Part shown: positions 1 through 64,000 of the stretch, piece after piece
Layout: each line of letters begins with the position of its first letter
How positions within the stretch are numbered: position 1 is the stretch's first letter
From: Thermoguttaceae bacterium
GTDB lineage: Bacteria > Planctomycetota > Planctomycetia > Pirellulales > Thermoguttaceae
DNA: 64,000 bases
Direction: 5' to 3'
Assembly: GCA_025060325.1 (NCBI GenBank)
Contig: JANXBW010000012.1
Span: 62,001-126,000 of the forward strand
The notes under the pieces: model-generated
What the model was told of the DNA's origin: nothing
The model's input: the letters and a program-made list of their open reading frames with translations, nothing else
Database searches by the model: none
Program-made: the position numbers and the translations under genes

Positions 1-1870
1 ATTGTCCACAACTGCGGAACATTACTGCCGCTAGCCGCTTCAGTTCCGGCCGGTCAAGGTGATCACCCATCCGCCAGATTGCCGGGGCAATGAGCACACC
101 AAACACATCCAGATGTTGGTTTTGCGCTGATACAATTGTCCAGCCGCGAGTCTTAAACCCGTGATCCCGCAGACGACCTGGCGGCAGATCAATATCCCAG
201 AGAACCGTGTACGTTAACACAACATCCATGGCATGAGCTGCCCAGTCTAGGTATTTCCGCTCGCCGGTCACCTCAAAGGCTGCCAGGAAGGCTTGAAAAG
301 CAGCCCAAGCTCCCTCTTTGTCCTCACACCGGGCGTCGAGTGTTCCGCCCCAATAGGGCTCGGTCATATCGAGGTGGCGCTCCGCATAGTGGTTGGCCGC
401 CTTGAGCGCAGCCTCGCGGAACGTGTCTTGGCCAAAGAGCTTGTATGCTTTAAGTAAAGGGGACACAAAAAACGCCTCGGCGGTGCTTTCCGGCCGCCAC
501 TGGGGCTCAAGGATTCGCTGTGAATGGAGTGCGGATGCATTGAAAAGAAATTTTTCCCACGAGCTTCTGTCAACATTGCCGACGGTGCCGGCCGCCATGA
601 TGGCCCGAGCAAAATTCTCCATGGCTTGGGCCTGCGAGACCGGATCCTGATGCGACCACTGCCGGCTCTCGGCATGGTAGCGAACAAGAAACCCCTGTTC
701 GTTAAACGGAGCGGTGGCCAAATGATTCATCGCCCGCACAGCAAGTCGGGGTGCCTGTGGATCGTCTAGTTCTTTTGTGAGCAAAAGGAGCGGAGCGGCG
801 AAAGCCTCCGACTGGCCAGCCCAGCCCATAACGTAGTGTGTCCCCGGTAACTCATCGGGGTATTTCTCGAAACCCGGGTCTTCTTCGCGATCGCGAAACC
901 GGGAGCGAGCGAAGCGATACTTGGCCTGGATGATTTCGCCCACAGTGGGCAAACCTTGTGTACAGAAAGGGTTATGGAGCTTAAGCGCGGTGCGTAGCGC
1001 GGCCCGAAAACCAGAGCCGCGCGGGACATCGGGGTGGGCTTCCAAAAAGAAAGTCTTCTCCACAATTGCCCCCGGAGGCAGGGTCATCCACGTGTCCGGA
1101 TAGTTCATGAATCCCTTCTGAAGGGCTTTGACCACACTGCGCCGCCCGTTGGCTGCACAAGGCCCCGATAAGGCGACAAGTTCCGTGGCATCTTCTAGGC
1201 CAATAAGCCCCAACGACCACCACTGATCCGCTTGGTTGCCGCCGGGCACGGGGGAAGGGAGTGTGTGCAACGCGGCGCTTTGATACTGGCTGCCTGTTGA
1301 CCATTCGATGCTCACAAAAGGGGCGGCAAACCGGTGTTCTTCGAAGATCGACTCTTCCCCGGGTAGACCGCGATGAATGGCTACAGCTCCGAAGGCTGTG
1401 CGTGCTCCCGATGGATTGCCGTAGTACAAGATGCCTGGCAAAAGCGGCCGAGCTGCCTTGGCCCCGGGAACAAGCCAGCGGACTGAAAGCGTGCACTTCG
1501 TCAACGGCTTAGTGCCATCCCAGCGGAAGCGGCGGAGGCATCGGACGATTCCTCGTTCCGGGCGGTACGCGTCTCGTAAAATCAACCTACCTTCCGGCAG
1601 GCCAAGTCGCCCGTGGACTATCATCCAGTCGTCGAGTTTCTCTACCGTCTCCACCCGGGCATGTTGCCAATTGCTTGGCCAATTGTCTTGCCAATCGGTT
1701 GCGACCGACCAGAGTCCCTCTGGTGGCGAAGAGATCAACAGATCTTTACCCCAGCTAAAGACCACTCTGCCCTCGGGGGCCACGGAGATCTCCACTTGTC
1801 CGGCCACCCCCTCGTCCCGCCGATCTGTCGTAAACAACACGGCACAAAGCACAAGGAGATTCCTAAGCAT
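1..1870 (-). CDS. Large secreted-type protein of unknown function, 3' end beyond the window
   Basis: An open frame of 623 codons without a stop runs off the left edge. I do not recognise the family with certainty. The start is the ATG at 1868-1870, with GGGAG about 8 bases upstream; the next residues (MLRNLLVLCAVLF) are a short hydrophobic stretch that may be a signal peptide ending near VAGQ. The first half looks beta-rich. The second half has Trp/Tyr-rich helical pairs (for example EDKEGAWAAFQAFLAAFE and KYLDWAAHAMDVVLTYTVLW), like the alpha/alpha toroids of six-hairpin glycosidases and polysaccharide lyases. A carbohydrate-active or structural role is inference only. The GH39-like and DUF1080 genes in this window fit a glycan-processing setting. 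The frame is clearly coding because it stays open for 1.87 kb and overlapping frames on both strands do not. Confidence 0.8.
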   Translation of the reverse strand, partial: MLRNLLVLCAVLFTTDRRDEGVAGQVEISVAPEGRVVFSWGKDLLISSPPEGLWSVATDWQDNWPSNWQHARVETVEKLDDWMIVHGRLGLPEGRLILRDAYRPERGIVRCLRRFRWDGTKPLTKCTLSVRWLVPGAKAARPLLPGILYYGNPSGARTAFGAVAIHRGLPGEESIFEEHRFAAPFVSIEWSTGSQYQSAALHTLPSPVPGGNQADQWWSLGLIGLEDATELVALSGPCAANGRRSVVKALQKGFMNYPDTWMTLPPGAIVEKTFFLEAHPDVPRGSGFRAALRTALKLHNPFCTQGLPTVGEIIQAKYRFARSRFRDREEDPGFEKYPDELPGTHYVMGWAGQSEAFAAPLLLLTKELDDPQAPRLAVRAMNHLATAPFNEQGFLVRYHAESRQWSHQDPVSQAQAMENFARAIMAAGTVGNVDRSSWEKFLFNASALHSQRILEPQWRPESTAEAFFVSPLLKAYKLFGQDTFREAALKAANHYAERHLDMTEPYWGGTLDARCEDKEGAWAAFQAFLAAFEVTGERKYLDWAAHAMDVVLTYTVLWDIDLPPGRLRDHGFKTRGWTIVSAQNQHLDVFGVLIAPAIWRMGDHLDRPELKRLAAVMFRSCGQ

Positions 1871-2742
1871 GTCACTTTCTCCCGGTTTAGTGCAAATTTG
1901 TCCATGCGCCTGTCCGTGGGTGAGCCGTTAATGCGATTTTTCCAATCTCCGGCCCGTTATTTTACTTAGGCTCCCGACGAGAAGTTAGGTTCCGCGTAAG
2001 CGACCGCTGTCCCGGCGCGACATCTTTAAGGGCACCAAGACGACAGGAGCCGCCTTTCCTCCGGTTGGGATGACACAACGTCGACTACCGAGCTGTCGAC
2101 ATTTTCCGTTGTGGGCAGGCCGGCTTCTAGGCCAAGGCCTCTCAGGGAGTTTTAAGCCCAGCATGATTCTGGGGATTATGGAAATTGAGGACTAGATCGC
2201 GGCGACCAAAAGGTAAACTGGGTGATAACACAAACGGGCAGGTCTTCGCCGGAGTGGTACCTGGCTTTATCCGGCGCCGCGAGTACGATTAGCAAGTTCG
2301 GACGTGCTGCGATGGGTCTTTGCAGGATAAAGAATCAAAGCCGCGGAGAGATGTTGGAGATCTTGCGACGACTCGCTACGGGCCGGCGGGCCAACACGTG
2401 CTTAGGGCTGGGGGTAGTTTAAAGCCAAGCAGGTTAAAAGGGATCCCAGAAAGCTGCGAAACCGGTTTCCTCACACCTGGAAATCCCGAGGTTGTAGGGA
2501 AATTATCCGTAAGCCTACTTGCTCCATCGGAGTGCTGGCCCTCCGGTGCGAAATTCGCGCCGTTGCCTGATCGCGGCAGCCGCAAAGTAAACTGGCGGTC
2601 GATCGATCGCATCAGGCTCGGGGAGGGCCTTTCGCTTCCGCCTTGCCTGGCCGGGAAGGGGAGAATTTGCCAAAACGTAGTAGCTCCCTTGGGAACCGGC
2701 TGTGCGGGCTTTCAAAACAAGCCTGCTTTTAATTTCCCAAGG
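1871..2742. other. Gene-free stretch, 872 bp
   Basis: It lies between two minus-strand genes. Short open frames exist on both strands, the longest about 148 codons on the plus strand. None has a convincing ribosome binding site or recognisable domain. No repeat, RNA gene or terminator stood out. Confidence 0.5.
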
Positions 2743-3447
2743 TTACTTTGTGTTATCCGGGGGTAGCTCCCGGATGAAAATGTTTTTAAAGAACAGCGGG
2801 TTTCCGTGACTTTGGAGCTCGATGGGACCGGTCGGATAAATTGGTTTGTCCCGCTCCCAGAAGTTTTCCATCACCACATTGTCGACAACAATCTCGCCGT
2901 TTAGCCAAACGCTTACTCGCTCGCCTTTCATCACAATACGGAACCGGTTCCATTCGCCGACCGGACGGTCAGCCCGTTTGATAGGCTTATTGGGGTTCTT
3001 TTGGTTATTAAAGAGGCCGCCGGAACCCTCCGGATGATCGTTGGCATCCCAAATCTGAACCTGTGGACAACCGCGCAAATAGATGCCACTATCGCCGTGG
3101 GGTAAGATCTTCCAATCGACCCAAAGCTCGAAATCGGCGAAATCCTTTTCCGTGCAGATGTTGTCGCCCTTCCCGTCGAAGACAAGTACGCCATTTTCCA
3201 CGCGCCAATGCTCGCGCATCTTCCGGTCCGCGATTTCTTGAGCGCGAGCAAGTTCCTCTGGTGACATTTTGGCCCGCGTCACCGGATTACCCACTAAACC
3301 TTTCCAGCCAGTCAAATCTTTGCCGTTAAAAAGGGCGGTGAAACCAGGAGGCGGAACGTTATCCTCTTGGGCCCGTAGACTCACGCCCGCCCAGACCGTA
3401 AATCCGAGTGCAAGACCGATCATTAAGTCTGGCCGACGGAGGGTCAT
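2743..3447 (-). CDS. Secreted DUF1080 (3-keto-disaccharide hydrolase) protein
   Basis: A 234-residue protein of the DUF1080 family (PF06439). It has a concanavalin-like jelly-roll fold, and characterised members hydrolyse 3-keto-disaccharides; planctomycetes carry many copies. Residues 1-27 are a signal peptide ending around SLRAQ, so it should act outside the cytoplasm. The family opening is present (GFTALFNGKDLTGWKG, about residue 35), then DFADFELWVDWKI, DSGIYLRGCPQVQIWD, and the closing GPIELQSHGNPLFFKNIFIR. The domain fills the whole mature protein, as in typical single-domain members. AGGAG lies 9 bases before the ATG. The substrate cannot be told from sequence. It is a stand-alone gene with gaps on both sides. 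Confidence 0.9.
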   Translation of the reverse strand: MTLRRPDLMIGLALGFTVWAGVSLRAQEDNVPPPGFTALFNGKDLTGWKGLVGNPVTRAKMSPEELARAQEIADRKMREHWRVENGVLVFDGKGDNICTEKDFADFELWVDWKILPHGDSGIYLRGCPQVQIWDANDHPEGSGGLFNNQKNPNKPIKRADRPVGEWNRFRIVMKGERVSVWLNGEIVVDNVVMENFWERDKPIYPTGPIELQSHGNPLFFKNIFIRELPPDNTK

Positions 3448-3861
3448 CGCAAGGGACTCCTACTTGCAAAGGGGCAAAACTGGGGAGCTCTAGTAGCATC
3501 GATCGCGGCAGTTTATGTTTGCAGAGGGAAAATATCGGGGTTAGAGGGGCGGGGCAAGTGGGCGCGGCAGGTTACATCATAGAAACCATTGCTCCTTGCG
3601 AAGCAATTCGCAAGGTTGCCTAATTTAGCCGGCCGCTCATCTTCTTAAGCAACGGAGGAGGGGCAATCTATCATTTCAGCATGAATGTTTCGTGCGCGAA
3701 GGAATTACAAATTACGTTTGCGTGGTGGTATCGCCGAGCTTTTCGCCTGTCATCCTCCGGGAGCGATTTTCTCCCGACCGGTCCGATCTCTAACAAAAGC
3801 GGCCGCTTGACCCCGGCGCCGGCGCAGTTATTATCACAGAATAACTTGCCAAAAACTTAAT

Positions 3862-3884
3862 TATTAGTATGTGCGTTACTAATA
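3862..3884. promoter_or_regulatory. AT-rich perfect 8-bp inverted repeat, operator-like
   Basis: TATTAGTA (3862-3869) and TACTAATA (3877-3884) are exact reverse complements with a 7-base spacer. The arm centres are 15 bp apart, which fits a dimeric regulator's site. It sits 181 bp before metY in the only AT-rich part of the region. It could instead be a hairpin in the transcript. Confidence 0.45.
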
Positions 3885-3918
3885 GTTTGTTTTCCTCTTG
3901 CGCACACGCTGGCTATTT

Positions 3919-3970
3919 TGTCGGGGCTGAATTTGTCCGGGATTTTGCTTCCCCGAGAATTGCCCCGACA
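3919..3970 (+). promoter_or_regulatory. Possible structured leader of the met transcript
   Basis: TGTCGGGGC (3919-3927) and GCCCCGACA (3962-3970) are a perfect 9-bp inverted repeat. Nested inside is CGGG (3938-3941) with CCCG (3952-3955). The two-tier hairpin lies 95 bases before the metY start. I could not match it to a known SAM, SAH or T-box class by eye, and no uridine tract follows, so a simple terminator is unlikely. Confidence 0.35.
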
Positions 3971-4065
3971 GGCGGCGATGGCGGGCGGGCAACAGTTGTC
4001 TGAGCTGCCTTGAGGTTAGTCCCGCGATTTGTAGTCGAATTTGCCAACAAGGAGAGGCCTACAGA

Positions 4066-5376
4066 ATGAGCCACGATCCGGCGATTTTCCGCGGTATTGG
4101 AACCTTGGCCATCCACGGCGGGCAGGTGCCAGATCCGGTCACCGGGTCTCGGGCGGTACCTATCCACTCCACCACAAGCTACGTCTTTCGCAGCACAGAT
4201 CATGCCGCCAATTTATTTGGCCTGCGAGAGTTTGGCTACATCTACACCCGGCTGATGAATCCGACCACCGACGTATTGGAGCGTCGCCTGGCGGCGCTGG
4301 ACGGTGGCATTGGCGCCTTGGCTTTCTCAAGCGGTCAGGCCGCCATAACCGCCGCCATCCTCACGATCACCCATGCCGGTCAAAACTTCATCTCAGCCAA
4401 CAGTTTGTACGGTGGCACCTGGACCTTGTTTACGCAGACTTTCCCCAAACTGGGTGTTGAGGTGCGTTTTTTTGACCCGCGCGAGCCGGAGGCAATTCAC
4501 CGGCTTGTTGATAAAAATACTCGCGCGGTCTACATCGAAACACCTGGTAACCCCAAGAACGATATCCCCGACTACCAAAAAATTACCGCTATTGCCCACG
4601 AGCACGGACTGCCGGCGATTATCGATAACACCGTCTTGACCCCCGCGCTGTTTCGGCCGATTGAGCACGGGTTTGATATTGTCGTCTATTCGACAACAAA
4701 ATTTATCGGAGGCCACGGTGTGCATCTCGGAGGCGCCGTGGTCGACAGCGGCAAGTTCCCCTGGGCAGCGCAGCCGGAGCGCTGGCCGGAATTTACCGCT
4801 CCGGACCCTGCTTATCACGGTTTAGTATTCGAGGAGGCCTTCCGGCCTTTTGGCAATATAGCCTACATTCTGCACATTCGCACCCATTGGCTTCGTGACA
4901 CTGGGGCGTGCCAAAGCCCCTTTGGCTCTTTTCTCATGCTTTTGGGGCTGGAGACTCTCCACTTGCGGATGGAACGGCATTGCCAAAACGCCTTGGCTGT
5001 GGCCAAGTTCTTGTCGGAACATCCGCTGGTGGAATGGGTCAATTACCCGGGCTTGCCAAGCCATCCGGATTACGAAAACGCGAAGCGCTATCTCACCAAG
5101 GGGTGTGGGGCGCTTGTGGGGTTTGGCATTAAGGGCGGTAAGGAGGCCGCGATTAAGTTCATCAACAGCGTCAAGCTTTTTAGTCACCTGGCCAATATTG
5201 GCGACGCCAAGTCGCTGGTTATTCACCCGGCATCCACGACGCACTCGCAGCTAACTCCGGAAGAGCAACTTCAGACTGGGGTGACTCCGGAATTTATTCG
5301 TCTGTCGGTTGGCCTTGAAGATATTGACGATATTTTGGCCGATTTGGACCAGGCGCTTGCCGCATCGCAGAAATAG
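4066..5376 (+). CDS. metY: O-acetylhomoserine sulfhydrylase (PLP-dependent)
   Basis: A 436-residue member of the Cys/Met metabolism PLP enzyme family (PF01053). It should convert O-acetylhomoserine plus sulfide to homocysteine in the cytosol. Family signatures are the N-terminal GIGTLAIHGGQVPDP, the substrate-loop YIYTRLMNPTTDVLERR (about 58-74), the FSSGQAA turn (87-93), and the PLP lysine K212 in YSTTKFIGGHG. Length is typical for MetY and longer than MetB/MetC (about 380), which favours sulfhydrylase over cystathionine synthase or lyase. AAGGAGAGG precedes the ATG. The gene is 43 bp upstream of the metX-metW fusion in the same direction, which supplies its substrate, so the two form a methionine operon. 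Regulation may act through the inverted repeats upstream. Confidence 0.93.
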   Translation: MSHDPAIFRGIGTLAIHGGQVPDPVTGSRAVPIHSTTSYVFRSTDHAANLFGLREFGYIYTRLMNPTTDVLERRLAALDGGIGALAFSSGQAAITAAILTITHAGQNFISANSLYGGTWTLFTQTFPKLGVEVRFFDPREPEAIHRLVDKNTRAVYIETPGNPKNDIPDYQKITAIAHEHGLPAIIDNTVLTPALFRPIEHGFDIVVYSTTKFIGGHGVHLGGAVVDSGKFPWAAQPERWPEFTAPDPAYHGLVFEEAFRPFGNIAYILHIRTHWLRDTGACQSPFGSFLMLLGLETLHLRMERHCQNALAVAKFLSEHPLVEWVNYPGLPSHPDYENAKRYLTKGCGALVGFGIKGGKEAAIKFINSVKLFSHLANIGDAKSLVIHPASTTHSQLTPEEQLQTGVTPEFIRLSVGLEDIDDILADLDQALAASQK

Positions 5377-5419
5377 GATCAAGGAATTCGAGCGTGCAAA
5401 TTGTGGGCACGGTCCTCCA

Positions 5420-7288
5420 ATGGCACTTAAGCACAAAGATCCGACGCAATTTGATCTTTCCGACCCCTTTGCTAGCAGCGACTCGTGGCGACACGCCCGG
5501 CCGCTTCGCTATGCCCAGTATGCCCATTTCCAGGGGCCATTCGAGCTAGAATGCGGCGGAAGTCTGCCGGAAATTACTGTCGCCTACGAAACTTATGGTC
5601 AGCTAAATGCCGAGGGGTCAAATGCGGTTCTGATTTGCCATGCTCTCTCTGGCGACTCCCATGTTGCCCGCCATCACCCTGAGGATGACCCGGGGTGGTG
5701 GGACATCATGGTCGGGCCGGGCAAACCTATCGACACCGAGCGTTACTTTGTCATCTGCCCCAACGTGCTTGGTGGGTGTCGTGGTACTACCGGTCCGGGA
5801 AGCATCGATCCCCGAACCGGCAGACCTTACGGGGCAGATTTTCCCGTTATTACTGTTGGTGATATTGTTGACGTACAAAGGCTGTTGATGGATCGGCTGG
5901 GTATCAGGCGACTGCTAGCGGTGGTGGGCGGTTCGCTGGGAGGCCATATGGTGCTCGAATGGGCCCGGCGTTATCCGGATCGCTTGGCCGGGGCAGTTGC
6001 GATTGCTACATCTGCTCGCCTGACGAGCCAGGCCTTGGCATTTGATATCGTTGGCCGAAACGCCATCATCCGCGACCCGCATTATCAAAATGGGCAGTAC
6101 TACGGCAACGGCCCGGGGCCGACAGTCGGATTGGCCTTAGCCCGGATGCTCGGCCATATCACCTATCTATCCCGCGAAGCAATGATGAAAAAATTCGATG
6201 CCCGCCGTTTGGAACCTCATCAAATCCAAACGCTTTTTGAGGTGCGGTTTAACGTGGGCTCCTATCTCGCCTACCAAGGGGAGCGGTTCGTCGAGCGTTT
6301 TGACGCTAATAGCTACCTGCGGCTGACGCTGGCCATGGATCTTTTCGACCTAGGGGACACGTCGGAGAAGCTGACGGCCGCTTTACGCCCGGCCCAATGT
6401 CGCTGGCTCCTCCTGAGCTTCACCTCCGACTGGCTCTTTCCCCCCTTCCAATCCCAGGAGCTTGTCCGGGCATTAGTGGCGGAGAATAAGCCGGTCACTT
6501 ATTGCAACGTGCCTTCTGAGTGTGGACATGATGCCTTTTTGCTGCCGAACGATCTGCCCATATACGGCTCGTTAATCGAGGCATTTTTGAACCGACTTTT
6601 GGCGGAGGAAGCCAGATCGGAGGCGGCGTTCTCGGAAAATGTTGACGTCGACGAGGACGAGTCGCTCGGACCTTCTAGCATTTATCGACATCACCGGTTG
6701 GATTACGACTGCATCTTGGAGCTGATCCCGCCGGGAGCCTCGGTGTTGGACTTGGGGTGCGGCACGGGCGGGCTGTTGGCTCGCTTGCGCCGGCGGGGTC
6801 ACAAGAGGCTGGTAGGGGTTGAGCTTGATCCCCAGGCAATTCTGACTTGTGCCCGCCGAGGACTGGATGTCATCCACATGGACATCAATCGCGGGCTGGG
6901 AATTTTTGCCGATGACCAGTTCGACTGCGTGGTTTTGTCGCAAACGCTTCAAGCGGTGACCAATGTCAAGCATGTCTTGGCGGAGTTGCTTCGCGTAGGT
7001 AAGCGAGGGATTGTGAGCTTCCCCAATCTGGCCTACCGGCGCTGGCGGGAGGAGTTGGCCGTCCACGGAAGGGCACCCCGGATGGGGGCCGCGGCAGGTT
7101 TCCATTGGTATGATACACCTAATGTCCGCTTCTTTTCTATTCGCGACTTCGAGGAACTCTGCCAGGAGATGAACATCTGTGTTGAGGAGAAGGTGGCGCT
7201 TAACACCGAGCTTGACACGATTGTCACCGATGATCCCAATCTAAATGCCGATGTAGCGGTTTTTGCCATTTCGCGGCGGGGTCGGTAG
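5420..7288 (+). CDS. metXW: Fused homoserine O-acetyltransferase (MetX) and MetW-like methyltransferase domain
   Basis: A 622-residue two-domain protein. Residues about 15-395 are MetX, an alpha/beta-hydrolase that acetylates homoserine with acetyl-CoA. The nucleophile is S172 in VVGGSLGGHM, and the triad is completed by D337 (TSDWLFPP) and H370 (SECGHDAF). Residues about 420-622 are a MetW-type Rossmann methyltransferase with the SAM motif VLDLGCGTG (443-450), then VGVELDP and a C-terminal part close to stand-alone MetW. An acidic linker (DVDEDES) joins them. In many bacteria metX and metW are adjacent genes and MetW helps MetX, so the fusion locks a known pair together. The ATG at 5420 starts the conserved region; an upstream in-frame ATG at 5309 lies inside metY and is unlikely to be used. 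Confidence 0.92.
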   Translation: MALKHKDPTQFDLSDPFASSDSWRHARPLRYAQYAHFQGPFELECGGSLPEITVAYETYGQLNAEGSNAVLICHALSGDSHVARHHPEDDPGWWDIMVGPGKPIDTERYFVICPNVLGGCRGTTGPGSIDPRTGRPYGADFPVITVGDIVDVQRLLMDRLGIRRLLAVVGGSLGGHMVLEWARRYPDRLAGAVAIATSARLTSQALAFDIVGRNAIIRDPHYQNGQYYGNGPGPTVGLALARMLGHITYLSREAMMKKFDARRLEPHQIQTLFEVRFNVGSYLAYQGERFVERFDANSYLRLTLAMDLFDLGDTSEKLTAALRPAQCRWLLLSFTSDWLFPPFQSQELVRALVAENKPVTYCNVPSECGHDAFLLPNDLPIYGSLIEAFLNRLLAEEARSEAAFSENVDVDEDESLGPSSIYRHHRLDYDCILELIPPGASVLDLGCGTGGLLARLRRRGHKRLVGVELDPQAILTCARRGLDVIHMDINRGLGIFADDQFDCVVLSQTLQAVTNVKHVLAELLRVGKRGIVSFPNLAYRRWREELAVHGRAPRMGAAAGFHWYDTPNVRFFSIRDFEELCQEMNICVEEKVALNTELDTIVTDDPNLNADVAVFAISRRGR

Positions 7289-7455
7289 AAGTTCTTCTTG
7301 TCGATCTCGAGTTTGTTAGTCGGTCTTGTTTAGCCGGGGCGATCCAGTTCCGCTTTGCCCTGGGCGCCGACCGAGCTAAAGTTTATTGAAATACAAGCAC
7401 TTATTCGCGATCGAGTGGTCGGCTTGTTCCGGTTGGACCGTTCTAACGATATCCC

Positions 7456-9111
7456 GTGGTGCCGATGATGCCAGTTAGCGCACAACTTATGTCAGGAAAT
7501 GCACAACTTCGACGGAGTGTGTATGCACTGCTAGCGGCACTGGCCTTTGGAGCTTTTCTGGGCCGTCTGATCGCTGTTGACTCCGTTGACCGGCGGGCTT
7601 TGGAAGAGGTCCGTTTGCGGCAAATCCCTACAGAATTGGAGAAGTACCGCGCCCGGCTAGTTGCCAAAGGTCTCCGTGCCGATCAGGTAAACGCTGCGGT
7701 TGCTGAATATTCCCAGACGCTTTATCGCCAGGCGCGGCTATGTCGGCCGTTTTTAAGCGCAAACGATCGGAGCCGATGGGCTACGGTTCGGGCGCTAGTG
7801 GAGCCGGAGATGCGCGTCCCCGGAGCTCCCTACGCGATCGATCGCGTTATTCAGGATCCCTTGTGGGACACGATCGATATGGTCAAGCATGATGGACATC
7901 TGTACTCTAGCAAGCCACCCTTCTTAGCGACGATTATGGCCGGCCTTTATTGGCCAGTTTATCATTTGTTCGGGTACTCCCTGGCTGATCGGCCTTATCT
8001 GGTGGGTAGGATGCTCCTTGCGCTATTTAACGGCACACTGCTTGTGATTTATTTTTGGATCGTTGCACAATTGTTGGAGCGGTATGGGCGAGACGATTTG
8101 TCGCGAATTTTTGTTTTTGGGGCCACCTGCTTCGGAACTTTCCTTACACCCTTTGCGGTCACCTTCAATAACCATCTACCGGGAGCGGTAGCAGCCGCCG
8201 TTGCCCTTTACTTTTTGCTGAGAATTTACATCGACGGTGTTTACAAATGGAGTCTGTACCTGGGGTGTGGGTTAGCTGCTGGTCTGACGGCGGCATGTGA
8301 AATGCCGGCCCTCGCCTTTGCCGCCCTTTGTGCGGGATTACTTCTCCTGCCGGCCCGGCTGGATGAACGATTCTGCCAAGAGAGCAGGAAGTTGGGACCT
8401 GAGGAAAGGGGCCTTTCTGGCACGGCGGCTGGGCCGGCAGCAACTTTCTGGCGACGTGTTGTGCTTTTCCTCGTCGGTTTCTTGCCGGCCTTTGCGGCCG
8501 TGGCCACCTTTTACTTCGCCACTAACTGGATTGCTCACCGTTCGCTTCGGCCGCCCTATATGCATCGAAGCACAACTAATCCGGCCGACAATTGGTACGT
8601 GTTTACTTACGAAAGGCAGGGCCGGGTCATCCAAAGCTATTGGACCAATCCCATCGGGATCGATCGCGGCGAGCCAAACGCGCTTGTCTACGCAGTTCAT
8701 GTTTTGGTGGGGCATCACGGGATATTTTCCCTGACTCCCATTTGGCTCCTTGCGGTAGGAGGGATGGTTGTAGGAATTGCTGGGCGGCATGATCCGCGGC
8801 TGAGGCTGGTGTTCCTTGGCTTGCTCGTGGTGAGCATCGTTTGCGTCGGGTTTTACCTTGCCCGGCCGCAGATGGACCGCAATTATGGCGGGGTGGCAAG
8901 CGGTTTTCGCTGGGCCTTTTGGCTGGCACCGCTTTGGTTATTCGCTATGCTAGGGGCCGTGGAGGTTCTTGCCAAAACTCGCATCGGTTGGGCACTTTGC
9001 CTTGCCGCACTCCTCCTTTCGGTCTTATCCGTACACTATCCCACGTGGAATCCTTGGGTCCATCCCTGGTTGTACGACTGGTTTTTCCACTTAGGATGGC
9101 TGAGGGAGTAG
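7456..9111 (+). CDS. Multispanning membrane protein, ArnT/PMT-like glycosyltransferase
   Basis: A 551-residue integral membrane protein with about 10-12 hydrophobic segments, the first near residues 20-42. After a soluble loop rich in charged residues it has HLYSSKPPFLATIMAGLY, which resembles the KPPL motif of lipid-linked sugar transferases (ArnT, dolichyl-phosphate-mannose mannosyltransferases, GT83/GT39). These transfer sugars from polyprenyl carriers outside the membrane. The family call rests on this motif and topology only, and the acceptor is unknown. The start is uncertain: GTG at 7456, or ATG at 7465 or 7468. It follows the met operon by 167 bp in the same direction but has no evident functional link to it. 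Confidence 0.7.
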   Translation: MVPMMPVSAQLMSGNAQLRRSVYALLAALAFGAFLGRLIAVDSVDRRALEEVRLRQIPTELEKYRARLVAKGLRADQVNAAVAEYSQTLYRQARLCRPFLSANDRSRWATVRALVEPEMRVPGAPYAIDRVIQDPLWDTIDMVKHDGHLYSSKPPFLATIMAGLYWPVYHLFGYSLADRPYLVGRMLLALFNGTLLVIYFWIVAQLLERYGRDDLSRIFVFGATCFGTFLTPFAVTFNNHLPGAVAAAVALYFLLRIYIDGVYKWSLYLGCGLAAGLTAACEMPALAFAALCAGLLLLPARLDERFCQESRKLGPEERGLSGTAAGPAATFWRRVVLFLVGFLPAFAAVATFYFATNWIAHRSLRPPYMHRSTTNPADNWYVFTYERQGRVIQSYWTNPIGIDRGEPNALVYAVHVLVGHHGIFSLTPIWLLAVGGMVVGIAGRHDPRLRLVFLGLLVVSIVCVGFYLARPQMDRNYGGVASGFRWAFWLAPLWLFAMLGAVEVLAKTRIGWALCLAALLLSVLSVHYPTWNPWVHPWLYDWFFHLGWLRE

Positions 9112-9502
9112 GGAGCCTGAAGCAAGCGCCGCGGAGTTCGGGGCCTGAATCGGGCCAGATTCCGGCCTATCGCGCGGGAGGACGCTTGCCGTTTTAGGGA
9201 GGGGGATCTGCCGAGTGGGTGATCGGCAAAAAGCGGGGGGACGAAATCGGCGTCCACACAAGCTCGCTATTCAAAACGAATGTTTGGAGGCGGCCTTTGT
9301 CCGCCTTGGCACCGGGAGTGCCTCCTTCCTTGCGGGACAATACCCCCGGCAGAGGGGTGGTCTTGCCCGATGGTTGTTGGTTTTGTGAATGAGCCGAATC
9401 GCCCGGCGACCATTCTCCGCGAGAAGGAGTCTTGCTTGCTTTTGGGGAAAGAGGAATTAAACTTATCGGCCCGCCACCCACCAAATTGGACACGCCGGGC
9501 CT

Positions 9503-9527
9503 GGGGGGACGAACCCCCCCTTTTTTT
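9503..9527 (+). terminator. Intrinsic terminator, plus strand
   Basis: GGGGGG, a 5-base loop ACGAA, CCCCCC(C), then seven T. It is a compact GC-only stem followed directly by a uridine tract. It lies 392 bases after the preceding stop codon, so it ends either a long 3' untranslated region or a separate short transcript. Confidence 0.7.
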
Positions 9528-9642
9528 AGGGTGAAGCCGGGTGCCGCTTGGCCGGGGTCGATCCGCGGCAGCTATCGCTGGGAGAATCGCGGCTTAAGCA
9601 CCAATAGCTAACCGTGAGCCGAAAAATAATTTTCGCGATTTT

Positions 9643-9667
9643 GCTCTGGCGAAATTGTCGCCAGCGC
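9643..9667. promoter_or_regulatory. Inverted repeat upstream of the ferredoxin gene
   Basis: GCTCTGGCG and CGCCAGCGC are reverse complements with one mismatch around a 7-base AT-rich spacer. It lies 180 bp upstream of the ferredoxin start, just before TAAAAT, a plausible -10 element. It is either an operator or a hairpin. Confidence 0.35.
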
Positions 9668-9846
9668 GGTAAAATATTCCGGTGCTTCTAGTCCCCTTGT
9701 GCTGCGTGAACCGACGGGCGCAATGGCAGGCTCGAAGTTGTTAGAACCCCCGACACACCAGGGGGGACCTCGAGTCTGTCAATGCCACGGGAACGTGAAA
9801 CTTAGGCAATGGACTTTCATAACGGCTAGCTTCGAGGAGTTGACTT

Positions 9847-10020
9847 ATGCCAGCTGTGGTTGATCTCAACAAGTGCAGCGGGTGCGGTGATTGCAGACAG
9901 GCTTGTCCCACTGGAGCAATCGAAATCGTCGACGGCAAGGCTAAGATCGACGAAAGCACATGCGCTGACTGCGGCGCATGCGTTGATGTGTGCCCCACCG
10001 GTGCGATTTCTTTGCCATAG
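9847..10020 (+). CDS. Small 2[4Fe-4S] ferredoxin
   Basis: A 57-residue bacterial-type ferredoxin. Two cluster motifs are complete: [18 protein letters not shown] (from residue 9) and [17 protein letters not shown] (from residue 38). The two CxxCxxCxxxCP repeats flank a short KIDES turn, the clostridial layout. It carries low-potential electrons in the cytosol; the partner is not shown by context. GAGGAG stands 7 bases before the ATG. It is monocistronic, with 735 bp of gene-free DNA before it and a tRNA next. It is close to the average size for this family, so it is complete. Confidence 0.95.
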
Positions 10021-10761
10021 TGCTCCTGCGTTGACTTAATCTGGCAGCAAGTCCCCGCAGCGAGGTTAGTGCCGTCGTTTATTTGCCCGGATCTGTGCGC
10101 GCGGGCACCGATGATTTACGCGCCCCGTACGCACTTTGCGGATTCCTACGAAACTTATCGCTTGTACCGTACGAGGGGTGGGGATTGTTTCAGTTCCCGG
10201 CTGGCGTATTCGCGCTTGGCCGCCAGGTCTTCGTAATCCCGTAAGGGCCTGGTCCGGGACTTGCCCCCTAAAAAATTTGCCGCCGGCAGAGATTATTTGC
10301 CGTTTTTCCCGGCTAAGGCGGCGAGTGTTCCGTATTGCTCTTGCAATACGAACGAAGTACTATCGGCACGGGGGCAACCGGCGCTTTTGAGGGTGCCGCT
10401 CAGCCCACTGGAGATTTTGTGTCTTTTTTGGCCCTCCACTATTAAGCATGGGCGACGATTGGTAGTCACTCCGCTCATCCTTTAGGACTGTTACCCGGAT
10501 AAGATAGGAATCGAAAAGGCCGTCCGGAAAGCCCAATGCCGCCTTGAGCAAAAGCCCTCTTCGTTCGCTTGCGGGTTGGGCAGGGCCCAAGCTCGACCAA
10601 GCAGGCCGCGGAAGAATCTACGGTGTTAGACCGACCAATTGGCATCGGGTAACCTCGAATCGCGCGATGCCGATGGCCAGGGAACCGCGACAAGCTCATG
10701 TTCGAAATTAGCGGCGGTTGGGCCTCTCGGGAGGTAAATGACTAATCAGCTCGGACAAGAG
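10021..10761. other. Gene-free stretch, 741 bp
   Basis: Only short open frames on both strands, without ribosome binding sites or recognisable domains. No repeat or RNA gene was found before the tRNA. Confidence 0.45.
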
Positions 10762-10846
10762 TGCCGAAGCCGGGACTCGAACCCGGATGGGCGCAATGCC
10801 CACTAGGACCTGAACCTAGCGCGTCTGCCAATTCCGCCACTTCGGC
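10762..10846 (-). tRNA. tRNA-Leu (anticodon CAG)
   Basis: An 85-nt cloverleaf reads on the minus strand. The acceptor arms are GCCGAAG and CTTCGGC with discriminator A. The anticodon stem CTAGG/CCTAG encloses the loop TTCAGGT, giving anticodon CAG for codon CUG. A long variable arm (TGGGCATTGCGCCCA) and the T arm CCGGGTTCGAGTCCCGG are present, as expected for a class II leucine tRNA. The CCA end is not encoded. Confidence 0.96.
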
Positions 10847-11133
10847 ATGTGGAATCGCAGCGTACCCTCTCGCGGTGGCTACGAGGGTCTTGTAGGTTTC
10901 CGCACCTACATCCCACCCATTTATAGCGTGGACTGGTTTGCCCCGGCAAGAGGGCGAAAGGCCCGCCGGCTTTCCGACCGGTAACGGTAGGCAGCCATCG
11001 CACCCGCGAACAGCTCATCGGGTTGTCCCGCCCTGAGACCCCTCCAATTTACCCGGAGGCCGGAACACATTCCCCGCAGGCCGGACGCGGTCAAACCCAG
11101 CTTTGCCAAAGTCGCAAAGGGCCGGGCTGAACG

Positions 11134-12216
11134 CTAGTCCTCAGGATTCCAAGCCCCGGCGGGGTCCCCATTATCCCGGGTCGTCAAGAACATATAGAGG
11201 GCCACGTCGATCCGATTATCAATGCTGTGGACTGAACCGTCGACGAAAAGGTGATTGGTCACCCCCGGATGGTGGCTACTTGGTCCGTACTTGATATAGT
11301 ACCCGTAATCGCCAAAGTCCCGGACCATCTGGTCGTCGATACCTTGGTCATCGTAGGGGTACTGTTCATAATCCCAGTTGAGATACGTGCGATACCGCCG
11401 GGGTATAGTGCTCTCATCTCCATAAAGTCCGGGTGTGAAGCCTACGGGCGCCCAGTAGTGGCTTATCCGCCCAAACTCAATTGTTGGCGGTAAGGTCACC
11501 AAGACCGTCTCCGCGCCTACTCCCCACCTGGCGGCCCGGGGTTCCACTGTCTCGACCACCAGGAAAGTGTGGGAGGTCCCATCTCCAAAGTCTTTGAAAC
11601 GCAAGTTCGAACCGGGGAAAGATGCCCCGTCCGGCTCGCGATGCGTCGGATCATATCGGCACTGGTACCGGTTCCGCCATGGGGTCGCCAACATCAGGCT
11701 TTCAATGTGGGTAGCGCCCACGGCCTTGTAGTTAGTGATCGTCTCCAAGATGGCCGCATTCGGATTTACAAACGGGCTGCCCCGATAGCTCGGGCAAATA
11801 AACTCGTGAAGGACCGTACCTCGGGCCTCTTCGTGGGGGTCGATTCCCTGCCTATGAGCCGGCGGATCGGGATGTTTCCCAAGAGGCCGGCCTTGCTGGA
11901 AATCGAGCGTAAGCCACAGCTGTTCCCGTTCAAGATCAGGCAGCAGATCTGCGATCCAACTCCAACCGTAAAGATCGTCCACTATCCCCCCGGTTCGTGT
12001 CACATGGCAGGACGGCGGAAGTTTTTTATGTCGATCATGATAGTTATGAAATGCCAGACCGATCTGTTTTAACTTGCTGGCACACTGCATTCGCCTGGCC
12101 GACTCCCGCGATCTTTGGATCGCAGGTAGAAGCAGGGCAATGAGGATCGAAATAATGGCGATGACCACAAGGAGCTCTACCAGGGTGAAACCGAACCGCC
12201 GCAGTGATGATCTCAT
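11134..12216 (-). CDS. DUF1559 protein with type IV pilin-like N-terminus
   Basis: A 360-residue planctomycete-type pseudopilin-like protein. The N-terminus [19 protein letters not shown] is a class III (prepilin) signal; PilD-type cleavage would fall after G9, leaving F as the first residue, with the conserved Glu at +5 (E14). After the hydrophobic helix comes a DUF1559 domain (PF07596) with the typical [17 protein letters not shown] start and the C-terminal [11 protein letters not shown] motif. Planctomycetes encode tens of these; they are assumed to be envelope or pilus-like components, but their function is unproven. GGAGG sits 7 bases before the ATG. The gene is isolated, with a tRNA downstream and 706 bp of gene-free DNA upstream. 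Confidence 0.93.
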
Positions 12217-12922
12217 GGCTGGCCCTCCGGAATGCTGAAACTGGTCGGCGCTCCCCCGCTAACTTGCCCTCCGATGGATGAGATTTGGGAATCGATCTGA
12301 CGAAATCTTTGCCTGCTAAATCGCAGACCACTTTGTCTGTTAGCCTAGCCGGGGCAATCTTTCTCGGGTTCCGAGTCGGAGCCCCCAGGGCGGCCAACAG
12401 TTCTTAAACGGCGCGTCTCCCAACCCTCGGCTCATAAGCTCAAGCTGGCCAGGGCATCCTGCCGACAGTCTTCGCAGAAGCTGCAGCTGGCGAGCGGGCG
12501 CTTCGCGCGCATGCTGTGTCCGCAATTCTTATCGCAACCGGCGATTTTAGTCCCTTCCGGGAGCTCTGTCAAACTGATCCAGATACCGCCGTTCTGGCGC
12601 ACATCGGCCTCTGCCGAAAGCCTCTTAAGGCTCTGGAAAACTTTAGCCCCTGAACACTTTCGTCCGTTTCTCCCTCATTTTTCATCCCGCCAAACGGTAA
12701 TAGATCGGAGGAGTTGGCCCAAAAAGGCAGAGATGCCAACTCAGTGCGCCCATCCCGCTCGGACTCGTGGTGACCGCCTCAATGGTTAGCCAGCCGGGAG
12801 GACCAACTTGGTTTCGAAGCTTATTTGAGGCTGGTTTGGACCAGACGTTTAAAGACGTGGTTCGCACCTCCTGCCAAGTTACTACTTGGCCCGGGTTACT
12901 CGCTGTGGTGGCCTTGCGGGAT
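12217..12922. other. Gene-free stretch, 706 bp
   Basis: Short open frames only, none with a recognisable domain. It lies upstream of the DUF1559 gene and downstream of the glycosidase gene, both on the minus strand, and must carry the DUF1559 promoter. Nothing else was noticed. Confidence 0.45.
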
Positions 12923-14323
12923 TCATTCCAAGGACCAGTAATGGACGGCGTAGGGCCCAAGCTCGACGTTTAACTCGGCACTGCCCGGGTCGATTTGGAA
13001 AAACGGTTCGGGGCGCAACCGGACGTTTTCGTCATCACAGGGAGCCGCCGCGTCAAGCGTAATGTGACGGGCGCGCAGTTTTGCTGGCAGGTTCTTTAGC
13101 CGGATGATCGCCGGCACAGTCGCGTCGGAAAAGTTCCATACAAGGAGATTGTACATGCGCATTTCAGGGTCGTGGGTGGCAAAACCGTGTACAGCGGGGT
13201 GATTCGACTCTAGTCGCAATCGCTCGCCCTGGAGCCGCGACAAAAGCTTAAAGGCGAAATAGGCCGGCCGAACCCGATTCTGATAATCAAATAGCCCGTC
13301 AAACTGGGGCATCCGGTTCCACCAGCGGGCCATGAAGGCAGCCCCTTCCGGCGACATAAAGCGGCGGAACGTTTCTTGCTCCACGTGCCAATCGCGGATG
13401 TGAAAGTAGCATGACCAGTCAAGCCGAGCCTCTTTCATCTGCCAGGCGACCTCCACGATAAAGCAAGGCTGGAAACGCGCGTCCAAGGGCGGGTTAAAAA
13501 GGTCCATGTTCCACTCGTCGAGCACCAATTCAACCTGCAGGCCGGGAAACTGGCCCAGCAGCTCACGCACGTAGTCGATCGTCCGGCGGATTGCCCCGGG
13601 ATCGCTGCTGTACACGTGCCAGGAGACAAAGTGCAGCGGAGCTTCGCCAGCCTGAGCCAGCCGCAGAAGGGCCGGAAGGATCGGTGAACGAACATTGGCC
13701 AGGGCGGGGCCGCCCACCTTCGCCTCAGGGTCGGCCTCCAAGATGGCTTTAGCGGTGTGTTGATAAAAGCGGCAATAGCTGTCTGGCTGAAACCGGTAAG
13801 GACAACCGCCCCACTCGCCGATATCAGGTTCGTTCATTACCTCCCAGTAGCGGATCCCATCACCACGTTTGCGGTAGTGGGAAACTAACTGGCGGATCAG
13901 TTCTTCCCAGGCAGCATAGTCGTTCCGTTCGACGATGTCTTGGTTGATCTCTGGGAAAAGCACCGGTGGCTTGAAACAGATGCACATCAACGGCGTGGCC
14001 CCCGTGGCTCTGATGACATCAACAACTCGATCCAGCTTGGCAAAGTCATACTTGCCCGGTTCGGGGAGGAGGTTGAAATACTCCTGGATGAACAGTCGGA
14101 TCATTTTCGGCCGAAGTGCCCGCAGTTCAGGGATGCGACTTTCGAACATTGGTTGCTCCGATAATCCGCCTTGGCCCAGCGCAATGCGCCCAATTTCCAG
14201 GGGGCCAAGACGGTCCGCCAAATCGATCATGACTTCCGCCTTCTGGCCGGCGACCGGCCCCACAGGGACTATTGCCAAGACTAAAGCGCCGAACCAGGCA
14301 GTGAACATCCATCGAGTCGCCAT
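12923..14323 (-). CDS. Secreted GH39-like glycoside hydrolase
   Basis: A 466-residue protein with a signal peptide (about 1-26, ending VAGQ) and a GH39-like (beta/alpha)8 barrel. GH39 enzymes include beta-xylosidases and alpha-L-iduronidases. The acid/base Glu is visible in YWEVMNEPDIGEWGG and the nucleophile Glu in LVLDEWNMDL. Other barrel signs are MIRLFIQEYFNLLPEPGKYDF and FVSWHVYSSDPG. A beta-sandwich-like region follows the barrel (about 380-466). A retaining mechanism follows from the family; the substrate is not evident. GGGAG precedes the ATG by 8 bases, and the upstream 60 bp is AT-rich with TTATAT near 14360, a possible -10 element. It is a single gene. Confidence 0.85.
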   Translation of the reverse strand: MATRWMFTAWFGALVLAIVPVGPVAGQKAEVMIDLADRLGPLEIGRIALGQGGLSEQPMFESRIPELRALRPKMIRLFIQEYFNLLPEPGKYDFAKLDRVVDVIRATGATPLMCICFKPPVLFPEINQDIVERNDYAAWEELIRQLVSHYRKRGDGIRYWEVMNEPDIGEWGGCPYRFQPDSYCRFYQHTAKAILEADPEAKVGGPALANVRSPILPALLRLAQAGEAPLHFVSWHVYSSDPGAIRRTIDYVRELLGQFPGLQVELVLDEWNMDLFNPPLDARFQPCFIVEVAWQMKEARLDWSCYFHIRDWHVEQETFRRFMSPEGAAFMARWWNRMPQFDGLFDYQNRVRPAYFAFKLLSRLQGERLRLESNHPAVHGFATHDPEMRMYNLLVWNFSDATVPAIIRLKNLPAKLRARHITLDAAAPCDDENVRLRPEPFFQIDPGSAELNVELGPYAVHYWSLE

Positions 14324-15934
14324 GGCTGATCTCCCACTCCTGATGCTTGTTTACTTCTTGTGATATAAGATTTGGTTGAAAAAAAGAAAACCTATCGCTT
14401 GTATACTCCTCGTTCCATAGTAGTGCAGGCTTTTTCCCTGCACAAGTGGCCGGAGGCTAAGGGTCAAGACCCACGCGGGCCAGTGCTCTCAAAAGTACTC
14501 GACCTGGAGAGCCGTTTACAAGCCGCATGTTTCGTCGGGGAACATAAAGCTAGTGAAAGAATGAGCGCTTTTTTGCAGCCACTGGTCACCCGAGGAAGCT
14601 TAGTGGCAAGAGTAGAAATTCACTCAATCTTTCGCGCAAAAAGCGCGTAACAGGCACTCTTTTCGAAACCCCGTCAGGCACTCTTTTCGAAACCCCGTGT
14701 GGTTGGTTTTCCACCTGGAGAAGCGGGAAAATACCGACTTGGTCAACAGGATGAGGATTATCATTTTGGCGATGCGGAGACTGTGGCGTTAGTGACCTCG
14801 TTGATGTCGAATTCGCCGGGGAGCGATTCCTGCCCGGATTTAGCCATGGCCGAGCACTTTAAGGTCGCCCAGCTCAAGGGATCTTCATAAACTGCCTTCC
14901 ACGGACGAGCTTATTCCAGGGAGGGAGGGCACACACGGAGTAGCCATCACCGGGAAAATCGTACACACGGTTAGCGGGATATCGCCGTTAGCCGAGGTTG
15001 CTTGCTAGCACGGAGGATTTATTACACCGGCCCCATGGACTTTTGCGGCAGGTAGAACAGAGTGGCTGGCAGGCGGAGTCCACAGCGCGACTTGCGTTGA
15101 CCGCTGCAACAGGCCGAGCTCACTTGTTAGCAAGGCGAATTCGCAAAGCCAGGTGCCTTACGGATCGCAAATGACCGCGCGGAGCTGTCGGCAGGTGGAA
15201 TTCGTCCCCGAAGTCCCAACGAGCATCGCAACAGACGGAGGTCACTTTTCAAAAGGGCGAACCCATTCTTTCAGCACCGCTTCCCGCTCGGCGCTCAAAA
15301 TACCCCTGGAGGATCTTTCTCCACCGGCGCAACTTCGCCTATCCCCCGATGTTTCCTGCCTTTCCCATCCCCCGCGCTGCGAAGCCATATCATCGTTTAT
15401 CTGCTACACGTCAATTTGGAGTTAGTCTCCCCCATTAAAATGCGATGGGAAAAACGCTAGCTGCGGCATGAGGCCCCGCTTTTGCGGTACCTTTTCCTTT
15501 CGTCAGAGCTAGGCGGTCCGAGATCACCGGCGGAGTCGCAAGAAGAGGCATTGTTAGGCTCGTATGGCCTTCCGACGGTACCCACGGCCTTGGCACCGAC
15601 ATTAAGTCAAGGGGTAAACAGTTATCCACAGGCATTAGCCTCAGCAGCAGCTCCAATCGGGCAGGAGGAGGACCCGAAAAGCCGGCTCCAGCATGCCCCT
15701 TAATCGTGTTTTAAGCCCCGAGGCGGACAAGCCTTCCGCCAATAACAAGTGCCTGGCCTCCAAAGCTTTTGGGCCGGAACCCACGGCCACAATTTCGCTC
15801 CGGCCGCCGCACCACCGATTCGCCTATGCCAGACCTACGACGGGGCCACGCACATTCCATTGATGAGAGAGTTCCGGAGCATTGCTGCCTACCCCTTGCG
15901 CCCCGAGCTATCCCCCTGAATCTTTAAGGCACTC
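14324..15934. other. Long gene-free stretch, 1.6 kb
   Basis: No convincing gene on either strand; the short frames lack domains and ribosome binding sites. It contains one perfect tandem duplication (14651-14698). Base composition does not differ visibly from the flanks, so it could hold decayed genes, but I could not identify any. Confidence 0.5.
14651..14698. repeat. Perfect tandem duplication of a 24-bp unit
   Basis: A 24-base unit beginning CAGGCACTCTTTTCG and ending AACCCCGT is present twice in a row without mismatch. The preceding bases (CGCGTAA) are unrelated. The lack of divergence suggests a recent slippage event. Confidence 0.9.
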
Positions 15935-16975
15935 TCAATTGCGGGTGGCTTCGAGGGCGGCGAGGTAAAAGGCGTCGACATTCTGCGTGGGGACGTTTGG
16001 GGGCATCCCGCCACCGCATGAAAGGAGCAAGCGCTTGTGGTCATTAAGCGACGCCAGCGCCTGCCGAACGGCCTGCCGGACATCTTCCGGCGTTCCTTGG
16101 GCCAAAACCTCTCGCGGGGGGATATTCCCGAGCAAAGTGACCTCTGGGCCTACCGCCGCCCGCATTTCTGGCAGGCTATGTTGATGCGAAAAGTTGTACA
16201 CATTAAAACCCATTGCCTGTAAATGCCTTCCCGCGATCAGACCGTGGCAATCGTTGTGGAGAATTTTTACGGGAACATCAAGGGCATGACCAATCTCTTT
16301 GAAGTACGGGAAGGCAAACTCCTGGAAAGCCGCCTCATCCAGTAAGCCGATGATGTCATCCAAGATCATCAAGCCCCCAATGCTGGGGAAAAGCGTCGCC
16401 TGCCACTGCACCCATTCAACAACGAAATCGGTGACCATCCGCAAAAGTTTATGAATCTGCTTGGGATGCGTCTTGATGCCTCCCAAAAGCTCGCTATGGC
16501 CAAGAAGGAATGAACTAATGTTCATCGGTCCTCGGCTGACGGCGAAGCGGATGGCATGGCCCTCGCGTTCGATCATTTCCTGACGATGGAGGAGACGCTT
16601 GATGACAAATGGGCAAAGCCCATCGGTTCGGCAATTGGGCTTTTTAAGGCGATCAATTTCCGAATAATCCTGAACCACTCGTTCCGCAAAGGGGAATTCA
16701 TCCTCGGGCCAAATGCAGCGGGCCCCCCAAGCGGCCGGCTCTGTGCACATGCCAAACTCTGCCCAAAAGCCCGGCAAAAAAATCACATCCGGAAACCGCT
16801 GCACCACCCGAAAATTCGTCTCCAGCCATAGCCGCTCGCTGGTGTAATAGTCCAAAATAGTGATTCCCGCCCAGCCCGGCAGCCAAGGGCTATCGATGAT
16901 GAAAGCCACTCGCACCGGGCGAAGCAGTTCCCCCTTGACGACCTTAAGAACATCCTCCCACTGTTTATCCGTCAT
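15935..16975 (-). CDS. Uroporphyrinogen decarboxylase-family protein (MtaA/CmuA-like)
   Basis: A 346-residue UroD-fold protein (PF01208). The family includes haem-pathway HemE and the methylcobamide methyltransferases MtaA and CmuA. It is not a typical HemE: the N-terminal RxPVWxMRQAGR signature is missing. The metal-binding motif of the methyltransferase branch is suggested by ILHNDCHGLIAG and the C-terminal LSCGGGMPPNVP. Other family marks are GPMNISSFLLG, LMILDDIIGLLDE and TLLGNIPPREVLAQGTPEDV. Planctomycetes have many such paralogues, often near sugar or methyl metabolism genes. Substrate unknown; no corrinoid protein is nearby. The gene stands alone with a weak ribosome binding site. Confidence 0.85.
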   Translation of the reverse strand: MTDKQWEDVLKVVKGELLRPVRVAFIIDSPWLPGWAGITILDYYTSERLWLETNFRVVQRFPDVIFLPGFWAEFGMCTEPAAWGARCIWPEDEFPFAERVVQDYSEIDRLKKPNCRTDGLCPFVIKRLLHRQEMIEREGHAIRFAVSRGPMNISSFLLGHSELLGGIKTHPKQIHKLLRMVTDFVVEWVQWQATLFPSIGGLMILDDIIGLLDEAAFQEFAFPYFKEIGHALDVPVKILHNDCHGLIAGRHLQAMGFNVYNFSHQHSLPEMRAAVGPEVTLLGNIPPREVLAQGTPEDVRQAVRQALASLNDHKRLLLSCGGGMPPNVPTQNVDAFYLAALEATRN

Positions 16976-17412
16976 CGCCGGTGACCCCGTGCTTCAGCTT
17001 CCAAACGGCGGCGGTTAAGTTGTGACCGTTGCGGCCAATTGCCAAGGAGGCAAATAGCTGTCCCCCGCGTCTATCATGCCCCGCAGTGCTCCAGGACGCT
17101 GTGATTGCGCACCCAAAATTGCGAAAACAACTTTTCCCCTGGGCTACTGCCGGGGCGTCAAGTAGCGACTTCCGGCCGCGTCCGGACGCTTTTCATCTAC
17201 GTCAAACCCCTCGGCAACGCCGTGCCCGAACATTAAAGCTTTGCTTCCAAAGTAGCGTCAAGCGGGACCGGACCGACGGAAGGCCACCGGCTTTTCAGGG
17301 CAACACTTCAGGCTGCTTGGGACCACGCGCCGTCATCCCCAACCCCGCGGGGTAAGAATTGCCGCTTTTGGCGCACTTCGGCACTATTGCGCAGCGATTT
17401 GGGAAGCTTCGG
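16976..17412. other. Gene-free stretch, 437 bp
   Basis: A plus-strand frame of 108 codons occurs, but it has no start signal or recognisable domain. It follows the CtaA-like gene and precedes the UroD-family gene, both minus strand. No terminator was seen. Confidence 0.4.
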
Positions 17413-19296
17413 CTATTCCGGCAGATAGCGGAGAAAGAGGGCCGCGTGAAAAACGATGCCGTGAATTTTAGCCAGCCCAGGAAGCAGTTCTCCTGACCAC
17501 CGGCCTCCCCCGATTGTCGCCGTCGCCACCAAAAGAGGGCAGCTCGCCGCACTCAGGGCAAGCAAAAGTGGACCGACTCGCCAATGTTTAGCACCTGCTG
17601 CAGATAAAAGCCCAATCGCGGCGAACAAAGCGCAACCAACTACGAGCGGAAAAAGGCTGGATCCTTTCGCCCGTTTATCCGCGCTCACGTGCCGCGGAGA
17701 ACTAGAAATGATTAATTTTTGTTCCAATATCAACTCAAGTCGCCGAAAGACCTCGTGCCAAGACATGACAAGGATGAGTGTAACAATCAACTCTCCGAGT
17801 TTTGGTGAAGGATGCATAAGCGCGGCAACAACGGCAGCCAACCCGGCGATCATGGCCCGCTGATCGGCCGTTGGTCGAAGAAGCTTTCCTCCTATTCCCG
17901 CGGTCAACGCGGCACAACTTCCCACCCACACGGAAAGCGAGCTACCGCCGGAAAGACCGCAAAAAGCAGCGGTTGACCCGGCCCAAAAGAGTGCTCCCAG
18001 TAAACTTCTGCACAGCTCGCGATGGGTCTCGCTTAAAAAAGGCCAAGCGCCAATAGCCTGGTTGATAAAGACCGCCAGATTTTCCCGCAATATCAACAGC
18101 CCCGTCAGCCAAATGAAAACTGCCGCCAAACCTCCGACGAGTACCTCCAAGGGAATGTGCCTGGGAAAACTAGCGGCAAGCCCGGCGAGAAATGCCCCAC
18201 AACCTGCGAGCACCGTAGTTAAGGGCAGTCGTTTTGATTCGTCAACAACCCATGTCGTCCAGTGGCGGCAGCGGGTATTGACCTCCTTGACAACTGGGAT
18301 GGTACAGCTTGAAAAAGCAAGCACCACGCCGACGAGGCCCAAAAAGGCGTGTAAGGTGGTAAGAATAATTGGGAATCGAGCGACCCCTTGCAAAGCTAGT
18401 TGCCAATTTGCAAACCAATCGATAAACCACCAGGGTACGCCAAACCGCGACAGCCAGGTGGCAGCTCCCATCGCCATTTGGAGCAGAACTATACTTCCTA
18501 GTACACGTAACCGGCAAGTATAAGCGTCATCTTTCCGATTTGCGGATCGGGGACTCAGTAAGCCGCCAAGCCAAATGGCTACCACGCCAAGCCCCAAACC
18601 GGAAAGAAGGTGGACCCACGCCCAGAAGTTAAACCAAAACGGGCTTCCGGCTGGCGAGGCGTGGCGCACCTGGGTTCCAAACACAGTTTGTAGATAAATC
18701 CACAAAGCAAAAATGACGGGAGCGACCCTAAATCGCGACGGGCATCCGATTGCCCAAGAGGGGGGCACAAGTTTGATGCTACGGGATAGAAAGACCCCGG
18801 CCCACACGGCGGCCAGAACAAGCGGGGCGGTTCCGGCAAGGAGTTGTGCACTTCCTGCGCTTTGCGTCAACACTCGAAGGCCCCCGAGCGAGGCCTGCAC
18901 AACAAGCATCGTCGGCATCAACAAAAGAAAACACCTACCTTGCCATGTTGGCAAAGTCCGCCATCTGGCAATCGCAAAGCCCACGGCCAAAACGATGGCC
19001 GACCAGCCAGCAAGGCGATGGAGGTAAGCTAACGCAATTTCCCATGGGGAATTAGAAACAAAGGGCAGCCATCGGCCTGGCGGCAGAAGAAAAGGAGGGT
19101 AGGCAAAGTTCGTAGGCCAATCCGGGATGGCAAGCCCTGCACCCAAGCTTGCGATGAGTGTGCCAAGGAAGGCCGCCGTCCAGGTTAAAACCCAGAGCAG
19201 GTATCCGATTTTGTCCTCAAGTTCCCAAGAGGAAGTTAAACCCTTACCCTGTTGACACGATTCCATCTCGAAACTGTTGCTCAAGCTAAAGTTCAA
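17413..19296 (-). CDS. CtaA/COX15-like haem A synthase with extra C-terminal membrane region
   Basis: A 627-residue membrane protein. Residues about 30-335 resemble CtaA/COX15 (PF02628), which oxidises haem O to haem A for cytochrome oxidase. It has two four-helix halves, each with haem-ligand histidines (YLHRLAGWS and WVHLLSG; LHAFLGL) and the QASLGG loop motif. The remaining 290 residues form a second membrane region of about eight hydrophobic segments that I cannot assign. It lacks the DRxxD prenyltransferase motif, so it is not a CtaB fusion. Normal CtaA is 300-400 residues. Start uncertain: TTG at 19296 or ATG at 19266. It is last in the respiratory block, 85 bp after the dihaem cytochrome. 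Confidence 0.7.
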   Translation of the reverse strand: MNFSLSNSFEMESCQQGKGLTSSWELEDKIGYLLWVLTWTAAFLGTLIASLGAGLAIPDWPTNFAYPPFLLPPGRWLPFVSNSPWEIALAYLHRLAGWSAIVLAVGFAIARWRTLPTWQGRCFLLLMPTMLVVQASLGGLRVLTQSAGSAQLLAGTAPLVLAAVWAGVFLSRSIKLVPPSWAIGCPSRFRVAPVIFALWIYLQTVFGTQVRHASPAGSPFWFNFWAWVHLLSGLGLGVVAIWLGGLLSPRSANRKDDAYTCRLRVLGSIVLLQMAMGAATWLSRFGVPWWFIDWFANWQLALQGVARFPIILTTLHAFLGLVGVVLAFSSCTIPVVKEVNTRCRHWTTWVVDESKRLPLTTVLAGCGAFLAGLAASFPRHIPLEVLVGGLAAVFIWLTGLLILRENLAVFINQAIGAWPFLSETHRELCRSLLGALFWAGSTAAFCGLSGGSSLSVWVGSCAALTAGIGGKLLRPTADQRAMIAGLAAVVAALMHPSPKLGELIVTLILVMSWHEVFRRLELILEQKLIISSSPRHVSADKRAKGSSLFPLVVGCALFAAIGLLSAAGAKHWRVGPLLLALSAASCPLLVATATIGGGRWSGELLPGLAKIHGIVFHAALFLRYLPE

Positions 19297-19381
19297 TCTG
19301 CGTCACTTGCCCGCAGGCGCGGTTTGCCCGAGTAAACCGAACGCTGTGACCGAAAGAGCGGCGTTGCTGGCCAAAAACTCA

Positions 19382-20626
19382 TCATTTCGCATGCCCTGCC
19401 GACTCGAGGCAACGCGGAAGTTGTCCGGAGAGGCTCCTCACGAACCAGACAACCTGCCAAATCTCCGCCGGGTTAAGAACGCCTGGTACCTCCGGGGAGC
19501 CCCCAGCGCCGGGCATGGGGGTCCCCTTCAGACCGACCGCGATTCGAAGGTAAAGATCCTCCGGCCGGTTGCCCCCGCGAAAGAGGTCTTCTTTTAGATT
19601 TCGCGCTCTTAGCCGCCGCAGTGGAAGCGTGTACAACCTGGCCCTTTTTTCCGTCTGGTTGGCGTCGGGACTCCTCTTAGGGTAGTTCCAATCATCGTAA
19701 AGACTGCCGGCCTGCTCCCCATCGCCTGCCCCTTCTAAACCATGACATTTAGAGCACTGGGCGCGAGCGCTTAGATAGATTTCCTTTCCCTGCTGGACCC
19801 AAGCCGCCCGCTCTTGCTTGTCGTCGAAAGACGGAGCGCTGGGGGGTTTTACCACTACCCGATCGGGTTCAACCTCTGGTGCGCGCCACTGGCTGGCAAT
19901 AAAGGCAATATCCTCATTTACGAACCGTTCTTTGAATGGGACAGTGAGAGGGAGCGGTTCTTCTTCATCCACGACATATTGGATAAGCAGAAGTTCTGTC
20001 TCCCCGCGAATAGCAAGATAGATGACGTAGTCCACAAGGGCTTCGATCACGTCGGATCCCAGGCGGGAAAAACCCGGCATGCCGCTTCCTGGAAGGCCAT
20101 CGCGGACCCCGCGGCGGATGTCCTCTCGGCTGGGCTTGGCGCCTGGGACCGTGGAGGTGTAAACAAAAATCCCCCGCCGAAAATCGCGGGGATAGGGATC
20201 CATCACCAAAGCGGCCGGGCCAGCTCCGTCTCCACTAATTCCATGACAGCGGGCACAGTAACGCCGGTAGTATCCCCGACGAATAACAGCCGTCCCTTGA
20301 GCATCCACGTCGCCCACTGGGTGGCCAGCAGCTTGTTTAAGCCGGCCCAAATCCAGATCCACGCCCGGCGGAAGCCGCGGCTCATCAGGCGTGCCAAAGA
20401 GCTCCTCTAGGAACCGTGTGATCTCCTCGCGAGCAAGAGATGATATCTCGGCCGGATCGCGTCCCTCCAAATTGAGGCGGAAAGACGCGCCCGGTGGCTC
20501 CTGACAGCCGCTCCCAATCATCAACGTAAGAAACAACGCCACAACCCGCCGGCAGGTGCTCCCAGGACTTTGTGGTCCCCAGAGACGGGCGCTCGTAACA
20601 AAGCCGCGATCCTCCGGAAAGTTCAT
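19382..20626 (-). CDS. Dihaem c-type cytochrome lipoprotein
   Basis: A 414-residue exported cytochrome c. The N-terminus ends in a lipobox (LMIGSGC, Cys41), so it is probably anchored as a lipoprotein. Haem sites are CARCH at 124-128 and CSKCH at 291-295; both follow the single-domain class I pattern CxxCHGxxGxGxG. Likely axial methionines are in GSGMPGFS (about 183) and KGTPMPGAGG near the C-terminus. Each half is an NrfE/CccA-sized mono-haem domain, giving a two-domain electron shuttle. It lies 237 bp after the Tat-exported gene and 85 bp before the CtaA-like gene in the same direction. Its place beside an octahaem cytochrome suggests periplasmic electron transfer towards an oxidase. The start codon is uncertain because the Shine-Dalgarno is weak. 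Confidence 0.9.
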   Translation of the reverse strand: MNFPEDRGFVTSARLWGPQSPGSTCRRVVALFLTLMIGSGCQEPPGASFRLNLEGRDPAEISSLAREEITRFLEELFGTPDEPRLPPGVDLDLGRLKQAAGHPVGDVDAQGTAVIRRGYYRRYCARCHGISGDGAGPAALVMDPYPRDFRRGIFVYTSTVPGAKPSREDIRRGVRDGLPGSGMPGFSRLGSDVIEALVDYVIYLAIRGETELLLIQYVVDEEEPLPLTVPFKERFVNEDIAFIASQWRAPEVEPDRVVVKPPSAPSFDDKQERAAWVQQGKEIYLSARAQCSKCHGLEGAGDGEQAGSLYDDWNYPKRSPDANQTEKRARLYTLPLRRLRARNLKEDLFRGGNRPEDLYLRIAVGLKGTPMPGAGGSPEVPGVLNPAEIWQVVWFVRSLSGQLPRCLESAGHAK

Positions 20627-20863
20627 TGCCTGGTGATGCCGACTTCACTGCAACTTGGTTGACAAATGAATAACCCCTTGGCCAGCCACCACAGATGGTG
20701 TCTACCGGGAAAATCAACTGCCCCTTGCGGAAGATAAACCGATCCTGAGCCAAAAGCGACTCACACCGTGCTTCGGGGTGCGCCGGCCCACCGTAAGCTT
20801 GCACAAAAATAGGGGCCAGTTGCGCCGAGGCAGGACGGCACTCAAGGCACGGCTAGGCCCTGT

Positions 20864-21670
20864 TTACGTCTGGAAAAGCGCCGGCGGTAAGCGAATTGTG
20901 CCCAGATCCACCGTGGTTCCAGGTTTAATCTCAACATTGAACCGTCCCCGGGGCCAAGTGGCGACCTGCAGGTAGCCTATCCGCTCCTGCCAGACCTGGA
21001 ATTCGTGCCTGCCGGCCGGGAGTTTATCGATTTCAAACGTGCCATCTGGCCGGCTGATCGCCATGTAAGGATTATCTCGAACAAGGATGTAAGCGCTTTC
21101 CCAAGGATGGTAGTTGCACTTTACTAAGAAGGGCGCCACTTGTGGGCGGCGGAATTCCCAGAGGGCTTCGGCTGTGGGACCGGGCGGCGGGGTGAGGATG
21201 ATATTGGCCGGCCGATCTCCTAACGGCGAAAAAGCCACATTTTGAGCCACCGGATCGGAGTTGACAATGTAGAGCTTCTGCCGCGGAACCCAAACGGTCA
21301 GACAATGCGGGATAAATATGCAGTCCCGGTTGTCAAGCAGAACTCGCTCGGGAGTTTCATCGGCCAATTCCGGCGGAATGTTCCCGGGACGGGAGCGCAG
21401 GTAAACAAAGACGTTAGCCAGGCCACCGTCCGGCCCGACCATAAGCGATTCGTCCCGAATGTCAAACTTTCCGCAACATTCGATGTCTCTGTCAACAACT
21501 AATTTTTTCCGTTCAGGGGTAGGCCCATCGTAAACAAATCTGCCCCGCAGGCATCCCCAGGGTTGACTTGCCCCATGAGTAACGCGGGGCACTGCAAGCA
21601 ACCCCGCGACCAGTGCCCCAGCCCCAACAGCTTTCCTGCCGAAGACCCGCCGAGAAATCTGTCCACGCAT
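20864..21670 (-). CDS. Tat-exported beta-rich protein of the respiratory block
   Basis: A 268-residue protein if started at the ATG at 21670, where the Tat signal begins (ISRRVFGRKAVGAGAL, cleavage near THGAS). A longer frame begins at an ATG at 21790, but that start nearly touches the previous stop codon with poor spacing. The mature part is beta-rich: a cupredoxin-like region (about 40-185) with VNSDPVAQNVAF and VKCNYHPWESAYILV, then a carboxypeptidase regulatory-like sandwich (AISRPDGTFEIDKLPAGRHEF). Such proteins accompany multihaem cytochromes in planctomycetes. The Cys-x-x-His pair in CNYHPW could bind copper; that is inference. No enzyme motif was recognised. Confidence 0.75.
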   Translation of the reverse strand: MRGQISRRVFGRKAVGAGALVAGLLAVPRVTHGASQPWGCLRGRFVYDGPTPERKKLVVDRDIECCGKFDIRDESLMVGPDGGLANVFVYLRSRPGNIPPELADETPERVLLDNRDCIFIPHCLTVWVPRQKLYIVNSDPVAQNVAFSPLGDRPANIILTPPPGPTAEALWEFRRPQVAPFLVKCNYHPWESAYILVRDNPYMAISRPDGTFEIDKLPAGRHEFQVWQERIGYLQVATWPRGRFNVEIKPGTTVDLGTIRLPPALFQT

Positions 21671-21793
21671 TTGGTCTTGCACGCGTCCTTTTCTCCGCCA
21701 AAGTAAGGTTCCATTCGGGGGAATTCCGGCGAAAAACCCGCGCCTCACCCACCAGAGGTGTTCCCCGAAAACGTTGCGGTGCTTGTCCATCCC

Positions 21794-24700
21794 TCATGGA
21801 GCTACTTCAAGCCCCATTTTGGAGCGACGCCACCATTCCCGCAAGAAAGCGGGATAGTTGGTCAGAAGATCGACGACCGCTTCGATCTGCGCCTCAGGCG
21901 GACCAGGGAGGAGATCCTGCCCAATCGGGGGCCCTGTCGGCGGAAAATTGACCGGCATGGCTGTATAGGGGACATATCGACGGGGGTCAGCAATCCATCG
22001 GCGGAGGTAACTTGGGCGAAGCCTACCGGCAACTTCGTCCAAACGGGGGCCAAGGGCAATGGCGGAGAGCTTGCTGGGGGATCGATCCCCCACCAGGTGG
22101 CACTTTCCGCAAAATACTTGGCGGTCCACTATCAGGCGAAAAGCTTGGAGTCTTCGCTGGAAAAGCTGATCGAAGCCTTCGCTCAGGTTACCGGCCCCTA
22201 ATTCCCGCTCCAACCGATCCAGGCGGGCTAACGAGTCTTGGTCTTCCTCGGGCGGGGAGGCCGGCGATTGCGACGGCGAAAAGCTTGCTTGGTGTGACTG
22301 GTCCCCCGTGGCTGCCCCCTGGATTGGAGATTGCTGGTTCCCTTCGAGGAGGACGTTACGCGTTAAGGAAAGCGCAGCGTCAATCGGCGCTCCAGCGGCC
22401 TGCAAGCTCTCGTCCATTTCCCAGATGAGCCCCCTAGCGCGGCGACGGGTGGACAAGAATTCCAGGCAGGCTGCCAAGGCGTCCGCTTCTTCCGGGGAGA
22501 TATGGTACCGGGGCATGTTAAGCACCACGCTTGGCCGAATGGGGTACGGGTCGCGAATGTAGTTAGCAGTCCACGTTCGACCGGTGCGCTCCGCCTGATG
22601 AATAAGTGGGGGCGGAAGGAGGTTCCACAAGTCGGCAGCCGTGGCAGTTAGCTCCTCGCCCAAGACCGGCACTAAAAGCCATGGGAAGTGGCCGCCGACA
22701 GCTCCCCGGGCGGCAATAACGCGCGGGATGTCGGGCGGTTCTGGCAGCCGAGCAAGGAGGCCGTTGGCTTTCTGAGCTGGGAACGGAGAGTCCAGGGCTT
22801 GGCCCCCTGGGATGCCATCGCCGGGCCGGTGTGAGGACAGGCCCGATTGAGAGGGCATTCGGCGGTCAAAAATCCTCTTGAAGCGCTCCTGCGCCGAAAG
22901 GCGAAGCGAGCCTCCCCTTCGCAGCCAACTTGGATCGACCGGCGCTATCTCCCAGGGAGGCGGTCCAAGCGGCGTGTTTTCCCTGGCGCTGTCCAAAGCT
23001 CGCGCAACGATGCTTAAGGAGTCAACCATCGGGACCTGTCCGGCGCCCGGCTCCCAAAAGTGCCAAGCTCCCTCGACCCAAACAGGTTCCGGTCGCCAAG
23101 GCGTAACGAAAAATTGCGGCTCGTCGTCACCTAGTTCCTCAATAGGCCGAGACTGGGTATCCCGCTCCACCATTCCCCACAATTCCGCCGGAAGGGCAGG
23201 GCCACTTGGGTGGGGAGGCCAGGAGTCGCCTGGCTTAAGCCGCGGGCGCAGCCACGGGAAAGTCTCCGGCGGAGGGGGTGTGGGCAACCGAGCGGGATCG
23301 TACTCAACCACAATCCGCTCCCAGTCGAGCACATGACACTGACTGCAACCCAACCGCTCAAGAAGCCGCATCCCCTGGGCGACACGCTCACCCTCCTCGG
23401 GGGTTTTCGGGCGCACCTCTTCGGGCAAAGCTCGGCCACTCAAGCCCAATACAAAGGTCATGACAGCAAGCAGCTCATCATCGCGCCACCGGAACTGCGG
23501 CATTCGGAGCCACTGGGTAAATGGCTTACGTTCAGCCCGGGTAAAGTCGAATGCTCGCGGGTGCCGCAATTTGAGCCATAACAGCCCCTCCCGCCTCCCC
23601 TCGATAAAGGCGGCTGCCAGGTTGGATTCGGTCGAAGGCGAAGTGGCGTTCGGTGCCGAAGCGCTTTCCGTCGCACCATCCTTGGAGGGGTTATGAGGAG
23701 CTTCCCCTGGCCGCGGAGAGCCTTCAACCCCCTCTTCCCTTCCAAGACCAGCGATTCCATTTTTTTGGGAAAGACTAGTAGAGTTCGGTTCCGAAAACGA
23801 TACCGCCCTAGATTGATCATCTCGATAGACATCTAGCCTCGACGTGCCCCCGGTGACGACCTCGTCCCAAATCCGTGATTTCAGTGCCTCCTCTCCAAAA
23901 TCGAGGGCCTGAGGCCATTTGTCCCCCCAGCCCGTGAGACTTGGCCCGATGGGGTTAGCTAGCTCAAGGCCAGGAATTTCGTGGCAGCCGGCGCACCCGT
24001 GGCGTCTCATGGCCTTACGCGCGAGGTAGAGCGTTCGAGCCTCCTGGCCTGGGTGGCCAAGGAAGTCGCGTTCATCCGTCCCAAGCTGGGCAAGTTGTTC
24101 CTCCGGCACGGCTTCCAGGAGGAAACGGTCCGCCTCCTGGGGTGGGAAAACTTCGCGCAAGTAAAGTCTAAGAGCCTCCCGACTCATTTCTTCCGACGGA
24201 AGGGGCGGCGGCTTTAGCCGGGTTTTAGTCGGCTGCAGTAGGAAAGCAACAAGATCGGCAATGACAACCTCTTCGGGGGTTAAATCGGTGTCGACAGCCG
24301 GGCTTTGAGGCGCCCGGGGAGCAGGTGGAGTGGGCGATTCTGAGGAATAGTTGCGGTTAGGAGAAGGAGAGTCTCCATTTGGAGAGCTCCAGACCTTAAA
24401 GAGGAGGCGAGGCATGTTCGTCCGGGGGGAAAGCGCCGCCGGATTGGAAAGCCACCCTCTCAGCCACTGTGGGCCTTGTCCTTCGTCGAGCTTCTCCCCC
24501 AGACGTGATAAATCCGGGCCAATTGTGGGGCTTGCTTCCGGGAACCGTTCATGCCGGTGACAGGCAATACACCCCTGCCTAACAAAATAAGCCTCCCCGC
24601 GCGTAGAGTCCCCCGGCTGAAGTTCTTGAGCCCCTGGGTTGGCCCCGGGTGCGGCTTGCTTTGACAACGAGGAGCGCGCTGCCCGATTGGCGTCGGACGG

Positions 24701-26491
24701 CAAGCGGCCCGTGAGATAGAAAGTAATGGCCACGATTTCCGCAAGTTCCAAACCCTCGGCCCCCTCGCGCTGCGAAGAGCTAAGGTGGTCGTAAAGCCCG
24801 AAAACGCGGGGCATTTTGCTTTCGGCAGAGTAGCTCTGAGGATCCCAGAGGAACGCCGCGACAAAATCCGCAGAGAGCTTCTGCCCAGCATGCCGCAGAC
24901 TTGGGCCAACTTTTGGCAAGCCACTTCCGGCGGAAAGGTCTTCTCTTCGCAGATCGACAACTATCCTGCGAAGTTGATCGGACAACCCGGAGGAGCTGCC
25001 TGCCGCTTCTGGCAGTAAGCGGGGAGGCCGGGTCTCTGCGCCGGAATTCCTGGAAGAGTTCGCGCTACTCTCATCCAGTTTGCCCGGGTTGATCAGCTTC
25101 TCTAAGCTCTCGGCGAGTGCCCAGCGGGCGGGGACATTCCACGGGGCATTTCTAACCAGTTCCGCGGCACACCGAAGTTCATCGGTCAGCGCCGGGTGGG
25201 CTAACAACAACCCAGCAAGCTCATGATAAGGTCGCTCAAGCCGCAATTCCGGCCCCACCTGCCGTCCCGCCTGGTCGAGACCCGCGATCTCATGGCATCC
25301 GTAGCACCCGAGTCGTAACACGGTCTGGTAACCCTTTAACCACAGGGTACCCGTGGTCTCTCCCTCCCACGCTGAGTGGACGAGTTCCTCGGGTTGGTGA
25401 TGACATTGTCCGCAGCTTGCCTCGCCCAGTCCTACCGGCCGCATGGGCCATGGCCACTCTTTGCCGGAAGACCAGTTGCGCGCCCTTCGGGCCGTTTTCG
25501 CGCCGAGAATCTCCAGCCGATAGTGCCCGGCGTTTTCGAAACTAGTAGCCGCCCCCTGACCCCAGTGGCAAATGGTGCAGCCAAATTTGTCCACAGGATG
25601 GGGCGAGTCGGGACTGATAAACAAATCCGGCCGTGGATGCGCAGCAAAAGGGTGAGGGAGCCCGCGCCGGACCAGAAGTTCAAGAGTCCCTTGGCGCTCA
25701 AGCTCGCTCAAAATGATTGTGGCCGCCTCGGCTGGCTCCGTAGGCTTAGTTTGGCCCACACGCAACAAACGATCCCCCGGCAGAAGCCCGGCCCGATCCG
25801 CCAGCGATCCCTCGCGCACTGCCACCACCAGGACTTCGGTTCGTCCACACAGGTGGCCCCGGGCAAGGAAGATGCCTGTTACTGCAGCCAACCGGTCCTC
25901 GGGTATCGCGGCAGCTAGTGTGCTCGCTTGTGGTGAATCCGTACGGGAAGCTTCGGCGAGCTTGCCAGTTGGTCCCGATAATCGGACGTGTACAAAACGC
26001 TCCTTCTGGACATCCACTTGCCACGGCCAGCCCACATTGCTGGGAGCCATCCCTTGATGACAAGTGATGCACCGATCGATGCGATCGGCAGTGCCAAAAT
26101 GGAGGTCAAGGCGAATACCCGCCGGGCGAATTTCCTCGACAGAAACCCGGCGGAGAAAGGGCTCGAAGAACGGCCCACCGTAGAGCCATCTCAACCAAGC
26201 CGGCGGGCGCCGCGGTGGTTGGAATTTACTCGGGCTTAAGGATGCGGACAAATGGCGGTCAATCTCCGCGCCAAACTGAGTGATTTTGTCCAGCCAAGGA
26301 CGAATCTCTTCTCGATACTGGAGTTGGTACTTTTTCCACGGCCGGTTGTGATCAACAACAAGCAAAGCGACGGTCGCCACAAGTAGCCCGACTGCCCCCA
26401 AAGCAAAAAGATAATGGAGCCTAAAAATGTCGACATAAATGTCGCCTTGCTCCGTTTGAGGTTCCACTTGACCAGGTGAAGAATAACTCAT
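21794..26491 (-). CDS. Giant membrane-anchored octahaem cytochrome c with PDZ-like domain
   Basis: A 1565-residue protein. One N-terminal TM helix (about 25-47) anchors it, leaving the rest outside the membrane. Eight CxxCH haem sites are visible: CITCH 141, CTICH 305, CGQCH 360, CYGCH 396, CIACH 641, CAGCH 833, CSQCH 1049 and CGKCH 1461. A PDZ-like domain (about 205-275, core GSLADRAGLLPGDRLLRV) lies between haems 1 and 2. Axial-methionine patterns such as KMPRVF, NMPRLL, RMPQFR, NMPRYH and AMPVNF follow most sites. Pro/Ser-rich, low-complexity spacers separate the modules (about 470-505, 700-735, 895-960). It heads the four-gene respiratory block. An electron conduit role is inferred; no catalytic partner such as cytochrome b or a molybdoenzyme is adjacent. 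Confidence 0.93.
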   Translation of the reverse strand: MSYSSPGQVEPQTEQGDIYVDIFRLHYLFALGAVGLLVATVALLVVDHNRPWKKYQLQYREEIRPWLDKITQFGAEIDRHLSASLSPSKFQPPRRPPAWLRWLYGGPFFEPFLRRVSVEEIRPAGIRLDLHFGTADRIDRCITCHQGMAPSNVGWPWQVDVQKERFVHVRLSGPTGKLAEASRTDSPQASTLAAAIPEDRLAAVTGIFLARGHLCGRTEVLVVAVREGSLADRAGLLPGDRLLRVGQTKPTEPAEAATIILSELERQGTLELLVRRGLPHPFAAHPRPDLFISPDSPHPVDKFGCTICHWGQGAATSFENAGHYRLEILGAKTARRARNWSSGKEWPWPMRPVGLGEASCGQCHHQPEELVHSAWEGETTGTLWLKGYQTVLRLGCYGCHEIAGLDQAGRQVGPELRLERPYHELAGLLLAHPALTDELRCAAELVRNAPWNVPARWALAESLEKLINPGKLDESSANSSRNSGAETRPPRLLPEAAGSSSGLSDQLRRIVVDLRREDLSAGSGLPKVGPSLRHAGQKLSADFVAAFLWDPQSYSAESKMPRVFGLYDHLSSSQREGAEGLELAEIVAITFYLTGRLPSDANRAARSSLSKQAAPGANPGAQELQPGDSTRGEAYFVRQGCIACHRHERFPEASPTIGPDLSRLGEKLDEGQGPQWLRGWLSNPAALSPRTNMPRLLFKVWSSPNGDSPSPNRNYSSESPTPPAPRAPQSPAVDTDLTPEEVVIADLVAFLLQPTKTRLKPPPLPSEEMSREALRLYLREVFPPQEADRFLLEAVPEEQLAQLGTDERDFLGHPGQEARTLYLARKAMRRHGCAGCHEIPGLELANPIGPSLTGWGDKWPQALDFGEEALKSRIWDEVVTGGTSRLDVYRDDQSRAVSFSEPNSTSLSQKNGIAGLGREEGVEGSPRPGEAPHNPSKDGATESASAPNATSPSTESNLAAAFIEGRREGLLWLKLRHPRAFDFTRAERKPFTQWLRMPQFRWRDDELLAVMTFVLGLSGRALPEEVRPKTPEEGERVAQGMRLLERLGCSQCHVLDWERIVVEYDPARLPTPPPPETFPWLRPRLKPGDSWPPHPSGPALPAELWGMVERDTQSRPIEELGDDEPQFFVTPWRPEPVWVEGAWHFWEPGAGQVPMVDSLSIVARALDSARENTPLGPPPWEIAPVDPSWLRRGGSLRLSAQERFKRIFDRRMPSQSGLSSHRPGDGIPGGQALDSPFPAQKANGLLARLPEPPDIPRVIAARGAVGGHFPWLLVPVLGEELTATAADLWNLLPPPLIHQAERTGRTWTANYIRDPYPIRPSVVLNMPRYHISPEEADALAACLEFLSTRRRARGLIWEMDESLQAAGAPIDAALSLTRNVLLEGNQQSPIQGAATGDQSHQASFSPSQSPASPPEEDQDSLARLDRLERELGAGNLSEGFDQLFQRRLQAFRLIVDRQVFCGKCHLVGDRSPSKLSAIALGPRLDEVAGRLRPSYLRRWIADPRRYVPYTAMPVNFPPTGPPIGQDLLPGPPEAQIEAVVDLLTNYPAFLREWWRRSKMGLEVAP

Positions 26492-26694
26492 AGCAACACG
26501 GAAAGAGCGAGAAATTTAGCTAGATAAACTCCGGGTTAACGGTGCTGAGTCTGCCGAGTTAAACCGGCTTGGGAAACCACTTGCGACAAAGGCCTGTAGA
26601 CTTGTCAACCCTTACCGGCACCTAGACCCACCGAAGTTTTTTCGGGAGGGTGACGCAGGTGTGTCAATGCCATTAAGCCTTTCGGATGGCGGCC

Positions 26695-26875
26695 GCGGGA
26701 GACACCGGGGCCGAAAGTGCGTGCCTCACTCGCGCGACCCGCAGACCCTCGGGGCTTGCCCCCGCTGGGACCGCGCCGGTGGGAGACATCAGCTAACGCA
26801 TGGGATGGTCCAGCCCCCTGGGGCCGGCACTTGAAGCATAAGGGCGCCGAGGACCGCCACGGTGCCTCCGCGCCC
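26695..26875. ncRNA. Candidate structured RNA, GC-rich multi-hairpin segment
   Basis: Several nested stems can be drawn on the plus strand. GCGGG (26695) pairs CCCGC (26738). CGGGG (26750) pairs CCCCG (26760) across a 5-base loop. GCTGGGACC (26764) pairs GGTCCAGC (26807) with one bulged G. A 34-nt hairpin at 26842-26875 joins GGGCGC to GCGCCC, GAGG to CCTC and ACCG to CGGT. The segment is far richer in G and C than its flanks and no gene overlaps it convincingly. A minus-strand frame of 96 codons crosses it but is very rich in Arg/Gly/Pro/Ser, as expected of a chance frame in GC-rich DNA. Strand and class are unknown. Confidence 0.3.
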
Positions 26876-27132
26876 TGGGGATTGTCATTACTCAAGAGGT
26901 TTAAGATAAGGCTTAGCTTGCTAAAGGAGCAACTAAAAGACGCCTTACGAGCTGGCCGGCTGCCCGAGGACTTTCTTGCGGCGAGGGAGGCCTCAAATGC
27001 AGCCCTGGGGAATCTGCTACAGAATTTAGGTCGGGATGTCCTCCGGCCAATCCCTTCACTCTGTCCACCCGTCCAGGGGTGTCAAGCCAGTGACCAGTGG
27101 GCGTAACTTTGAAAGCTAGACGCAAAGCCCCG

Positions 27133-27172
27133 AAAAAAAGCTGGGGTGGCCCACCCGGACCACCCCAACTTT
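27133..27172 (-). terminator. Intrinsic terminator of the DUF4096 gene
   Basis: Read on the minus strand, AAAGTTGGGGTGG pairs with CCACCCCAGCTTT across a 10-base loop, with one G-T pair and one T-A pair in mid-stem, and a run of seven T closes it. It is a near-perfect 13-bp stem and lies 216 bases after the stop codon of the DUF4096 frame. Confidence 0.8.
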
Positions 27173-27387
27173 GGCAACAGCTATACGCAGAGAGCGCCTC
27201 CTGCTTGCTCGGGCACACCCCTGCCCTCAGCGGAGGGCATCCTCGCACCCTCCAACTGGGCAAATTGTAACCGTACTTTTGGCGAGTAATGACTTCCGGC
27301 ACCTTTAAACACAAAGGCACTAGCGCAAAGTTCAAGGTTGCCGGCGTACGATCAGGAATCGCCTTTGCGGGTAAAAGGCCGCCACGC

Positions 27388-27774
27388 TTAGCGAGCACGC
27401 CGCTTGGGCGCCGCTGCCTTTGGCTTCGGTCGAGCACGCCGACGAAGCGGGGAAGGCCGAATCGGCTCCTGGGTCGAAATCGCATCAATCAACTTGCCCA
27501 CCTGCTCCGGGAGGCGCTCCTTTAGTTGACGCCACAGTCCCCGCTGCTTCCAGCGACGATATCGCTGATACACAGCATTCCAGTCACCATACTCCGCGGG
27601 TAAACCACGCCACGGGCAACCCGTTTTCGCCCGATGAAGAAGCGCTTCAAGGAACGCCCTGTCGGACAATTTGGTCGGCGCGCCCAACCGTGTCCGCACC
27701 TGCTTCAAAATGGCCTCGATCTGCTTCCAGGCGCGGTCCGTCAACGAGGGAATGTTGCGTTCTGCTTTTGCCAT
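27388..27774 (-). CDS. Stand-alone DUF4096 (IS4/IS5-type transposase N-terminal) protein
   Basis: A 128-residue protein matching DUF4096 (PF13340), the DNA-binding N-terminal part of IS5-group transposases. The signature is visible in LTDRAWKQIEAIL and CPWRGLPAEYGDWNAVYQRY, followed by RRWKQRGLWRQL. In complete elements a second frame with the DDE catalytic domain follows, often by frameshift. Here the frame ends in a basic tail (RRRARPKPKAAAPKRRAR) and no DDE region follows in any frame. It has a good ribosome binding site (AGGAAATCCC before the ATG) and its own terminator. So it is either the remnant of an insertion sequence or a domesticated DNA-binding protein. No flanking terminal inverted repeats were recognised. 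Confidence 0.8.
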   Translation of the reverse strand: MAKAERNIPSLTDRAWKQIEAILKQVRTRLGAPTKLSDRAFLEALLHRAKTGCPWRGLPAEYGDWNAVYQRYRRWKQRGLWRQLKERLPEQVGKLIDAISTQEPIRPSPLRRRARPKPKAAAPKRRAR

Positions 27775-28672
27775 GGGATTTCCTTTCTCCTCCTGGAACT
27801 TTGCTCCGAGCTACTGACTCCGCTTTTAACCTTTCTGAACCTTCACGTCGACACACCAAAAGTCCACCAACCAGCAACGCTCGGGCTTAATCCCAACTTG
27901 GGGACTACCTCGATCCACGAGTCCGCTCTGCGGACTAAGCCCGGGGCTTATAGCATCGGAAGTCAACGACTCTCCCCCTCCCCCAATAACATTTAGTTTC
28001 GACCACCTGCCCACGTTTTGCCCGCTTTTACAGCCCCTTATCCTCGCCCAGATGTCGGGTTTCTACCGCACCTGTGTTCCTCTTGCGCCCAGCTGACCCC
28101 ATAAGGGCACACATCCGCGATGAAGCTAACCACTTTGCGCCGGCGCACCTTGTCTGGCCAAGCTGGGTCCAATTGGCCACGGCCGAGTAAGATCGCGGCT
28201 CCCTGGCTGTGGTATTGGTCGTCAAACCCCCGTCTTTATGCCCCAAGTGCCCGCAAGAAGCCATCACCGCTAGCCCAAGCGCACTCTGAGCCAGCCCCCC
28301 TATAATGATAATAAACACCGGACTCGCGAAATCGGACCGTGTTTATCTAATATTTTACGCTTCGCGGCGTACTGTGGATCGCAAATACTTGCGAAAATAA
28401 ATGAAAACAGCTATTTTGCCACATCCTCCTTGTAAATACAAGCTATCATTCCGTGCACACCTGTGGAACTTGTGCTACTTAAAGCGCGGGCAGAACCAAG
28501 GCGGGCATCTAAGGCAGGCACCGTTCACTGTTTTAAGAAGGCAGGCAGCTGGGGCTTTCTTCAGTTTATCAACGTTGTGGCGAAAACGAAAGGGGGCTTC
28601 TCTAAAATTTTTGCTAATTTCGGGGGCGGTTGAACCCATGAGCCAGTTCGTCCATTTCAGGACCTGTGGAAT
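27775..28672. other. Gap between diverging genes, 898 bp
   Basis: No convincing gene. The middle (about 28300-28430) is AT-rich and carries two adjacent hairpins, listed separately, so it is the likely promoter region for the nucleotidyltransferase-HD gene. The left part nearest the DUF4096 gene shows nothing recognisable. Confidence 0.45.
28356..28394. promoter_or_regulatory. Two adjacent small hairpins in an AT-rich island
   Basis: TACGC (28356-28360) pairs GCGTA (28367-28371), and TCGCAA (28379-28384) pairs TTGCGA (28389-28394), each with a short loop. AT-rich DNA surrounds both. They lie about 280 bp before the nucleotidyltransferase-HD start. Function unknown. Confidence 0.3.
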
Positions 28673-29785
28673 ATGTCCGGCGATCGACTCCGTCAGCTGA
28701 TTGCGCAAGAGGCAGCCCGGTTGATGTACTTTCGCCATGAAAAAGAATACCGTCGGGCTAAGTTGAAGGCTGCCCGGCGGATCTGTGGGCGCCAACCGCG
28801 CGAAGCCGAGCTACCCAGCAATCGCGAAATTCGTGATTATATCGCGATGCTGGCTCGCATGTACGAAGGCGAGCGCCGCTCGGAGAAGCTTTCCGACATG
28901 CGCCGCGAGGCACTGCGGATAATGCGACTACTAGAGCCATTTCGGCCAAAACTGGTCGGAAGCGTCCTCACTGGCCACGTTCGACAAGGTTCGGACATAG
29001 ATCTCCACGTCTTCTCCGACAGTGTGGAGGCGGTGTGCCACGTTCTGGAGCAGGAGGGTATCCACTTTGAAGTTGAGGAGAAACTTGTTCGCAAAGAGGG
29101 AGAGCTGCGCCGGTACACGCATATCCACTTCGAGACCCGCTACCCGTTTGAGCTGACCGTTTACCCGGCAAACATGGTGGGCCACGTGTTTCGAAGCTCC
29201 ATCACCGGCCGGCCTATGGAGCGGGCCTCCATTGCCCAGTTGGTTGCCCTCCTGGGCGAGGAGATGACAAGTAAAACTCCGGAAAGCCAAGCAGCAGATC
29301 AAGCGGTGGACAATCGCCTGGACCGCTTTCAGGTTTACTATTCTTTGCTTGCCCCGCTGGAAGGCATTCGGGAAAATCCGCAGTTTCACCCGGAGGGCGA
29401 TCTACTCTACCACAGCTTGCAAGTGTTTGCTTTGGCTCGGGAACGGCTCCCTTACGACGAGGAGTTTCTTCTTGCTGCTTTACTCCACGATGTGGGCAAA
29501 GCGATTGATCCGGCAAACCACGTGCAGGTAGCGTTAGAAGCCCTCGAGGGCTATATCACTGAGCGGACAGCCTGGCTTATTGCCCACCATATGGAAGCGC
29601 AGGAGCTGCACCGGGGTGGGCTTAGTCAACGGCTTCGCCGCCGGCTCCAGGAGTCGGAAGATTTCGAGGAACTTCTCCTTTTGGCTGAATGCGACCGCGC
29701 CGGCCGGGTACCAGGTGCCGAGGTGCCTTCGCTCGAGGAAGCCCTTCAGTATATTCGCGAACTGGCCGAGCAGTTTGGCGAGTGA
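28673..29785 (+). CDS. Nucleotidyltransferase-HD domain protein
   Basis: A 370-residue two-domain protein. Residues about 85-200 are a pol-beta-type nucleotidyltransferase with GSVLTGHVRQGSDIDLHVF: Gly-Ser at 96-97 and the metal aspartates D108 and D110. A further carboxylate may come from FELTVYP (about 160). Residues about 240-355 are an HD phosphohydrolase domain: H247, the H272-D273 pair in LLHDVGKAID, and H305 in IAHHM. The N-terminal 80 residues are helical and charged. The order NTase then HD recalls CCA-adding enzymes and GlnD, but length and spacing fit neither, and the tRNA-binding part is absent. Substrate unknown. AGGA lies 9 bases before the ATG. It is a single gene. Confidence 0.85.
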   Translation: MSGDRLRQLIAQEAARLMYFRHEKEYRRAKLKAARRICGRQPREAELPSNREIRDYIAMLARMYEGERRSEKLSDMRREALRIMRLLEPFRPKLVGSVLTGHVRQGSDIDLHVFSDSVEAVCHVLEQEGIHFEVEEKLVRKEGELRRYTHIHFETRYPFELTVYPANMVGHVFRSSITGRPMERASIAQLVALLGEEMTSKTPESQAADQAVDNRLDRFQVYYSLLAPLEGIRENPQFHPEGDLLYHSLQVFALARERLPYDEEFLLAALLHDVGKAIDPANHVQVALEALEGYITERTAWLIAHHMEAQELHRGGLSQRLRRRLQESEDFEELLLLAECDRAGRVPGAEVPSLEEALQYIRELAEQFGE

Positions 29786-30676
29786 CGGCTTCAGGCGAGT
29801 AATCACTTTCGCCAGTCGGACGATCGCCGAGCCTGTCGGCCGCGGGCAGGGGACTTCTTTGCATTAAAAGCCGATGGGTTAGCCGCTGGGCTTGAGACCC
29901 GACCAGGAGTGCTGGCAAAGGTAAAAGCCAACTGATCGGCAAGCGGCGGTTCTAAACCTGGCGCGGTGGCCTCCGAGGCCTTTGGACCCGTAAAGCTCGG
30001 CTTTCTCCGCCAAGCTTTGTCGACACTCTTCCTTTCAGAGACTGGTCGTTTGAACGTCGCATGGTTAATGACAAGTTGGGGGGCAGACCCCCACGTGATC
30101 AAGCGGCCAGTTGCGGTCCCTCTGAGGGCTGCGCGGAGGGCACAAACTGCCATACCGCCTCCATTTCCGGCGAGGACAGCTCCGCAGGTTTTTTTGTGCC
30201 GGACGTAAATTAAGTAGGAAATTGGCCAGGCGAAGCTAAAGCAAAAGGCGCTAGGGGTCATCGCGGGCTTGTTTTCACAACGCCACAAAAAAGCTCGAAC
30301 TGAGCCGGACTGTTTTCCTACGGTGAGGTTTTGTTATTCGGCTTGTCGGGCCCGGATTTGCGGATTTGGGCCAACATGAAAAAGGCAAGCTTTCGCCTGG
30401 GCCCTACCTCCCCTCTGCATCGCTAAGCAAAAAGTCGGCAAACCCGCTGAGGGGCGAGACGCTTGTGAGGAAAAATCGGCGAAGAAATCGGCGAGAAAAT
30501 ATCATCCTGCTACCTTGTGCGGAATAGACAGCCGCTTCACTATCCAAGACGGCCGGCGGAAAAGATCGGCGCATAAAGTCTTGGCTCAACGCCGATGGGG
30601 AACGACCGTTCAAATGATGTCGGCGGGACCTGCGATAAAACCCGGAAGTAAAGACACAGGGAGGCGGCTTTATAAG
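29786..30676. other. Gene-free stretch before tRNA-His, 891 bp
   Basis: Frames up to 161 codons occur on the minus strand (29803-30288), but their composition (Ala/Arg/Ser/Pro-rich) and lack of a domain argue against coding. A weak hairpin followed by T occurs near 30378-30398 on the minus strand. Nothing else was noticed. Confidence 0.45.
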
Positions 30677-30751
30677 GGTGGGTGACGGGGCTCGAACCCG
30701 CAACCACCAGATCCACAGTCTGGTGCTCTAACCAGTTGAGCTACACCCACC
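30677..30751 (-). tRNA. tRNA-His (anticodon GTG)
   Basis: A complete cloverleaf reads on the minus strand. The acceptor GTGGGTG/CACCCAC is extended by the histidine-specific G at -1 opposite C73. The D arm is GCTCAACTGGTTAGAGC. The anticodon stem CCAGA/TCTGG encloses CTGTGGA, giving GTG. The T arm is GCGGGTTCGAGCCCCGT. CCA is not encoded. Confidence 0.96.
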
Positions 30752-31639
30752 GTAGGAACGCTCGTTTTTCGAACAGCGGCCCCCTTTCGCCGCTGCGCCA
30801 CCCGCGAGGTTTTGAACATGGATAGCCAGGCCAGATCGAAGGCGACTTTGATTTCCCACTATCCCTTTTACAGCACTAACCAGCGAGCCGGGAGGTTCCT
30901 CGCTTAAGGGACTCTTCCCACTTTGGGCCACCGATAGAACCCCTCGCGGAAACCTTAATGTTTCCAGCGTGTCGCCTCCAAAAGTTTGCGGTGCTGTCGC
31001 CCGGCCGGCATAATTTGCGGGAATAATTTCCGCGGGGAAGCTTAAATTATTATCTGCGGGCCTTTCATCTTTGCAAAGCACGCCCCCCTTGGAGCTGCCC
31101 ACGGCGATTACGCAGTCCGGAACGTTCCTTGCCGCGGCAGTCGGGCATGCCTATAAAGTCGGCCAAAATCCTCCCCACCTTGCTCCAGCTCCAACCTTCC
31201 ACCTGTAGATAACCCTTGGATCGAGAAAATCAATTTGATCGGGCAACTTAGTGATCTTTGGTTCCGACAAAACCTTAACTCTGCTTTCTCGGTACCCTGG
31301 GTGCAAAAGTCTGAGTAGCGCTTGATCGCGAGGTCTGTCCGCGCAGTAACACTGGGTCAATTGCCCGGGTGAACCTCCTTGCTTGGGGCTTCGATTTGGT
31401 TTCCTGGAAGCACCGGGACCGAAGGCTTTGCAAATGATGATCACGCGCAATCGGCTGCCAAAATTCCCCAACTTTTTTGGGGATTTTGACACCATCCGGT
31501 TGGTAAAATGGGGCTGGGTTAAGATTTGCCCGCGAGCTGAAGATTGACACTTAAAGACGTGAACCCTTACCGTTGGAAAAAACGCTTTCTATAGGCCCGC
31601 CCAACGCAACGCATAATACGCAAGGCGAAGGAGGTACCG
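30752..31639. other. Gene-free stretch, 888 bp
   Basis: Short open frames only. It holds an inverted repeat (31460-31487), listed separately, and ends in the ribosome binding site of the Tat-exported protein gene. No other element was recognised. Confidence 0.45.
31460..31487. repeat. Inverted repeat, possibly a bidirectional terminator
   Basis: AAAATTCCCC and GGGGATTTT pair over 9 bp with one bulged T across a 9-base loop (AACTTTTTT). The A tract on one side and T tract on the other give the shape of a bidirectional terminator, but no gene ends nearby on either strand. Confidence 0.35.
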
Positions 31640-32650
31640 ATGCGCGAGTCCAATGATCGCCGCCGCTTTTTGCTCCAGGGACTTCTTGGCACTGCCGGTG
31701 TGGCAGCTTTGGGAGCTGAGGAAAGGATCCTCCTTGCGGCGCTCCAGCAGGGGGCAACCGCCCAACCGGCGCCGCTGGAGGCAGCCCGCCAAATGCCAAA
31801 GGGAAAAATCGGTAACGTAGAGATCAGTCGGCTGTTCTTGGGCGGTAACCTCATCGGCGGCTGGGCACACTCCCGCGATTTAATTTACGTCTCGCGGCTA
31901 TTCAAAGCCTACAACACGGATGAGAAGGTCTTCGAGACTTTCGCACTTGCCGAGTCTTACGGTATCAACACGGTGTTGCTTGATCCGGCATGCCAAGATG
32001 TTTACGTGAAATATCGCCAAAAGACCGGTAGCAATCTCCAGTCCATGGTGTGTATCCGGCCCAGTCCGGATGAAAACGACGTGCGGGAGCAGATAAAAAC
32101 TGTCCTCAGCAAGGGAGCAACACTTATTTACACCCACGGGGAAGTGACCGATCGGTGGATCATGGATGGTAAAGTGAAGGTGATCGCTAAGACCATCGCC
32201 TTAATTAAAGAGGCCGGAGTTCCCGCCGGCGTCGGCGCCCACTCCTTAGAGACGCCAAAGGCGTGCGAAAAACACCGCGTGGACCCGGATTATTATGTGA
32301 AGACTTTCCACTCCGATCGGTATTGGTCGGCTTCTCCACCGGAGTTGCGAGAGGAATGGTGTTGGTATAAAGGTCTCCGTTCAGAACACGGGCGCTATCA
32401 CGACAACATGTGGTGTCTCAACGCGGAAGAAACGGCCGCCTTCTTCCGCGGAATTAACAAGCCATGGGTTGCCTTTAAAGTTATGGCGGCCGGGGCAATT
32501 CATCCGCGCATGGCCTTCCCCTTCGCCTATCGCAATGGGGCTGACTTTATCTGCGCGGGGATGTTCGATTTTCAGATCGCCGAGGATGTGCAGATTGCCC
32601 TCGACAGTCTTCGCCGCTTAGAAAAGCGCGATCGCCCCTGGTGTGCGTAG
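31640..32650 (+). CDS. Tat-exported aldo/keto-reductase-like TIM-barrel protein
   Basis: A 336-residue protein with a twin-arginine signal (NDRRRFLLQGLLGTAGVAAL), probably cleaved near residue 40. The mature part looks like a planctomycete-type aldo/keto-reductase-related barrel. It has GNVEISRLFLGGNLIGGWAH near the start, where AKRs place the G-N nucleotide strand, then LAESYGINTVLLDPA, GATLIYTHGEVTD and VGAHSLETPKAC. The classical AKR catalytic Tyr and Lys (DxxxxY, K) are not obvious, so enzymatic activity is uncertain. Such Tat-exported paralogues are common in planctomycetes. A strong ribosome binding site (GGAGG, 6 bases spacing) fixes the ATG. It is an isolated gene. Confidence 0.75.
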   Translation: MRESNDRRRFLLQGLLGTAGVAALGAEERILLAALQQGATAQPAPLEAARQMPKGKIGNVEISRLFLGGNLIGGWAHSRDLIYVSRLFKAYNTDEKVFETFALAESYGINTVLLDPACQDVYVKYRQKTGSNLQSMVCIRPSPDENDVREQIKTVLSKGATLIYTHGEVTDRWIMDGKVKVIAKTIALIKEAGVPAGVGAHSLETPKACEKHRVDPDYYVKTFHSDRYWSASPPELREEWCWYKGLRSEHGRYHDNMWCLNAEETAAFFRGINKPWVAFKVMAAGAIHPRMAFPFAYRNGADFICAGMFDFQIAEDVQIALDSLRRLEKRDRPWCA

Positions 32651-33024
32651 GAGAGTCGCTTGGTTGCTCGTGGGAACCCTTTTACCGGCAAACGCGGGGG
32701 TATTTTTGTAAACAAGTTCGAAGATTGGTCCTAGAAATTCCGAAGAAGGAGCGGCCCTGAGTGGATAGCCTCTAACTAGCTAAAAGGCTCGGCCGGCTGT
32801 CCACGCGAAATGCCGTCGACAAATGCCCTCGCTGTTTTCCGTGGGAAGGTAAAACCCCTGCCCCGCGAATTCTTTTTGCCAGCGGATGATCGCCAGTTCC
32901 CGCCACATGGGTAACTGCTCGGCGCGCCCCCCTCTTGCGTCACACCGGCCCCCGGCGCCGGGGTTGTTGTCAGCGTATGTGATGGGCGCCCCTTGTCGCT
33001 GTGGACTGGTCCTGGCGGCAGTCA
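32651..33024. other. Gap between converging genes, 374 bp
   Basis: Convergent genes end on both sides. No terminator hairpin with a uridine tract was seen. A minus-strand frame (32780-33025) is probably chance. Confidence 0.4.
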
Positions 33025-34041
33025 CTACCGCTTCAACGTGGCAAAAAACGTTATTCCTGCCGCAACTAGCCCCACCGCTACCGCGACAATCGCCGTTGTT
33101 GCAAACCGGTACTGGGCGGCCGGGTTAATGATCATCTGTCCAAGCACTGCTAAAACTACACCCATATTAAACGCGATGATCGCATATAGCGCGCTTTGGC
33201 GAACCCCCTCCCCACCGGCCGGTGCCTTTGGTGTGGGCTCAGGGGCCGGAGCCGTCTCGGGGGCGGGGGCGCTTGCAGGCCTGGCGGCTGCCTGCCTGGC
33301 CACAGGTTGATAGGGCAGGTCCCGCGGATAATACTTGGCGATAGCCTCGTTGAGGCTAGCCGGCCGGCACAACACGGTCCGGATGGCTTTGCCCAAGCGT
33401 AAACGGAGCTCTTCCTCCACATCCGGGATCAGCGGGTTGGCGGCCGCCACAATGATGTGTTCACCATCTTCGAACAGTGGCACGAACGAATACTGCCTTG
33501 CAAGTTTGGCCGGCACAAGCGGGATTAGGGACTCGTCGATCGTAATGTCCGACAATTCGATATAAGGTAGCCCCTGGGCCTCGGCGTAGGCTAGCATCAC
33601 TTGTTCCGGCGGGGCAAGTTTCTGCTGCAAGATGGCGTCGCGGAGATCGATTCCAACTGTATCCGCAAATCGCTTTGCTTTTTCCAGTTGCTCGACCGTC
33701 AACACCTTGTTGAACAAAAGGATTTGGGCAAAATCCCGCGTTGGCGCTTGAACGACATCGGCACGACCAAGGGCCGCGTCGTACTCCTGTTTTCTTCGCC
33801 GGTCGGTTAGGCAAAACATGGCCCGGGCAAGCTCATCGAGCAGCCGGCGTGCTTCGGCCGCATGAGGTCCGCCTAAGTAATTCTGCCGGACATGAGCCGC
33901 CAACTTTTGATAATGCGCCCGGATCCGACTGACGTCGTCTTCAAAGAGTCGAAGACGCAAAAGCTGATAATAGTTTAACGGACGATTGGTATCGGAAATC
34001 TTTAGCCAATCGCGGTAAACATCCAATTGCCCTTGCGCCAT
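33025..34041 (-). CDS. J-like region, MshEN domain and two TM helices in one protein
   Basis: A 338-residue protein with three parts. Residues about 22-92 (NYYQLLRLRLFEDDVSRIRAHYQK and TDRRRKQEYDAAL) resemble the helices of a DnaJ domain but lack the HPD tripeptide needed to stimulate Hsp70. Residues about 100-255 are a MshEN/GspE N-terminal domain (PF05157), with ILLFNKVLTVEQLEKA and ARQYSFVPLFEDGEHI; such domains bind cyclic di-GMP or mediate subunit contact in type II secretion and type IV pilus ATPases. After an Ala/Pro-rich linker, two TM helices (about 285-335) close the protein. No ATPase domain follows. A signalling or scaffold role at the membrane is inferred. The gene stands alone, 212 bp downstream of the lipoprotein gene. 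Confidence 0.8.
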   Translation of the reverse strand: MAQGQLDVYRDWLKISDTNRPLNYYQLLRLRLFEDDVSRIRAHYQKLAAHVRQNYLGGPHAAEARRLLDELARAMFCLTDRRRKQEYDAALGRADVVQAPTRDFAQILLFNKVLTVEQLEKAKRFADTVGIDLRDAILQQKLAPPEQVMLAYAEAQGLPYIELSDITIDESLIPLVPAKLARQYSFVPLFEDGEHIIVAAANPLIPDVEEELRLRLGKAIRTVLCRPASLNEAIAKYYPRDLPYQPVARQAAARPASAPAPETAPAPEPTPKAPAGGEGVRQSALYAIIAFNMGVVLAVLGQMIINPAAQYRFATTAIVAVAVGLVAAGITFFATLKR

Positions 34042-34252
34042 GGGTGCGCACCCCAGATTCTTTGCCTTATAAGAAGTGTCGCTTCCTCCGCCGGTAAGCC
34101 CGGACTGTCTTTAGTCGTTAACGGGTATCCCCCTCCACAACCGGACTGGGCCCTAGAGGGACAGTTCTGCCAAACACTTTTTCGCTGACGAGTCTCGAAC
34201 AACAACGAATTTGCTGCCCCGGGGCGCCACTGAGCAAACCTATTAAAACTTT

Positions 34253-35125
34253 CTAGCGCAGAAGCTCTTCCAGCGATTCCAAATCCAGTTCAGGCTCAGC
34301 GGGCTTTGGCTTCTCCGGTTTCGGGGCGGGTTTAGCCGGTTTTGAAGCAGCTTGTTCTTGCGCAGACGTGCTGGCCGGGGCGGGAGCAGCCTTAGGCGAT
34401 TCTGCGGCGATCGTTTCCTCGCCCTTGGCCGGCTCTGCCATCTCCGGCGCGGGAGCGGCGGCACCTTCCTTGCTAGCCAAAAGCTCCTCAGTTTTCAAAA
34501 ACCGGATGCCCGACGCCACTGCTCGCAGATAAGGCTCCCACTGGCCGAGAGTGCCGGCCTCGCATACTAACCGCAAGGTGTAGCGCCGACCTGCAGCGAC
34601 CGTCTCTAAAGCGAGGATGTCGAAGACCTCGCCCACACGGCCCGGCTGCCGACCCCGGCTCCGGTAGGCTATCCAACTTCGTCCACCAAGTTGAAGGACC
34701 CGGTAACTCTTGGGATCCCGTTTCTGCCGCTCGGCCAACTGGCGAATGTAAGCGTTAGCCGTCTCGGACGTTAATGTCGCTGGCTCGTTTACATCTTCTG
34801 CGGTCAAAGCGATGACCGGCACTCCTGCATTTTGGCTTTTTTGCACACGAAAGACATACCGCGCACTTCGTGGCGGATAATACCAACCTTTTGGGCCAGC
34901 CAACTCTATTCGCCCGTCATCAAGCGGGGGCAATGGACTATCAAGTGCCGGCAGGACTTCCCCCTTCCCCTGACTGCCCGAATGGGATGCCGAGTTGCCT
35001 CCACACCCCGGAAGCATCACCGCGAAAATAACCCAACCGACAGCCCCCAAGTAAGCGGGGGCCACGGCGCGAATTCTTGCCGATATCTCAGTACGGATCA
35101 TTCCAAAGGGAGAACCTCGTTTCAT
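34253..35125 (-). CDS. Lipoprotein of unknown function with Ala/Pro/Glu-rich tail
   Basis: A 290-residue protein if started at the ATG at 35125; GTG at 35164 and ATG at 35101 are alternatives. A TM-like signal ends in the lipobox VMLPGCGG, so it is a predicted lipoprotein. A globular region follows (about 50-200) with GPKGWYYPPRSARYVFRVQK and AAGRRYTLRLVCEAGTLGQW, which looks beta-rich but matches no family I know. The last 80 residues are an Ala/Pro/Glu/Lys-rich, probably disordered stretch ending in acidic LDLESLEELLR. It lies upstream of the J-like/MshEN gene in the same direction, 212 bp apart. Confidence 0.75.
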   Translation of the reverse strand: MKRGSPFGMIRTEISARIRAVAPAYLGAVGWVIFAVMLPGCGGNSASHSGSQGKGEVLPALDSPLPPLDDGRIELAGPKGWYYPPRSARYVFRVQKSQNAGVPVIALTAEDVNEPATLTSETANAYIRQLAERQKRDPKSYRVLQLGGRSWIAYRSRGRQPGRVGEVFDILALETVAAGRRYTLRLVCEAGTLGQWEPYLRAVASGIRFLKTEELLASKEGAAAPAPEMAEPAKGEETIAAESPKAAPAPASTSAQEQAASKPAKPAPKPEKPKPAEPELDLESLEELLR

Positions 35126-35314
35126 GGTCCCGAGAAAATGCTTCCGGAAATTCTCGCTGGCCACCTACGTTGTTCCCTAAAGGCACAAAGACGCCCTATC
35201 AGCCACTGACCTCCGCGCAAAACAACATTATGAAGAACCTCTGACCGGCCGGGCTGACAGAGGCCGTCCGAAGCACCTCCCATTCACGGGAATCGGTCCA
35301 ACTTCACACCGACC

Positions 35315-35635
35315 CTATTCGCTCACTACCCGCTTAATTTTTTGGACGAAATGCGGAATCCGCAAGCTGGCGGTGAGCTGCTCGGCTTTCCGAACGGCCT
35401 TGGCGTGATCAGCGTAGGCGAAAAGAGCCACAGGCTCGAAGGAGTCATTAAACACGGCCCAAAAGATCTTCAGCTTCGTGCCTGAGCCTGTTTGTCCGTT
35501 GACTTTCTGGGAACTACTCCCTCCGGATGACTTAGGACCAACAGCCTCACGCGACTTAGATCCTGGGGCTTGACATTTGACGTGAGCGGAAGCCTGAGCT
35601 TTTCCGGTTTCTCCGGCTTTCTTGCGCGGGGACAT
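35315..35635 (-). CDS. Small protein with basic disordered N-terminus and compact C-terminal domain
   Basis: A 106-residue protein. The ATG at 35635 has GAGGTGG 4 bases upstream and is preferred over an ATG 47 codons earlier. The first 50 residues are Lys/Ser/Gly-rich (SPRKKAGETGKAQ) and probably disordered. The last 55 form a compact domain (IFWAVFNDSFEPVALFAYAD then HAKAVRKAEQLTASLRIP) that I do not recognise. The layout resembles small nucleic-acid-binding proteins, but no function can be claimed. It is a single gene. Confidence 0.6.
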   Translation of the reverse strand: MSPRKKAGETGKAQASAHVKCQAPGSKSREAVGPKSSGGSSSQKVNGQTGSGTKLKIFWAVFNDSFEPVALFAYADHAKAVRKAEQLTASLRIPHFVQKIKRVVSE

Positions 35636-36952
35636 GATCCACCTCGCGTTTTTGCCTGGACTTAGCAATCGAAGGTAAACGTGCCAACGGCGGGGCGCGG
35701 CTTGCCAGCCCATCCCACCAGGAAAGGCGGCAAGCCTCGGAAGCTCACCCAGCGAAGCACCGGCAGAGAATGGCAACTAATTTAGGGGCGGGTCGGCAGC
35801 CCCTCAAGCAGCCGCCGGATTTCTGAAAGATTAAAAAACGAAATATCCCGACGATTTGGCCTAAACGGAATTACCTCAGCGTCGGGCCGCTTAAACGAAG
35901 CACTTGATGTCGCCTGGGATGAACTCAGGGCGGCTAGCCGAGGGGTGATTTAACCGGCATCGCGGATACGGGTGTTTGGCTTCCAGATCCCTTCCGGCCC
36001 AAATCTTCGGCAGTAATTCGGGTGTGGCCAATTCGCGCTACTTTTTCGGCGGCTAGGTTTGCCCTCCCAAAAAGCAGGGTTTCTACTCACCCACCTTGCC
36101 AACCATTTGTGGCTGGTAGCTTGCGGGCAGGCTCCGCTTCCTTCAGCCTAGTCGGGCTCTGCAAAAACCGCAAAGGGAAGACCCAGCCAAACAACCCAGG
36201 GAGGAAAGCCACCGCCGATTTCCCTCCCCGAGGCCGGTTGAAACATATACCCCCGAGGGGACATGCGATGGGGCTCGCACGCCGGAGACCTTGCTCAGAT
36301 TTGCTTCTCAGGTGGATCGTAGTCAAACTGAGAACGCCAGCAAGCGGGGATAGCGTCCCCGGGGCTAGCTGCCTTCTGATTCCTTAACAAGCCTCCGCTG
36401 TCCGCCCGGCGGAACGGTCCTTTCCCCGCTGGCTGAGGACTCGTTAGAAAACCTCGCGGATTTACCGCCGGACTCTGACCGAACCGGGTTGCGCGCTTAC
36501 CCCATCCAGGGGAGTGCCCGTCTGCGAATCATTTGGCGTCTCATAAGCCTAGGAGTATTGCCTCGCGCGGTTAGCTCTAGATCACCCGGCTCAATGATGA
36601 CCCGACATCGCGCGACGACCTTAAGGAGAGTCCCAGGGAAATATTACTTGTGAGCTAAGAAATGGGCCAAGTTCTATTGGGGGGATCCGTACGGATGGCC
36701 GCGATCGCAAGACCATGAGGGGCGCGAAAAACCATCAGACCGGTTTTACGAGCTTCTTGAAATTTCACTCCTCCCGCGATAAACAGAATTTGTTTGAATC
36801 TCGCTGCTTCTGAGTTGCCCCAATCTCACGCTTTTTGCTCCGGGTCGGGTCGGTTTCCGTTGCTGGTGATGGTCCTAACGGAGGCTCAAACTATTTTTGC
36901 CCCGCGAATGGTTAACATTTTTGTAAGGAATATCTGGTTTTAAATTCGAGCT
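35636..36952. other. Long gene-free stretch, 1.3 kb
   Basis: No convincing gene. Short frames on both strands lack domains and ribosome binding sites. The right end (about 36880-36950) is AT-rich and should contain the promoter of the NRDE gene. No repeats or RNA genes were recognised. Confidence 0.5.
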
Positions 36953-37726
36953 ATGTGTGTTTTGGCGATTCATTTTCAGGCAATAAATGAGGCCCCCGTA
37001 CTTTTGGCCCACAATCGGGATGACTCCTATGAGCGGCCGGTAAGTCCGCCACGGGTTCACTATGGGCGACCGAAAGTCATCTGCCCGGTAGATCGAAAGG
37101 ACGGTGGGACTTGGATCGGGGTTAACCAGCACGGTTTGGCCGTGGCGGTAATTAATCGGGGCAGGCCGGGGGCCGAACCGCCTGATGCCCGCTCGGTCTT
37201 TGTGCTGTGCCGCGAACTCCTTAATTGTGCTTCCGCGACCCACGCCATTTCCAAGTGTTGTGAGGAACTCCAAACAGGTAAGTACTCGCCTTCTCACTTC
37301 CTGTGTGTAGATCGCCGGTTCGGAGCAGTGGTGCACTATGGGGGGGAGATCAATGTGGTGCCTCTACGGCCGGGGCTTCATTTCCTGAGCACCGCTCCCC
37401 TCGATGATCCCTTCGACCCCCGACAAGAGTTTGCCCGCCGGATGCTGACTTTGCAGCGGCTTGACTCGCCGGTTGCTTTTCTGGCAGCGGCTAGCCGCGT
37501 TTTTTCTCGTAAGGCCGACCCGGAAGGGAGACGGGGACTGGTCATTTCGGGGCCTGGATTCGGCACGGTGTGCTCGACGCTTGTCGCGTTAACAAATCGG
37601 CCGTCTCACGCAGTTTTTCACTTCGCCCCCGGACCGCCTTCGGAAACGCCGTATGACGATTACTCCGCGTTTTTGCGCCAGGTACTCTCAGCCGAACGAA
37701 ACGGCCGACCCGCCCAAAGCAAATAA
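36953..37726 (+). CDS. NRDE (TANGO2-like) family protein
   Basis: A 257-residue member of the NRDE family (PF05742), related to eukaryotic TANGO2 and implicated there in haem and lipid handling; bacterial function is not settled. The protein starts MCVLAI, so Cys2 would be N-terminal after Met removal, as in Ntn hydrolases. The name motif appears as LLAHNRDDSYERP. Further marks are KDGGTWIGVNQHGLAVAVINRG (about 48-69) and the YDDYSAFLRQ end. Length is typical (240-280), so it is complete. The ribosome binding site is weak. It is a single gene downstream of a 1.3 kb gene-free stretch. Confidence 0.9.
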   Translation: MCVLAIHFQAINEAPVLLAHNRDDSYERPVSPPRVHYGRPKVICPVDRKDGGTWIGVNQHGLAVAVINRGRPGAEPPDARSVFVLCRELLNCASATHAISKCCEELQTGKYSPSHFLCVDRRFGAVVHYGGEINVVPLRPGLHFLSTAPLDDPFDPRQEFARRMLTLQRLDSPVAFLAAASRVFSRKADPEGRRGLVISGPGFGTVCSTLVALTNRPSHAVFHFAPGPPSETPYDDYSAFLRQVLSAERNGRPAQSK

Positions 37727-38305
37727 TCCCTCGTAATCTCCGGTCTCGGTTGGACCGCCACCGCTTTGTCCTGGTCCTTTGGGGGACTAGAAACCCGGCG
37801 CTGTGCCGGGGGAAACGCTTTCTTGCGCCGCGAAGGCGGAAGTTGATCTCCGGCATAGGAGGCTCCCTGGACGCCCCGGGCACCCGGCGTACCAAGGAGG
37901 GCCTCAAATCCGTTTTGGCCGGATTGTGCAAGCTTTCCGGCCTTGGGTGCAGGAAAGGCAGCAACTGGAGGCCCGGGATGATCTAAACTTGTGGGAAGGC
38001 CGGTCGGGCGCAACCGGCTGCAGATAATGTCTTTAAGCCTAGCAGATTGCTGTCCTAAGCTGAGCCTTTTGATGATCCGATTGATCCGACCGCCTACCTC
38101 CGGCCTAGAAACCTCAGGAATTTTGCCAGTTTGCTTGGGGATTTAGCGGCGGCTACTTGAGGGTCGTTGGCTGGGGTTTGGGGACCCAAAGTCCCCTTCC
38201 GAAAGCCGCCCGCAAATAGAGACCAACCGGTGCTTAAAGGCTTCACTCCAGCCAGCTCGGAAGGTGGCGACAACCCGCGTACGATAAGGCCTAGGATTTG
38301 CCACC
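37727..38305. other. Gene-free stretch, 579 bp
   Basis: Frames of up to 140 codons occur on the minus strand but have no recognisable domain and no start signal. No repeat or terminator was noticed. Confidence 0.4.
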
Positions 38306-39280
38306 ATGGGGATGGTTAAACGGATCCTTGTCACAGGTGGGGCCGGTTTCCTCGGCTCTCATCTGTGTGAACGATTAGTGGAAATGGGCCACGATGTCAT
38401 CTGCCTTGACAACTTTTTCACAAGTCAAAAATCCAATGTGGCTCATCTCCTTGATAAACCCAACTTCGAACTAATCCGCCACGATATAACGCTGCCGATT
38501 TACCTCGAGGTGGACGAAATCTACAACCTTGCCTGTCCTGCCGCCCCAGGCCACTATCAGTACAATCCCATTAAAACGATGAAAACATCCGTCCTAGGGG
38601 CGATTAATGTCCTAGGCATGGCCAAGCGATGCCGGGCTCGAGTGCTTCAAGCTTCCACCAGTGAGGTCTACGGCGATCCGGAGGTTCATCCACAGCCGGA
38701 AACTTATCGCGGAGCAGTAAACCCGATTGGACCGCGTGCTTGTTATGACGAGGGCAAGCGGGCGGCCGAAACGCTCTTCATGGATTACCACCGCATGAAC
38801 GGCGTGGACATCCGTATCGTGCGGATTTTCAACACGTATGGCCCGCGAATGCACCCATTCGATGGCCGGGTGATCTCGAATTTCATCCGTCAGGCCCTTA
38901 GGGAAGAACCCCTGACTGTGTATGGCGATGGGACGCAAACCCGCTCGTTCTGTTATCGCGACGATGTTGTGGAAGGCATGATCCGGATGATGGAAAACGA
39001 GGAGGGGTTCATCGGGCCGGTCAATTTGGGCAATCCGGAAGAGTTTACCATCCACGAACTGGCCCAGCTTGTGCTGGAGCTGACTGGATCCCGCTCGCCA
39101 ATTGTTTACAAGCCTCGGCCGGCCGATGACCCTGCTCGGCGGTGCCCGGACATTACTTTGGCAAGGAAAAAGTTAGGCTGGGAGCCGACCACGCCCCTTC
39201 GCGAAGGGTTGATGCGGACGATCGAATGGTTCCGCAGCATCGACATTAGCCAGTACCGCCCACCCACGCCGAACTATTAA
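38306..39280 (+). CDS. uxs: UDP-glucuronate decarboxylase (UDP-xylose synthase)
   Basis: A 324-residue short-chain dehydrogenase of the UXS type. It converts UDP-glucuronate to UDP-xylose with bound NAD. The NAD-binding motif is GGAGFLG (about 11-17), followed by [10 protein letters not shown]. The catalytic Tyr-Lys pair lies in [15 protein letters not shown], after STSEVYGDP with the active-site Ser/Thr. Substrate-specific marks are [12 protein letters not shown] (hallmark of UXS), [14 protein letters not shown] and [15 protein letters not shown]. Length fits cytosolic UXS without a TM anchor. The start is ATG at 38306 or 38312. The product is a building block for the exopolysaccharide cluster at 41.8-49.6 kb, although other genes lie between. 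Confidence 0.95.
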
Positions 39281-39997
39281 CTGAGGCCCGAAGGCGGAGG
39301 TCTAAATCAAGGCCTCACTAACCGTTGGGTTCCCCGCCACAAACAAGCGGATATTGCGTGTCCACATTTCCCCCTGGGCATGAACTCCGCGGGCTGGACG
39401 CAATCGGCATTGCTTTTCCTCGGAAGTTCACCATGGCGGTTTGCTAGGCCGATTCCTCGTCAGGGTGGCCATGGGACCTTGCCGCAACAGCGAAGTTGGG
39501 TGGGTCCGGAACAGGACAACCTGACATTATTTATCGGGGTGATTTACAAGCGATCGTTGCGCCCTGGCGGGGGAAACATGATTTCGATCGATGCCCGGGC
39601 TCATTCGGAAGCGGTTGAGCCACGACAAGCCGAGCTTGCAGCGTCCCACCGGTGTGGCTGCGATTTTTCAAGGCACTCGATTCCTGGCCAGTGGGACAAG
39701 CCGCATCTTAGTGGGATTCCTCAACTTACCCCATCGGAGACGATTGAAAGCTTCTCGAGCAGCACCAAACCGCTGGCCCAACTTAAGGTACCCCCTTTGA
39801 ATGCGGATTCCCGTAGTGTCGAGCTTTCGGCAAAGTCCCGGCCAGTAGCAGCCGAGATGCTCGGCCAAAAAGGATGCCCTGGGACAGACTCGAAGCCCAC
39901 CGGATAATGAAGGTTTAGTTCATGCTCGCAGAGAAGACGGGATGTCCCTTGGAGAAATGGCGCACAATACGGCAATCGCTTTGACGAGGAACGCATT
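39281..39997. other. Gene-free stretch, 717 bp
   Basis: A plus-strand frame of 175 codons (39380-39907) has no recognisable domain and an unlikely composition. An internal ATG at 39580 with a weak GGGGGAA upstream could start a protein of about 109 residues, but I do not call it. No repeat or RNA gene was recognised. Confidence 0.4.
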
Positions 39998-41590
39998 GTG
40001 ACGTCGAAAATTCGCTCCCCGGCAGTAGCGGGGGTGTTTTATCCAGCCAATCGGGAAAGCTTAATCGCTACCGTCGATCGGCTCCTCAGTCAGGCGCCGG
40101 ATCTTGGGCTGAGTGGGGTTCGGGCACTTATTGTGCCTCACGCGGGCTACACGTATTCCGGCCCTGTGGCCGCCGTTGCTTACCGGCAGATTCGAGGGGC
40201 CCCTTTTCGCCGAGTCGTGATTCTCGCCCCGTCTCACTTTGGCTTATTCCGTGGCGTGGCTGTGGTCGCTGAGGGAGTTTTCAGTACGCCTTTGGGAGAC
40301 GTGCCCATTGATCCCCTCGCCAAAAAATTGGCGGAGTGTGCGCCCTTTTTCCCGGAACGGCCGGTGCCTGCAGAAGTGCCTGGCTGGGCGGCCTACTGTT
40401 TGGGAATGGTCCCCCGGCAAGAGCTCCCACACCGTTGGGAGCATTCGATCGAAGTGCAATTGCCCTTCCTCCAGCGCTGTCTGCAGGAGTTTTCTCTCAT
40501 CCCTGCACTTCTTGGCGAGGTCAATCCGCGGGAAGTAGCCGAGACGCTTTCCCCCTTCGTTGATGAAGAAACGCTGCTAATTGCTTCCTCCGATCTTAGC
40601 CATTACCTGCCGCAGGAAGAAGCCAATGTTGTCGACCAAGCCACCTTAGAGAAAATTCGCCGCCTAGACACGACTGGTGCGGCCGACTTAGATGCATGCG
40701 GTCGATTACCGATCGCCACCTTGCTCCACCTGGCCCAACAGTTTGGCTGGCAACCGCAGATTCTCGAGTACAAAACAAGTGGGGATATATCCGGAGACTA
40801 TAGTGCTGTCGTCGGTTACGCAGCGGTGGCCTTTTGTGGGCTAAGGCGTGATTCCGCCGAAGCCGCCGGGGAAACGACAGAAGCTGCCGCTGGCCCCCCG
40901 CTCCACGACTTACGGGAGGGGAAGCGGACATCTTTGCCAAAGGAGGACTCCTCTGCAGTCAGTGTGCGCGATACCCCCCGCCCATGGGGTTTTTCGCCAC
41001 AAGAAAAGCAGATCCTTCTTGACCTTGCCCGCGAAGCTATTCGCCGCGCAGTTTGTCAACTGCCGCCGCCTCAGGTCCACCCCGCCGAATTGCCGGAGAG
41101 GCTCCGTCGACCCGGGGCCTGCTTCGTCACTCTTAAGGTCGACGGCCAATTGCGTGGATGTATTGGCACTCTTTCACCGAAAGAACCTCTTTATCTGGCT
41201 GTCATTCGTCGAGCGGAAGCCGCAGCCACCAGTGACCCCCGGTTTCCCCCGGTAGGACCGGAGGAACTTGACAGGCTGTCGGTGGCAATAAGTGTGCTGG
41301 GAGAATGCCGACCGCTTGAGGCGTCAACGCCGGAAGAGATCCTCATCCGGCTTGAGCCGGGTAGGCATGGCGTGGTTCTCCGGGTGGGGTCCCACCATGC
41401 AACTTTCCTGCCTCAGGTGTGGGAACACTTTCCGGACAAAATCATCTTCTTGGAAAAGTTGGCGGCTAAGGCGGGACTTTTTCCGGACGCGTGGCGCCGG
41501 CCGGAGGCAAGGATCGAAGTTTACGAAGCGGAAATCCTCTCCACCGATGACGAAGCACAGCCCGACTGCGGGCTAGATACAACCGCATGA
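39998..41590 (+). CDS. Memo-AMMECR1 fusion (AmmeMemoRadiSam system proteins B and A)
   Basis: A 530-residue protein. Residues about 5-285 are a Memo-like domain (PF01875) related to class III extradiol dioxygenases, with putative metal ligands H48 (IVPHAGYTYSG) and H80 (LAPSHFG) and further marks WEHSIEVQLPF and ASSDLSHYLP. Residues about 330-520 are an AMMECR1 domain (PF01871) with CFVTLKVDGQLRGCIGTL and FLPQVWEHFPDK. A charged linker joins them. Together with a radical SAM protein these make the AmmeMemoRadiSam set, whose biochemical role is unknown; B and A are usually separate genes. No radical SAM gene is present here. The start is GTG with a GAGGAA upstream. Confidence 0.9.
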   Translation: MTSKIRSPAVAGVFYPANRESLIATVDRLLSQAPDLGLSGVRALIVPHAGYTYSGPVAAVAYRQIRGAPFRRVVILAPSHFGLFRGVAVVAEGVFSTPLGDVPIDPLAKKLAECAPFFPERPVPAEVPGWAAYCLGMVPRQELPHRWEHSIEVQLPFLQRCLQEFSLIPALLGEVNPREVAETLSPFVDEETLLIASSDLSHYLPQEEANVVDQATLEKIRRLDTTGAADLDACGRLPIATLLHLAQQFGWQPQILEYKTSGDISGDYSAVVGYAAVAFCGLRRDSAEAAGETTEAAAGPPLHDLREGKRTSLPKEDSSAVSVRDTPRPWGFSPQEKQILLDLAREAIRRAVCQLPPPQVHPAELPERLRRPGACFVTLKVDGQLRGCIGTLSPKEPLYLAVIRRAEAAATSDPRFPPVGPEELDRLSVAISVLGECRPLEASTPEEILIRLEPGRHGVVLRVGSHHATFLPQVWEHFPDKIIFLEKLAAKAGLFPDAWRRPEARIEVYEAEILSTDDEAQPDCGLDTTA

Positions 41591-41792
41591 CTTGCCGCTG
41601 AGTCCCCGGGATAAGAAGACCTCCAAAATGTGGCCATCCCGCCCCTACGTCTGGCAATCTGGCGGCAACCCTACGCTGGGAACAAAAGGACGACGATTCT
41701 TCCCGAGCCGGGTTGTTTGGCCTCGTGTCATTCCCGCCAGTAGCCATTCGGGTGGTGGTTACCGGGCAGATTCTCTGCGGAAATCGGATTTG

Positions 41793-43016
41793 TTAAGCGG
41801 CGGCCCGCAAACTTGATTGAGTGGCAAGAAGTGACCTAAGCCGGCTGATGACGAAGTCTTGTTCTTCCGGCGTCATATCCGGATAAAGGGGCAGGCTAAG
41901 GACCCTCTCCCAGACGGCCGTAGCCACAGGAAGATGTTCCGGCTGCCAACCCAATTTATCGCGGTAGTAGGGATGTAAATGAAGCGGTCGCCAATGAACC
42001 GAGCATCCCACGCCGGAACGGCGAAGGGCGGCGATAAGCTCGTTGCGGTTAAGCGGCGACTTGCCCGGATTAATCCGGATAATAAACAAATGCCAGGCAT
42101 GGACCCGATCCGGGGCAGTGGGTGGAAGCTCCACAGCCTCTAGCCCGGCAAGCTCCTCCCGGTAGCGATACGCCAGGCTTTCCCGCCGCTTACGAAGCTC
42201 TTCGGCTCGAGGAAGTTGGTGAATCCCAATCGCGGCGGCCAAATCGGTGAGGTTGTACTTATAACCGGGAGCAAGGATCTGATAATCCCATGGCCCGTTG
42301 CCGTTATATCGCCCCCAAGCGTCCTGAGAGAGTCCATGGAGCGACATTTGTCTGATCCGGTTGGCCAAGTTGGGGTTGTCGGTAACGGCCATGCCACCCT
42401 CGCCCGTCGTGATCGTCTTGTTGGCGTAGAAGGAAAAGCACGTAACGGCGGCCGTTTGTTGCCCCGCCCGGCGCCAGCGGCCAAGACGGATGCTCCAATA
42501 GGCCGCGGGAAAGGCATGGGCTCCGTCCTCTACCACCCACAGCCCGTACTGACGGGCAAAATCGTCAACTTCGTCCATATCCAGCATCAGCCCCGCCACA
42601 TGAACGGGGATGATCCCCACTACTTCCGCCCGGCGGTCAATAGGCAACTTGCCCTCCCGAAGGTGCCGGAGTTTCGCCGCCGCATCATTCAAGTCCAAAT
42701 TGAAAGTCAACGGATCGCAGTCAACAAGTAGCGGAATGGCGCCTAAATAGCGCACTACTTCCGCGGTGGCGGCAAAGGTGTAAGTGGGTACCAGGACCAC
42801 TTGGCCAGGGCGAAGTCCAAGCGCTTCGACCGCTAGGTGGAGAGCAGCTGTGCACGAATTTACCGCGACCGCATACTGAGTACCAACAGCCTGGGCAAAA
42901 GCCGTCTCGAATTGGCGAACGCGGGGGCCGGTAGTAAGCCACCCCGATCGGAGGCAAGCAATCACCTCCTCAATTTCTGCTTCTGTTATCGAAGGACGGA
43001 AGAACGGGACCTCCAT
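41793..43016 (-). CDS. DegT/DnrJ/EryC1 sugar aminotransferase
   Basis: A 407-residue PLP aminotransferase of nucleotide-sugar 3-keto or 4-keto groups. The ATG at 43016 has GGAAGGAG upstream and starts at the family's usual MEVPFFRPSI; an ATG 90 bp earlier is unlikely. The PLP lysine is K200 in FSFYANKTITTGEGGM, with the PLP-phosphate loop CTAALHLA (55-62) and VEDGAHAFPA (162-171). The sugar product, probably an amino-deoxy sugar, cannot be told. It is the last gene of the polysaccharide cluster, 243 bp after the sugar transferase. A separate keto-sugar dehydratase is not in the cluster, so its substrate must come from elsewhere. Confidence 0.92.
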   Translation of the reverse strand: MEVPFFRPSITEAEIEEVIACLRSGWLTTGPRVRQFETAFAQAVGTQYAVAVNSCTAALHLAVEALGLRPGQVVLVPTYTFAATAEVVRYLGAIPLLVDCDPLTFNLDLNDAAAKLRHLREGKLPIDRRAEVVGIIPVHVAGLMLDMDEVDDFARQYGLWVVEDGAHAFPAAYWSIRLGRWRRAGQQTAAVTCFSFYANKTITTGEGGMAVTDNPNLANRIRQMSLHGLSQDAWGRYNGNGPWDYQILAPGYKYNLTDLAAAIGIHQLPRAEELRKRRESLAYRYREELAGLEAVELPPTAPDRVHAWHLFIIRINPGKSPLNRNELIAALRRSGVGCSVHWRPLHLHPYYRDKLGWQPEHLPVATAVWERVLSLPLYPDMTPEEQDFVISRLRSLLATQSSLRAAA

Positions 43017-43259
43017 GCCCCAACTCCTTCCAAGCTTTTTCTTTGCGTAAACGTCTGGACCGGACGGAAAAGACCATGCCCCCCCAAGACGAGCCGGTTT
43101 AACCACAAGCGCCGCAAGGCTCTGGAAGCGCCGCGATCACAAACTGGAAACTTAGGCTATCGAAAAACCGGAGGAAAACCTCCAGTCACAAAATCCCTTA
43201 CCTCCCTAGGCGGTCCGAACTTGGATTTCGTCCACGCTGGGGCCTTCACGAGTAGTTTG

Positions 43260-44000
43260 TCAGCCTGCTTCGGCAAGCGATGCTGGCCCGCCCGTTTGTC
43301 CAACGCTCACGTCGGCCGAACGTACCTTTGCCAAAAGAAAGAACCAGCTTTTAACGAAGATGCAGTAAAGCGTTCGAATAAGCACCCAGATATCGACAAG
43401 AAGCGACATCCGGTCGACGTACTGGAGATCTTCTTCGAGGCGGCGCGGCAACAAGACTTTCTCGTAGTACTCTTGCGGGTCAACACCGGGCGGTATACAA
43501 AACTCAAGTCCAGGGAAATATTTCACTTGGACGGTGCCGGTTAGGCCCGGCCTGGCCGAAAGCACCCGAAGCTGTTCTCGGGTATAGCAGCGCTTAACTA
43601 CGGAAAGTTCCTCCGGCCGTGGCCCTACCCAGGACATTTCCCCTCGCAGAATGTTGATTAATTGCGGCAGCTCATCAATCCGGAAGAGGCGGAGCACTCG
43701 CCCCACAGTGGTGACCCGAGGATCCTCTTTTCCCGTAAATGGCCGGCGGTCGTGGTCAACACGCATGGTGCGGAATTTAAGCTGCCAAAAGGGCCGACCA
43801 CGTAACCCTGCGCGCAGTCCGCGATAGAAGATCGGACCAGGGGAGGAAAGGCGCACGGCAAGCGCCGCAAGAAGAAAAAGGGGTGATAGGATAAGAAGCC
43901 CCAGGACCGCCAGGATGACGTCCAAAAGACGTTTGCCCGGATAGCTCCGGACGGGATAAGGAAAATTTGTTGATAATCCCTGGTCGTAATCTACGTCCAA
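43260..44000 (-). CDS. Polyprenyl-phosphate sugar-1-phosphate transferase
   Basis: A 246-residue bacterial sugar transferase (PF02397). It starts glycan synthesis by moving a sugar phosphate from a nucleotide sugar to undecaprenyl phosphate at the inner membrane face. It is the short, single-domain form: one reentrant membrane helix (KRLLDVILAVLGLLILSP, about 23-40) plus a soluble catalytic part. Motifs are SPGPIFYRG, FWQLKFRTM, DELPQLINILRGEMSWVGPRP and RPGLTGTVQV. TTG at 44000 is the start, supported by GGAGG six bases upstream; no ATG fits as well. It is part of the polysaccharide cluster. Confidence 0.94.
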   Translation of the reverse strand: MDVDYDQGLSTNFPYPVRSYPGKRLLDVILAVLGLLILSPLFLLAALAVRLSSPGPIFYRGLRAGLRGRPFWQLKFRTMRVDHDRRPFTGKEDPRVTTVGRVLRLFRIDELPQLINILRGEMSWVGPRPEELSVVKRCYTREQLRVLSARPGLTGTVQVKYFPGLEFCIPPGVDPQEYYEKVLLPRRLEEDLQYVDRMSLLVDIWVLIRTLYCIFVKSWFFLLAKVRSADVSVGQTGGPASLAEAG

Positions 44001-44274
44001 CGTTTGCCTCCGATCCCTAGGTTGACTTTCAGAGGATTCACTGACCTAGACTCACCCTGCCGGACATCCCCCGGCTACCCCCAACAACTAGCTTCCGTGC
44101 TTGCAGCCGCAAACATCCTGAAGATGCGAAAATCAGCAAAGTGGCTCAATTTAGGCAAATGGGGCAAATAATCCTTCCGTGCATCCCCGCAGCTTCCGCA
44201 TGAAAGGTTTTGGGCAATGTTGCCATCATGGCACGAAAGCGGTAGTTGGTTGCTTGGCTTGCCAACTTGGTGTC

Positions 44275-45534
44275 TCAGTGGTGAGTTGCGTAAGCAGCTT
44301 CCGCTAGACACCGGCTGTAAATCGTTAGCCAAATCCTGAAGATCCGATCAAGCGAAAATTTGCTGCGTACATCGGCGAAGAGATTTTCCCCCAGCCGGAG
44401 CCGAGTATCTTCGTCCGTAAGGGCAAGCTTAATTATTCCGGCCAGTGTCACCGGATCTTTTGGGGGAACAAGCCAGCCGTTTCGTCCACAGTCAATGACG
44501 TCGACGCAGCCGGGCACTTTTGTCGCCACCACGGCACGGCGACATGCCCCGGCCTCCAGGATTACCCGCGGTATGCCTTCGCCGTAGTAAGTGGGAAGAA
44601 CAACAAGATCGGCGATGCTGAGAAGCGCCGGCACATCCTCCCGTCGGCCAAGCCAGGTGACATCGTCAGCGAAGGATAAGATTTCCTCCTCACGCAGGGT
44701 CTGTCGGCCGGCTGGTTCGATCGCGCCTACGAGGTAAAACCGGGCAGTCGGAAGTTGGTGGCGGACCGTTCGCGCCGCCGTGAGATATTCGATGACTCCC
44801 TTCTCCCGCAGTAACCGGGACACCATCAGCGTAACGGTTTGGCCCGGGCCGGCCAGCTTTCGCCGAAGCTCCAGTTGATCTTCCTGATCGGGGACTTGCG
44901 CGACAAACGCCTCAAGATCAATCCCCGAGCCGGGAACTAACACGGCTTTGCGTGCAGACGTCAAGCCCCGAGATACCGCAAATTCAAGATCATCCCGATT
45001 ATAAAAGGCGGTGACGGTGGCGCACTTTCCGGCCAGTTGATGCATCCACCGAAGGAGCACCCTCAGCAAGCGGTTTCTTAGGCCTTGCTCCACAAAGATG
45101 CTTCCCCGGCCGGTGATCGTGCGAATGCGAATCGGTACGCCGGCTAAAGCGGCAGCCCAAATGCCGTAAATACTCGGCTTAGTATCAAATGCGTGGACAA
45201 TTGTCGGCCGGATCCTGGCCAATAGCTTGCGGAGCTCGTCAAGTGTGCACAAATCGGCGACAGGGTCAACCGTCCGTTTCATCCGATACTCGACGAAGGA
45301 AATTCCATCGCTTTCAAATTGTTGACGACGGGCAGTGGCGACTGCTGTGACATCAAGCCCGGCTTTCTGCAGGCGCTTCAAGAAAGGGATGCGCAAATGA
45401 AGATCTTCGCCGCCAATAACACAGATCCGCTTGCCACGAAGAGGCTCAGCGCAAGTAACTGGCGAGTGGTCTTTTCCTTCTTCGCATGGAAAATCCCAGG
45501 GTAAAGTAGAAGCCGATATTGTCAACCGCACCAT
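44275..45534 (-). CDS. Family 4 glycosyltransferase
   Basis: A 419-residue GT4 (GT-B fold) glycosyltransferase that should extend the lipid-linked glycan in the cytoplasm. The N-terminal half shows KRICVIGGEDLHLRIPFLKR and PTIVHAFDTKPSIYG, the acceptor Rossmann domain. The C-terminal half holds the donor site: VLVPGSGIDLEAF, TLMVSRLLREKGVIEYL and YYGEGIPRVILEAGACRRAVV with the retaining E..E pair. GAAGGAG lies 5 bases before the ATG. It sits between the methyltransferase and sugar transferase genes with gaps of 274-370 bp, which is loose for a single operon. Confidence 0.93.
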   Translation of the reverse strand: MVRLTISASTLPWDFPCEEGKDHSPVTCAEPLRGKRICVIGGEDLHLRIPFLKRLQKAGLDVTAVATARRQQFESDGISFVEYRMKRTVDPVADLCTLDELRKLLARIRPTIVHAFDTKPSIYGIWAAALAGVPIRIRTITGRGSIFVEQGLRNRLLRVLLRWMHQLAGKCATVTAFYNRDDLEFAVSRGLTSARKAVLVPGSGIDLEAFVAQVPDQEDQLELRRKLAGPGQTVTLMVSRLLREKGVIEYLTAARTVRHQLPTARFYLVGAIEPAGRQTLREEEILSFADDVTWLGRREDVPALLSIADLVVLPTYYGEGIPRVILEAGACRRAVVATKVPGCVDVIDCGRNGWLVPPKDPVTLAGIIKLALTDEDTRLRLGENLFADVRSKFSLDRIFRIWLTIYSRCLAEAAYATHH

Positions 45535-45902
45535 GCTTGCTCCTTCGGGCGCTCAGTGCGAGAATACTTACATCTTAGAGGTGTAGAAAACGGTTGATTT
45601 GCCAGTACCAGCTTCGTCTGAACACGCCCGTTGCGCACTGGCCGAAGCGTCCGAGTCCAATCCGGAACGAGTAGAACACCTACCAATTTTTTTCGCCCCT
45701 GATGACGTATCCCCAATCGCCAGGGAGATCACTAGAGATGCGTGGCACCGGCCGGGGTGTTCACAGACCCTGTTTTTTTGGGCCGCCGGGTTTTCATGAA
45801 ACCGTTCTCGAATGTCCTTCCTCCGCCATCCTTGCGCAACAAGCAAAGCCGCGAAGCTTCCTTTAACGTGGTGTCGACAAATGTCGCTGGCAATCTGGCG
45901 CC
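45535..45902. other. Gap within the polysaccharide cluster, 368 bp
   Basis: Nothing recognisable apart from short chance frames. It separates the methyltransferase from the glycosyltransferase. Confidence 0.4.
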
Positions 45903-46715
45903 CTACGCCCGGCCGGTATCGTCGCACTTTTGTTTTTCAATCCAGCACAACCAATGTGTTCTGAGTGGTCGGATAGCCGAAAGAAGCATGTACGGTAGAG
46001 GCCCAAAGCGGGCCACCACCCGCGCAACTGGAGGCATGGGAGTAATGCTCCGTTTGTAAACGCAACCAGCCGGAAATAGTCGCCTGATTTCACCAAGGGG
46101 AATGGGAACCACGTCGGGATTCCACGGGTTGGGATACCGCAAGTCGTACCAGAGGATTGCTCCGCCCGGTGCAAGCCACGTCCACATCTTGCTGGCCAAA
46201 ACATGCCTAAAAGCCGGGTCAAGAATCGACGAAAACACCGTGCTTTGAAGCACAATGTCGAAGCTTCCCGGCTCAAGGTCGAGAGCCGCGGCATCACCGG
46301 GTAGCAGATGGACACCCCGTGGAAGCAGTTCTCGAGCGATTTCCAGGCGGTCTTCCAAGAGCTCGTTGGCGTAGAGGTTTTCCGGTCGACAACCCCACCG
46401 GGCAAATTGGAGCAAATTTCCGCCATAACCGCATCCTATTTCAAGAATTCGCAGCTCCCAAAGGGGCTTGGGTGCCCTTCGGCGAAGAAACCGCAACACC
46501 GCGCGCTCCCGCTCTTGAAAGCGGAACAGCCTTTCCGGATCAAGCAAACTGCGAGCTTGATGGGCAAAACCATCTCGCCGTCGGGCATACCGTGCTCGGA
46601 TGGCCGCAAGTTCGGCTTCAAAGGAAACGGACGGACACATGTCTACACCTGCCGGGCTCTCCGTGCGTTGGTATGTTCCCACCCTGAGGGCGCGTGGACA
46701 AAGCGGGTCGTCCAC
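45903..46715 (-). CDS. SAM-dependent methyltransferase
   Basis: A 270-residue class I methyltransferase. The SAM site is ILEIGCGYGGNLLQF (about 91-105), followed by YANELLEDRLEIA (acidic ribose-binding turn), HLLPGDAAALDL and FDIVLQSTVFSSIL. A later start at ATG 46640 (giving MCPSVSFEAEL) has a better ribosome binding site (CAGGTGTAG) and is a serious alternative; the longer form is listed. Its place between flippase and glycosyltransferase genes suggests methylation of the glycan or a precursor; this is inference. It is not a sugar-modifying family with known specificity. Confidence 0.85.
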   Translation of the reverse strand: MDDPLCPRALRVGTYQRTESPAGVDMCPSVSFEAELAAIRARYARRRDGFAHQARSLLDPERLFRFQERERAVLRFLRRRAPKPLWELRILEIGCGYGGNLLQFARWGCRPENLYANELLEDRLEIARELLPRGVHLLPGDAAALDLEPGSFDIVLQSTVFSSILDPAFRHVLASKMWTWLAPGGAILWYDLRYPNPWNPDVVPIPLGEIRRLFPAGCVYKRSITPMPPVARVVARFGPLPYMLLSAIRPLRTHWLCWIEKQKCDDTGRA

Positions 46716-46799
46716 ATCGGGACGGTCGGCCAGTTTCGATCGAACTTCAAACCCATCCTGGTACCCCTGTGCGAAGCGTACTCGTAAACAGATCGCCTT

Positions 46800-48227
46800 T
46801 TAGTAGCCCGTTGACGCAGCAGAGGAAATGCCCTCGCCAGATCCTTGCCTCAGGGCGCTGCCCGAAGGGCAAATCTGTCCCTCTGTAAACGCGATGGCGG
46901 TATTTTTCCGTGGTAGGCGGCTAATCCAAAACAAAGCAGTCAGGAGCTCCCCAAGGGCACCGAAAATCGTGGCCACCGCTGCACCGTTTAGACCTCCGAC
47001 CGAGATAGCAACAGGCAGAGCAATCACAAGCACGAGATTGCCGCAAGCGTAGGTTGACATCACTTGCGTAAATCGTCTACAGCCCTGAAGAGCAGCGATT
47101 GCTACTGCCGCTACAAAATGGAGAAGTACTCCCCCGGCAAGAATAAGCAATAAACCGCTGTGCTCCGCATAGGCCGGCGTATAAATCACGCTTAGGAAAA
47201 ACCTACCTGCAAAGGCTAAGAGAACGAGCAAGCCCAGCGAACTTCCCACCGCAAAGAGGAGGGCTTTTGCAAGCAAATGGCGAAAGGCCTGCCATCTCGC
47301 TTCCTTGGCCAACAATGCTAACCGCGGCAAAATCGTGTGGATAAGTGGTAAATAAAATAACCGTGCGGCAATGCCAACGTAGCTTAGGGCGGCAAAAATT
47401 CCAAGCTCGCGGGGACCAAAGTACGCATCCACAAAATAGCGCGGTATGTTGGCCGATAGTGTGTTAAGTCCTACCGCAAGCCCAAGGGGGGCACTTGTCC
47501 TGGCAAGGCTTAAAAGCCCAGGAGACCTCGCTGCGCTCTTACCGGTCCTAAATCTCGCCTCCGAAGCCTGAGCCACTGGCAAGTCGTGCACAAAGTACAC
47601 AAACCCCCAGAGAATTGCGCAGCAAACGCTTGCCAGTACCAGGGAGCGAGTCATATAGAATACGCCGCAGACCCCGGCGAAGCTGAGCAGGCCTCGCAGC
47701 ACCTGCGATCGGGCTACCCAGTCTAACCGCTCCTCCCGCTGGAATCGGCCATGACAAATTAAGGAAAGTCCTTCGATGACTTTCGCAAGACACATGGCCA
47801 GTGTAGCCGCCATAAACCACGTCGGCCTGGCCCCCACAAGCATGATCCCAAACACAACGGCAACTGCTAGGACCCCACTTAAGGTTCGAAGCCGGAGGTA
47901 CTCGCCCAGCCTATACTCGCCTTTGGCATCGGTAGCCTGCGCAACATGAAGTTGAAGGCCGGTTAGCTCAACCACCGGCGCTGTCAGCGAAATCGTCAGG
48001 GCGAAGTAGCCGACCGTTTCCGGTGTGCCCAGCTTGGCAAGCCCCGCCAGCGTGCCCCACTGACTAAGTGCGTAAACTCCCTGACCAATGGCGGCGAAGA
48101 TAAAGCTCCGGCGAAGCGGTACGTTCCGCGGCCTGGCAACTTGACGGCTATCGCCGGGACAAGCGTCGCTTCTGCAGACTACTACGCGTCTTGCTTTCGC
48201 TAGTGGGGGTGTCAACAGCGAAGTCAT
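46800..48227 (-). CDS. Polysaccharide flippase (Wzx/MATE-like)
   Basis: A 475-residue membrane protein with about 12-14 TM segments of the oligosaccharide flippase fold (MviN/MATE superfamily). It should move the lipid-linked repeat unit across the inner membrane. Marks are the N-terminal RSFIFAAIGQGVYALSQWGT and the pattern of paired helices with short loops. The family is weakly conserved, so the call rests on topology and neighbourhood. Its start overlaps the polymerase stop by four bases (ATGA), so translation is coupled. The last 20 residues are polar. Confidence 0.85.
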   Translation of the reverse strand: MTSLLTPPLAKARRVVVCRSDACPGDSRQVARPRNVPLRRSFIFAAIGQGVYALSQWGTLAGLAKLGTPETVGYFALTISLTAPVVELTGLQLHVAQATDAKGEYRLGEYLRLRTLSGVLAVAVVFGIMLVGARPTWFMAATLAMCLAKVIEGLSLICHGRFQREERLDWVARSQVLRGLLSFAGVCGVFYMTRSLVLASVCCAILWGFVYFVHDLPVAQASEARFRTGKSAARSPGLLSLARTSAPLGLAVGLNTLSANIPRYFVDAYFGPRELGIFAALSYVGIAARLFYLPLIHTILPRLALLAKEARWQAFRHLLAKALLFAVGSSLGLLVLLAFAGRFFLSVIYTPAYAEHSGLLLILAGGVLLHFVAAVAIAALQGCRRFTQVMSTYACGNLVLVIALPVAISVGGLNGAAVATIFGALGELLTALFWISRLPRKNTAIAFTEGQICPSGSALRQGSGEGISSAASTGY

Positions 48228-49591
48228 TGAGCCGGGCTGGTGACTAACCTCTTACCTCGCAAATTCACCTGAGGCCTAGCCAGAAAGTGCGGGGACAAGG
48301 AGCTCCTCTGACCGACTAACCTTTGAGACTCAGGTAATTGCTGGGGACGATGGCGCTCCAAATATAAACAAACCGCAAGAGCCGCGATCATCCAGAACTC
48401 GCTCTGGCGAATGCCGTTATGGGTTAGCCCGTATGCGAACGCCGGCAAAAAGCCGATGGTATTCGACCAGCCACATCGCCGGAACAGGTTCCAAAAGAAG
48501 GCGCAGATGATAACAAAACCTACAACTCCGTATGACATCAGAATGTTGCCAAAGGTCGAGTGGAGCTCCTTACCCCATAGCACTTCAAATCGCTCGTAGG
48601 CTCCTTCGCCCGCTCCAAACAAAAGATATTCGCGGTTTTGCCAGATTCTCGCATACCCGCGATATGCTAGCTCCTCATCGAGGGACTTTTGTTTTTGCTG
48701 AACTCGTTCACTTATCACCTGAATCAGCTGGTCGCCCATGGGAGACCGGGCAAGCAAGAAAAGTAAGCTGCCAAGCAAAATCCCAGTCGTAAGCCGTCGA
48801 ATGCTAAAAAGCCCCACAATGAGCCCAAGACTAGCAAGCCCAGCCCGAGATTGCGTCAACGCGACGATATAACCAAGCTGTGCGAGGAAGAAGGGCATCC
48901 ACAGCCGGAGGAAGTAGGGCAACAGGTTCGCCCGTGCGCAAAGCAGCATAAAGCTACCAACGAGCACAGCGTAGTAGGCCGTCTGGTTCGGGTTCTTGAA
49001 AAGCAGGGTTGCCCGAATGAAATCGTTTAAACTTATGTCGACGATCTGGAGCGAAACGACCACCTGAAAGAGTGCGGAAATAGCAAAAGCGCAGCATGTT
49101 AGGCTTATGAGAGATCTTCCGAGCCACGTGTACAAACTAAGAAAAGTAGCAAACACAATACAGTTGAAAAAGTAATAGAGGCTGGGAAGTAGGAGGCCAG
49201 AATCTCCAACCTTTAAATACCACCAGCCGTTGACGATCGCGGTATAGGTCGCCAGGGCCACAAGTAAACCGAGAAAAGGCAGGCCGCGACGCGGGAGAGG
49301 AAACCCGCGAAAAAGAAGCACCACCAACGAAAGAAAAACCATTAGGAAGTCAGCCGGTTGCGGCAAACCAGATTCGAAAACATAAACTGGCGAAAGGAGA
49401 ATCTGGGTAAGCCAAAGGATGCAAACAAGAAAAGCCTGTGGCGTCAGAGCAGGCTCGGCGCCAGGCCACGTGTTGTTATCTTTCGCCCTGAAAGGGCTGC
49501 GGAGCTCCGGCGAGGTCTCAGCCGTGGCTACTTGCACTTTAGCGGAAGCCGATTCCCGAGTCGCCATCTGATCCCAAGCTTGCACAGGCAA
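48224..49591 (-). CDS. O-antigen ligase/polymerase-like protein (Wzy-like)
   Basis: A 455-residue membrane protein with about 11-12 TM segments and one large external loop holding LTQSRAGLASLGL and YARIWQNREYLLFGAGEG, typical of the O-antigen polymerase/ligase group (PF04932). In a Wzx/Wzy pathway it joins flipped repeat units; ligase versus polymerase cannot be separated by eye. The start is TTG at 49591 or ATG at 49567. It is the first gene of the cluster, overlaps the flippase gene by four bases and has 960 bp of gene-free DNA upstream. Confidence 0.85.
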   Translation of the reverse strand: MPVQAWDQMATRESASAKVQVATAETSPELRSPFRAKDNNTWPGAEPALTPQAFLVCILWLTQILLSPVYVFESGLPQPADFLMVFLSLVVLLFRGFPLPRRGLPFLGLLVALATYTAIVNGWWYLKVGDSGLLLPSLYYFFNCIVFATFLSLYTWLGRSLISLTCCAFAISALFQVVVSLQIVDISLNDFIRATLLFKNPNQTAYYAVLVGSFMLLCARANLLPYFLRLWMPFFLAQLGYIVALTQSRAGLASLGLIVGLFSIRRLTTGILLGSLLFLLARSPMGDQLIQVISERVQQKQKSLDEELAYRGYARIWQNREYLLFGAGEGAYERFEVLWGKELHSTFGNILMSYGVVGFVIICAFFWNLFRRCGWSNTIGFLPAFAYGLTHNGIRQSEFWMIAALAVCLYLERHRPQQLPESQRLVGQRSSLSPHFLARPQVNLRGKRLVTSPAQ

Positions 49592-50551
49592 AACCGTGAC
49601 CGGAGCACCGAATATTTAAGCCGGCCAGATTCCCGGTACTTGCCGGCCGCAGAACAGTTTTCCATGTGGGGTTTATGCCGGGCTAGTCTCGAACTAGATC
49701 GCAGAGAACGTGAGTCCCCTCGAGAGCTTTCTCGTGGCAAATAGAAACCCCGGCGCGTTTTAGGGGAAAGTAGCCTCACCGGGAACTAGTTAGCAATCCC
49801 AAAAGGCTGCGCCGGCTTCGGATATCGGGTGCGCCGGGATCCCGAGGGGCCGGTAGTCCGAACAAGAAGAGTTTGAAGCCAACGCGGGAGGGTAAGCGGG
49901 GCCAACAGCAGGAGAGGCGTTCGGTGAGGATTCCCAACCGGAATCTTCCCAACTGCAGCCAGCTCGCCGGGGAGTAGGAAATCTGCCAGTTGTGGCGCAA
50001 ATAGCTGGTTTGGATAAGCCGGGAAGGGTGGAAAACTTTCTTCCGAATGTTTCAACAGGCGCAGTCGGGTCTCGGGTTCGTCGGCTATGTTCCGCGTGTC
50101 GTGTAGAACCCGAGCGTCTGCATTGCAAAAAGATGCTCCGCGCCGGGAACCTAAGGCCACCTTGGGCGGGGTTCTCCGGGGTTTGTCTCTCTCGTGTGTG
50201 GGCCCTGCCTCGTGTCTCCAAGGAATGCTTTGCGAGTCCAATAAGCACAGCTAGGCTCGAGCGCCAAGGCCCCGCGAGCCCCTCCTTGCTGCTTACCTGC
50301 TTTTCCTGCTCGCCCCCACGGGCGTCCTTTGCGCTCGGGAGAGTTCGCCAAACCGCGGAGGGCGACGGATTGCGTCGGCAAAACGTCGGTCCTGTCCCCA
50401 AATAAGGCCGCACTATTTCACCCCAGTGATTCTTTGGGATCGGGGAGCGACGGGTTCGAGCCCCTGGCAAGAGAAGATCCTTGCCCAACTGACTCTCAGC
50501 CAACCACCCGGCAACGGGGACTCACCCAGTATTCAACCCTTCGCTCCAGGC
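49592..50551. other. Gene-free stretch, 960 bp
   Basis: Long overlapping frames exist (for example 49790-50503, minus, 237 codons), but they are rich in Arg, Ser, Pro and Gly and show no domain. The polysaccharide cluster promoter must lie in the left part. No repeats were seen. Confidence 0.45.
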
Positions 50552-51352
50552 TTAGATCGAAGACCTCACTGAAGACAACCTAAAAAGCCGAAGTGCCGAT
50601 TCTGTAGTAATCCTACAAACGTGCTCGTATTCGAGCTTTACGAGGCGTGCAAGGTACCGCAGAGTTTCCACGATCAAGGCGGGGCGATTCCGTTTGAGCT
50701 TGCCCCGGTAAGGCTCCGGCACAAGGTGGGGCGAGTCGGTTTCCACAAGAAGCCGGTCCGTCGGCACCACGCCCACTGCTACCCGCAAAGGGTCAAACTT
50801 CTTATTCCGGTACGTCAACGAGCCGGCAAAGCTCACGTAAAAGCCCATCCCCACTACCGCCTGGGCAAGCTCCGGGGGACTACTGTACGCATGAACCACA
50901 CCAATTATTCGGTGTTGCCTTTGGGCCTCTTGAAGATGCCGCAGCACGTCTGCCTCGGCCTCACGACAGTGGACGATGACCGGGAGATCCTTCTTCCCCG
51001 CTAGCCACAAATGTCGGTCGAAGTACTCCTCCTGCACGCTCCACGGCGTAAAGTCCCAGTGCCGATCAAGGCCAGTCTCACCGATTGCTACCACTTGGGG
51101 CAAATCGGCAAGCTTTTCGATGGTTTTCCAATCGACCGGATCGGCCTCGCCAGCGTAGTTAGGGTGAATACCCACGGCCGGTGCGATGATTCCGTACCTT
51201 GACGCAAGCTCGATCACCTGGCGGCTGGAGTGGGCAGAGGTACCCGGGCAAACGATCCACTCAATGCCGGCTGACTGGGCCTCGCTTAAGACCTGAGGCA
51301 GATCGGGCGCAAACTCGGCACTGTCAAGATGGGCGTGGGTATCAACAATCAT
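50552..51352 (-). CDS. tatD: TatD-family metal-dependent hydrolase
   Basis: A 266-residue TatD/YcfH-type TIM-barrel hydrolase (PF01026). The family includes DNases and D-aminoacyl-tRNA deacylase-like enzymes in the cytosol. Metal ligands are H6 and H8 (DTHAHLDS), the Glu of AIGETGLDRHWD, His in PVIVHCREAE, His in GVVHAYSS and the Asp of LLVETDSPHLVPEP. All family residues are present and length is typical, so it is complete and likely active. The ribosome binding site is weak. It is next to the complex I cluster in the same direction, 287 bp away, without an obvious functional link. Confidence 0.95.
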   Translation of the reverse strand: MIVDTHAHLDSAEFAPDLPQVLSEAQSAGIEWIVCPGTSAHSSRQVIELASRYGIIAPAVGIHPNYAGEADPVDWKTIEKLADLPQVVAIGETGLDRHWDFTPWSVQEEYFDRHLWLAGKKDLPVIVHCREAEADVLRHLQEAQRQHRIIGVVHAYSSPPELAQAVVGMGFYVSFAGSLTYRNKKFDPLRVAVGVVPTDRLLVETDSPHLVPEPYRGKLKRNRPALIVETLRYLARLVKLEYEHVCRITTESALRLFRLSSVRSSI

Positions 51353-51639
51353 GGGCCAAGGATGCCTGTTTGCTTAAACGGAGGAATAAACAGATATCTC
51401 AAAATCGTTTGGCTAAGCTAACGCACCGGGAAGGAAACGGTGCTAAGCTTGCACTTCCGACTGGCAAACAAGTGCTCTAAGACTGAACCGCTGACTCGCT
51501 TAAGTCGGTCCGGGGTAAAGTCGCGTTTTTAAACGAAACTTACCATAGCCGACAACTTGCCAACTACCCGCGCACGGATCGACAGCGCACCTGTCCCCTA
51601 GGTTGTCTGGCGATTTGTTTATCTCCGTGTCTTGCCTCC

Positions 51640-53328
51640 CTATCCCAGGGCAAGAAGAGACGTAGCCGCCCGCTCACAGACGGCGAAAAGTCCGCCCCAC
51701 CAGATGCCCAGGATCACAAGCGCAGCTGCCAGTCCTAGCAGGAATGCCCGTTGTGCCCAACTTAGAGAATCGGCGACGCTTCCTAACATGCCCCGTGGCT
51801 CGTCGATGGCTAGGACTCTTACGATCCTCAGGTAATAAAACAAGCTAAACACAGTGTTGACGACACCGATGAGGACAAGGGACCAAAAGCCCGCGCGAGC
51901 CATCGCAGCAAAGAGCACAAATTTGGCCATGAATCCCGCAAGGGGCGGAAGCCCCGTGAGACTAAAGAGAAACACCGTTGCCGCCACGAGAAGTGCAGGA
52001 TCGTCGCGACCACCCCCGGCCAGGGCATCAATCTCTTCGGTGCCAAACTTATTCCGCAAGAAGGCGGTCGTGGCAAAGATCCCGAGATTCATCAACAAGT
52101 AAACAGAGGCGTAAAAGATCACGCTAGCCAGCAACTGCCGGCACTCTCCGGAGAAGCTCGGCAAAGTTCCGGCCGCAGCTCCGATTCCCATGGCCAAATA
52201 GCCAGCATGGGCTATCGTCGAATAAGCCAGAAGGCGCTTAAGATTTGTTTGTCCGTAGGCTGCCAGGTTTCCAAATGTACACGTTAGGGCGGCCACCAAG
52301 CCTAGCAGATTGCCCATCGTATTGGCAGGACGAAGGGGGACAAAGGTTGGGCTACCTTGCGACGTGGAAGGGTCGGTGGCAAGCAAACAGAGCGAAACAT
52401 CGCTTGCTACTCCCACTTCAGCCTGTGCAAGAGGTGCTCCCCAAGCGACAAGTAATCTTGTGAGCAAAGCGAGGGCGGCTAGCTTAGAGGCCACCGATAG
52501 GAATCCGCCTACCTCCGCCGTCGCCCCTTCGAAGACATCGGGCGTCCAAAAATGAAAGGGCACTAAGGAAAGTTTAAATCCCAGCCCTGCCACAACGAAA
52601 ATAAGTCCCAGTGTCAGGGCGGATAGCTCTGCTGGACGGTTGAATAGTTCGTTACCCATGCTTGCCAGCCGGGCAGTCATCGTGGGAAGATGGACGGCTC
52701 CGGTTAGCGCGGCCAACAGGCTGAGGCCGAAAAACATAATACCGGAAGTGGCAGCTCCGAAAATTGCATACTTCAGGGCAGCTTCGGTAGCTAATCGGTC
52801 TTGCTTCTTAATCCCCACGAGGGCATAGCCGGGCAGACTGGCCATCTCGGCGCCCAGCATGACCATCACCAGATGGTTGGCTGTCGCCATAAAACACATG
52901 CCCAGCGTCGCGCCAAAGACAAGTAGGTAAAACTCGGTGGCAACGACCGGCGGCGGTATTCGCGAAAGTGACGTAAACACTACAAAGAGGACCAAAGCAC
53001 AAAGCAAAAAAATACGGAACAGCCGGCCGAATTCATCGTGAACGAGCACCCCGCTGAAAATCTCCCCAACGGGGCGAAGACCCGCACCCAAAGCTAAAGC
53101 CACCGCGAGGAAGGCCCCGGCCATCGCCCAAATATGGGCACCATAGCGGAAGCGTGGGAAAAGCATCCGGCTTATCAAAAAGAACACGATCGTGCCGGTA
53201 AGCGCAATTTCGGGCGCTACCGCCTCAAGCCAGCGGAGAAGCTCGCCGGAGCTAGTGGACCACTTTTCCGCTAGTAAACGTTCCATGAAGCCTGGGCTTA
53301 TGCTCCCCGACTTTTCCCGAAAATGCAT
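51640..53328 (-). CDS. nuoN: NADH-quinone oxidoreductase subunit N
   Basis: A 562-residue antiporter-like proton-pumping subunit at the centre of the complex I membrane arm. About 14 TM segments. Core motifs are LVMVMLGAEMASLPGYALVG (TM5 glutamate), LKYAIFGAATSGIMFFG and PFHFWTPDVFEGA with the TM7-8 lysine region. It is longer than E. coli NuoN (about 485) because of an N-terminal extension and a hydrophilic loop around residues 310-345. The ATG at 53328 has GAAGGGA 5 bases upstream, which supports the extended start. It is last in the cluster, 224 bp after nuoM. Confidence 0.94.
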   Translation of the reverse strand: MHFREKSGSISPGFMERLLAEKWSTSSGELLRWLEAVAPEIALTGTIVFFLISRMLFPRFRYGAHIWAMAGAFLAVALALGAGLRPVGEIFSGVLVHDEFGRLFRIFLLCALVLFVVFTSLSRIPPPVVATEFYLLVFGATLGMCFMATANHLVMVMLGAEMASLPGYALVGIKKQDRLATEAALKYAIFGAATSGIMFFGLSLLAALTGAVHLPTMTARLASMGNELFNRPAELSALTLGLIFVVAGLGFKLSLVPFHFWTPDVFEGATAEVGGFLSVASKLAALALLTRLLVAWGAPLAQAEVGVASDVSLCLLATDPSTSQGSPTFVPLRPANTMGNLLGLVAALTCTFGNLAAYGQTNLKRLLAYSTIAHAGYLAMGIGAAAGTLPSFSGECRQLLASVIFYASVYLLMNLGIFATTAFLRNKFGTEEIDALAGGGRDDPALLVAATVFLFSLTGLPPLAGFMAKFVLFAAMARAGFWSLVLIGVVNTVFSLFYYLRIVRVLAIDEPRGMLGSVADSLSWAQRAFLLGLAAALVILGIWWGGLFAVCERAATSLLALG

Positions 53329-53552
53329 TAAATCCCTTCGGGTTTAAGCTTGATCTTAATAATTCATCAACGAAGCCCTAGGACCACAAATGCTAGTCCA
53401 TAGGGAGAGTCCGTTTCGGTTTGTTTGTTTCGCGAGTGTCAATAGCGAGAGATACGCAAAAACACTTTCCGTACGGTTAAGTCCGCATCATGCTTAGCTT
53501 AGCTATCTGTCGGAAAGACGTCGATGAACCTCCCACCTCCGCTAGTGAAAGC

Positions 53553-55559
53553 CTATCGACGCCCCTCCACAAGGCCGGTTCCCTTAGGTTGGTCGGCACC
53601 GGGTCGGACTATGGCTTGATCTAAAACGCCTTCTGGCCGCTGACCGGTCACCGTGGACCCCTCCGCCAGTGGTGAAGGAGCAGACGCACCGTCCGTTTCC
53701 GTCGACGAATTTTTTGATCCGTCCGGCCGAGCAGGGCCTCCGTGGGGCAAGGAAGGGTGGGCCAAGCCTGGGCTAGTTTGAGATAGGCTGGCGGCCGAGG
53801 AAATCTGGGAGGGAACAAACTTCGTTTCCCCCAGTGGCTTCGCCTGCGGGCCGGTTGCGGTCGTAGATGTTTCCAGATGCCTATCGGCCCATGTTGCCAA
53901 GTGATACACAGTCCGCGTCACACTCGGCTGAAAATACCCAAGAAGCAGCTTTGGATAAATCCCGAGGATAACTGCGGTCACAGCCAAGGGGATTGCCACC
54001 CATTTCTCCCGGACAGTCATATCCGTCAACGCTTCCGGATGAGGCCCCCGGTACTGAGGTCCAAAAAACACGCGGGCAACTGTCCACAGGATGTAGCCTG
54101 CCGTCAGAATGACTACGGAGGCGGCCACCATTGCCACCCCGGGGTAAAAACGCCAAGAGGCAACGACAACAAAAAACTCTCCGATAAATCCGCACAAGCC
54201 CGGAAGACCCATGGCGGCAAAGAAAATGATAAGCGAGACGGCGCTATAGAAAGGCATTCGGTTGAATAAGCCGCCAAATTGACTCAAATCGCGATGATGA
54301 ACCCGGTCGTAAACCACACCAACGAGGAAGAACATCCCGGCTGATGTGATTCCATGAGCAATCATTTGATAAACGGCCCCGGACATCCCCATCGTCCAAT
54401 AATGGCGCGAGCTTGGGTCACCAGGGACAATCGTCCACGCCGCCAAGCCGAGCAGCACGTACCCCATATGGCTTACCGAACTATAAGCCACCAGCCGTTT
54501 GAAGTCACTTTGCGCCATCGCAGCCAAGGCCCCGTACACCATGCTCACAAGGGCAACGGCGCAGATCGGCCAGGCAAACTGATAGGCAGCGTCCGGGCAA
54601 ATGGTATAACACAACCGTAAAATCCCATAGCCTCCCATTTTCAACAGCACCCCGGCCAACAACATGGAAATTGGCGTCGGCGCCTCCACGTGGGCATCGG
54701 GAAGCCATGTGTGGAGTGGTACCGCTGGTAACTTGATGAGAAAACCAATCATGAGGAGCCAGAAAATCCACACCGACACCGGCAGGCCCCAAAAATCCTG
54801 GTCAAACGGAGATTGCGGCAGCCGGGCAAGCTCGGCCAACGCCAACATATTGAACGTGTGGACGGCTTGACCCCGCTTACCGGACAGCACGGCTGGATCG
54901 ATTTGGCAAGCGCGAAGGGAAACCTCGTTCAAAAGTCGCAGATCGCTATAAAAATAAAGCAATAAGATTGCAACAAGCATGAGCACGCTGCCGGCCAAAG
55001 TAAACAGAAAGAACTTGATTGCGGCATATTCTTTCCGCGGCCCACCCCAGACGCCAATCAAGAAATACATCGGGAGAAGCACCACTTCCCAAAATACATA
55101 GAAAAGGAAAAGATCAAGCGATATAAACACACCTAACATTCCCGCATGGAGCAAGAGAAACAAAGCGCAGTAAGCACGCACCTGCCGGTCAATTCCAAAA
55201 CTAGCGAGCATCGCCAAAGGGCCCAAAAGCGCCGTCAGAAGCACCAGGGGGAAATTAATGCCATCTAGGCCCAGGAAATAGTAAACGCCGAAGGCCTCTA
55301 TCCATCCCACCGAAAACCCGTACTGCACCCGGCCTTGGTCCCACGGCAGGCTCCCTAATCGCCCATCAACCGCCCCAGGAATCGCTAGCCATAAGACAAG
55401 AATCAGCACGAGAATTGTTATCCAAAGAGAAAATATTTTCGTTTCTTCCTCGGTGAGGCGTGGGGCCACGGCAACAGTAAGCGCGCCAAGGAGCGGCAAG
55501 AAAACAATCGCGCTAAGGATAACAAACGGGCTTGTCAACGCTTCCGCTAGTTGCTGCAT
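53553..55559 (-). CDS. nuoM: NADH-quinone oxidoreductase subunit M, with long hydrophilic tail
   Basis: A 668-residue antiporter-like subunit; typical NuoM is about 500-520. Core motifs are complete: FYVFWEVVLLPMYFLIGVWGG region with the TM5 glutamate, KFFLFTLAGS, HTWLPDAHVEAP, LLKMGGYGI and KRLVAYSSVSHMGYV. The transporter part ends near residue 555 (YHLATWADR). The last 108 residues are a Ser/Pro/Gly/Thr-rich hydrophilic tail with no sequence repeats (for example SSAASLSQTSPGLAH), not present in standard NuoM. It lies 68 bp after nuoL. The tail could interact with cytoplasmic or periplasmic partners, but its side and role are not known. Confidence 0.95.
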   Translation of the reverse strand: MQQLAEALTSPFVILSAIVFLPLLGALTVAVAPRLTEEETKIFSLWITILVLILVLWLAIPGAVDGRLGSLPWDQGRVQYGFSVGWIEAFGVYYFLGLDGINFPLVLLTALLGPLAMLASFGIDRQVRAYCALFLLLHAGMLGVFISLDLFLFYVFWEVVLLPMYFLIGVWGGPRKEYAAIKFFLFTLAGSVLMLVAILLLYFYSDLRLLNEVSLRACQIDPAVLSGKRGQAVHTFNMLALAELARLPQSPFDQDFWGLPVSVWIFWLLMIGFLIKLPAVPLHTWLPDAHVEAPTPISMLLAGVLLKMGGYGILRLCYTICPDAAYQFAWPICAVALVSMVYGALAAMAQSDFKRLVAYSSVSHMGYVLLGLAAWTIVPGDPSSRHYWTMGMSGAVYQMIAHGITSAGMFFLVGVVYDRVHHRDLSQFGGLFNRMPFYSAVSLIIFFAAMGLPGLCGFIGEFFVVVASWRFYPGVAMVAASVVILTAGYILWTVARVFFGPQYRGPHPEALTDMTVREKWVAIPLAVTAVILGIYPKLLLGYFQPSVTRTVYHLATWADRHLETSTTATGPQAKPLGETKFVPSQISSAASLSQTSPGLAHPSLPHGGPARPDGSKNSSTETDGASAPSPLAEGSTVTGQRPEGVLDQAIVRPGADQPKGTGLVEGRR

Positions 55560-55627
55560 TGGTGATCGTCAGATTTCCAATAAAGCTCTCCCCACCAAGG
55601 CAAGAGGAACCGGCTTGTGCCTTTTGG

Positions 55628-58138
55628 TCACAGGAATTGCACAAGAACGAAAATGACAATCGTTCCGACCACTACTGCCAAAAGGTATTGCCGCAAAAGC
55701 CCCGTTTGAACTTGCCGCAGTTGTCGCCCCAACCCATAGATCCCCTGGCCAAGACCGACCAAGCTTCCGTCAACAACTTTTCGGTCAAGCAAATCGCCGG
55801 AGTTCGCCACAGCCACGACGGCTGCCGCGAGCTTCTCGGCCAAGTTATCGATTATCTTCCTATCAATGAGAGCTGCCCAGCTTGCCAGGTGAAGAGCAGG
55901 CGCAACGAAAAGCCTCTGGTAAAGTTCGTCGATAAAGAAGCGCCGCTGAAGTAAGAGGACCAAACCGTTTAGGACTCCCACCCCCGAAGGAAGGCGGAAT
56001 AAGCCTGTACCGTAGAAAAGCGTGGCTAGGACAAATCCAACTGCCGCTGCCGTAAACGCTAACCAGGAAACAACCACGTGGATACTATCTTGGTGGGACT
56101 CGGCCTCAGGCGGCACGACCCACCATGGCCACCACTGGCCCGAAATGAAGCTGATAGGCCGGGCTTGCTCCAGGGCCGGGGCTATTCCCCAGCCAAGTCC
56201 CGGGAGCCTCCAACCGGCGATTATCGCAAATACACTTAGGACAACAAGCGGCACGACCATGACCGGGGGTGATTCGTGTGCATGATGGAGTTGGTCCAGG
56301 CTCCGGGGCCTTCCCCAGAAGACAAGGTACCACAGCCGAAACATGTAAAACGCTGTCATGGCCGCCCCAATCAAAGCGAGGCTAAAAAGCAAGTGGCCAA
56401 TCCCCGGGATGTAATTCATCAACAGATAAGCCTGCGCAAGGACCGCATCTTTGGAATGAAAGCCACTTAAACCAACCCAAGGTGGGATACCGGCCCCTGC
56501 TATCGCTAAGCAGCCGACAAGCATCGTGCCGGCTGTCCAAGGGATTTTTCTCACGAGGCCGCCCATCTGTCCCATGTCACCTGTGCCCACGCAGTGGATA
56601 ACCGATCCTGCTCCTAAAAAAAGAAGGGCCTTAAAGAAGGCATGCGTCAACAAGTGGAAAAGTCCTGCCGTCCAACCGCCAACCCCCAACGCAAACATCA
56701 TTAAGCCAAGTTGACTTATCGTGGAAAAAGCGAGAACCCGTTTTATTTCCGTTGCCGCCAAAGCCATCATCCCAGCAAGGAGAAGACTTGCCAGGCCCAC
56801 GACGGCAACCACCAAAAGCACTTCCGGCGGGAAAGCTGGATAGAAGCGGCCGACCAAGTAAACACCGGCAGCTACCATCGTGGCCGCATGGATAAGCGCA
56901 CTGACTGGGGTGGGGCCTTCCATCGCATCCGGAAGCCACACATGAAGCGGAAACTGCGCACTTTTCCCCACGCACCCACAAAAAACTCCCAAGCCGCCAA
57001 GCACAAGAAGTCCATAAGCAACCGGTCGTTCTGGATAGTCCGGATTGTTGACGACCTGGCCGGAGGGCTGTTCCCGGATCCCGGGCGAAACGACTTGGCC
57101 AGTTCGGTTATGGTCCAGTTCAGCTTGGGCCACCCGGCTAAAAAGTCCGAGGCTGCGCGGGCTGTCGGCAAAGTGAAATGTTCCGGCGGCGCCCCACCAG
57201 GCGGCTAGCCCCACAAGCATGCCGAAGTCACCCACCCTGTTGACAATAAAGGCCTTGCTTGCTGCTCGGACAGCCTGGGGTCGTTCCAAATAAAAGCCGA
57301 TTAGCAGGTAAGAGCAGATGCCCACCAACTCCCAAAAGATAAAGATCATGAAGAGGTTATTCGCAAGGACAAGCCCCAACATGCTGAAACAAAAAAGCGA
57401 TAGGTACTGGAAGAATCGAGCAAATCGGCCGGGCCGACGAATCGGCTGCGGTGGGTCGCCCGCCAGGATTTCTTGGTCGCTCACCTCCGGGTGGAGTTCC
57501 TCATGCATATACCCTAGCGAATAAATATGGATGAGCGTCGCCACTAGGGTAACCATGAGAACCATTAAAATCGTAAGCGTATCGATGTAGTAGCCCAACG
57601 TAAGCCGAAGATGCCCAAATTCCGCCAGCACATACCAATCGCCCGTCAACAAAGGCACCGGGCCGAGAGGCTCGCGAGTAGGAGAGTTGGCAAGCTCATG
57701 CCGCGGACTTACTCGGGATGCTTGATCAGGTCTGGAAGAGCGCTCTGTTGATCCGGACCTATCCGAAGGTGCGTTCCACAATATCAGCTGCGAGGGGCCC
57801 TGAGTTTTCGACGCTGCTTTGCCCTGAGTCCAGAGGCCTGGCGCAGAGGCGCTCTCACGGGCCGAGGGATCGGCCAGTCGGGTGTCTTGCGAGTGGGGTT
57901 GGCTTCCGCTTGCGCCATAAGGAGGATGATGACTTTCCGCCGATGGAATGGGGTATTTTGTAAACCACAGGGAAGCTGCCGCAAGCGCGCAAACGAAAGA
58001 GGCCGCGATTGCCACCGTGGCCAACAACCCGGCCGCCGATCCGTGTTTGCCAAGCCGGGGTGCCCAAAAAAGGATGGCAAGAAACGACCCCAGCGGTAAA
58101 AGCCAGGCTATAGTCAGCAAAATGGGAATCGACAGCAC
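55628..58138 (-). CDS. nuoL: NADH-quinone oxidoreductase subunit L, with hydrophilic insertions
   Basis: An 836-residue distal antiporter-like subunit; typical NuoL is about 610-650. Core motifs are present: FMIFIFWELVGICSYLLIGF, KAFIVNRVGDFG, FPLHVWLPDAMEGPTPVSAL and KRVLAFSTISQLGLMM. A Ser/Pro-rich hydrophilic insertion occupies about residues 62-165, between the first two TM segments. Smaller ones lie near 215-245 (SDQEILAGDPPQPIRRP) and about 335-375. The long lateral helix at the C-terminus is likely present, with a final TM. The start is GTG at 58138, 9 bp after nuoK. The insertions resemble those of NuoA and NuoM in composition. Confidence 0.95.
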   Translation of the reverse strand: MLSIPILLTIAWLLPLGSFLAILFWAPRLGKHGSAAGLLATVAIAASFVCALAAASLWFTKYPIPSAESHHPPYGASGSQPHSQDTRLADPSARESASAPGLWTQGKAASKTQGPSQLILWNAPSDRSGSTERSSRPDQASRVSPRHELANSPTREPLGPVPLLTGDWYVLAEFGHLRLTLGYYIDTLTILMVLMVTLVATLIHIYSLGYMHEELHPEVSDQEILAGDPPQPIRRPGRFARFFQYLSLFCFSMLGLVLANNLFMIFIFWELVGICSYLLIGFYLERPQAVRAASKAFIVNRVGDFGMLVGLAAWWGAAGTFHFADSPRSLGLFSRVAQAELDHNRTGQVVSPGIREQPSGQVVNNPDYPERPVAYGLLVLGGLGVFCGCVGKSAQFPLHVWLPDAMEGPTPVSALIHAATMVAAGVYLVGRFYPAFPPEVLLVVAVVGLASLLLAGMMALAATEIKRVLAFSTISQLGLMMFALGVGGWTAGLFHLLTHAFFKALLFLGAGSVIHCVGTGDMGQMGGLVRKIPWTAGTMLVGCLAIAGAGIPPWVGLSGFHSKDAVLAQAYLLMNYIPGIGHLLFSLALIGAAMTAFYMFRLWYLVFWGRPRSLDQLHHAHESPPVMVVPLVVLSVFAIIAGWRLPGLGWGIAPALEQARPISFISGQWWPWWVVPPEAESHQDSIHVVVSWLAFTAAAVGFVLATLFYGTGLFRLPSGVGVLNGLVLLLQRRFFIDELYQRLFVAPALHLASWAALIDRKIIDNLAEKLAAAVVAVANSGDLLDRKVVDGSLVGLGQGIYGLGRQLRQVQTGLLRQYLLAVVVGTIVIFVLVQFL

Positions 58139-58147
58139 AACTGGTGG

Positions 58148-58471
58148 TTACCCGTGAAGTTCCCTTGCTTCGTCCACGTCAGGCGCACGATGCAAATGAT
58201 AAAAGCTTAAAGCAATACCGAGCGCAAGGGCTGCTTCCGCCGCAGCCAGCACGATGACAAAAAGGGCAAGGAGCTGCCCGTCGACCGCCGCATCAACCAT
58301 CGACGCGGGCCAAACGCCTAATGTTGCAAAGTTGAGGCTAGCTCCATTTAGAACAAGCTCCGCCCCGAGCAAAACGGCAATAATGTTTCGTTTGCTGAGA
58401 ATGCAAAACAGTCCCGTCACAAAAAGGACACAAGCAACAACGTAATAGTGAAAACAGGTCACAGCGTTCAT
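58148..58471 (-). CDS. nuoK: NADH-quinone oxidoreductase subunit K
   Basis: A 107-residue three-TM subunit of the proton pathway. The conserved membrane glutamates are seen in LLGAELVLNGASLNF and AAAEAALALGIALSFY. Length is standard (about 100). It lies 9 bp before nuoL and 324 bp after nuoJ, in the usual J-K-L order. Confidence 0.96.
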   Translation of the reverse strand: MNAVTCFHYYVVACVLFVTGLFCILSKRNIIAVLLGAELVLNGASLNFATLGVWPASMVDAAVDGQLLALFVIVLAAAEAALALGIALSFYHLHRAPDVDEARELHG

Positions 58472-58795
58472 TACCTATTCGCTACGGTGGCTTTCCGATT
58501 TGCCGGTATCCCCTCGCGCTTAGGCACAAAGCTCTTCGTAGAACCAGGGATCAACCAATGTTTTCAAACGTATGTTTCTCGTTTAGTTGGGTGTCTGCAC
58601 GTTCACTACCGAAAAGCTAACGGAAGGTCAACAGACTTTTGCCCGGCGACATCCGACCCGGGAAGAACGCCTAAAGTTCGTGGCCAACTGGGCTGCACTT
58701 TTGCCCGCCCGGTTGACAAATTGGAGCTCCTTCCCTACTTTAATCGCACCGCTGCCGTGGACAATCGCCCGCCCCCAAGCTAACAAACTTTGTCT
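58472..58795. other. Gap between nuoJ and nuoK, 324 bp
   Basis: Nothing recognisable. The gap is unusual inside a complex I operon, where J and K normally overlap or nearly touch. No terminator or promoter was identified. Confidence 0.45.
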
Positions 58796-59464
58796 CTAAT
58801 CGTTTTTGTCTCTACCGGCGGGGCCCGAAGCTTCCGTTAACGGCGGGAGATTTTGCACGCGGCCGAACTGAGGAAACCGTGGCCAGCGCGCCCGCGCCAA
58901 ATAGGCTGCACCCACGAGAACCACCAGAAGATGAACCGACACCACCTCGAAAGCCAACAGGTAGTCGGTCAGCCCCGCAGGTGCCGCCCGCCGAAAGTCA
59001 ATCGGTATCCTTATGCCTACTAAAGCCCCGGCCAAAGTCTCGGTCATTGACGAATCGGTCTCCGGCACAGCCAGCCGGTGCCGCGGCCGTGGGTCCTCGC
59101 GCGAAAGCTCAAGCGCGTGAGAGCCACTCCAAAGCAGGATGCCCAGCAAGCCCAGACTGGCCGCGGCGGCGAGGACGACCTCCGCAGCTTTCACCTGCAG
59201 CTGCCCGGCCGCCTGGGAGGAAGTTAACATGATCCCGAAAACTAAAAGCACCAGAGTGCCGCCAACGTAAACAAGAAGCTGGACTGCCCCAAGTAGGCTA
59301 GCACCCAGTTGGAAAAACAAACCTGCCACTCCCCCCAGGCTAAGCATGAGGCAGAAAGCACTGCGGACCAAGTCGCGGCCAACGGCCACGCCTATCGCCC
59401 CCCCGCAGGCTACACCGGCAAAAAAGTAAAAAAGCCACAAGTTGACAATCTCTGACATCATCAC
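58796..59464 (-). CDS. nuoJ: NADH-quinone oxidoreductase subunit J
   Basis: A 222-residue five-TM subunit of the membrane arm. Characteristic motif LGAVQLLVYVGGTLVLLVFGIMLTS lies near residues 55-80, where the pi-bulge helix of TM3 is found. A hydrophilic loop (about 120-150, EDPRPRHRLAVPETDS) and a polar C-terminal tail extend it slightly beyond the usual 165-200. It is 380 bp from nuoH, and in most complex I operons that place is occupied by nuoI. Confidence 0.94.
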   Translation of the reverse strand: MMMSEIVNLWLFYFFAGVACGGAIGVAVGRDLVRSAFCLMLSLGGVAGLFFQLGASLLGAVQLLVYVGGTLVLLVFGIMLTSSQAAGQLQVKAAEVVLAAAASLGLLGILLWSGSHALELSREDPRPRHRLAVPETDSSMTETLAGALVGIRIPIDFRRAAPAGLTDYLLAFEVVSVHLLVVLVGAAYLARARWPRFPQFGRVQNLPPLTEASGPAGRDKND

Positions 59465-59844
59465 CCCGCTACCGGAAGGTAGTCGTAAACTCAGTCCTGG
59501 TGGCGGCTTTTTCCGTTAGCGCAAAAGTCGAGCCATACCCGCTGCGTCCGTTGGTCCCCCCTTGCGGCCTGCAGCACTGCCAGCATACTTCGCTCTTTCC
59601 TAATCCCACCTGAGGCGCAAGACCACGGCAGGTGGCGACCACTCGCCCCTCTCTCCGTTGAGAAAGCTTCTGCGACCCCCCAAGCCGGCTAAAGGCCTTC
59701 GGGTCGGTTTTTCCGCCGGTATTCTCCGCAAGTGGCGAGTCGTGCTTTAGAAATCCAACGGGGCAAGGGCCCCGTTTCAAGCCCAATCGTTATAGCACAA
59801 ATTGCCATGCCCAACTATTATCTCCGAGCCACCCTCCCAACGCC
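59465..59844. other. Gap between nuoH and nuoJ, where nuoI would be expected
   Basis: 380 bp without a recognisable gene. I looked for the paired CxxCxxCxxxCP motifs of NuoI in all frames and found none. A 105-codon minus-strand frame has a different composition and no iron-sulfur motif. The stretch is too short for a normal NuoI (about 160-180 residues). Confidence 0.55.
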
Positions 59845-60858
59845 CTAAGAAAAAACTGTTTGCCAAAGTAAAGTCCCCACGAATGCAGCCGCCGCAAGCG
59901 GCATGCAGTACTTAAGACAGACGGTCATGACGTGGTCGATCCGCAAGCGCGGGAGGCTCCAGCGGACCCAAATCATCACAATAACGCCAAGCATCGCTTT
60001 CATGCCCACGGTCAGGGCGCCCAAAAGATCGTCGAAGCCGTTCGCTGAATCGCTGCCAAATCCAAACGGCTGGGTAAGCGGTATCGGGCCGTACCAAGCC
60101 CCGAGAAAAACGATCGCCCCCAGCAACGAAATAGCGAACATGGCGATATACTCGCTTAGCATAAACGCCCCCCAGCGAAAGCCCGAATATTCTGTCATGT
60201 AGCCGCTGACGAGTTCACTTTCTGCCTCGGGCAGATCAAATGGAGCACGGTTGAGGCTAGCGGTCGCCGCCGTTACATAAACCCAAAACGCCAGGAAAGA
60301 GAACGGATTACGGAACATGAACCAGCTCCAAATCCCGCCCCGTTGATGTTCCCCAATGGCTACCAAGTCCATAGTCCCGCTTAGGATCACGGGCACGGCA
60401 AGGCATAGCGCAAGTGGTATTTCGTAACTGATGACTTGAACCGCCTCGCGCATCCCGCCGATCAAAGACCACTTGGACCCCGAGGCATACCCGCCAAGGA
60501 GAATCGCATAGATTTCGAGGCTTCCCACCGCCAATAAGAAGAGGGCTGCTACCTCTAGGCGAGCGGGGACCAAATTTCGCGAAAAGGGCAGAGCAATGTA
60601 CCAGGAAAAGGCTGCCACAAAAGCAAGATAGGGAGCAGTGCGAAATAGGATCGGGTCCGCCTGAGTGGGGATGATGTCTTCCTTGGTTAGCACCTTGATG
60701 GCATCGGCCACCGACTGCAGCCAGCCAAATCTGCCACCTACACGCGTCGGACCCAGCCGATCTTGAATCCGGGCGGCCACCTTGCGCTCGGCCCAAATCA
60801 GAAAGGCCGCAACAGTGATCACAAAGACCAAAAGGACCGCGCAGTTCACAAGAACCAT
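59845..60858 (-). CDS. nuoH: NADH-quinone oxidoreductase subunit H
   Basis: A 337-residue eight-TM subunit that forms the quinone-chamber floor. Family signatures are WAERKVAARIQDRLGPTRVG (about 23-43), LTKEDIIPTQAD, GMREAVQVISYEIPL, FDLPEAESELVSGYMTEYSG and the Arg-rich RWSLPRLRIDHVM end. All conserved acidic and arginine residues of the quinone tunnel appear present. Length is standard. The ATG has a weak ribosome binding site. It stands 253 bp after nuoD. Confidence 0.96.
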   Translation of the reverse strand: MVLVNCAVLLVFVITVAAFLIWAERKVAARIQDRLGPTRVGGRFGWLQSVADAIKVLTKEDIIPTQADPILFRTAPYLAFVAAFSWYIALPFSRNLVPARLEVAALFLLAVGSLEIYAILLGGYASGSKWSLIGGMREAVQVISYEIPLALCLAVPVILSGTMDLVAIGEHQRGGIWSWFMFRNPFSFLAFWVYVTAATASLNRAPFDLPEAESELVSGYMTEYSGFRWGAFMLSEYIAMFAISLLGAIVFLGAWYGPIPLTQPFGFGSDSANGFDDLLGALTVGMKAMLGVIVMIWVRWSLPRLRIDHVMTVCLKYCMPLAAAAFVGTLLWQTVFS

Positions 60859-61111
60859 TGTTTTCGTCTACAGCTGACCCGTGCCGAGCCTTGTCGATAA
60901 TCGTGGCGGTTACTACTAGTTTCACACCCCCCACCGACACAGAGATCCCCAAAAAATCTCTACGACAGCAAGGGTTGCTTGCCACCCTCCGAATGAGAGC
61001 CGGCACAAGATGTGGAACACAGCGAAGCTCGATTGCTTAATCCCGGCTTTCCGTAGTCCTAAAGATGGACGCCCGAGCTGGGGGCTCCTTCCGGGCGATG
61101 ACTCCCCTTCC

Positions 61112-62329
61112 TTAGCGGTCCACCTCTCCCAGCACGATATCCAGGGAGCCCAAAATCGCGGGAATATCTGCAATGAGGGCACCCCGGCACAATTCGGAAA
61201 GAACCGAAAGGTTGCAGAACGAGCTACTGCGCGCTCGCACTCGGTGGGGTATCGGAGAGTCATTTCCCACTACGAAAAACCCCATCTGGCCTTTGGGGCA
61301 TTCCGTCTCCAAGTACGCCTCTCCCCGGGGCAATTTGTGTGTATGCTTGATGGGCTGGCCAACCGGGCCTGAGGATGCCGTGTATTTATCAAGGGCTTGC
61401 CTCACGATCTTTGCCGACTGCTCCATCTCGTACATCCGGACAAAGTACCGGTGCCAACAATCGCCCACCACAGCCTTTTTGGGTGGCGAGGGCAGTTTTG
61501 CAGCATCCGGATATCGGCCGGTTGCATCCGGGGCTGCGATCTGGAACTCGTAGTCCTGGTACATCCGGGAATAGATCGGCTCGCCCACCCGGCGCAAATC
61601 CCACGCCACACCGCTCCCGCGCAGCACAGGCCCGGTGCATCCGTAGGCGATTGCCGTGGATGGGGCCAAGACCCCAACACCTGCTGTTCTGTGGACGAAG
61701 ATGGCATTCGTGGTCAGAAGATCATGAATTTCCGCAAGCGCCGGACCCAGCTCATCGAGAAATTGATGACAGGCCTCCACCCAACCGCTGGGCAAATCTG
61801 CCCGGGCACCGCCAATGGCGATGAAGCTATAGGTCAGACGAGCTCCCGACGCCCACTCGAATAGGTTAAGAATCTTCTCCCGCTCGCGGAAGCAATACAT
61901 AAACGGAGTAAAACTCCCCAGATCAAGCGCGTAGGTTCCCACCGCCACTAAATGGCTTGCGATTCGGTCAAGTTCCACCAAAATGACGCGAAGGTGGCGG
62001 CCGCGCTCGGGAACCTCTAGCCCTAACAGCTTTTCCACCGTCAACGCCCAGCCTAGGTTCATGTTCATGGCCGCCAGATAGTCCATACGGTCAGTGTACG
62101 GAATCCATTGCTGGGCGGCGACATTTTCGCCGATCTTCTCGGCGCAGCGGTGAAGGTAGCCGATGTAAGGCACGACTTCGGTGACAACTTCCCCGCGAGC
62201 CCGCAGAACAAGCCGAAGCACCCCGTGCGTACTGGGGTGCTGGGGACCCATGTTGATAAAAATCTCCTCTGTCCGGAGTTCAACCGGTTCCCAGCTTTCC
62301 TCTTCAAGTAAACGCCGTAAGGGGGTCAT
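61112..62329 (-). CDS. nuoD: NADH-quinone oxidoreductase subunit D
   Basis: A 405-residue 49-kDa-type subunit, related to the large subunit of NiFe-hydrogenases. It lines the quinone site together with NuoB. Signatures are NMGPQHPSTHGVLRL, with the quinone-binding His, GYLHRCAEKIGE, LVELDRIASHL and the C-terminal DIVLGEVDR. Length is standard (about 380-420). The quinone-site His of QHPSTHG and Tyr of SYFIAIGG-like region are present. NuoB, its obligate partner, is not encoded next to it. It lies 161 bp after nuoC. Confidence 0.96.
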   Translation of the reverse strand: MTPLRRLLEEESWEPVELRTEEIFINMGPQHPSTHGVLRLVLRARGEVVTEVVPYIGYLHRCAEKIGENVAAQQWIPYTDRMDYLAAMNMNLGWALTVEKLLGLEVPERGRHLRVILVELDRIASHLVAVGTYALDLGSFTPFMYCFREREKILNLFEWASGARLTYSFIAIGGARADLPSGWVEACHQFLDELGPALAEIHDLLTTNAIFVHRTAGVGVLAPSTAIAYGCTGPVLRGSGVAWDLRRVGEPIYSRMYQDYEFQIAAPDATGRYPDAAKLPSPPKKAVVGDCWHRYFVRMYEMEQSAKIVRQALDKYTASSGPVGQPIKHTHKLPRGEAYLETECPKGQMGFFVVGNDSPIPHRVRARSSSFCNLSVLSELCRGALIADIPAILGSLDIVLGEVDR

Positions 62330-62490
62330 GCGCAGCGGATCAGGTCGGTTCTCGTTGCTTACTTAATTCTCCATCTGTCCATGAGGCCTAAAAAGTGATT
62401 CCTTTAGGCCCTAGCGTTTCCCGGCTTGAACAAACGTTCGGCGCAAATGCCTCCCAGACGTCACTTGCGGGCTGCGGGTTGCCAAGAAAG

Positions 62491-63015
62491 TTAACGTAAC
62501 GGAATGCCGTGATACTCCAAAGGCATTTGGTAATCTTTTCGTAACGGATGACCTATCCAATCTTCGGGGCAAAGAATACGTCGGAGATCCGGATGCCCAA
62601 TAAAATAGACACCCATCAGGTCAAAAATCTCCCGCTCGTGCCAATTAGCAGTCGGCCAAATATGGCTGACAGTAGGAACTTGAGGCAACCGGCCCGTTTC
62701 GTTGTCCTGCCACCGCGGAATCACTGTTTTTAAAACAAGCCGGCGGACGAACCGAAGGCTGGTAAGGTGGTAAATTAGCTCAATCCTACCTTTCTGGACA
62801 TCGGTCCTCCCGCCCGTCTCTGGGAGATAGTCCACAGCCGTGATACAGTTAAGCATTTCGAATGCAAGGTCCGGCTCGTCTTTAAGGAATTTGCACGCCT
62901 CCGGCAAAATTTGTGGGGAAACCTCAATCCACGGATCTACATTTTCGGTCTGCAGCCCAATAATTCCCTCCCCAAACTTTTCCCTAAGTCGCGCGAAAAT
63001 TGCCGCAATTTCCAT
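62491..63015 (-). CDS. nuoC: NADH-quinone oxidoreductase subunit C
   Basis: A 174-residue 30-kDa-type subunit of the peripheral arm. The family signature is [26 protein letters not shown], here seen in overlapping parts, then [12 protein letters not shown] stands 7 bases before the ATG. It is a separate gene, not fused to nuoD. The gap to nuoA (214 bp) is too short for nuoB, which normally lies here. Confidence 0.95.
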
Positions 63016-63229
63016 CGGCCGACTCCACTAGCTTTTGACCTCTGCAGGATGCTTACGCCCGCTTTCTCAAGCAAAATCTAAGCTCCGCTTCGTTGCCGGG
63101 CTGGCTAATCACCCGCACCCTCTGGGTACAATCCCCAAGCAAATATTGTCAACAAGCGGGCTTTTTATATCTTGCCGGTGGTCTGGGCAATTTCCGGCTG
63201 GCCGGAGACTGGCGCTGGCCTTGCAACCA

Positions 63230-63961
63230 CTAGGATATCCGGGCGGGGCGAACCCAGTCCAAGTCTCCGCACGCCCACAGGTAGGCATAAGCCACCAAAA
63301 GAACCGCGAAAAACAGGGCAAGTTCGATGGCAACTGCCCAGGCCAATCTGTCAACAAAGGCCGTAGTTACCTGCGGGCGTGTCCGATCAAGAGCGCCGTC
63401 GCCAAGTTTCGTCTCCAAGGCTTTGCTTACGGGCTCTACGGCCGGCCCGTCTCCTACGGAATTTTGGTCCGCTAGAGGGCTTTCGCTGGGCCCGCTTGCA
63501 GATTTCCCCGCCGAACCCGCAAGAGCTACTGTGTCCTGCGGTTCTAAATGAGATCGTTGATCAATCCGTGGGGCTGATGGTTCACTTGGGGGACCTTGCA
63601 CTTCGGCGGTAAGCGTAAATTTTCTCGACAGCGCAGACGACTCCAGCCCAGATCTCCCAACGGTTTTCTTGCTCTCCGCCCGCAAGTTGTTGATCTTGCC
63701 TAAAAACATCCCGGTCGGGAAAAGTAAGGCCACCTCGACATCGAAGATGACAAAGACCAAAGCGGCCACGTAGATTCGCACATCGTACTGAACTCGACTG
63801 GTTCCTACTGGTTCTTCGCCACACTCATAAGGCCGGAGCTTTTCCGGCGTGGGCCTTGAAGGGCGGAGCAAGCGACCGACGACAAGCCCCAGCCATAATG
63901 TCGCCAGGGCCGCCCCCGTGAAGATTAGCCAAATTCCGGCTAGCTCCTGAGGACTAACCAC
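63230..63961 (-). CDS. nuoA: NADH-quinone oxidoreductase subunit A with a large loop insertion
   Basis: A 243-residue subunit; ordinary NuoA is about 120-150. The core is complete: TM1 (about 8-30), the conserved PYECGEEP loop with Cys47 near the quinone site, TM2 with YVAALVFVIFDVEVALLFP (the conserved acidic residues) and TM3 (about 203-229). Between TM2 and TM3 is an insertion of about 110 residues (88-200), hydrophilic and rich in Ser, Pro, Gly and Ala, such as SAGKSASGPSESPLADQ. The start is GTG at 63961 with no strong ribosome binding site; the true operon start may lie beyond the window. It is first in the visible cluster. Confidence 0.93.
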   Translation of the reverse strand: MVSPQELAGIWLIFTGAALATLWLGLVVGRLLRPSRPTPEKLRPYECGEEPVGTSRVQYDVRIYVAALVFVIFDVEVALLFPTGMFLGKINNLRAESKKTVGRSGLESSALSRKFTLTAEVQGPPSEPSAPRIDQRSHLEPQDTVALAGSAGKSASGPSESPLADQNSVGDGPAVEPVSKALETKLGDGALDRTRPQVTTAFVDRLAWAVAIELALFFAVLLVAYAYLWACGDLDWVRPARIS

Positions 63962-64000
63962 CGAAAGAGGGGCTCCGAGACACTTAAAAACAAGCGCAGC

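Follow-up and report, generated by a model that had tools for sequence, protein, structure and literature searches.

A PDZ-bearing octahaem cytochrome c of Thermoguttaceae, most likely a subunit of a b6f-like complex III

The giant octahaem cytochrome c encoded in the window (the whole stretch of 64,000 nucleotides that was analysed) is most likely the periplasmic c-type subunit of a b6f-like complex III, in which it would replace cytochrome c1 or f. We put the probability of this reading at about 0.82. It is favoured because in many relatives the gene follows those for a Rieske protein, a b6-like cytochrome and a subunit-IV-like protein, and precedes those for a dihaem cytochrome c and an aa3-type oxidase. 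The reading assigns a probable role, together with a map of candidate haem ligands, to a giant protein that occurs across Planctomycetota and has been poorly annotated.

Results

A single membrane-anchored chain with eight haem motifs

The octahaem gene lies on the minus strand, with an ATG start and 1565 codons, and is followed by three genes on the same strand. The features are listed below in the direction of transcription, with residues numbered as in the window protein.

21794..26491, minus strand: octahaem cytochrome c, 1565 aa, the probable c-type subunit of a b6f-like Rieske/cytochrome b complex (open reading frame, motifs, family, synteny)
26351..26416, minus strand: N-terminal transmembrane helix, residues 26-47 (sequence; helix 14-48 in the predicted model)
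26057..26071, minus strand: haem 1, CITCH, residues 141-145 (motif)
25661..25909, minus strand: PDZ domain, about residues 195-277, with PDZ_6 at 222-267 (Pfam, model, PDB matches, conservation)
25637..25639, minus strand: H285, candidate distal ligand of the tri-haem module (invariant in 93/93 homologues)
25598..25600, minus strand: H298, candidate distal ligand of the tri-haem module (invariant in 93/93 homologues)
25565..25579, minus strand: haem 2, CTICH, residues 305-309 (motif)
25523..25525, minus strand: H323, candidate distal ligand of the tri-haem module (invariant in 93/93 homologues)
25400..25414, minus strand: haem 3, CGQCH, residues 360-364 (motif)
25292..25306, minus strand: haem 4, CYGCH, residues 396-400 (motif); candidate ligand M560 at 24812-24814
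24557..24571, minus strand: haem 5, CIACH, residues 641-645 (motif); candidate ligand M693 at 24413-24415
23981..23995, minus strand: haem 6, CAGCH, residues 833-837 (motif); candidate ligand M997 at 23501-23503
23333..23347, minus strand: haem 7, CSQCH, residues 1049-1053 (motif); candidate ligand M1326 at 22514-22516
22097..22111, minus strand: haem 8, CGKCH, residues 1461-1465 (motif); candidate ligand M1512 at 21956-21958
20864..21790, minus strand: cupredoxin-like/carboxypeptidase-regulatory-like protein, 308 aa, adjoining the octahaem gene (conserved; Pfam matches below cut-off only)
19382..20626, minus strand: dihaem cytochrome c, 414 aa (motifs, Pfam; conserved downstream)
17413..19296, minus strand: apparent remnant of a CtaA/Cox15-like haem A synthase, 627 aa, at the end of the gene run (Pfam, alignment)

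The initial annotation had described eight CxxCH sites on one membrane-anchored chain, and the protein indeed carries eight such motifs and one hydrophobic N-terminal helix; when its residues were shuffled (2000 shuffles), the mean number of motifs was 0.0035 and the maximum was 1. Most homologues begin at window residue 10, and the true start may therefore lie about nine codons further in. What the earlier reading missed is the most likely role of the protein, as the c-type subunit of a Rieske/cytochrome b complex.

Only Cytochrom_C, FixO and PDZ_6 score above their Pfam cut-offs on the window protein. The stretch of haems 1-3 resembles cytochrome c7, a match that is below cut-off in the window protein and is found at E 0.01 in 30 of 32 family members, and the remainder of the chain resembles class I cytochrome c and FixO. 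Candidate distal ligands were sought by aligning each inter-haem segment separately in 93 eight-motif homologues, 18 of them phylum-wide and 75 from named contigs. Three histidines (H285, H298, H323) and five methionines (M560, M693, M997, M1326, M1512) are invariant in the whole set, giving one candidate per haem; H26, taken as a control, is conserved in 9/18 phylum-wide and 72/75 named-contig homologues. The predicted layout is a bis-His tri-haem module (haems 1-3) followed by five His/Met domains (haems 4-8). Octahaem cytochromes of the HAO/OTR type have a close-packed bis-His octahaem core. We rejected this type for the window protein, which has no HAO-type family among its Pfam matches above cut-off, has motifs up to 412 residues apart and has five invariant methionines.

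Structure models were predicted for the protein chain alone, free of haems and partners. The model of residues 1-720 is of moderate quality (mean pLDDT 74.1, pTM 0.58); that of residues 500-1565 has a mean pLDDT of 74.4 and a pTM of 0.77, with 212 of its 1066 residues under pLDDT 50. These models bear on the proposal of the initial annotation that several cytochrome domains are joined by flexible linkers rather than forming a compact wire. Linkers of low confidence do occur, near residues 883-950, 1170-1238 and 1371-1418, but the pTM of 0.77 suggests that the C-terminal domains are packed in a defined arrangement, and the proposal holds only in part. Searching the PDB by sequence gave nothing at E 0.01 for the window protein. 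Foldseek found no solved counterpart of the whole C-terminal fold in 39 matches up to E 10, the best of which (E 0.074) were SoxX and other class I cytochromes c.

A conserved but patchy family

Counting the window's own, 38 of 60 genomes have a member of the octahaem family, and an N-terminal profile at E 1e-15 matched 112 of 244 sampled genomes of the phylum, with eight motifs confirmed only for a subset of these. All 32 open reading frames longer than 900 aa carry exactly eight motifs, in a set from which two shorter pieces of L063 and one of L064 were left out. An alignment-based scan of named contigs gave at least 517 matches, of which the best 80 were kept, making 79 loci; eight motifs are found in 75 of their 78 frames longer than 600 aa, the exceptions being L116, L118 and L143, on short contigs, with 7, 6 and 7 motifs, while one locus (L120) has no frame above that length. 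The two sets partly overlap through shared contigs (for example L042 = L074 and L031 = L075). A scan of the contigs with the single protein found no relatives, and none of its 13 pattern stretches was confirmed. Eighteen of the 19 loci inspected in the phylum sample hold an eight-motif frame, with none at L196 in our frame call, and the N-terminal profile had no match in six of nine same-order genomes outside the window's family in that sample, all of family f16. The octahaem family is conserved in planctomycetes but patchy.

Several public bins labelled Candidatus Kuenenia stuttgartiensis (L093, L097, L106, L107 and L110) carry the octahaem gene together with genes of the operon. L097 and L106, as well as L033, from a 'same order' genome and with a contig equal in length to that of L093, group with the PDZ-bearing members of the order in a FastTree phylogeny, and the labels on these bins look wrong. 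Nine frames of 813-1235 aa in the window's genome, which sits with Thermoguttaceae, match the hydrazine synthase domain HZS_alpha (PF18582); this domain is therefore too unspecific to serve alone as an anammox marker. With the nitrous oxide reductase domain (PF18764) there was no match, nor was there one in the controls.

Gene neighbourhood and probable complex III partners

A recurrent gene order was found in many relatives: Rieske protein, N-terminal and C-terminal parts of cytochrome b, octahaem cytochrome, one or two cupredoxin-like proteins, dihaem cytochrome c, CoxII, CoxI, CtaA and CtaB. Among the 79 loci (the best 80 of at least 517 matches), the Rieske gene was seen in 49, the two cytochrome b parts in 46 and 59, the cupredoxin-like gene in 54, the dihaem gene in 47, and CoxII and CoxI in 35 each, counts that are lowered by many short contigs and by a simple frame caller that misses some genes. 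The Rieske and cytochrome b assignments are borne out by Pfam in the window's genome and at the locus L193; the Cox and Cta names in relatives are our reading of the sequences, with Pfam support for CoxI and CtaA in the window or its genus.

In the window, the octahaem, cupredoxin-like, dihaem and CtaA-like genes are still together. Rieske and cytochrome b genes are not among the frames beside the octahaem gene in the window's genome (G000) or in its genus-mates G001 and G002. In G000 the octahaem gene is on contig C3, and the three genes for the Rieske, b6-like and subunit-IV-like proteins are clustered on C11; in G001 a b6-like gene is found on the octahaem contig, about 34 kb away. A tblastn search of the window for relics of the Rieske, cytochrome b, CoxI, CoxII and CtaB genes found none at E 0.01, and Rfam had no match in 10.5 kb round the octahaem gene. 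About 0.9 kb upstream of that gene, at the position where many relatives have the Rieske and cytochrome b genes, there is an N-terminal fragment of an IS4/5-type transposase (27388-27774, minus strand; DUF4096, E 1.9e-24), which may mark a rearrangement.

The separation of these genes bears on one alternative, in which the protein would be a multihaem wire or electron store, standing free in the periplasm and docking partners through its PDZ domain, whose gene just happens to lie near respiratory genes. The low-confidence linkers would fit it. Against this stand the synteny with Rieske and cytochrome b genes across the order, the presence of a homologue in a cluster resembling Kustd1480-1485 (L193), and the co-occurrence of the two gene types: a b6-like match that counts as strong (from about 267 bits up, a cut set after the table had been seen) is found in 33 of 38 octahaem-bearing genomes and in 1 of 22 others, with a Fisher p of 1.6e-10 that overstates independence since the genomes are related. 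Five of the 38 octahaem-bearing genomes had no strong cytochrome b match. Taken together, we hold a free-standing wire to be improbable and retain the complex III subunit.

The cupredoxin-like gene is present in a single copy in the window and often in two in relatives, and the fold name given to its 308-aa product is our reading of the sequence, the Pfam match being below cut-off. Outside the window's family the protein mostly keeps a possible type 1 copper set (His, Cys, His, Met; HN...CxxHxWM); within the family it reads QN/QS...CxYHPWE, and copper may therefore have been lost there. The dihaem cytochrome c is the probable next electron carrier.

Two fused genes were seen elsewhere in the window. 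One frame at 5309-7288 (plus strand) joins an alpha/beta hydrolase, by our own reading of the MetX kind, to a MetW methyltransferase domain, and another at 39998-41590 (plus strand) joins Memo-like and AMMECR1 domains.

Terminal oxidases in the window's lineage

Both CoxI and CoxII are present in G002. CoxII was found neither in G000 nor in G001, and the only CoxI-family protein above cut-off in G000 is of the nitric oxide reductase type, with one match of similar score in G001. The aa3 oxidase is thus likely to be absent from these two genomes, with an uncertainty set by their completeness of 95.6% and 92%, respectively. The CtaA-like protein of the window and its G001 orthologue are without the Glu of EHxHR and a second His (that of H[GA]xx[GA]P), which are kept in the eight other aligned rows, from outside the genus, and which we take to be catalytic residues of haem A synthase. 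This would be consistent with a loss of haem A synthesis, and the CtaA-like frame of the window looks like a decaying remnant. Where electrons go in these two genomes, with no detectable aa3 oxidase, is a question that they raise. A cytochrome bd-type match above cut-off (44-54 bits) is present in each of the three genus members.

The octahaem contig of the window's genome also carries a second Rieske/cytochrome b complex (L071:3950-7486, that is G000:C3, about 14.9-18.5 kb). Its cytochrome b, 909 aa long, is fused to a c part with four CxxCH motifs in all, and it has its own Rieske protein.

The PDZ insert

The initial annotation had placed a PDZ-like module between haems 1 and 2 and proposed that an HMM search, a structure prediction and a search of other planctomycetes be applied to it. 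PDZ_6 (PF17820) matches residues 222-267 at E 8.5e-7, with 29.1 bits against a cut-off of 27, and the call stands; PDZ_2, PDZ and other PDZ models are below their cut-offs. Few parts of the N-terminal half are modelled better than residues 201-280 (ten-residue pLDDT means of 92-97), and the 50 PDB matches listed for the N-terminal model are PDZ entries, the best with E 1.1e-3, probability 1.00 and a target TM of up to 0.78; none of the matches listed is at or below E 0.001. The same domain order recurs across the window's order, and 26 of the 32 family members scanned have a PDZ_6 match at E 0.01. The insertion point lies between haem 1 and a conserved PFxxHP stretch.

Motifs 1 and 2 are at least 110 residues apart in 109 of 130 loci with spacing data, two of which (L195 and L198, outside the order) have no PDZ match in Pfam. 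In members that have no PDZ domain the spacing is 39-67 residues, or 100 in L202, the value of 55 in L116 being that of a truncated frame. A segment of PDZ length is kept in 75 of 76 rows of one set and in 29 of 32 of the other. The domain is absent from L056, L057 and L060 of the 32, which belong to the window's family (f1), and from L114 of the 76, a Thermoguttaceae record that branches among them in FastTree; none of the six proteins that were scanned from beyond the order had a PDZ match at E 0.05. The PDZ-bearing order forms a clade of 57 rows with a support of 99 in the FastTree phylogeny, which came with long-branch warnings. From this tree the history reads as one gain, approximately, at the base of the window's order and about four losses in one family; the 7 changes printed on the tree are an overstatement, since L195 and L198 were labelled as PDZ-bearing by spacing only. 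Given the losses and the absence from the relatives checked outside the order, the PDZ domain is dispensable.

It was suggested in the initial annotation that this domain may dock a partner. We take XΦGΦ to be the carboxylate-binding loop of PDZ domains, and Gly206 to be its glycine. Gly206 and Asp240 are invariant in 75/75 rows, Gly239 is kept in 74/75, and residue 207 is Phe, Leu, Ile or Met in 73/75; residue 205, before the loop glycine, is Tyr in 63/75 rows and Thr in the window protein. Judged from this conservation, the family probably binds a ligand, with less certainty in the case of the window protein. Docking is plausible and stays putative, and homologues devoid of the domain exist. 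The same data leave a serious, though less than even, chance that the protein is the same complex III subunit with a PDZ domain that binds nothing, as a structural spacer or a fossil insert. The repeated losses, the Thr in the place of the usual Tyr, and the PDZ-less homologues that retain all eight haem motifs and candidate ligands would fit such an inert insert; the conservation of the loop glycine, of Gly239 and of Asp240, and the retention of the segment in nearly all rows of both sets, speak for a binding domain.

If the domain does bind, its ligand could be sought within the complex itself. After removal of duplicates, the last residue of the subunit-IV-like protein is Phe in 60 of 69 PDZ-bearing loci as against 1 of 12 PDZ-less ones, and the very end of the Rieske protein reads [FY][VI]x[VA] in 51 of 57 as against 2 of 11, with PDZ presence judged by haem spacing and confounded by ancestry. 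These differences are suggestive at most since both follow taxonomy, and ancestry explains the association equally well, most PDZ-less rows with tails coming from other orders or classes. The subunit-IV-like tail, which by our reading would be on the periplasmic side, is conserved even in PDZ-less rows. In the window's genome the subunit-IV-like protein has the Phe end (...PEWRVHF), and the [FY][VI]x[VA] tail is absent from the Rieske protein. With this in mind, one may speculate that the PDZ domain captures the periplasmic C-terminus of a subunit of the same complex, the candidates being the Phe end and the Rieske tail, and thereby holds or times the mobile Rieske head or locks the assembly. 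We regard this idea as doubtful; if true, it would make the complex a PDZ-regulated quinol:cytochrome c oxidoreductase. The insert in any case raises the question of a peptide-binding domain that gates or assembles complex III.

Discussion

According to the model that we favour, complex III would be made up of a four-helix cytochrome b, a subunit-IV-like protein, a Rieske protein and, instead of cytochrome c1 or f, the octahaem protein. Quinol would be oxidised at the p-side site, and the b haems would carry one electron back to the quinone pool. The other electron would pass from the Rieske protein to the octahaem protein and then to the dihaem cytochrome c, joined in many relatives by the cupredoxin-like protein, and finally to a terminal acceptor, which in many relatives would be an aa3-type oxidase. 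The PDZ domain, lying beside haem 1 in the chain, would most likely bind another subunit, at its C-terminus or at an internal segment, and so may serve assembly or steer a partner. The motifs, their conservation, the synteny and the co-occurrence are observations; membership of the complex, the path of the electrons, the haem ligands and the role of the PDZ domain are deduced from them.

SoxX is a single small monohaem protein with Sox partners, and the reading of the window protein as a SoxX-type thiosulfate-oxidation cytochrome, which an NCBIfam model proposes (TIGR04485, 98.3 bits against a cut-off of 61) and to which the weak structural matches (best E 0.074) could be added, is outweighed to the point of being negligible, as the score is a sum over four stretches of one 1565-aa octahaem chain, no Sox protein was found among the 29 other window frames scanned against Pfam, and the Foldseek matches look like generic class I cytochrome c. 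The same model is a likely source of misnaming in databases.

The proposed complex shares with cytochrome b6f/bc1 complexes the Rieske protein and a cytochrome b that is split, by Pfam, into b6-like and subunit-IV-like parts; it differs from them in having an octahaem protein instead of the single-haem cytochrome f or c1. A precedent for a PDZ domain and c-type haem (CxxCH) in one chain exists in the magnetochrome proteins MamP and MamE. Unlike these, the window protein showed no sign of a magnetosome setting in the genes scanned; its PDZ region matches MamE only weakly (E 0.019), and its haem domains resemble class I cytochrome c by Pfam, C7 staying below cut-off.

In Thermogutta terrifontis, according to the available part of the report, there are a complex III and an aa3 oxidase and no typical cytochrome c, a two-haem protein being the only candidate (PMC5673643); the octahaem protein may bear on this gap. 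Rieske paralogues of the b6f-like kind are mentioned for Planctomycetes in the accessible text of another paper (PMC4013037).

The closest known systems are two unusual complexes of Kuenenia. As described in the part of the source that was available, these contain a b6-like four-helix cytochrome b, a subunit-IV-like protein, a Rieske protein and a cytochrome c of six or eight haems that takes the place of cytochrome f; they include NAD(P) oxidoreductases, and their multihaem subunits have a transmembrane helix (PMC12954380). From that text we infer that Kustd1485, the larger multihaem subunit of Kuenenia stuttgartiensis, is the octahaem one. Two loci with family homologues (L193 and L201; eight-motif proteins of 948 and 946 aa) have a gene composition like that of Kustd1480-1485, and at L193 the homologue, which conserves all eight candidate ligands, stands beside Rieske, b6, subunit IV and Pyr_redox/Fer4 oxidoreductase genes by Pfam. 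Because of this shared composition, as far as the source describes it, we filed the window protein with the octahaem subunits of the Kustd1480-1485 kind, a likeness judged by gene content. Common to both, within that description, are eight CxxCH motifs, an N-terminal helix and, encoded alongside in many relatives, Rieske, b6-like and subunit-IV-like partners. The window protein differs from the L193 homologue in its length (1565 against 948 aa), in its haem 1-2 spacing (164 against 39 residues) and in having the PDZ domain. The operons of its relatives differ from the Kuenenia complexes, as far as these are described, in having a dihaem cytochrome c and an aa3-type oxidase, and no NAD(P) oxidoreductase in the usual order.

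Our literature search, thin on subscription papers and hence weak evidence of novelty, found no description of a PDZ-bearing subunit, and an octahaem complex III in anammox planctomycetes only. The insertion of a PDZ domain would be a new variation on a known subunit of multihaem Rieske/cytochrome b complexes, and the family links such complexes of the anammox type to planctomycetes with aa3 oxidases.
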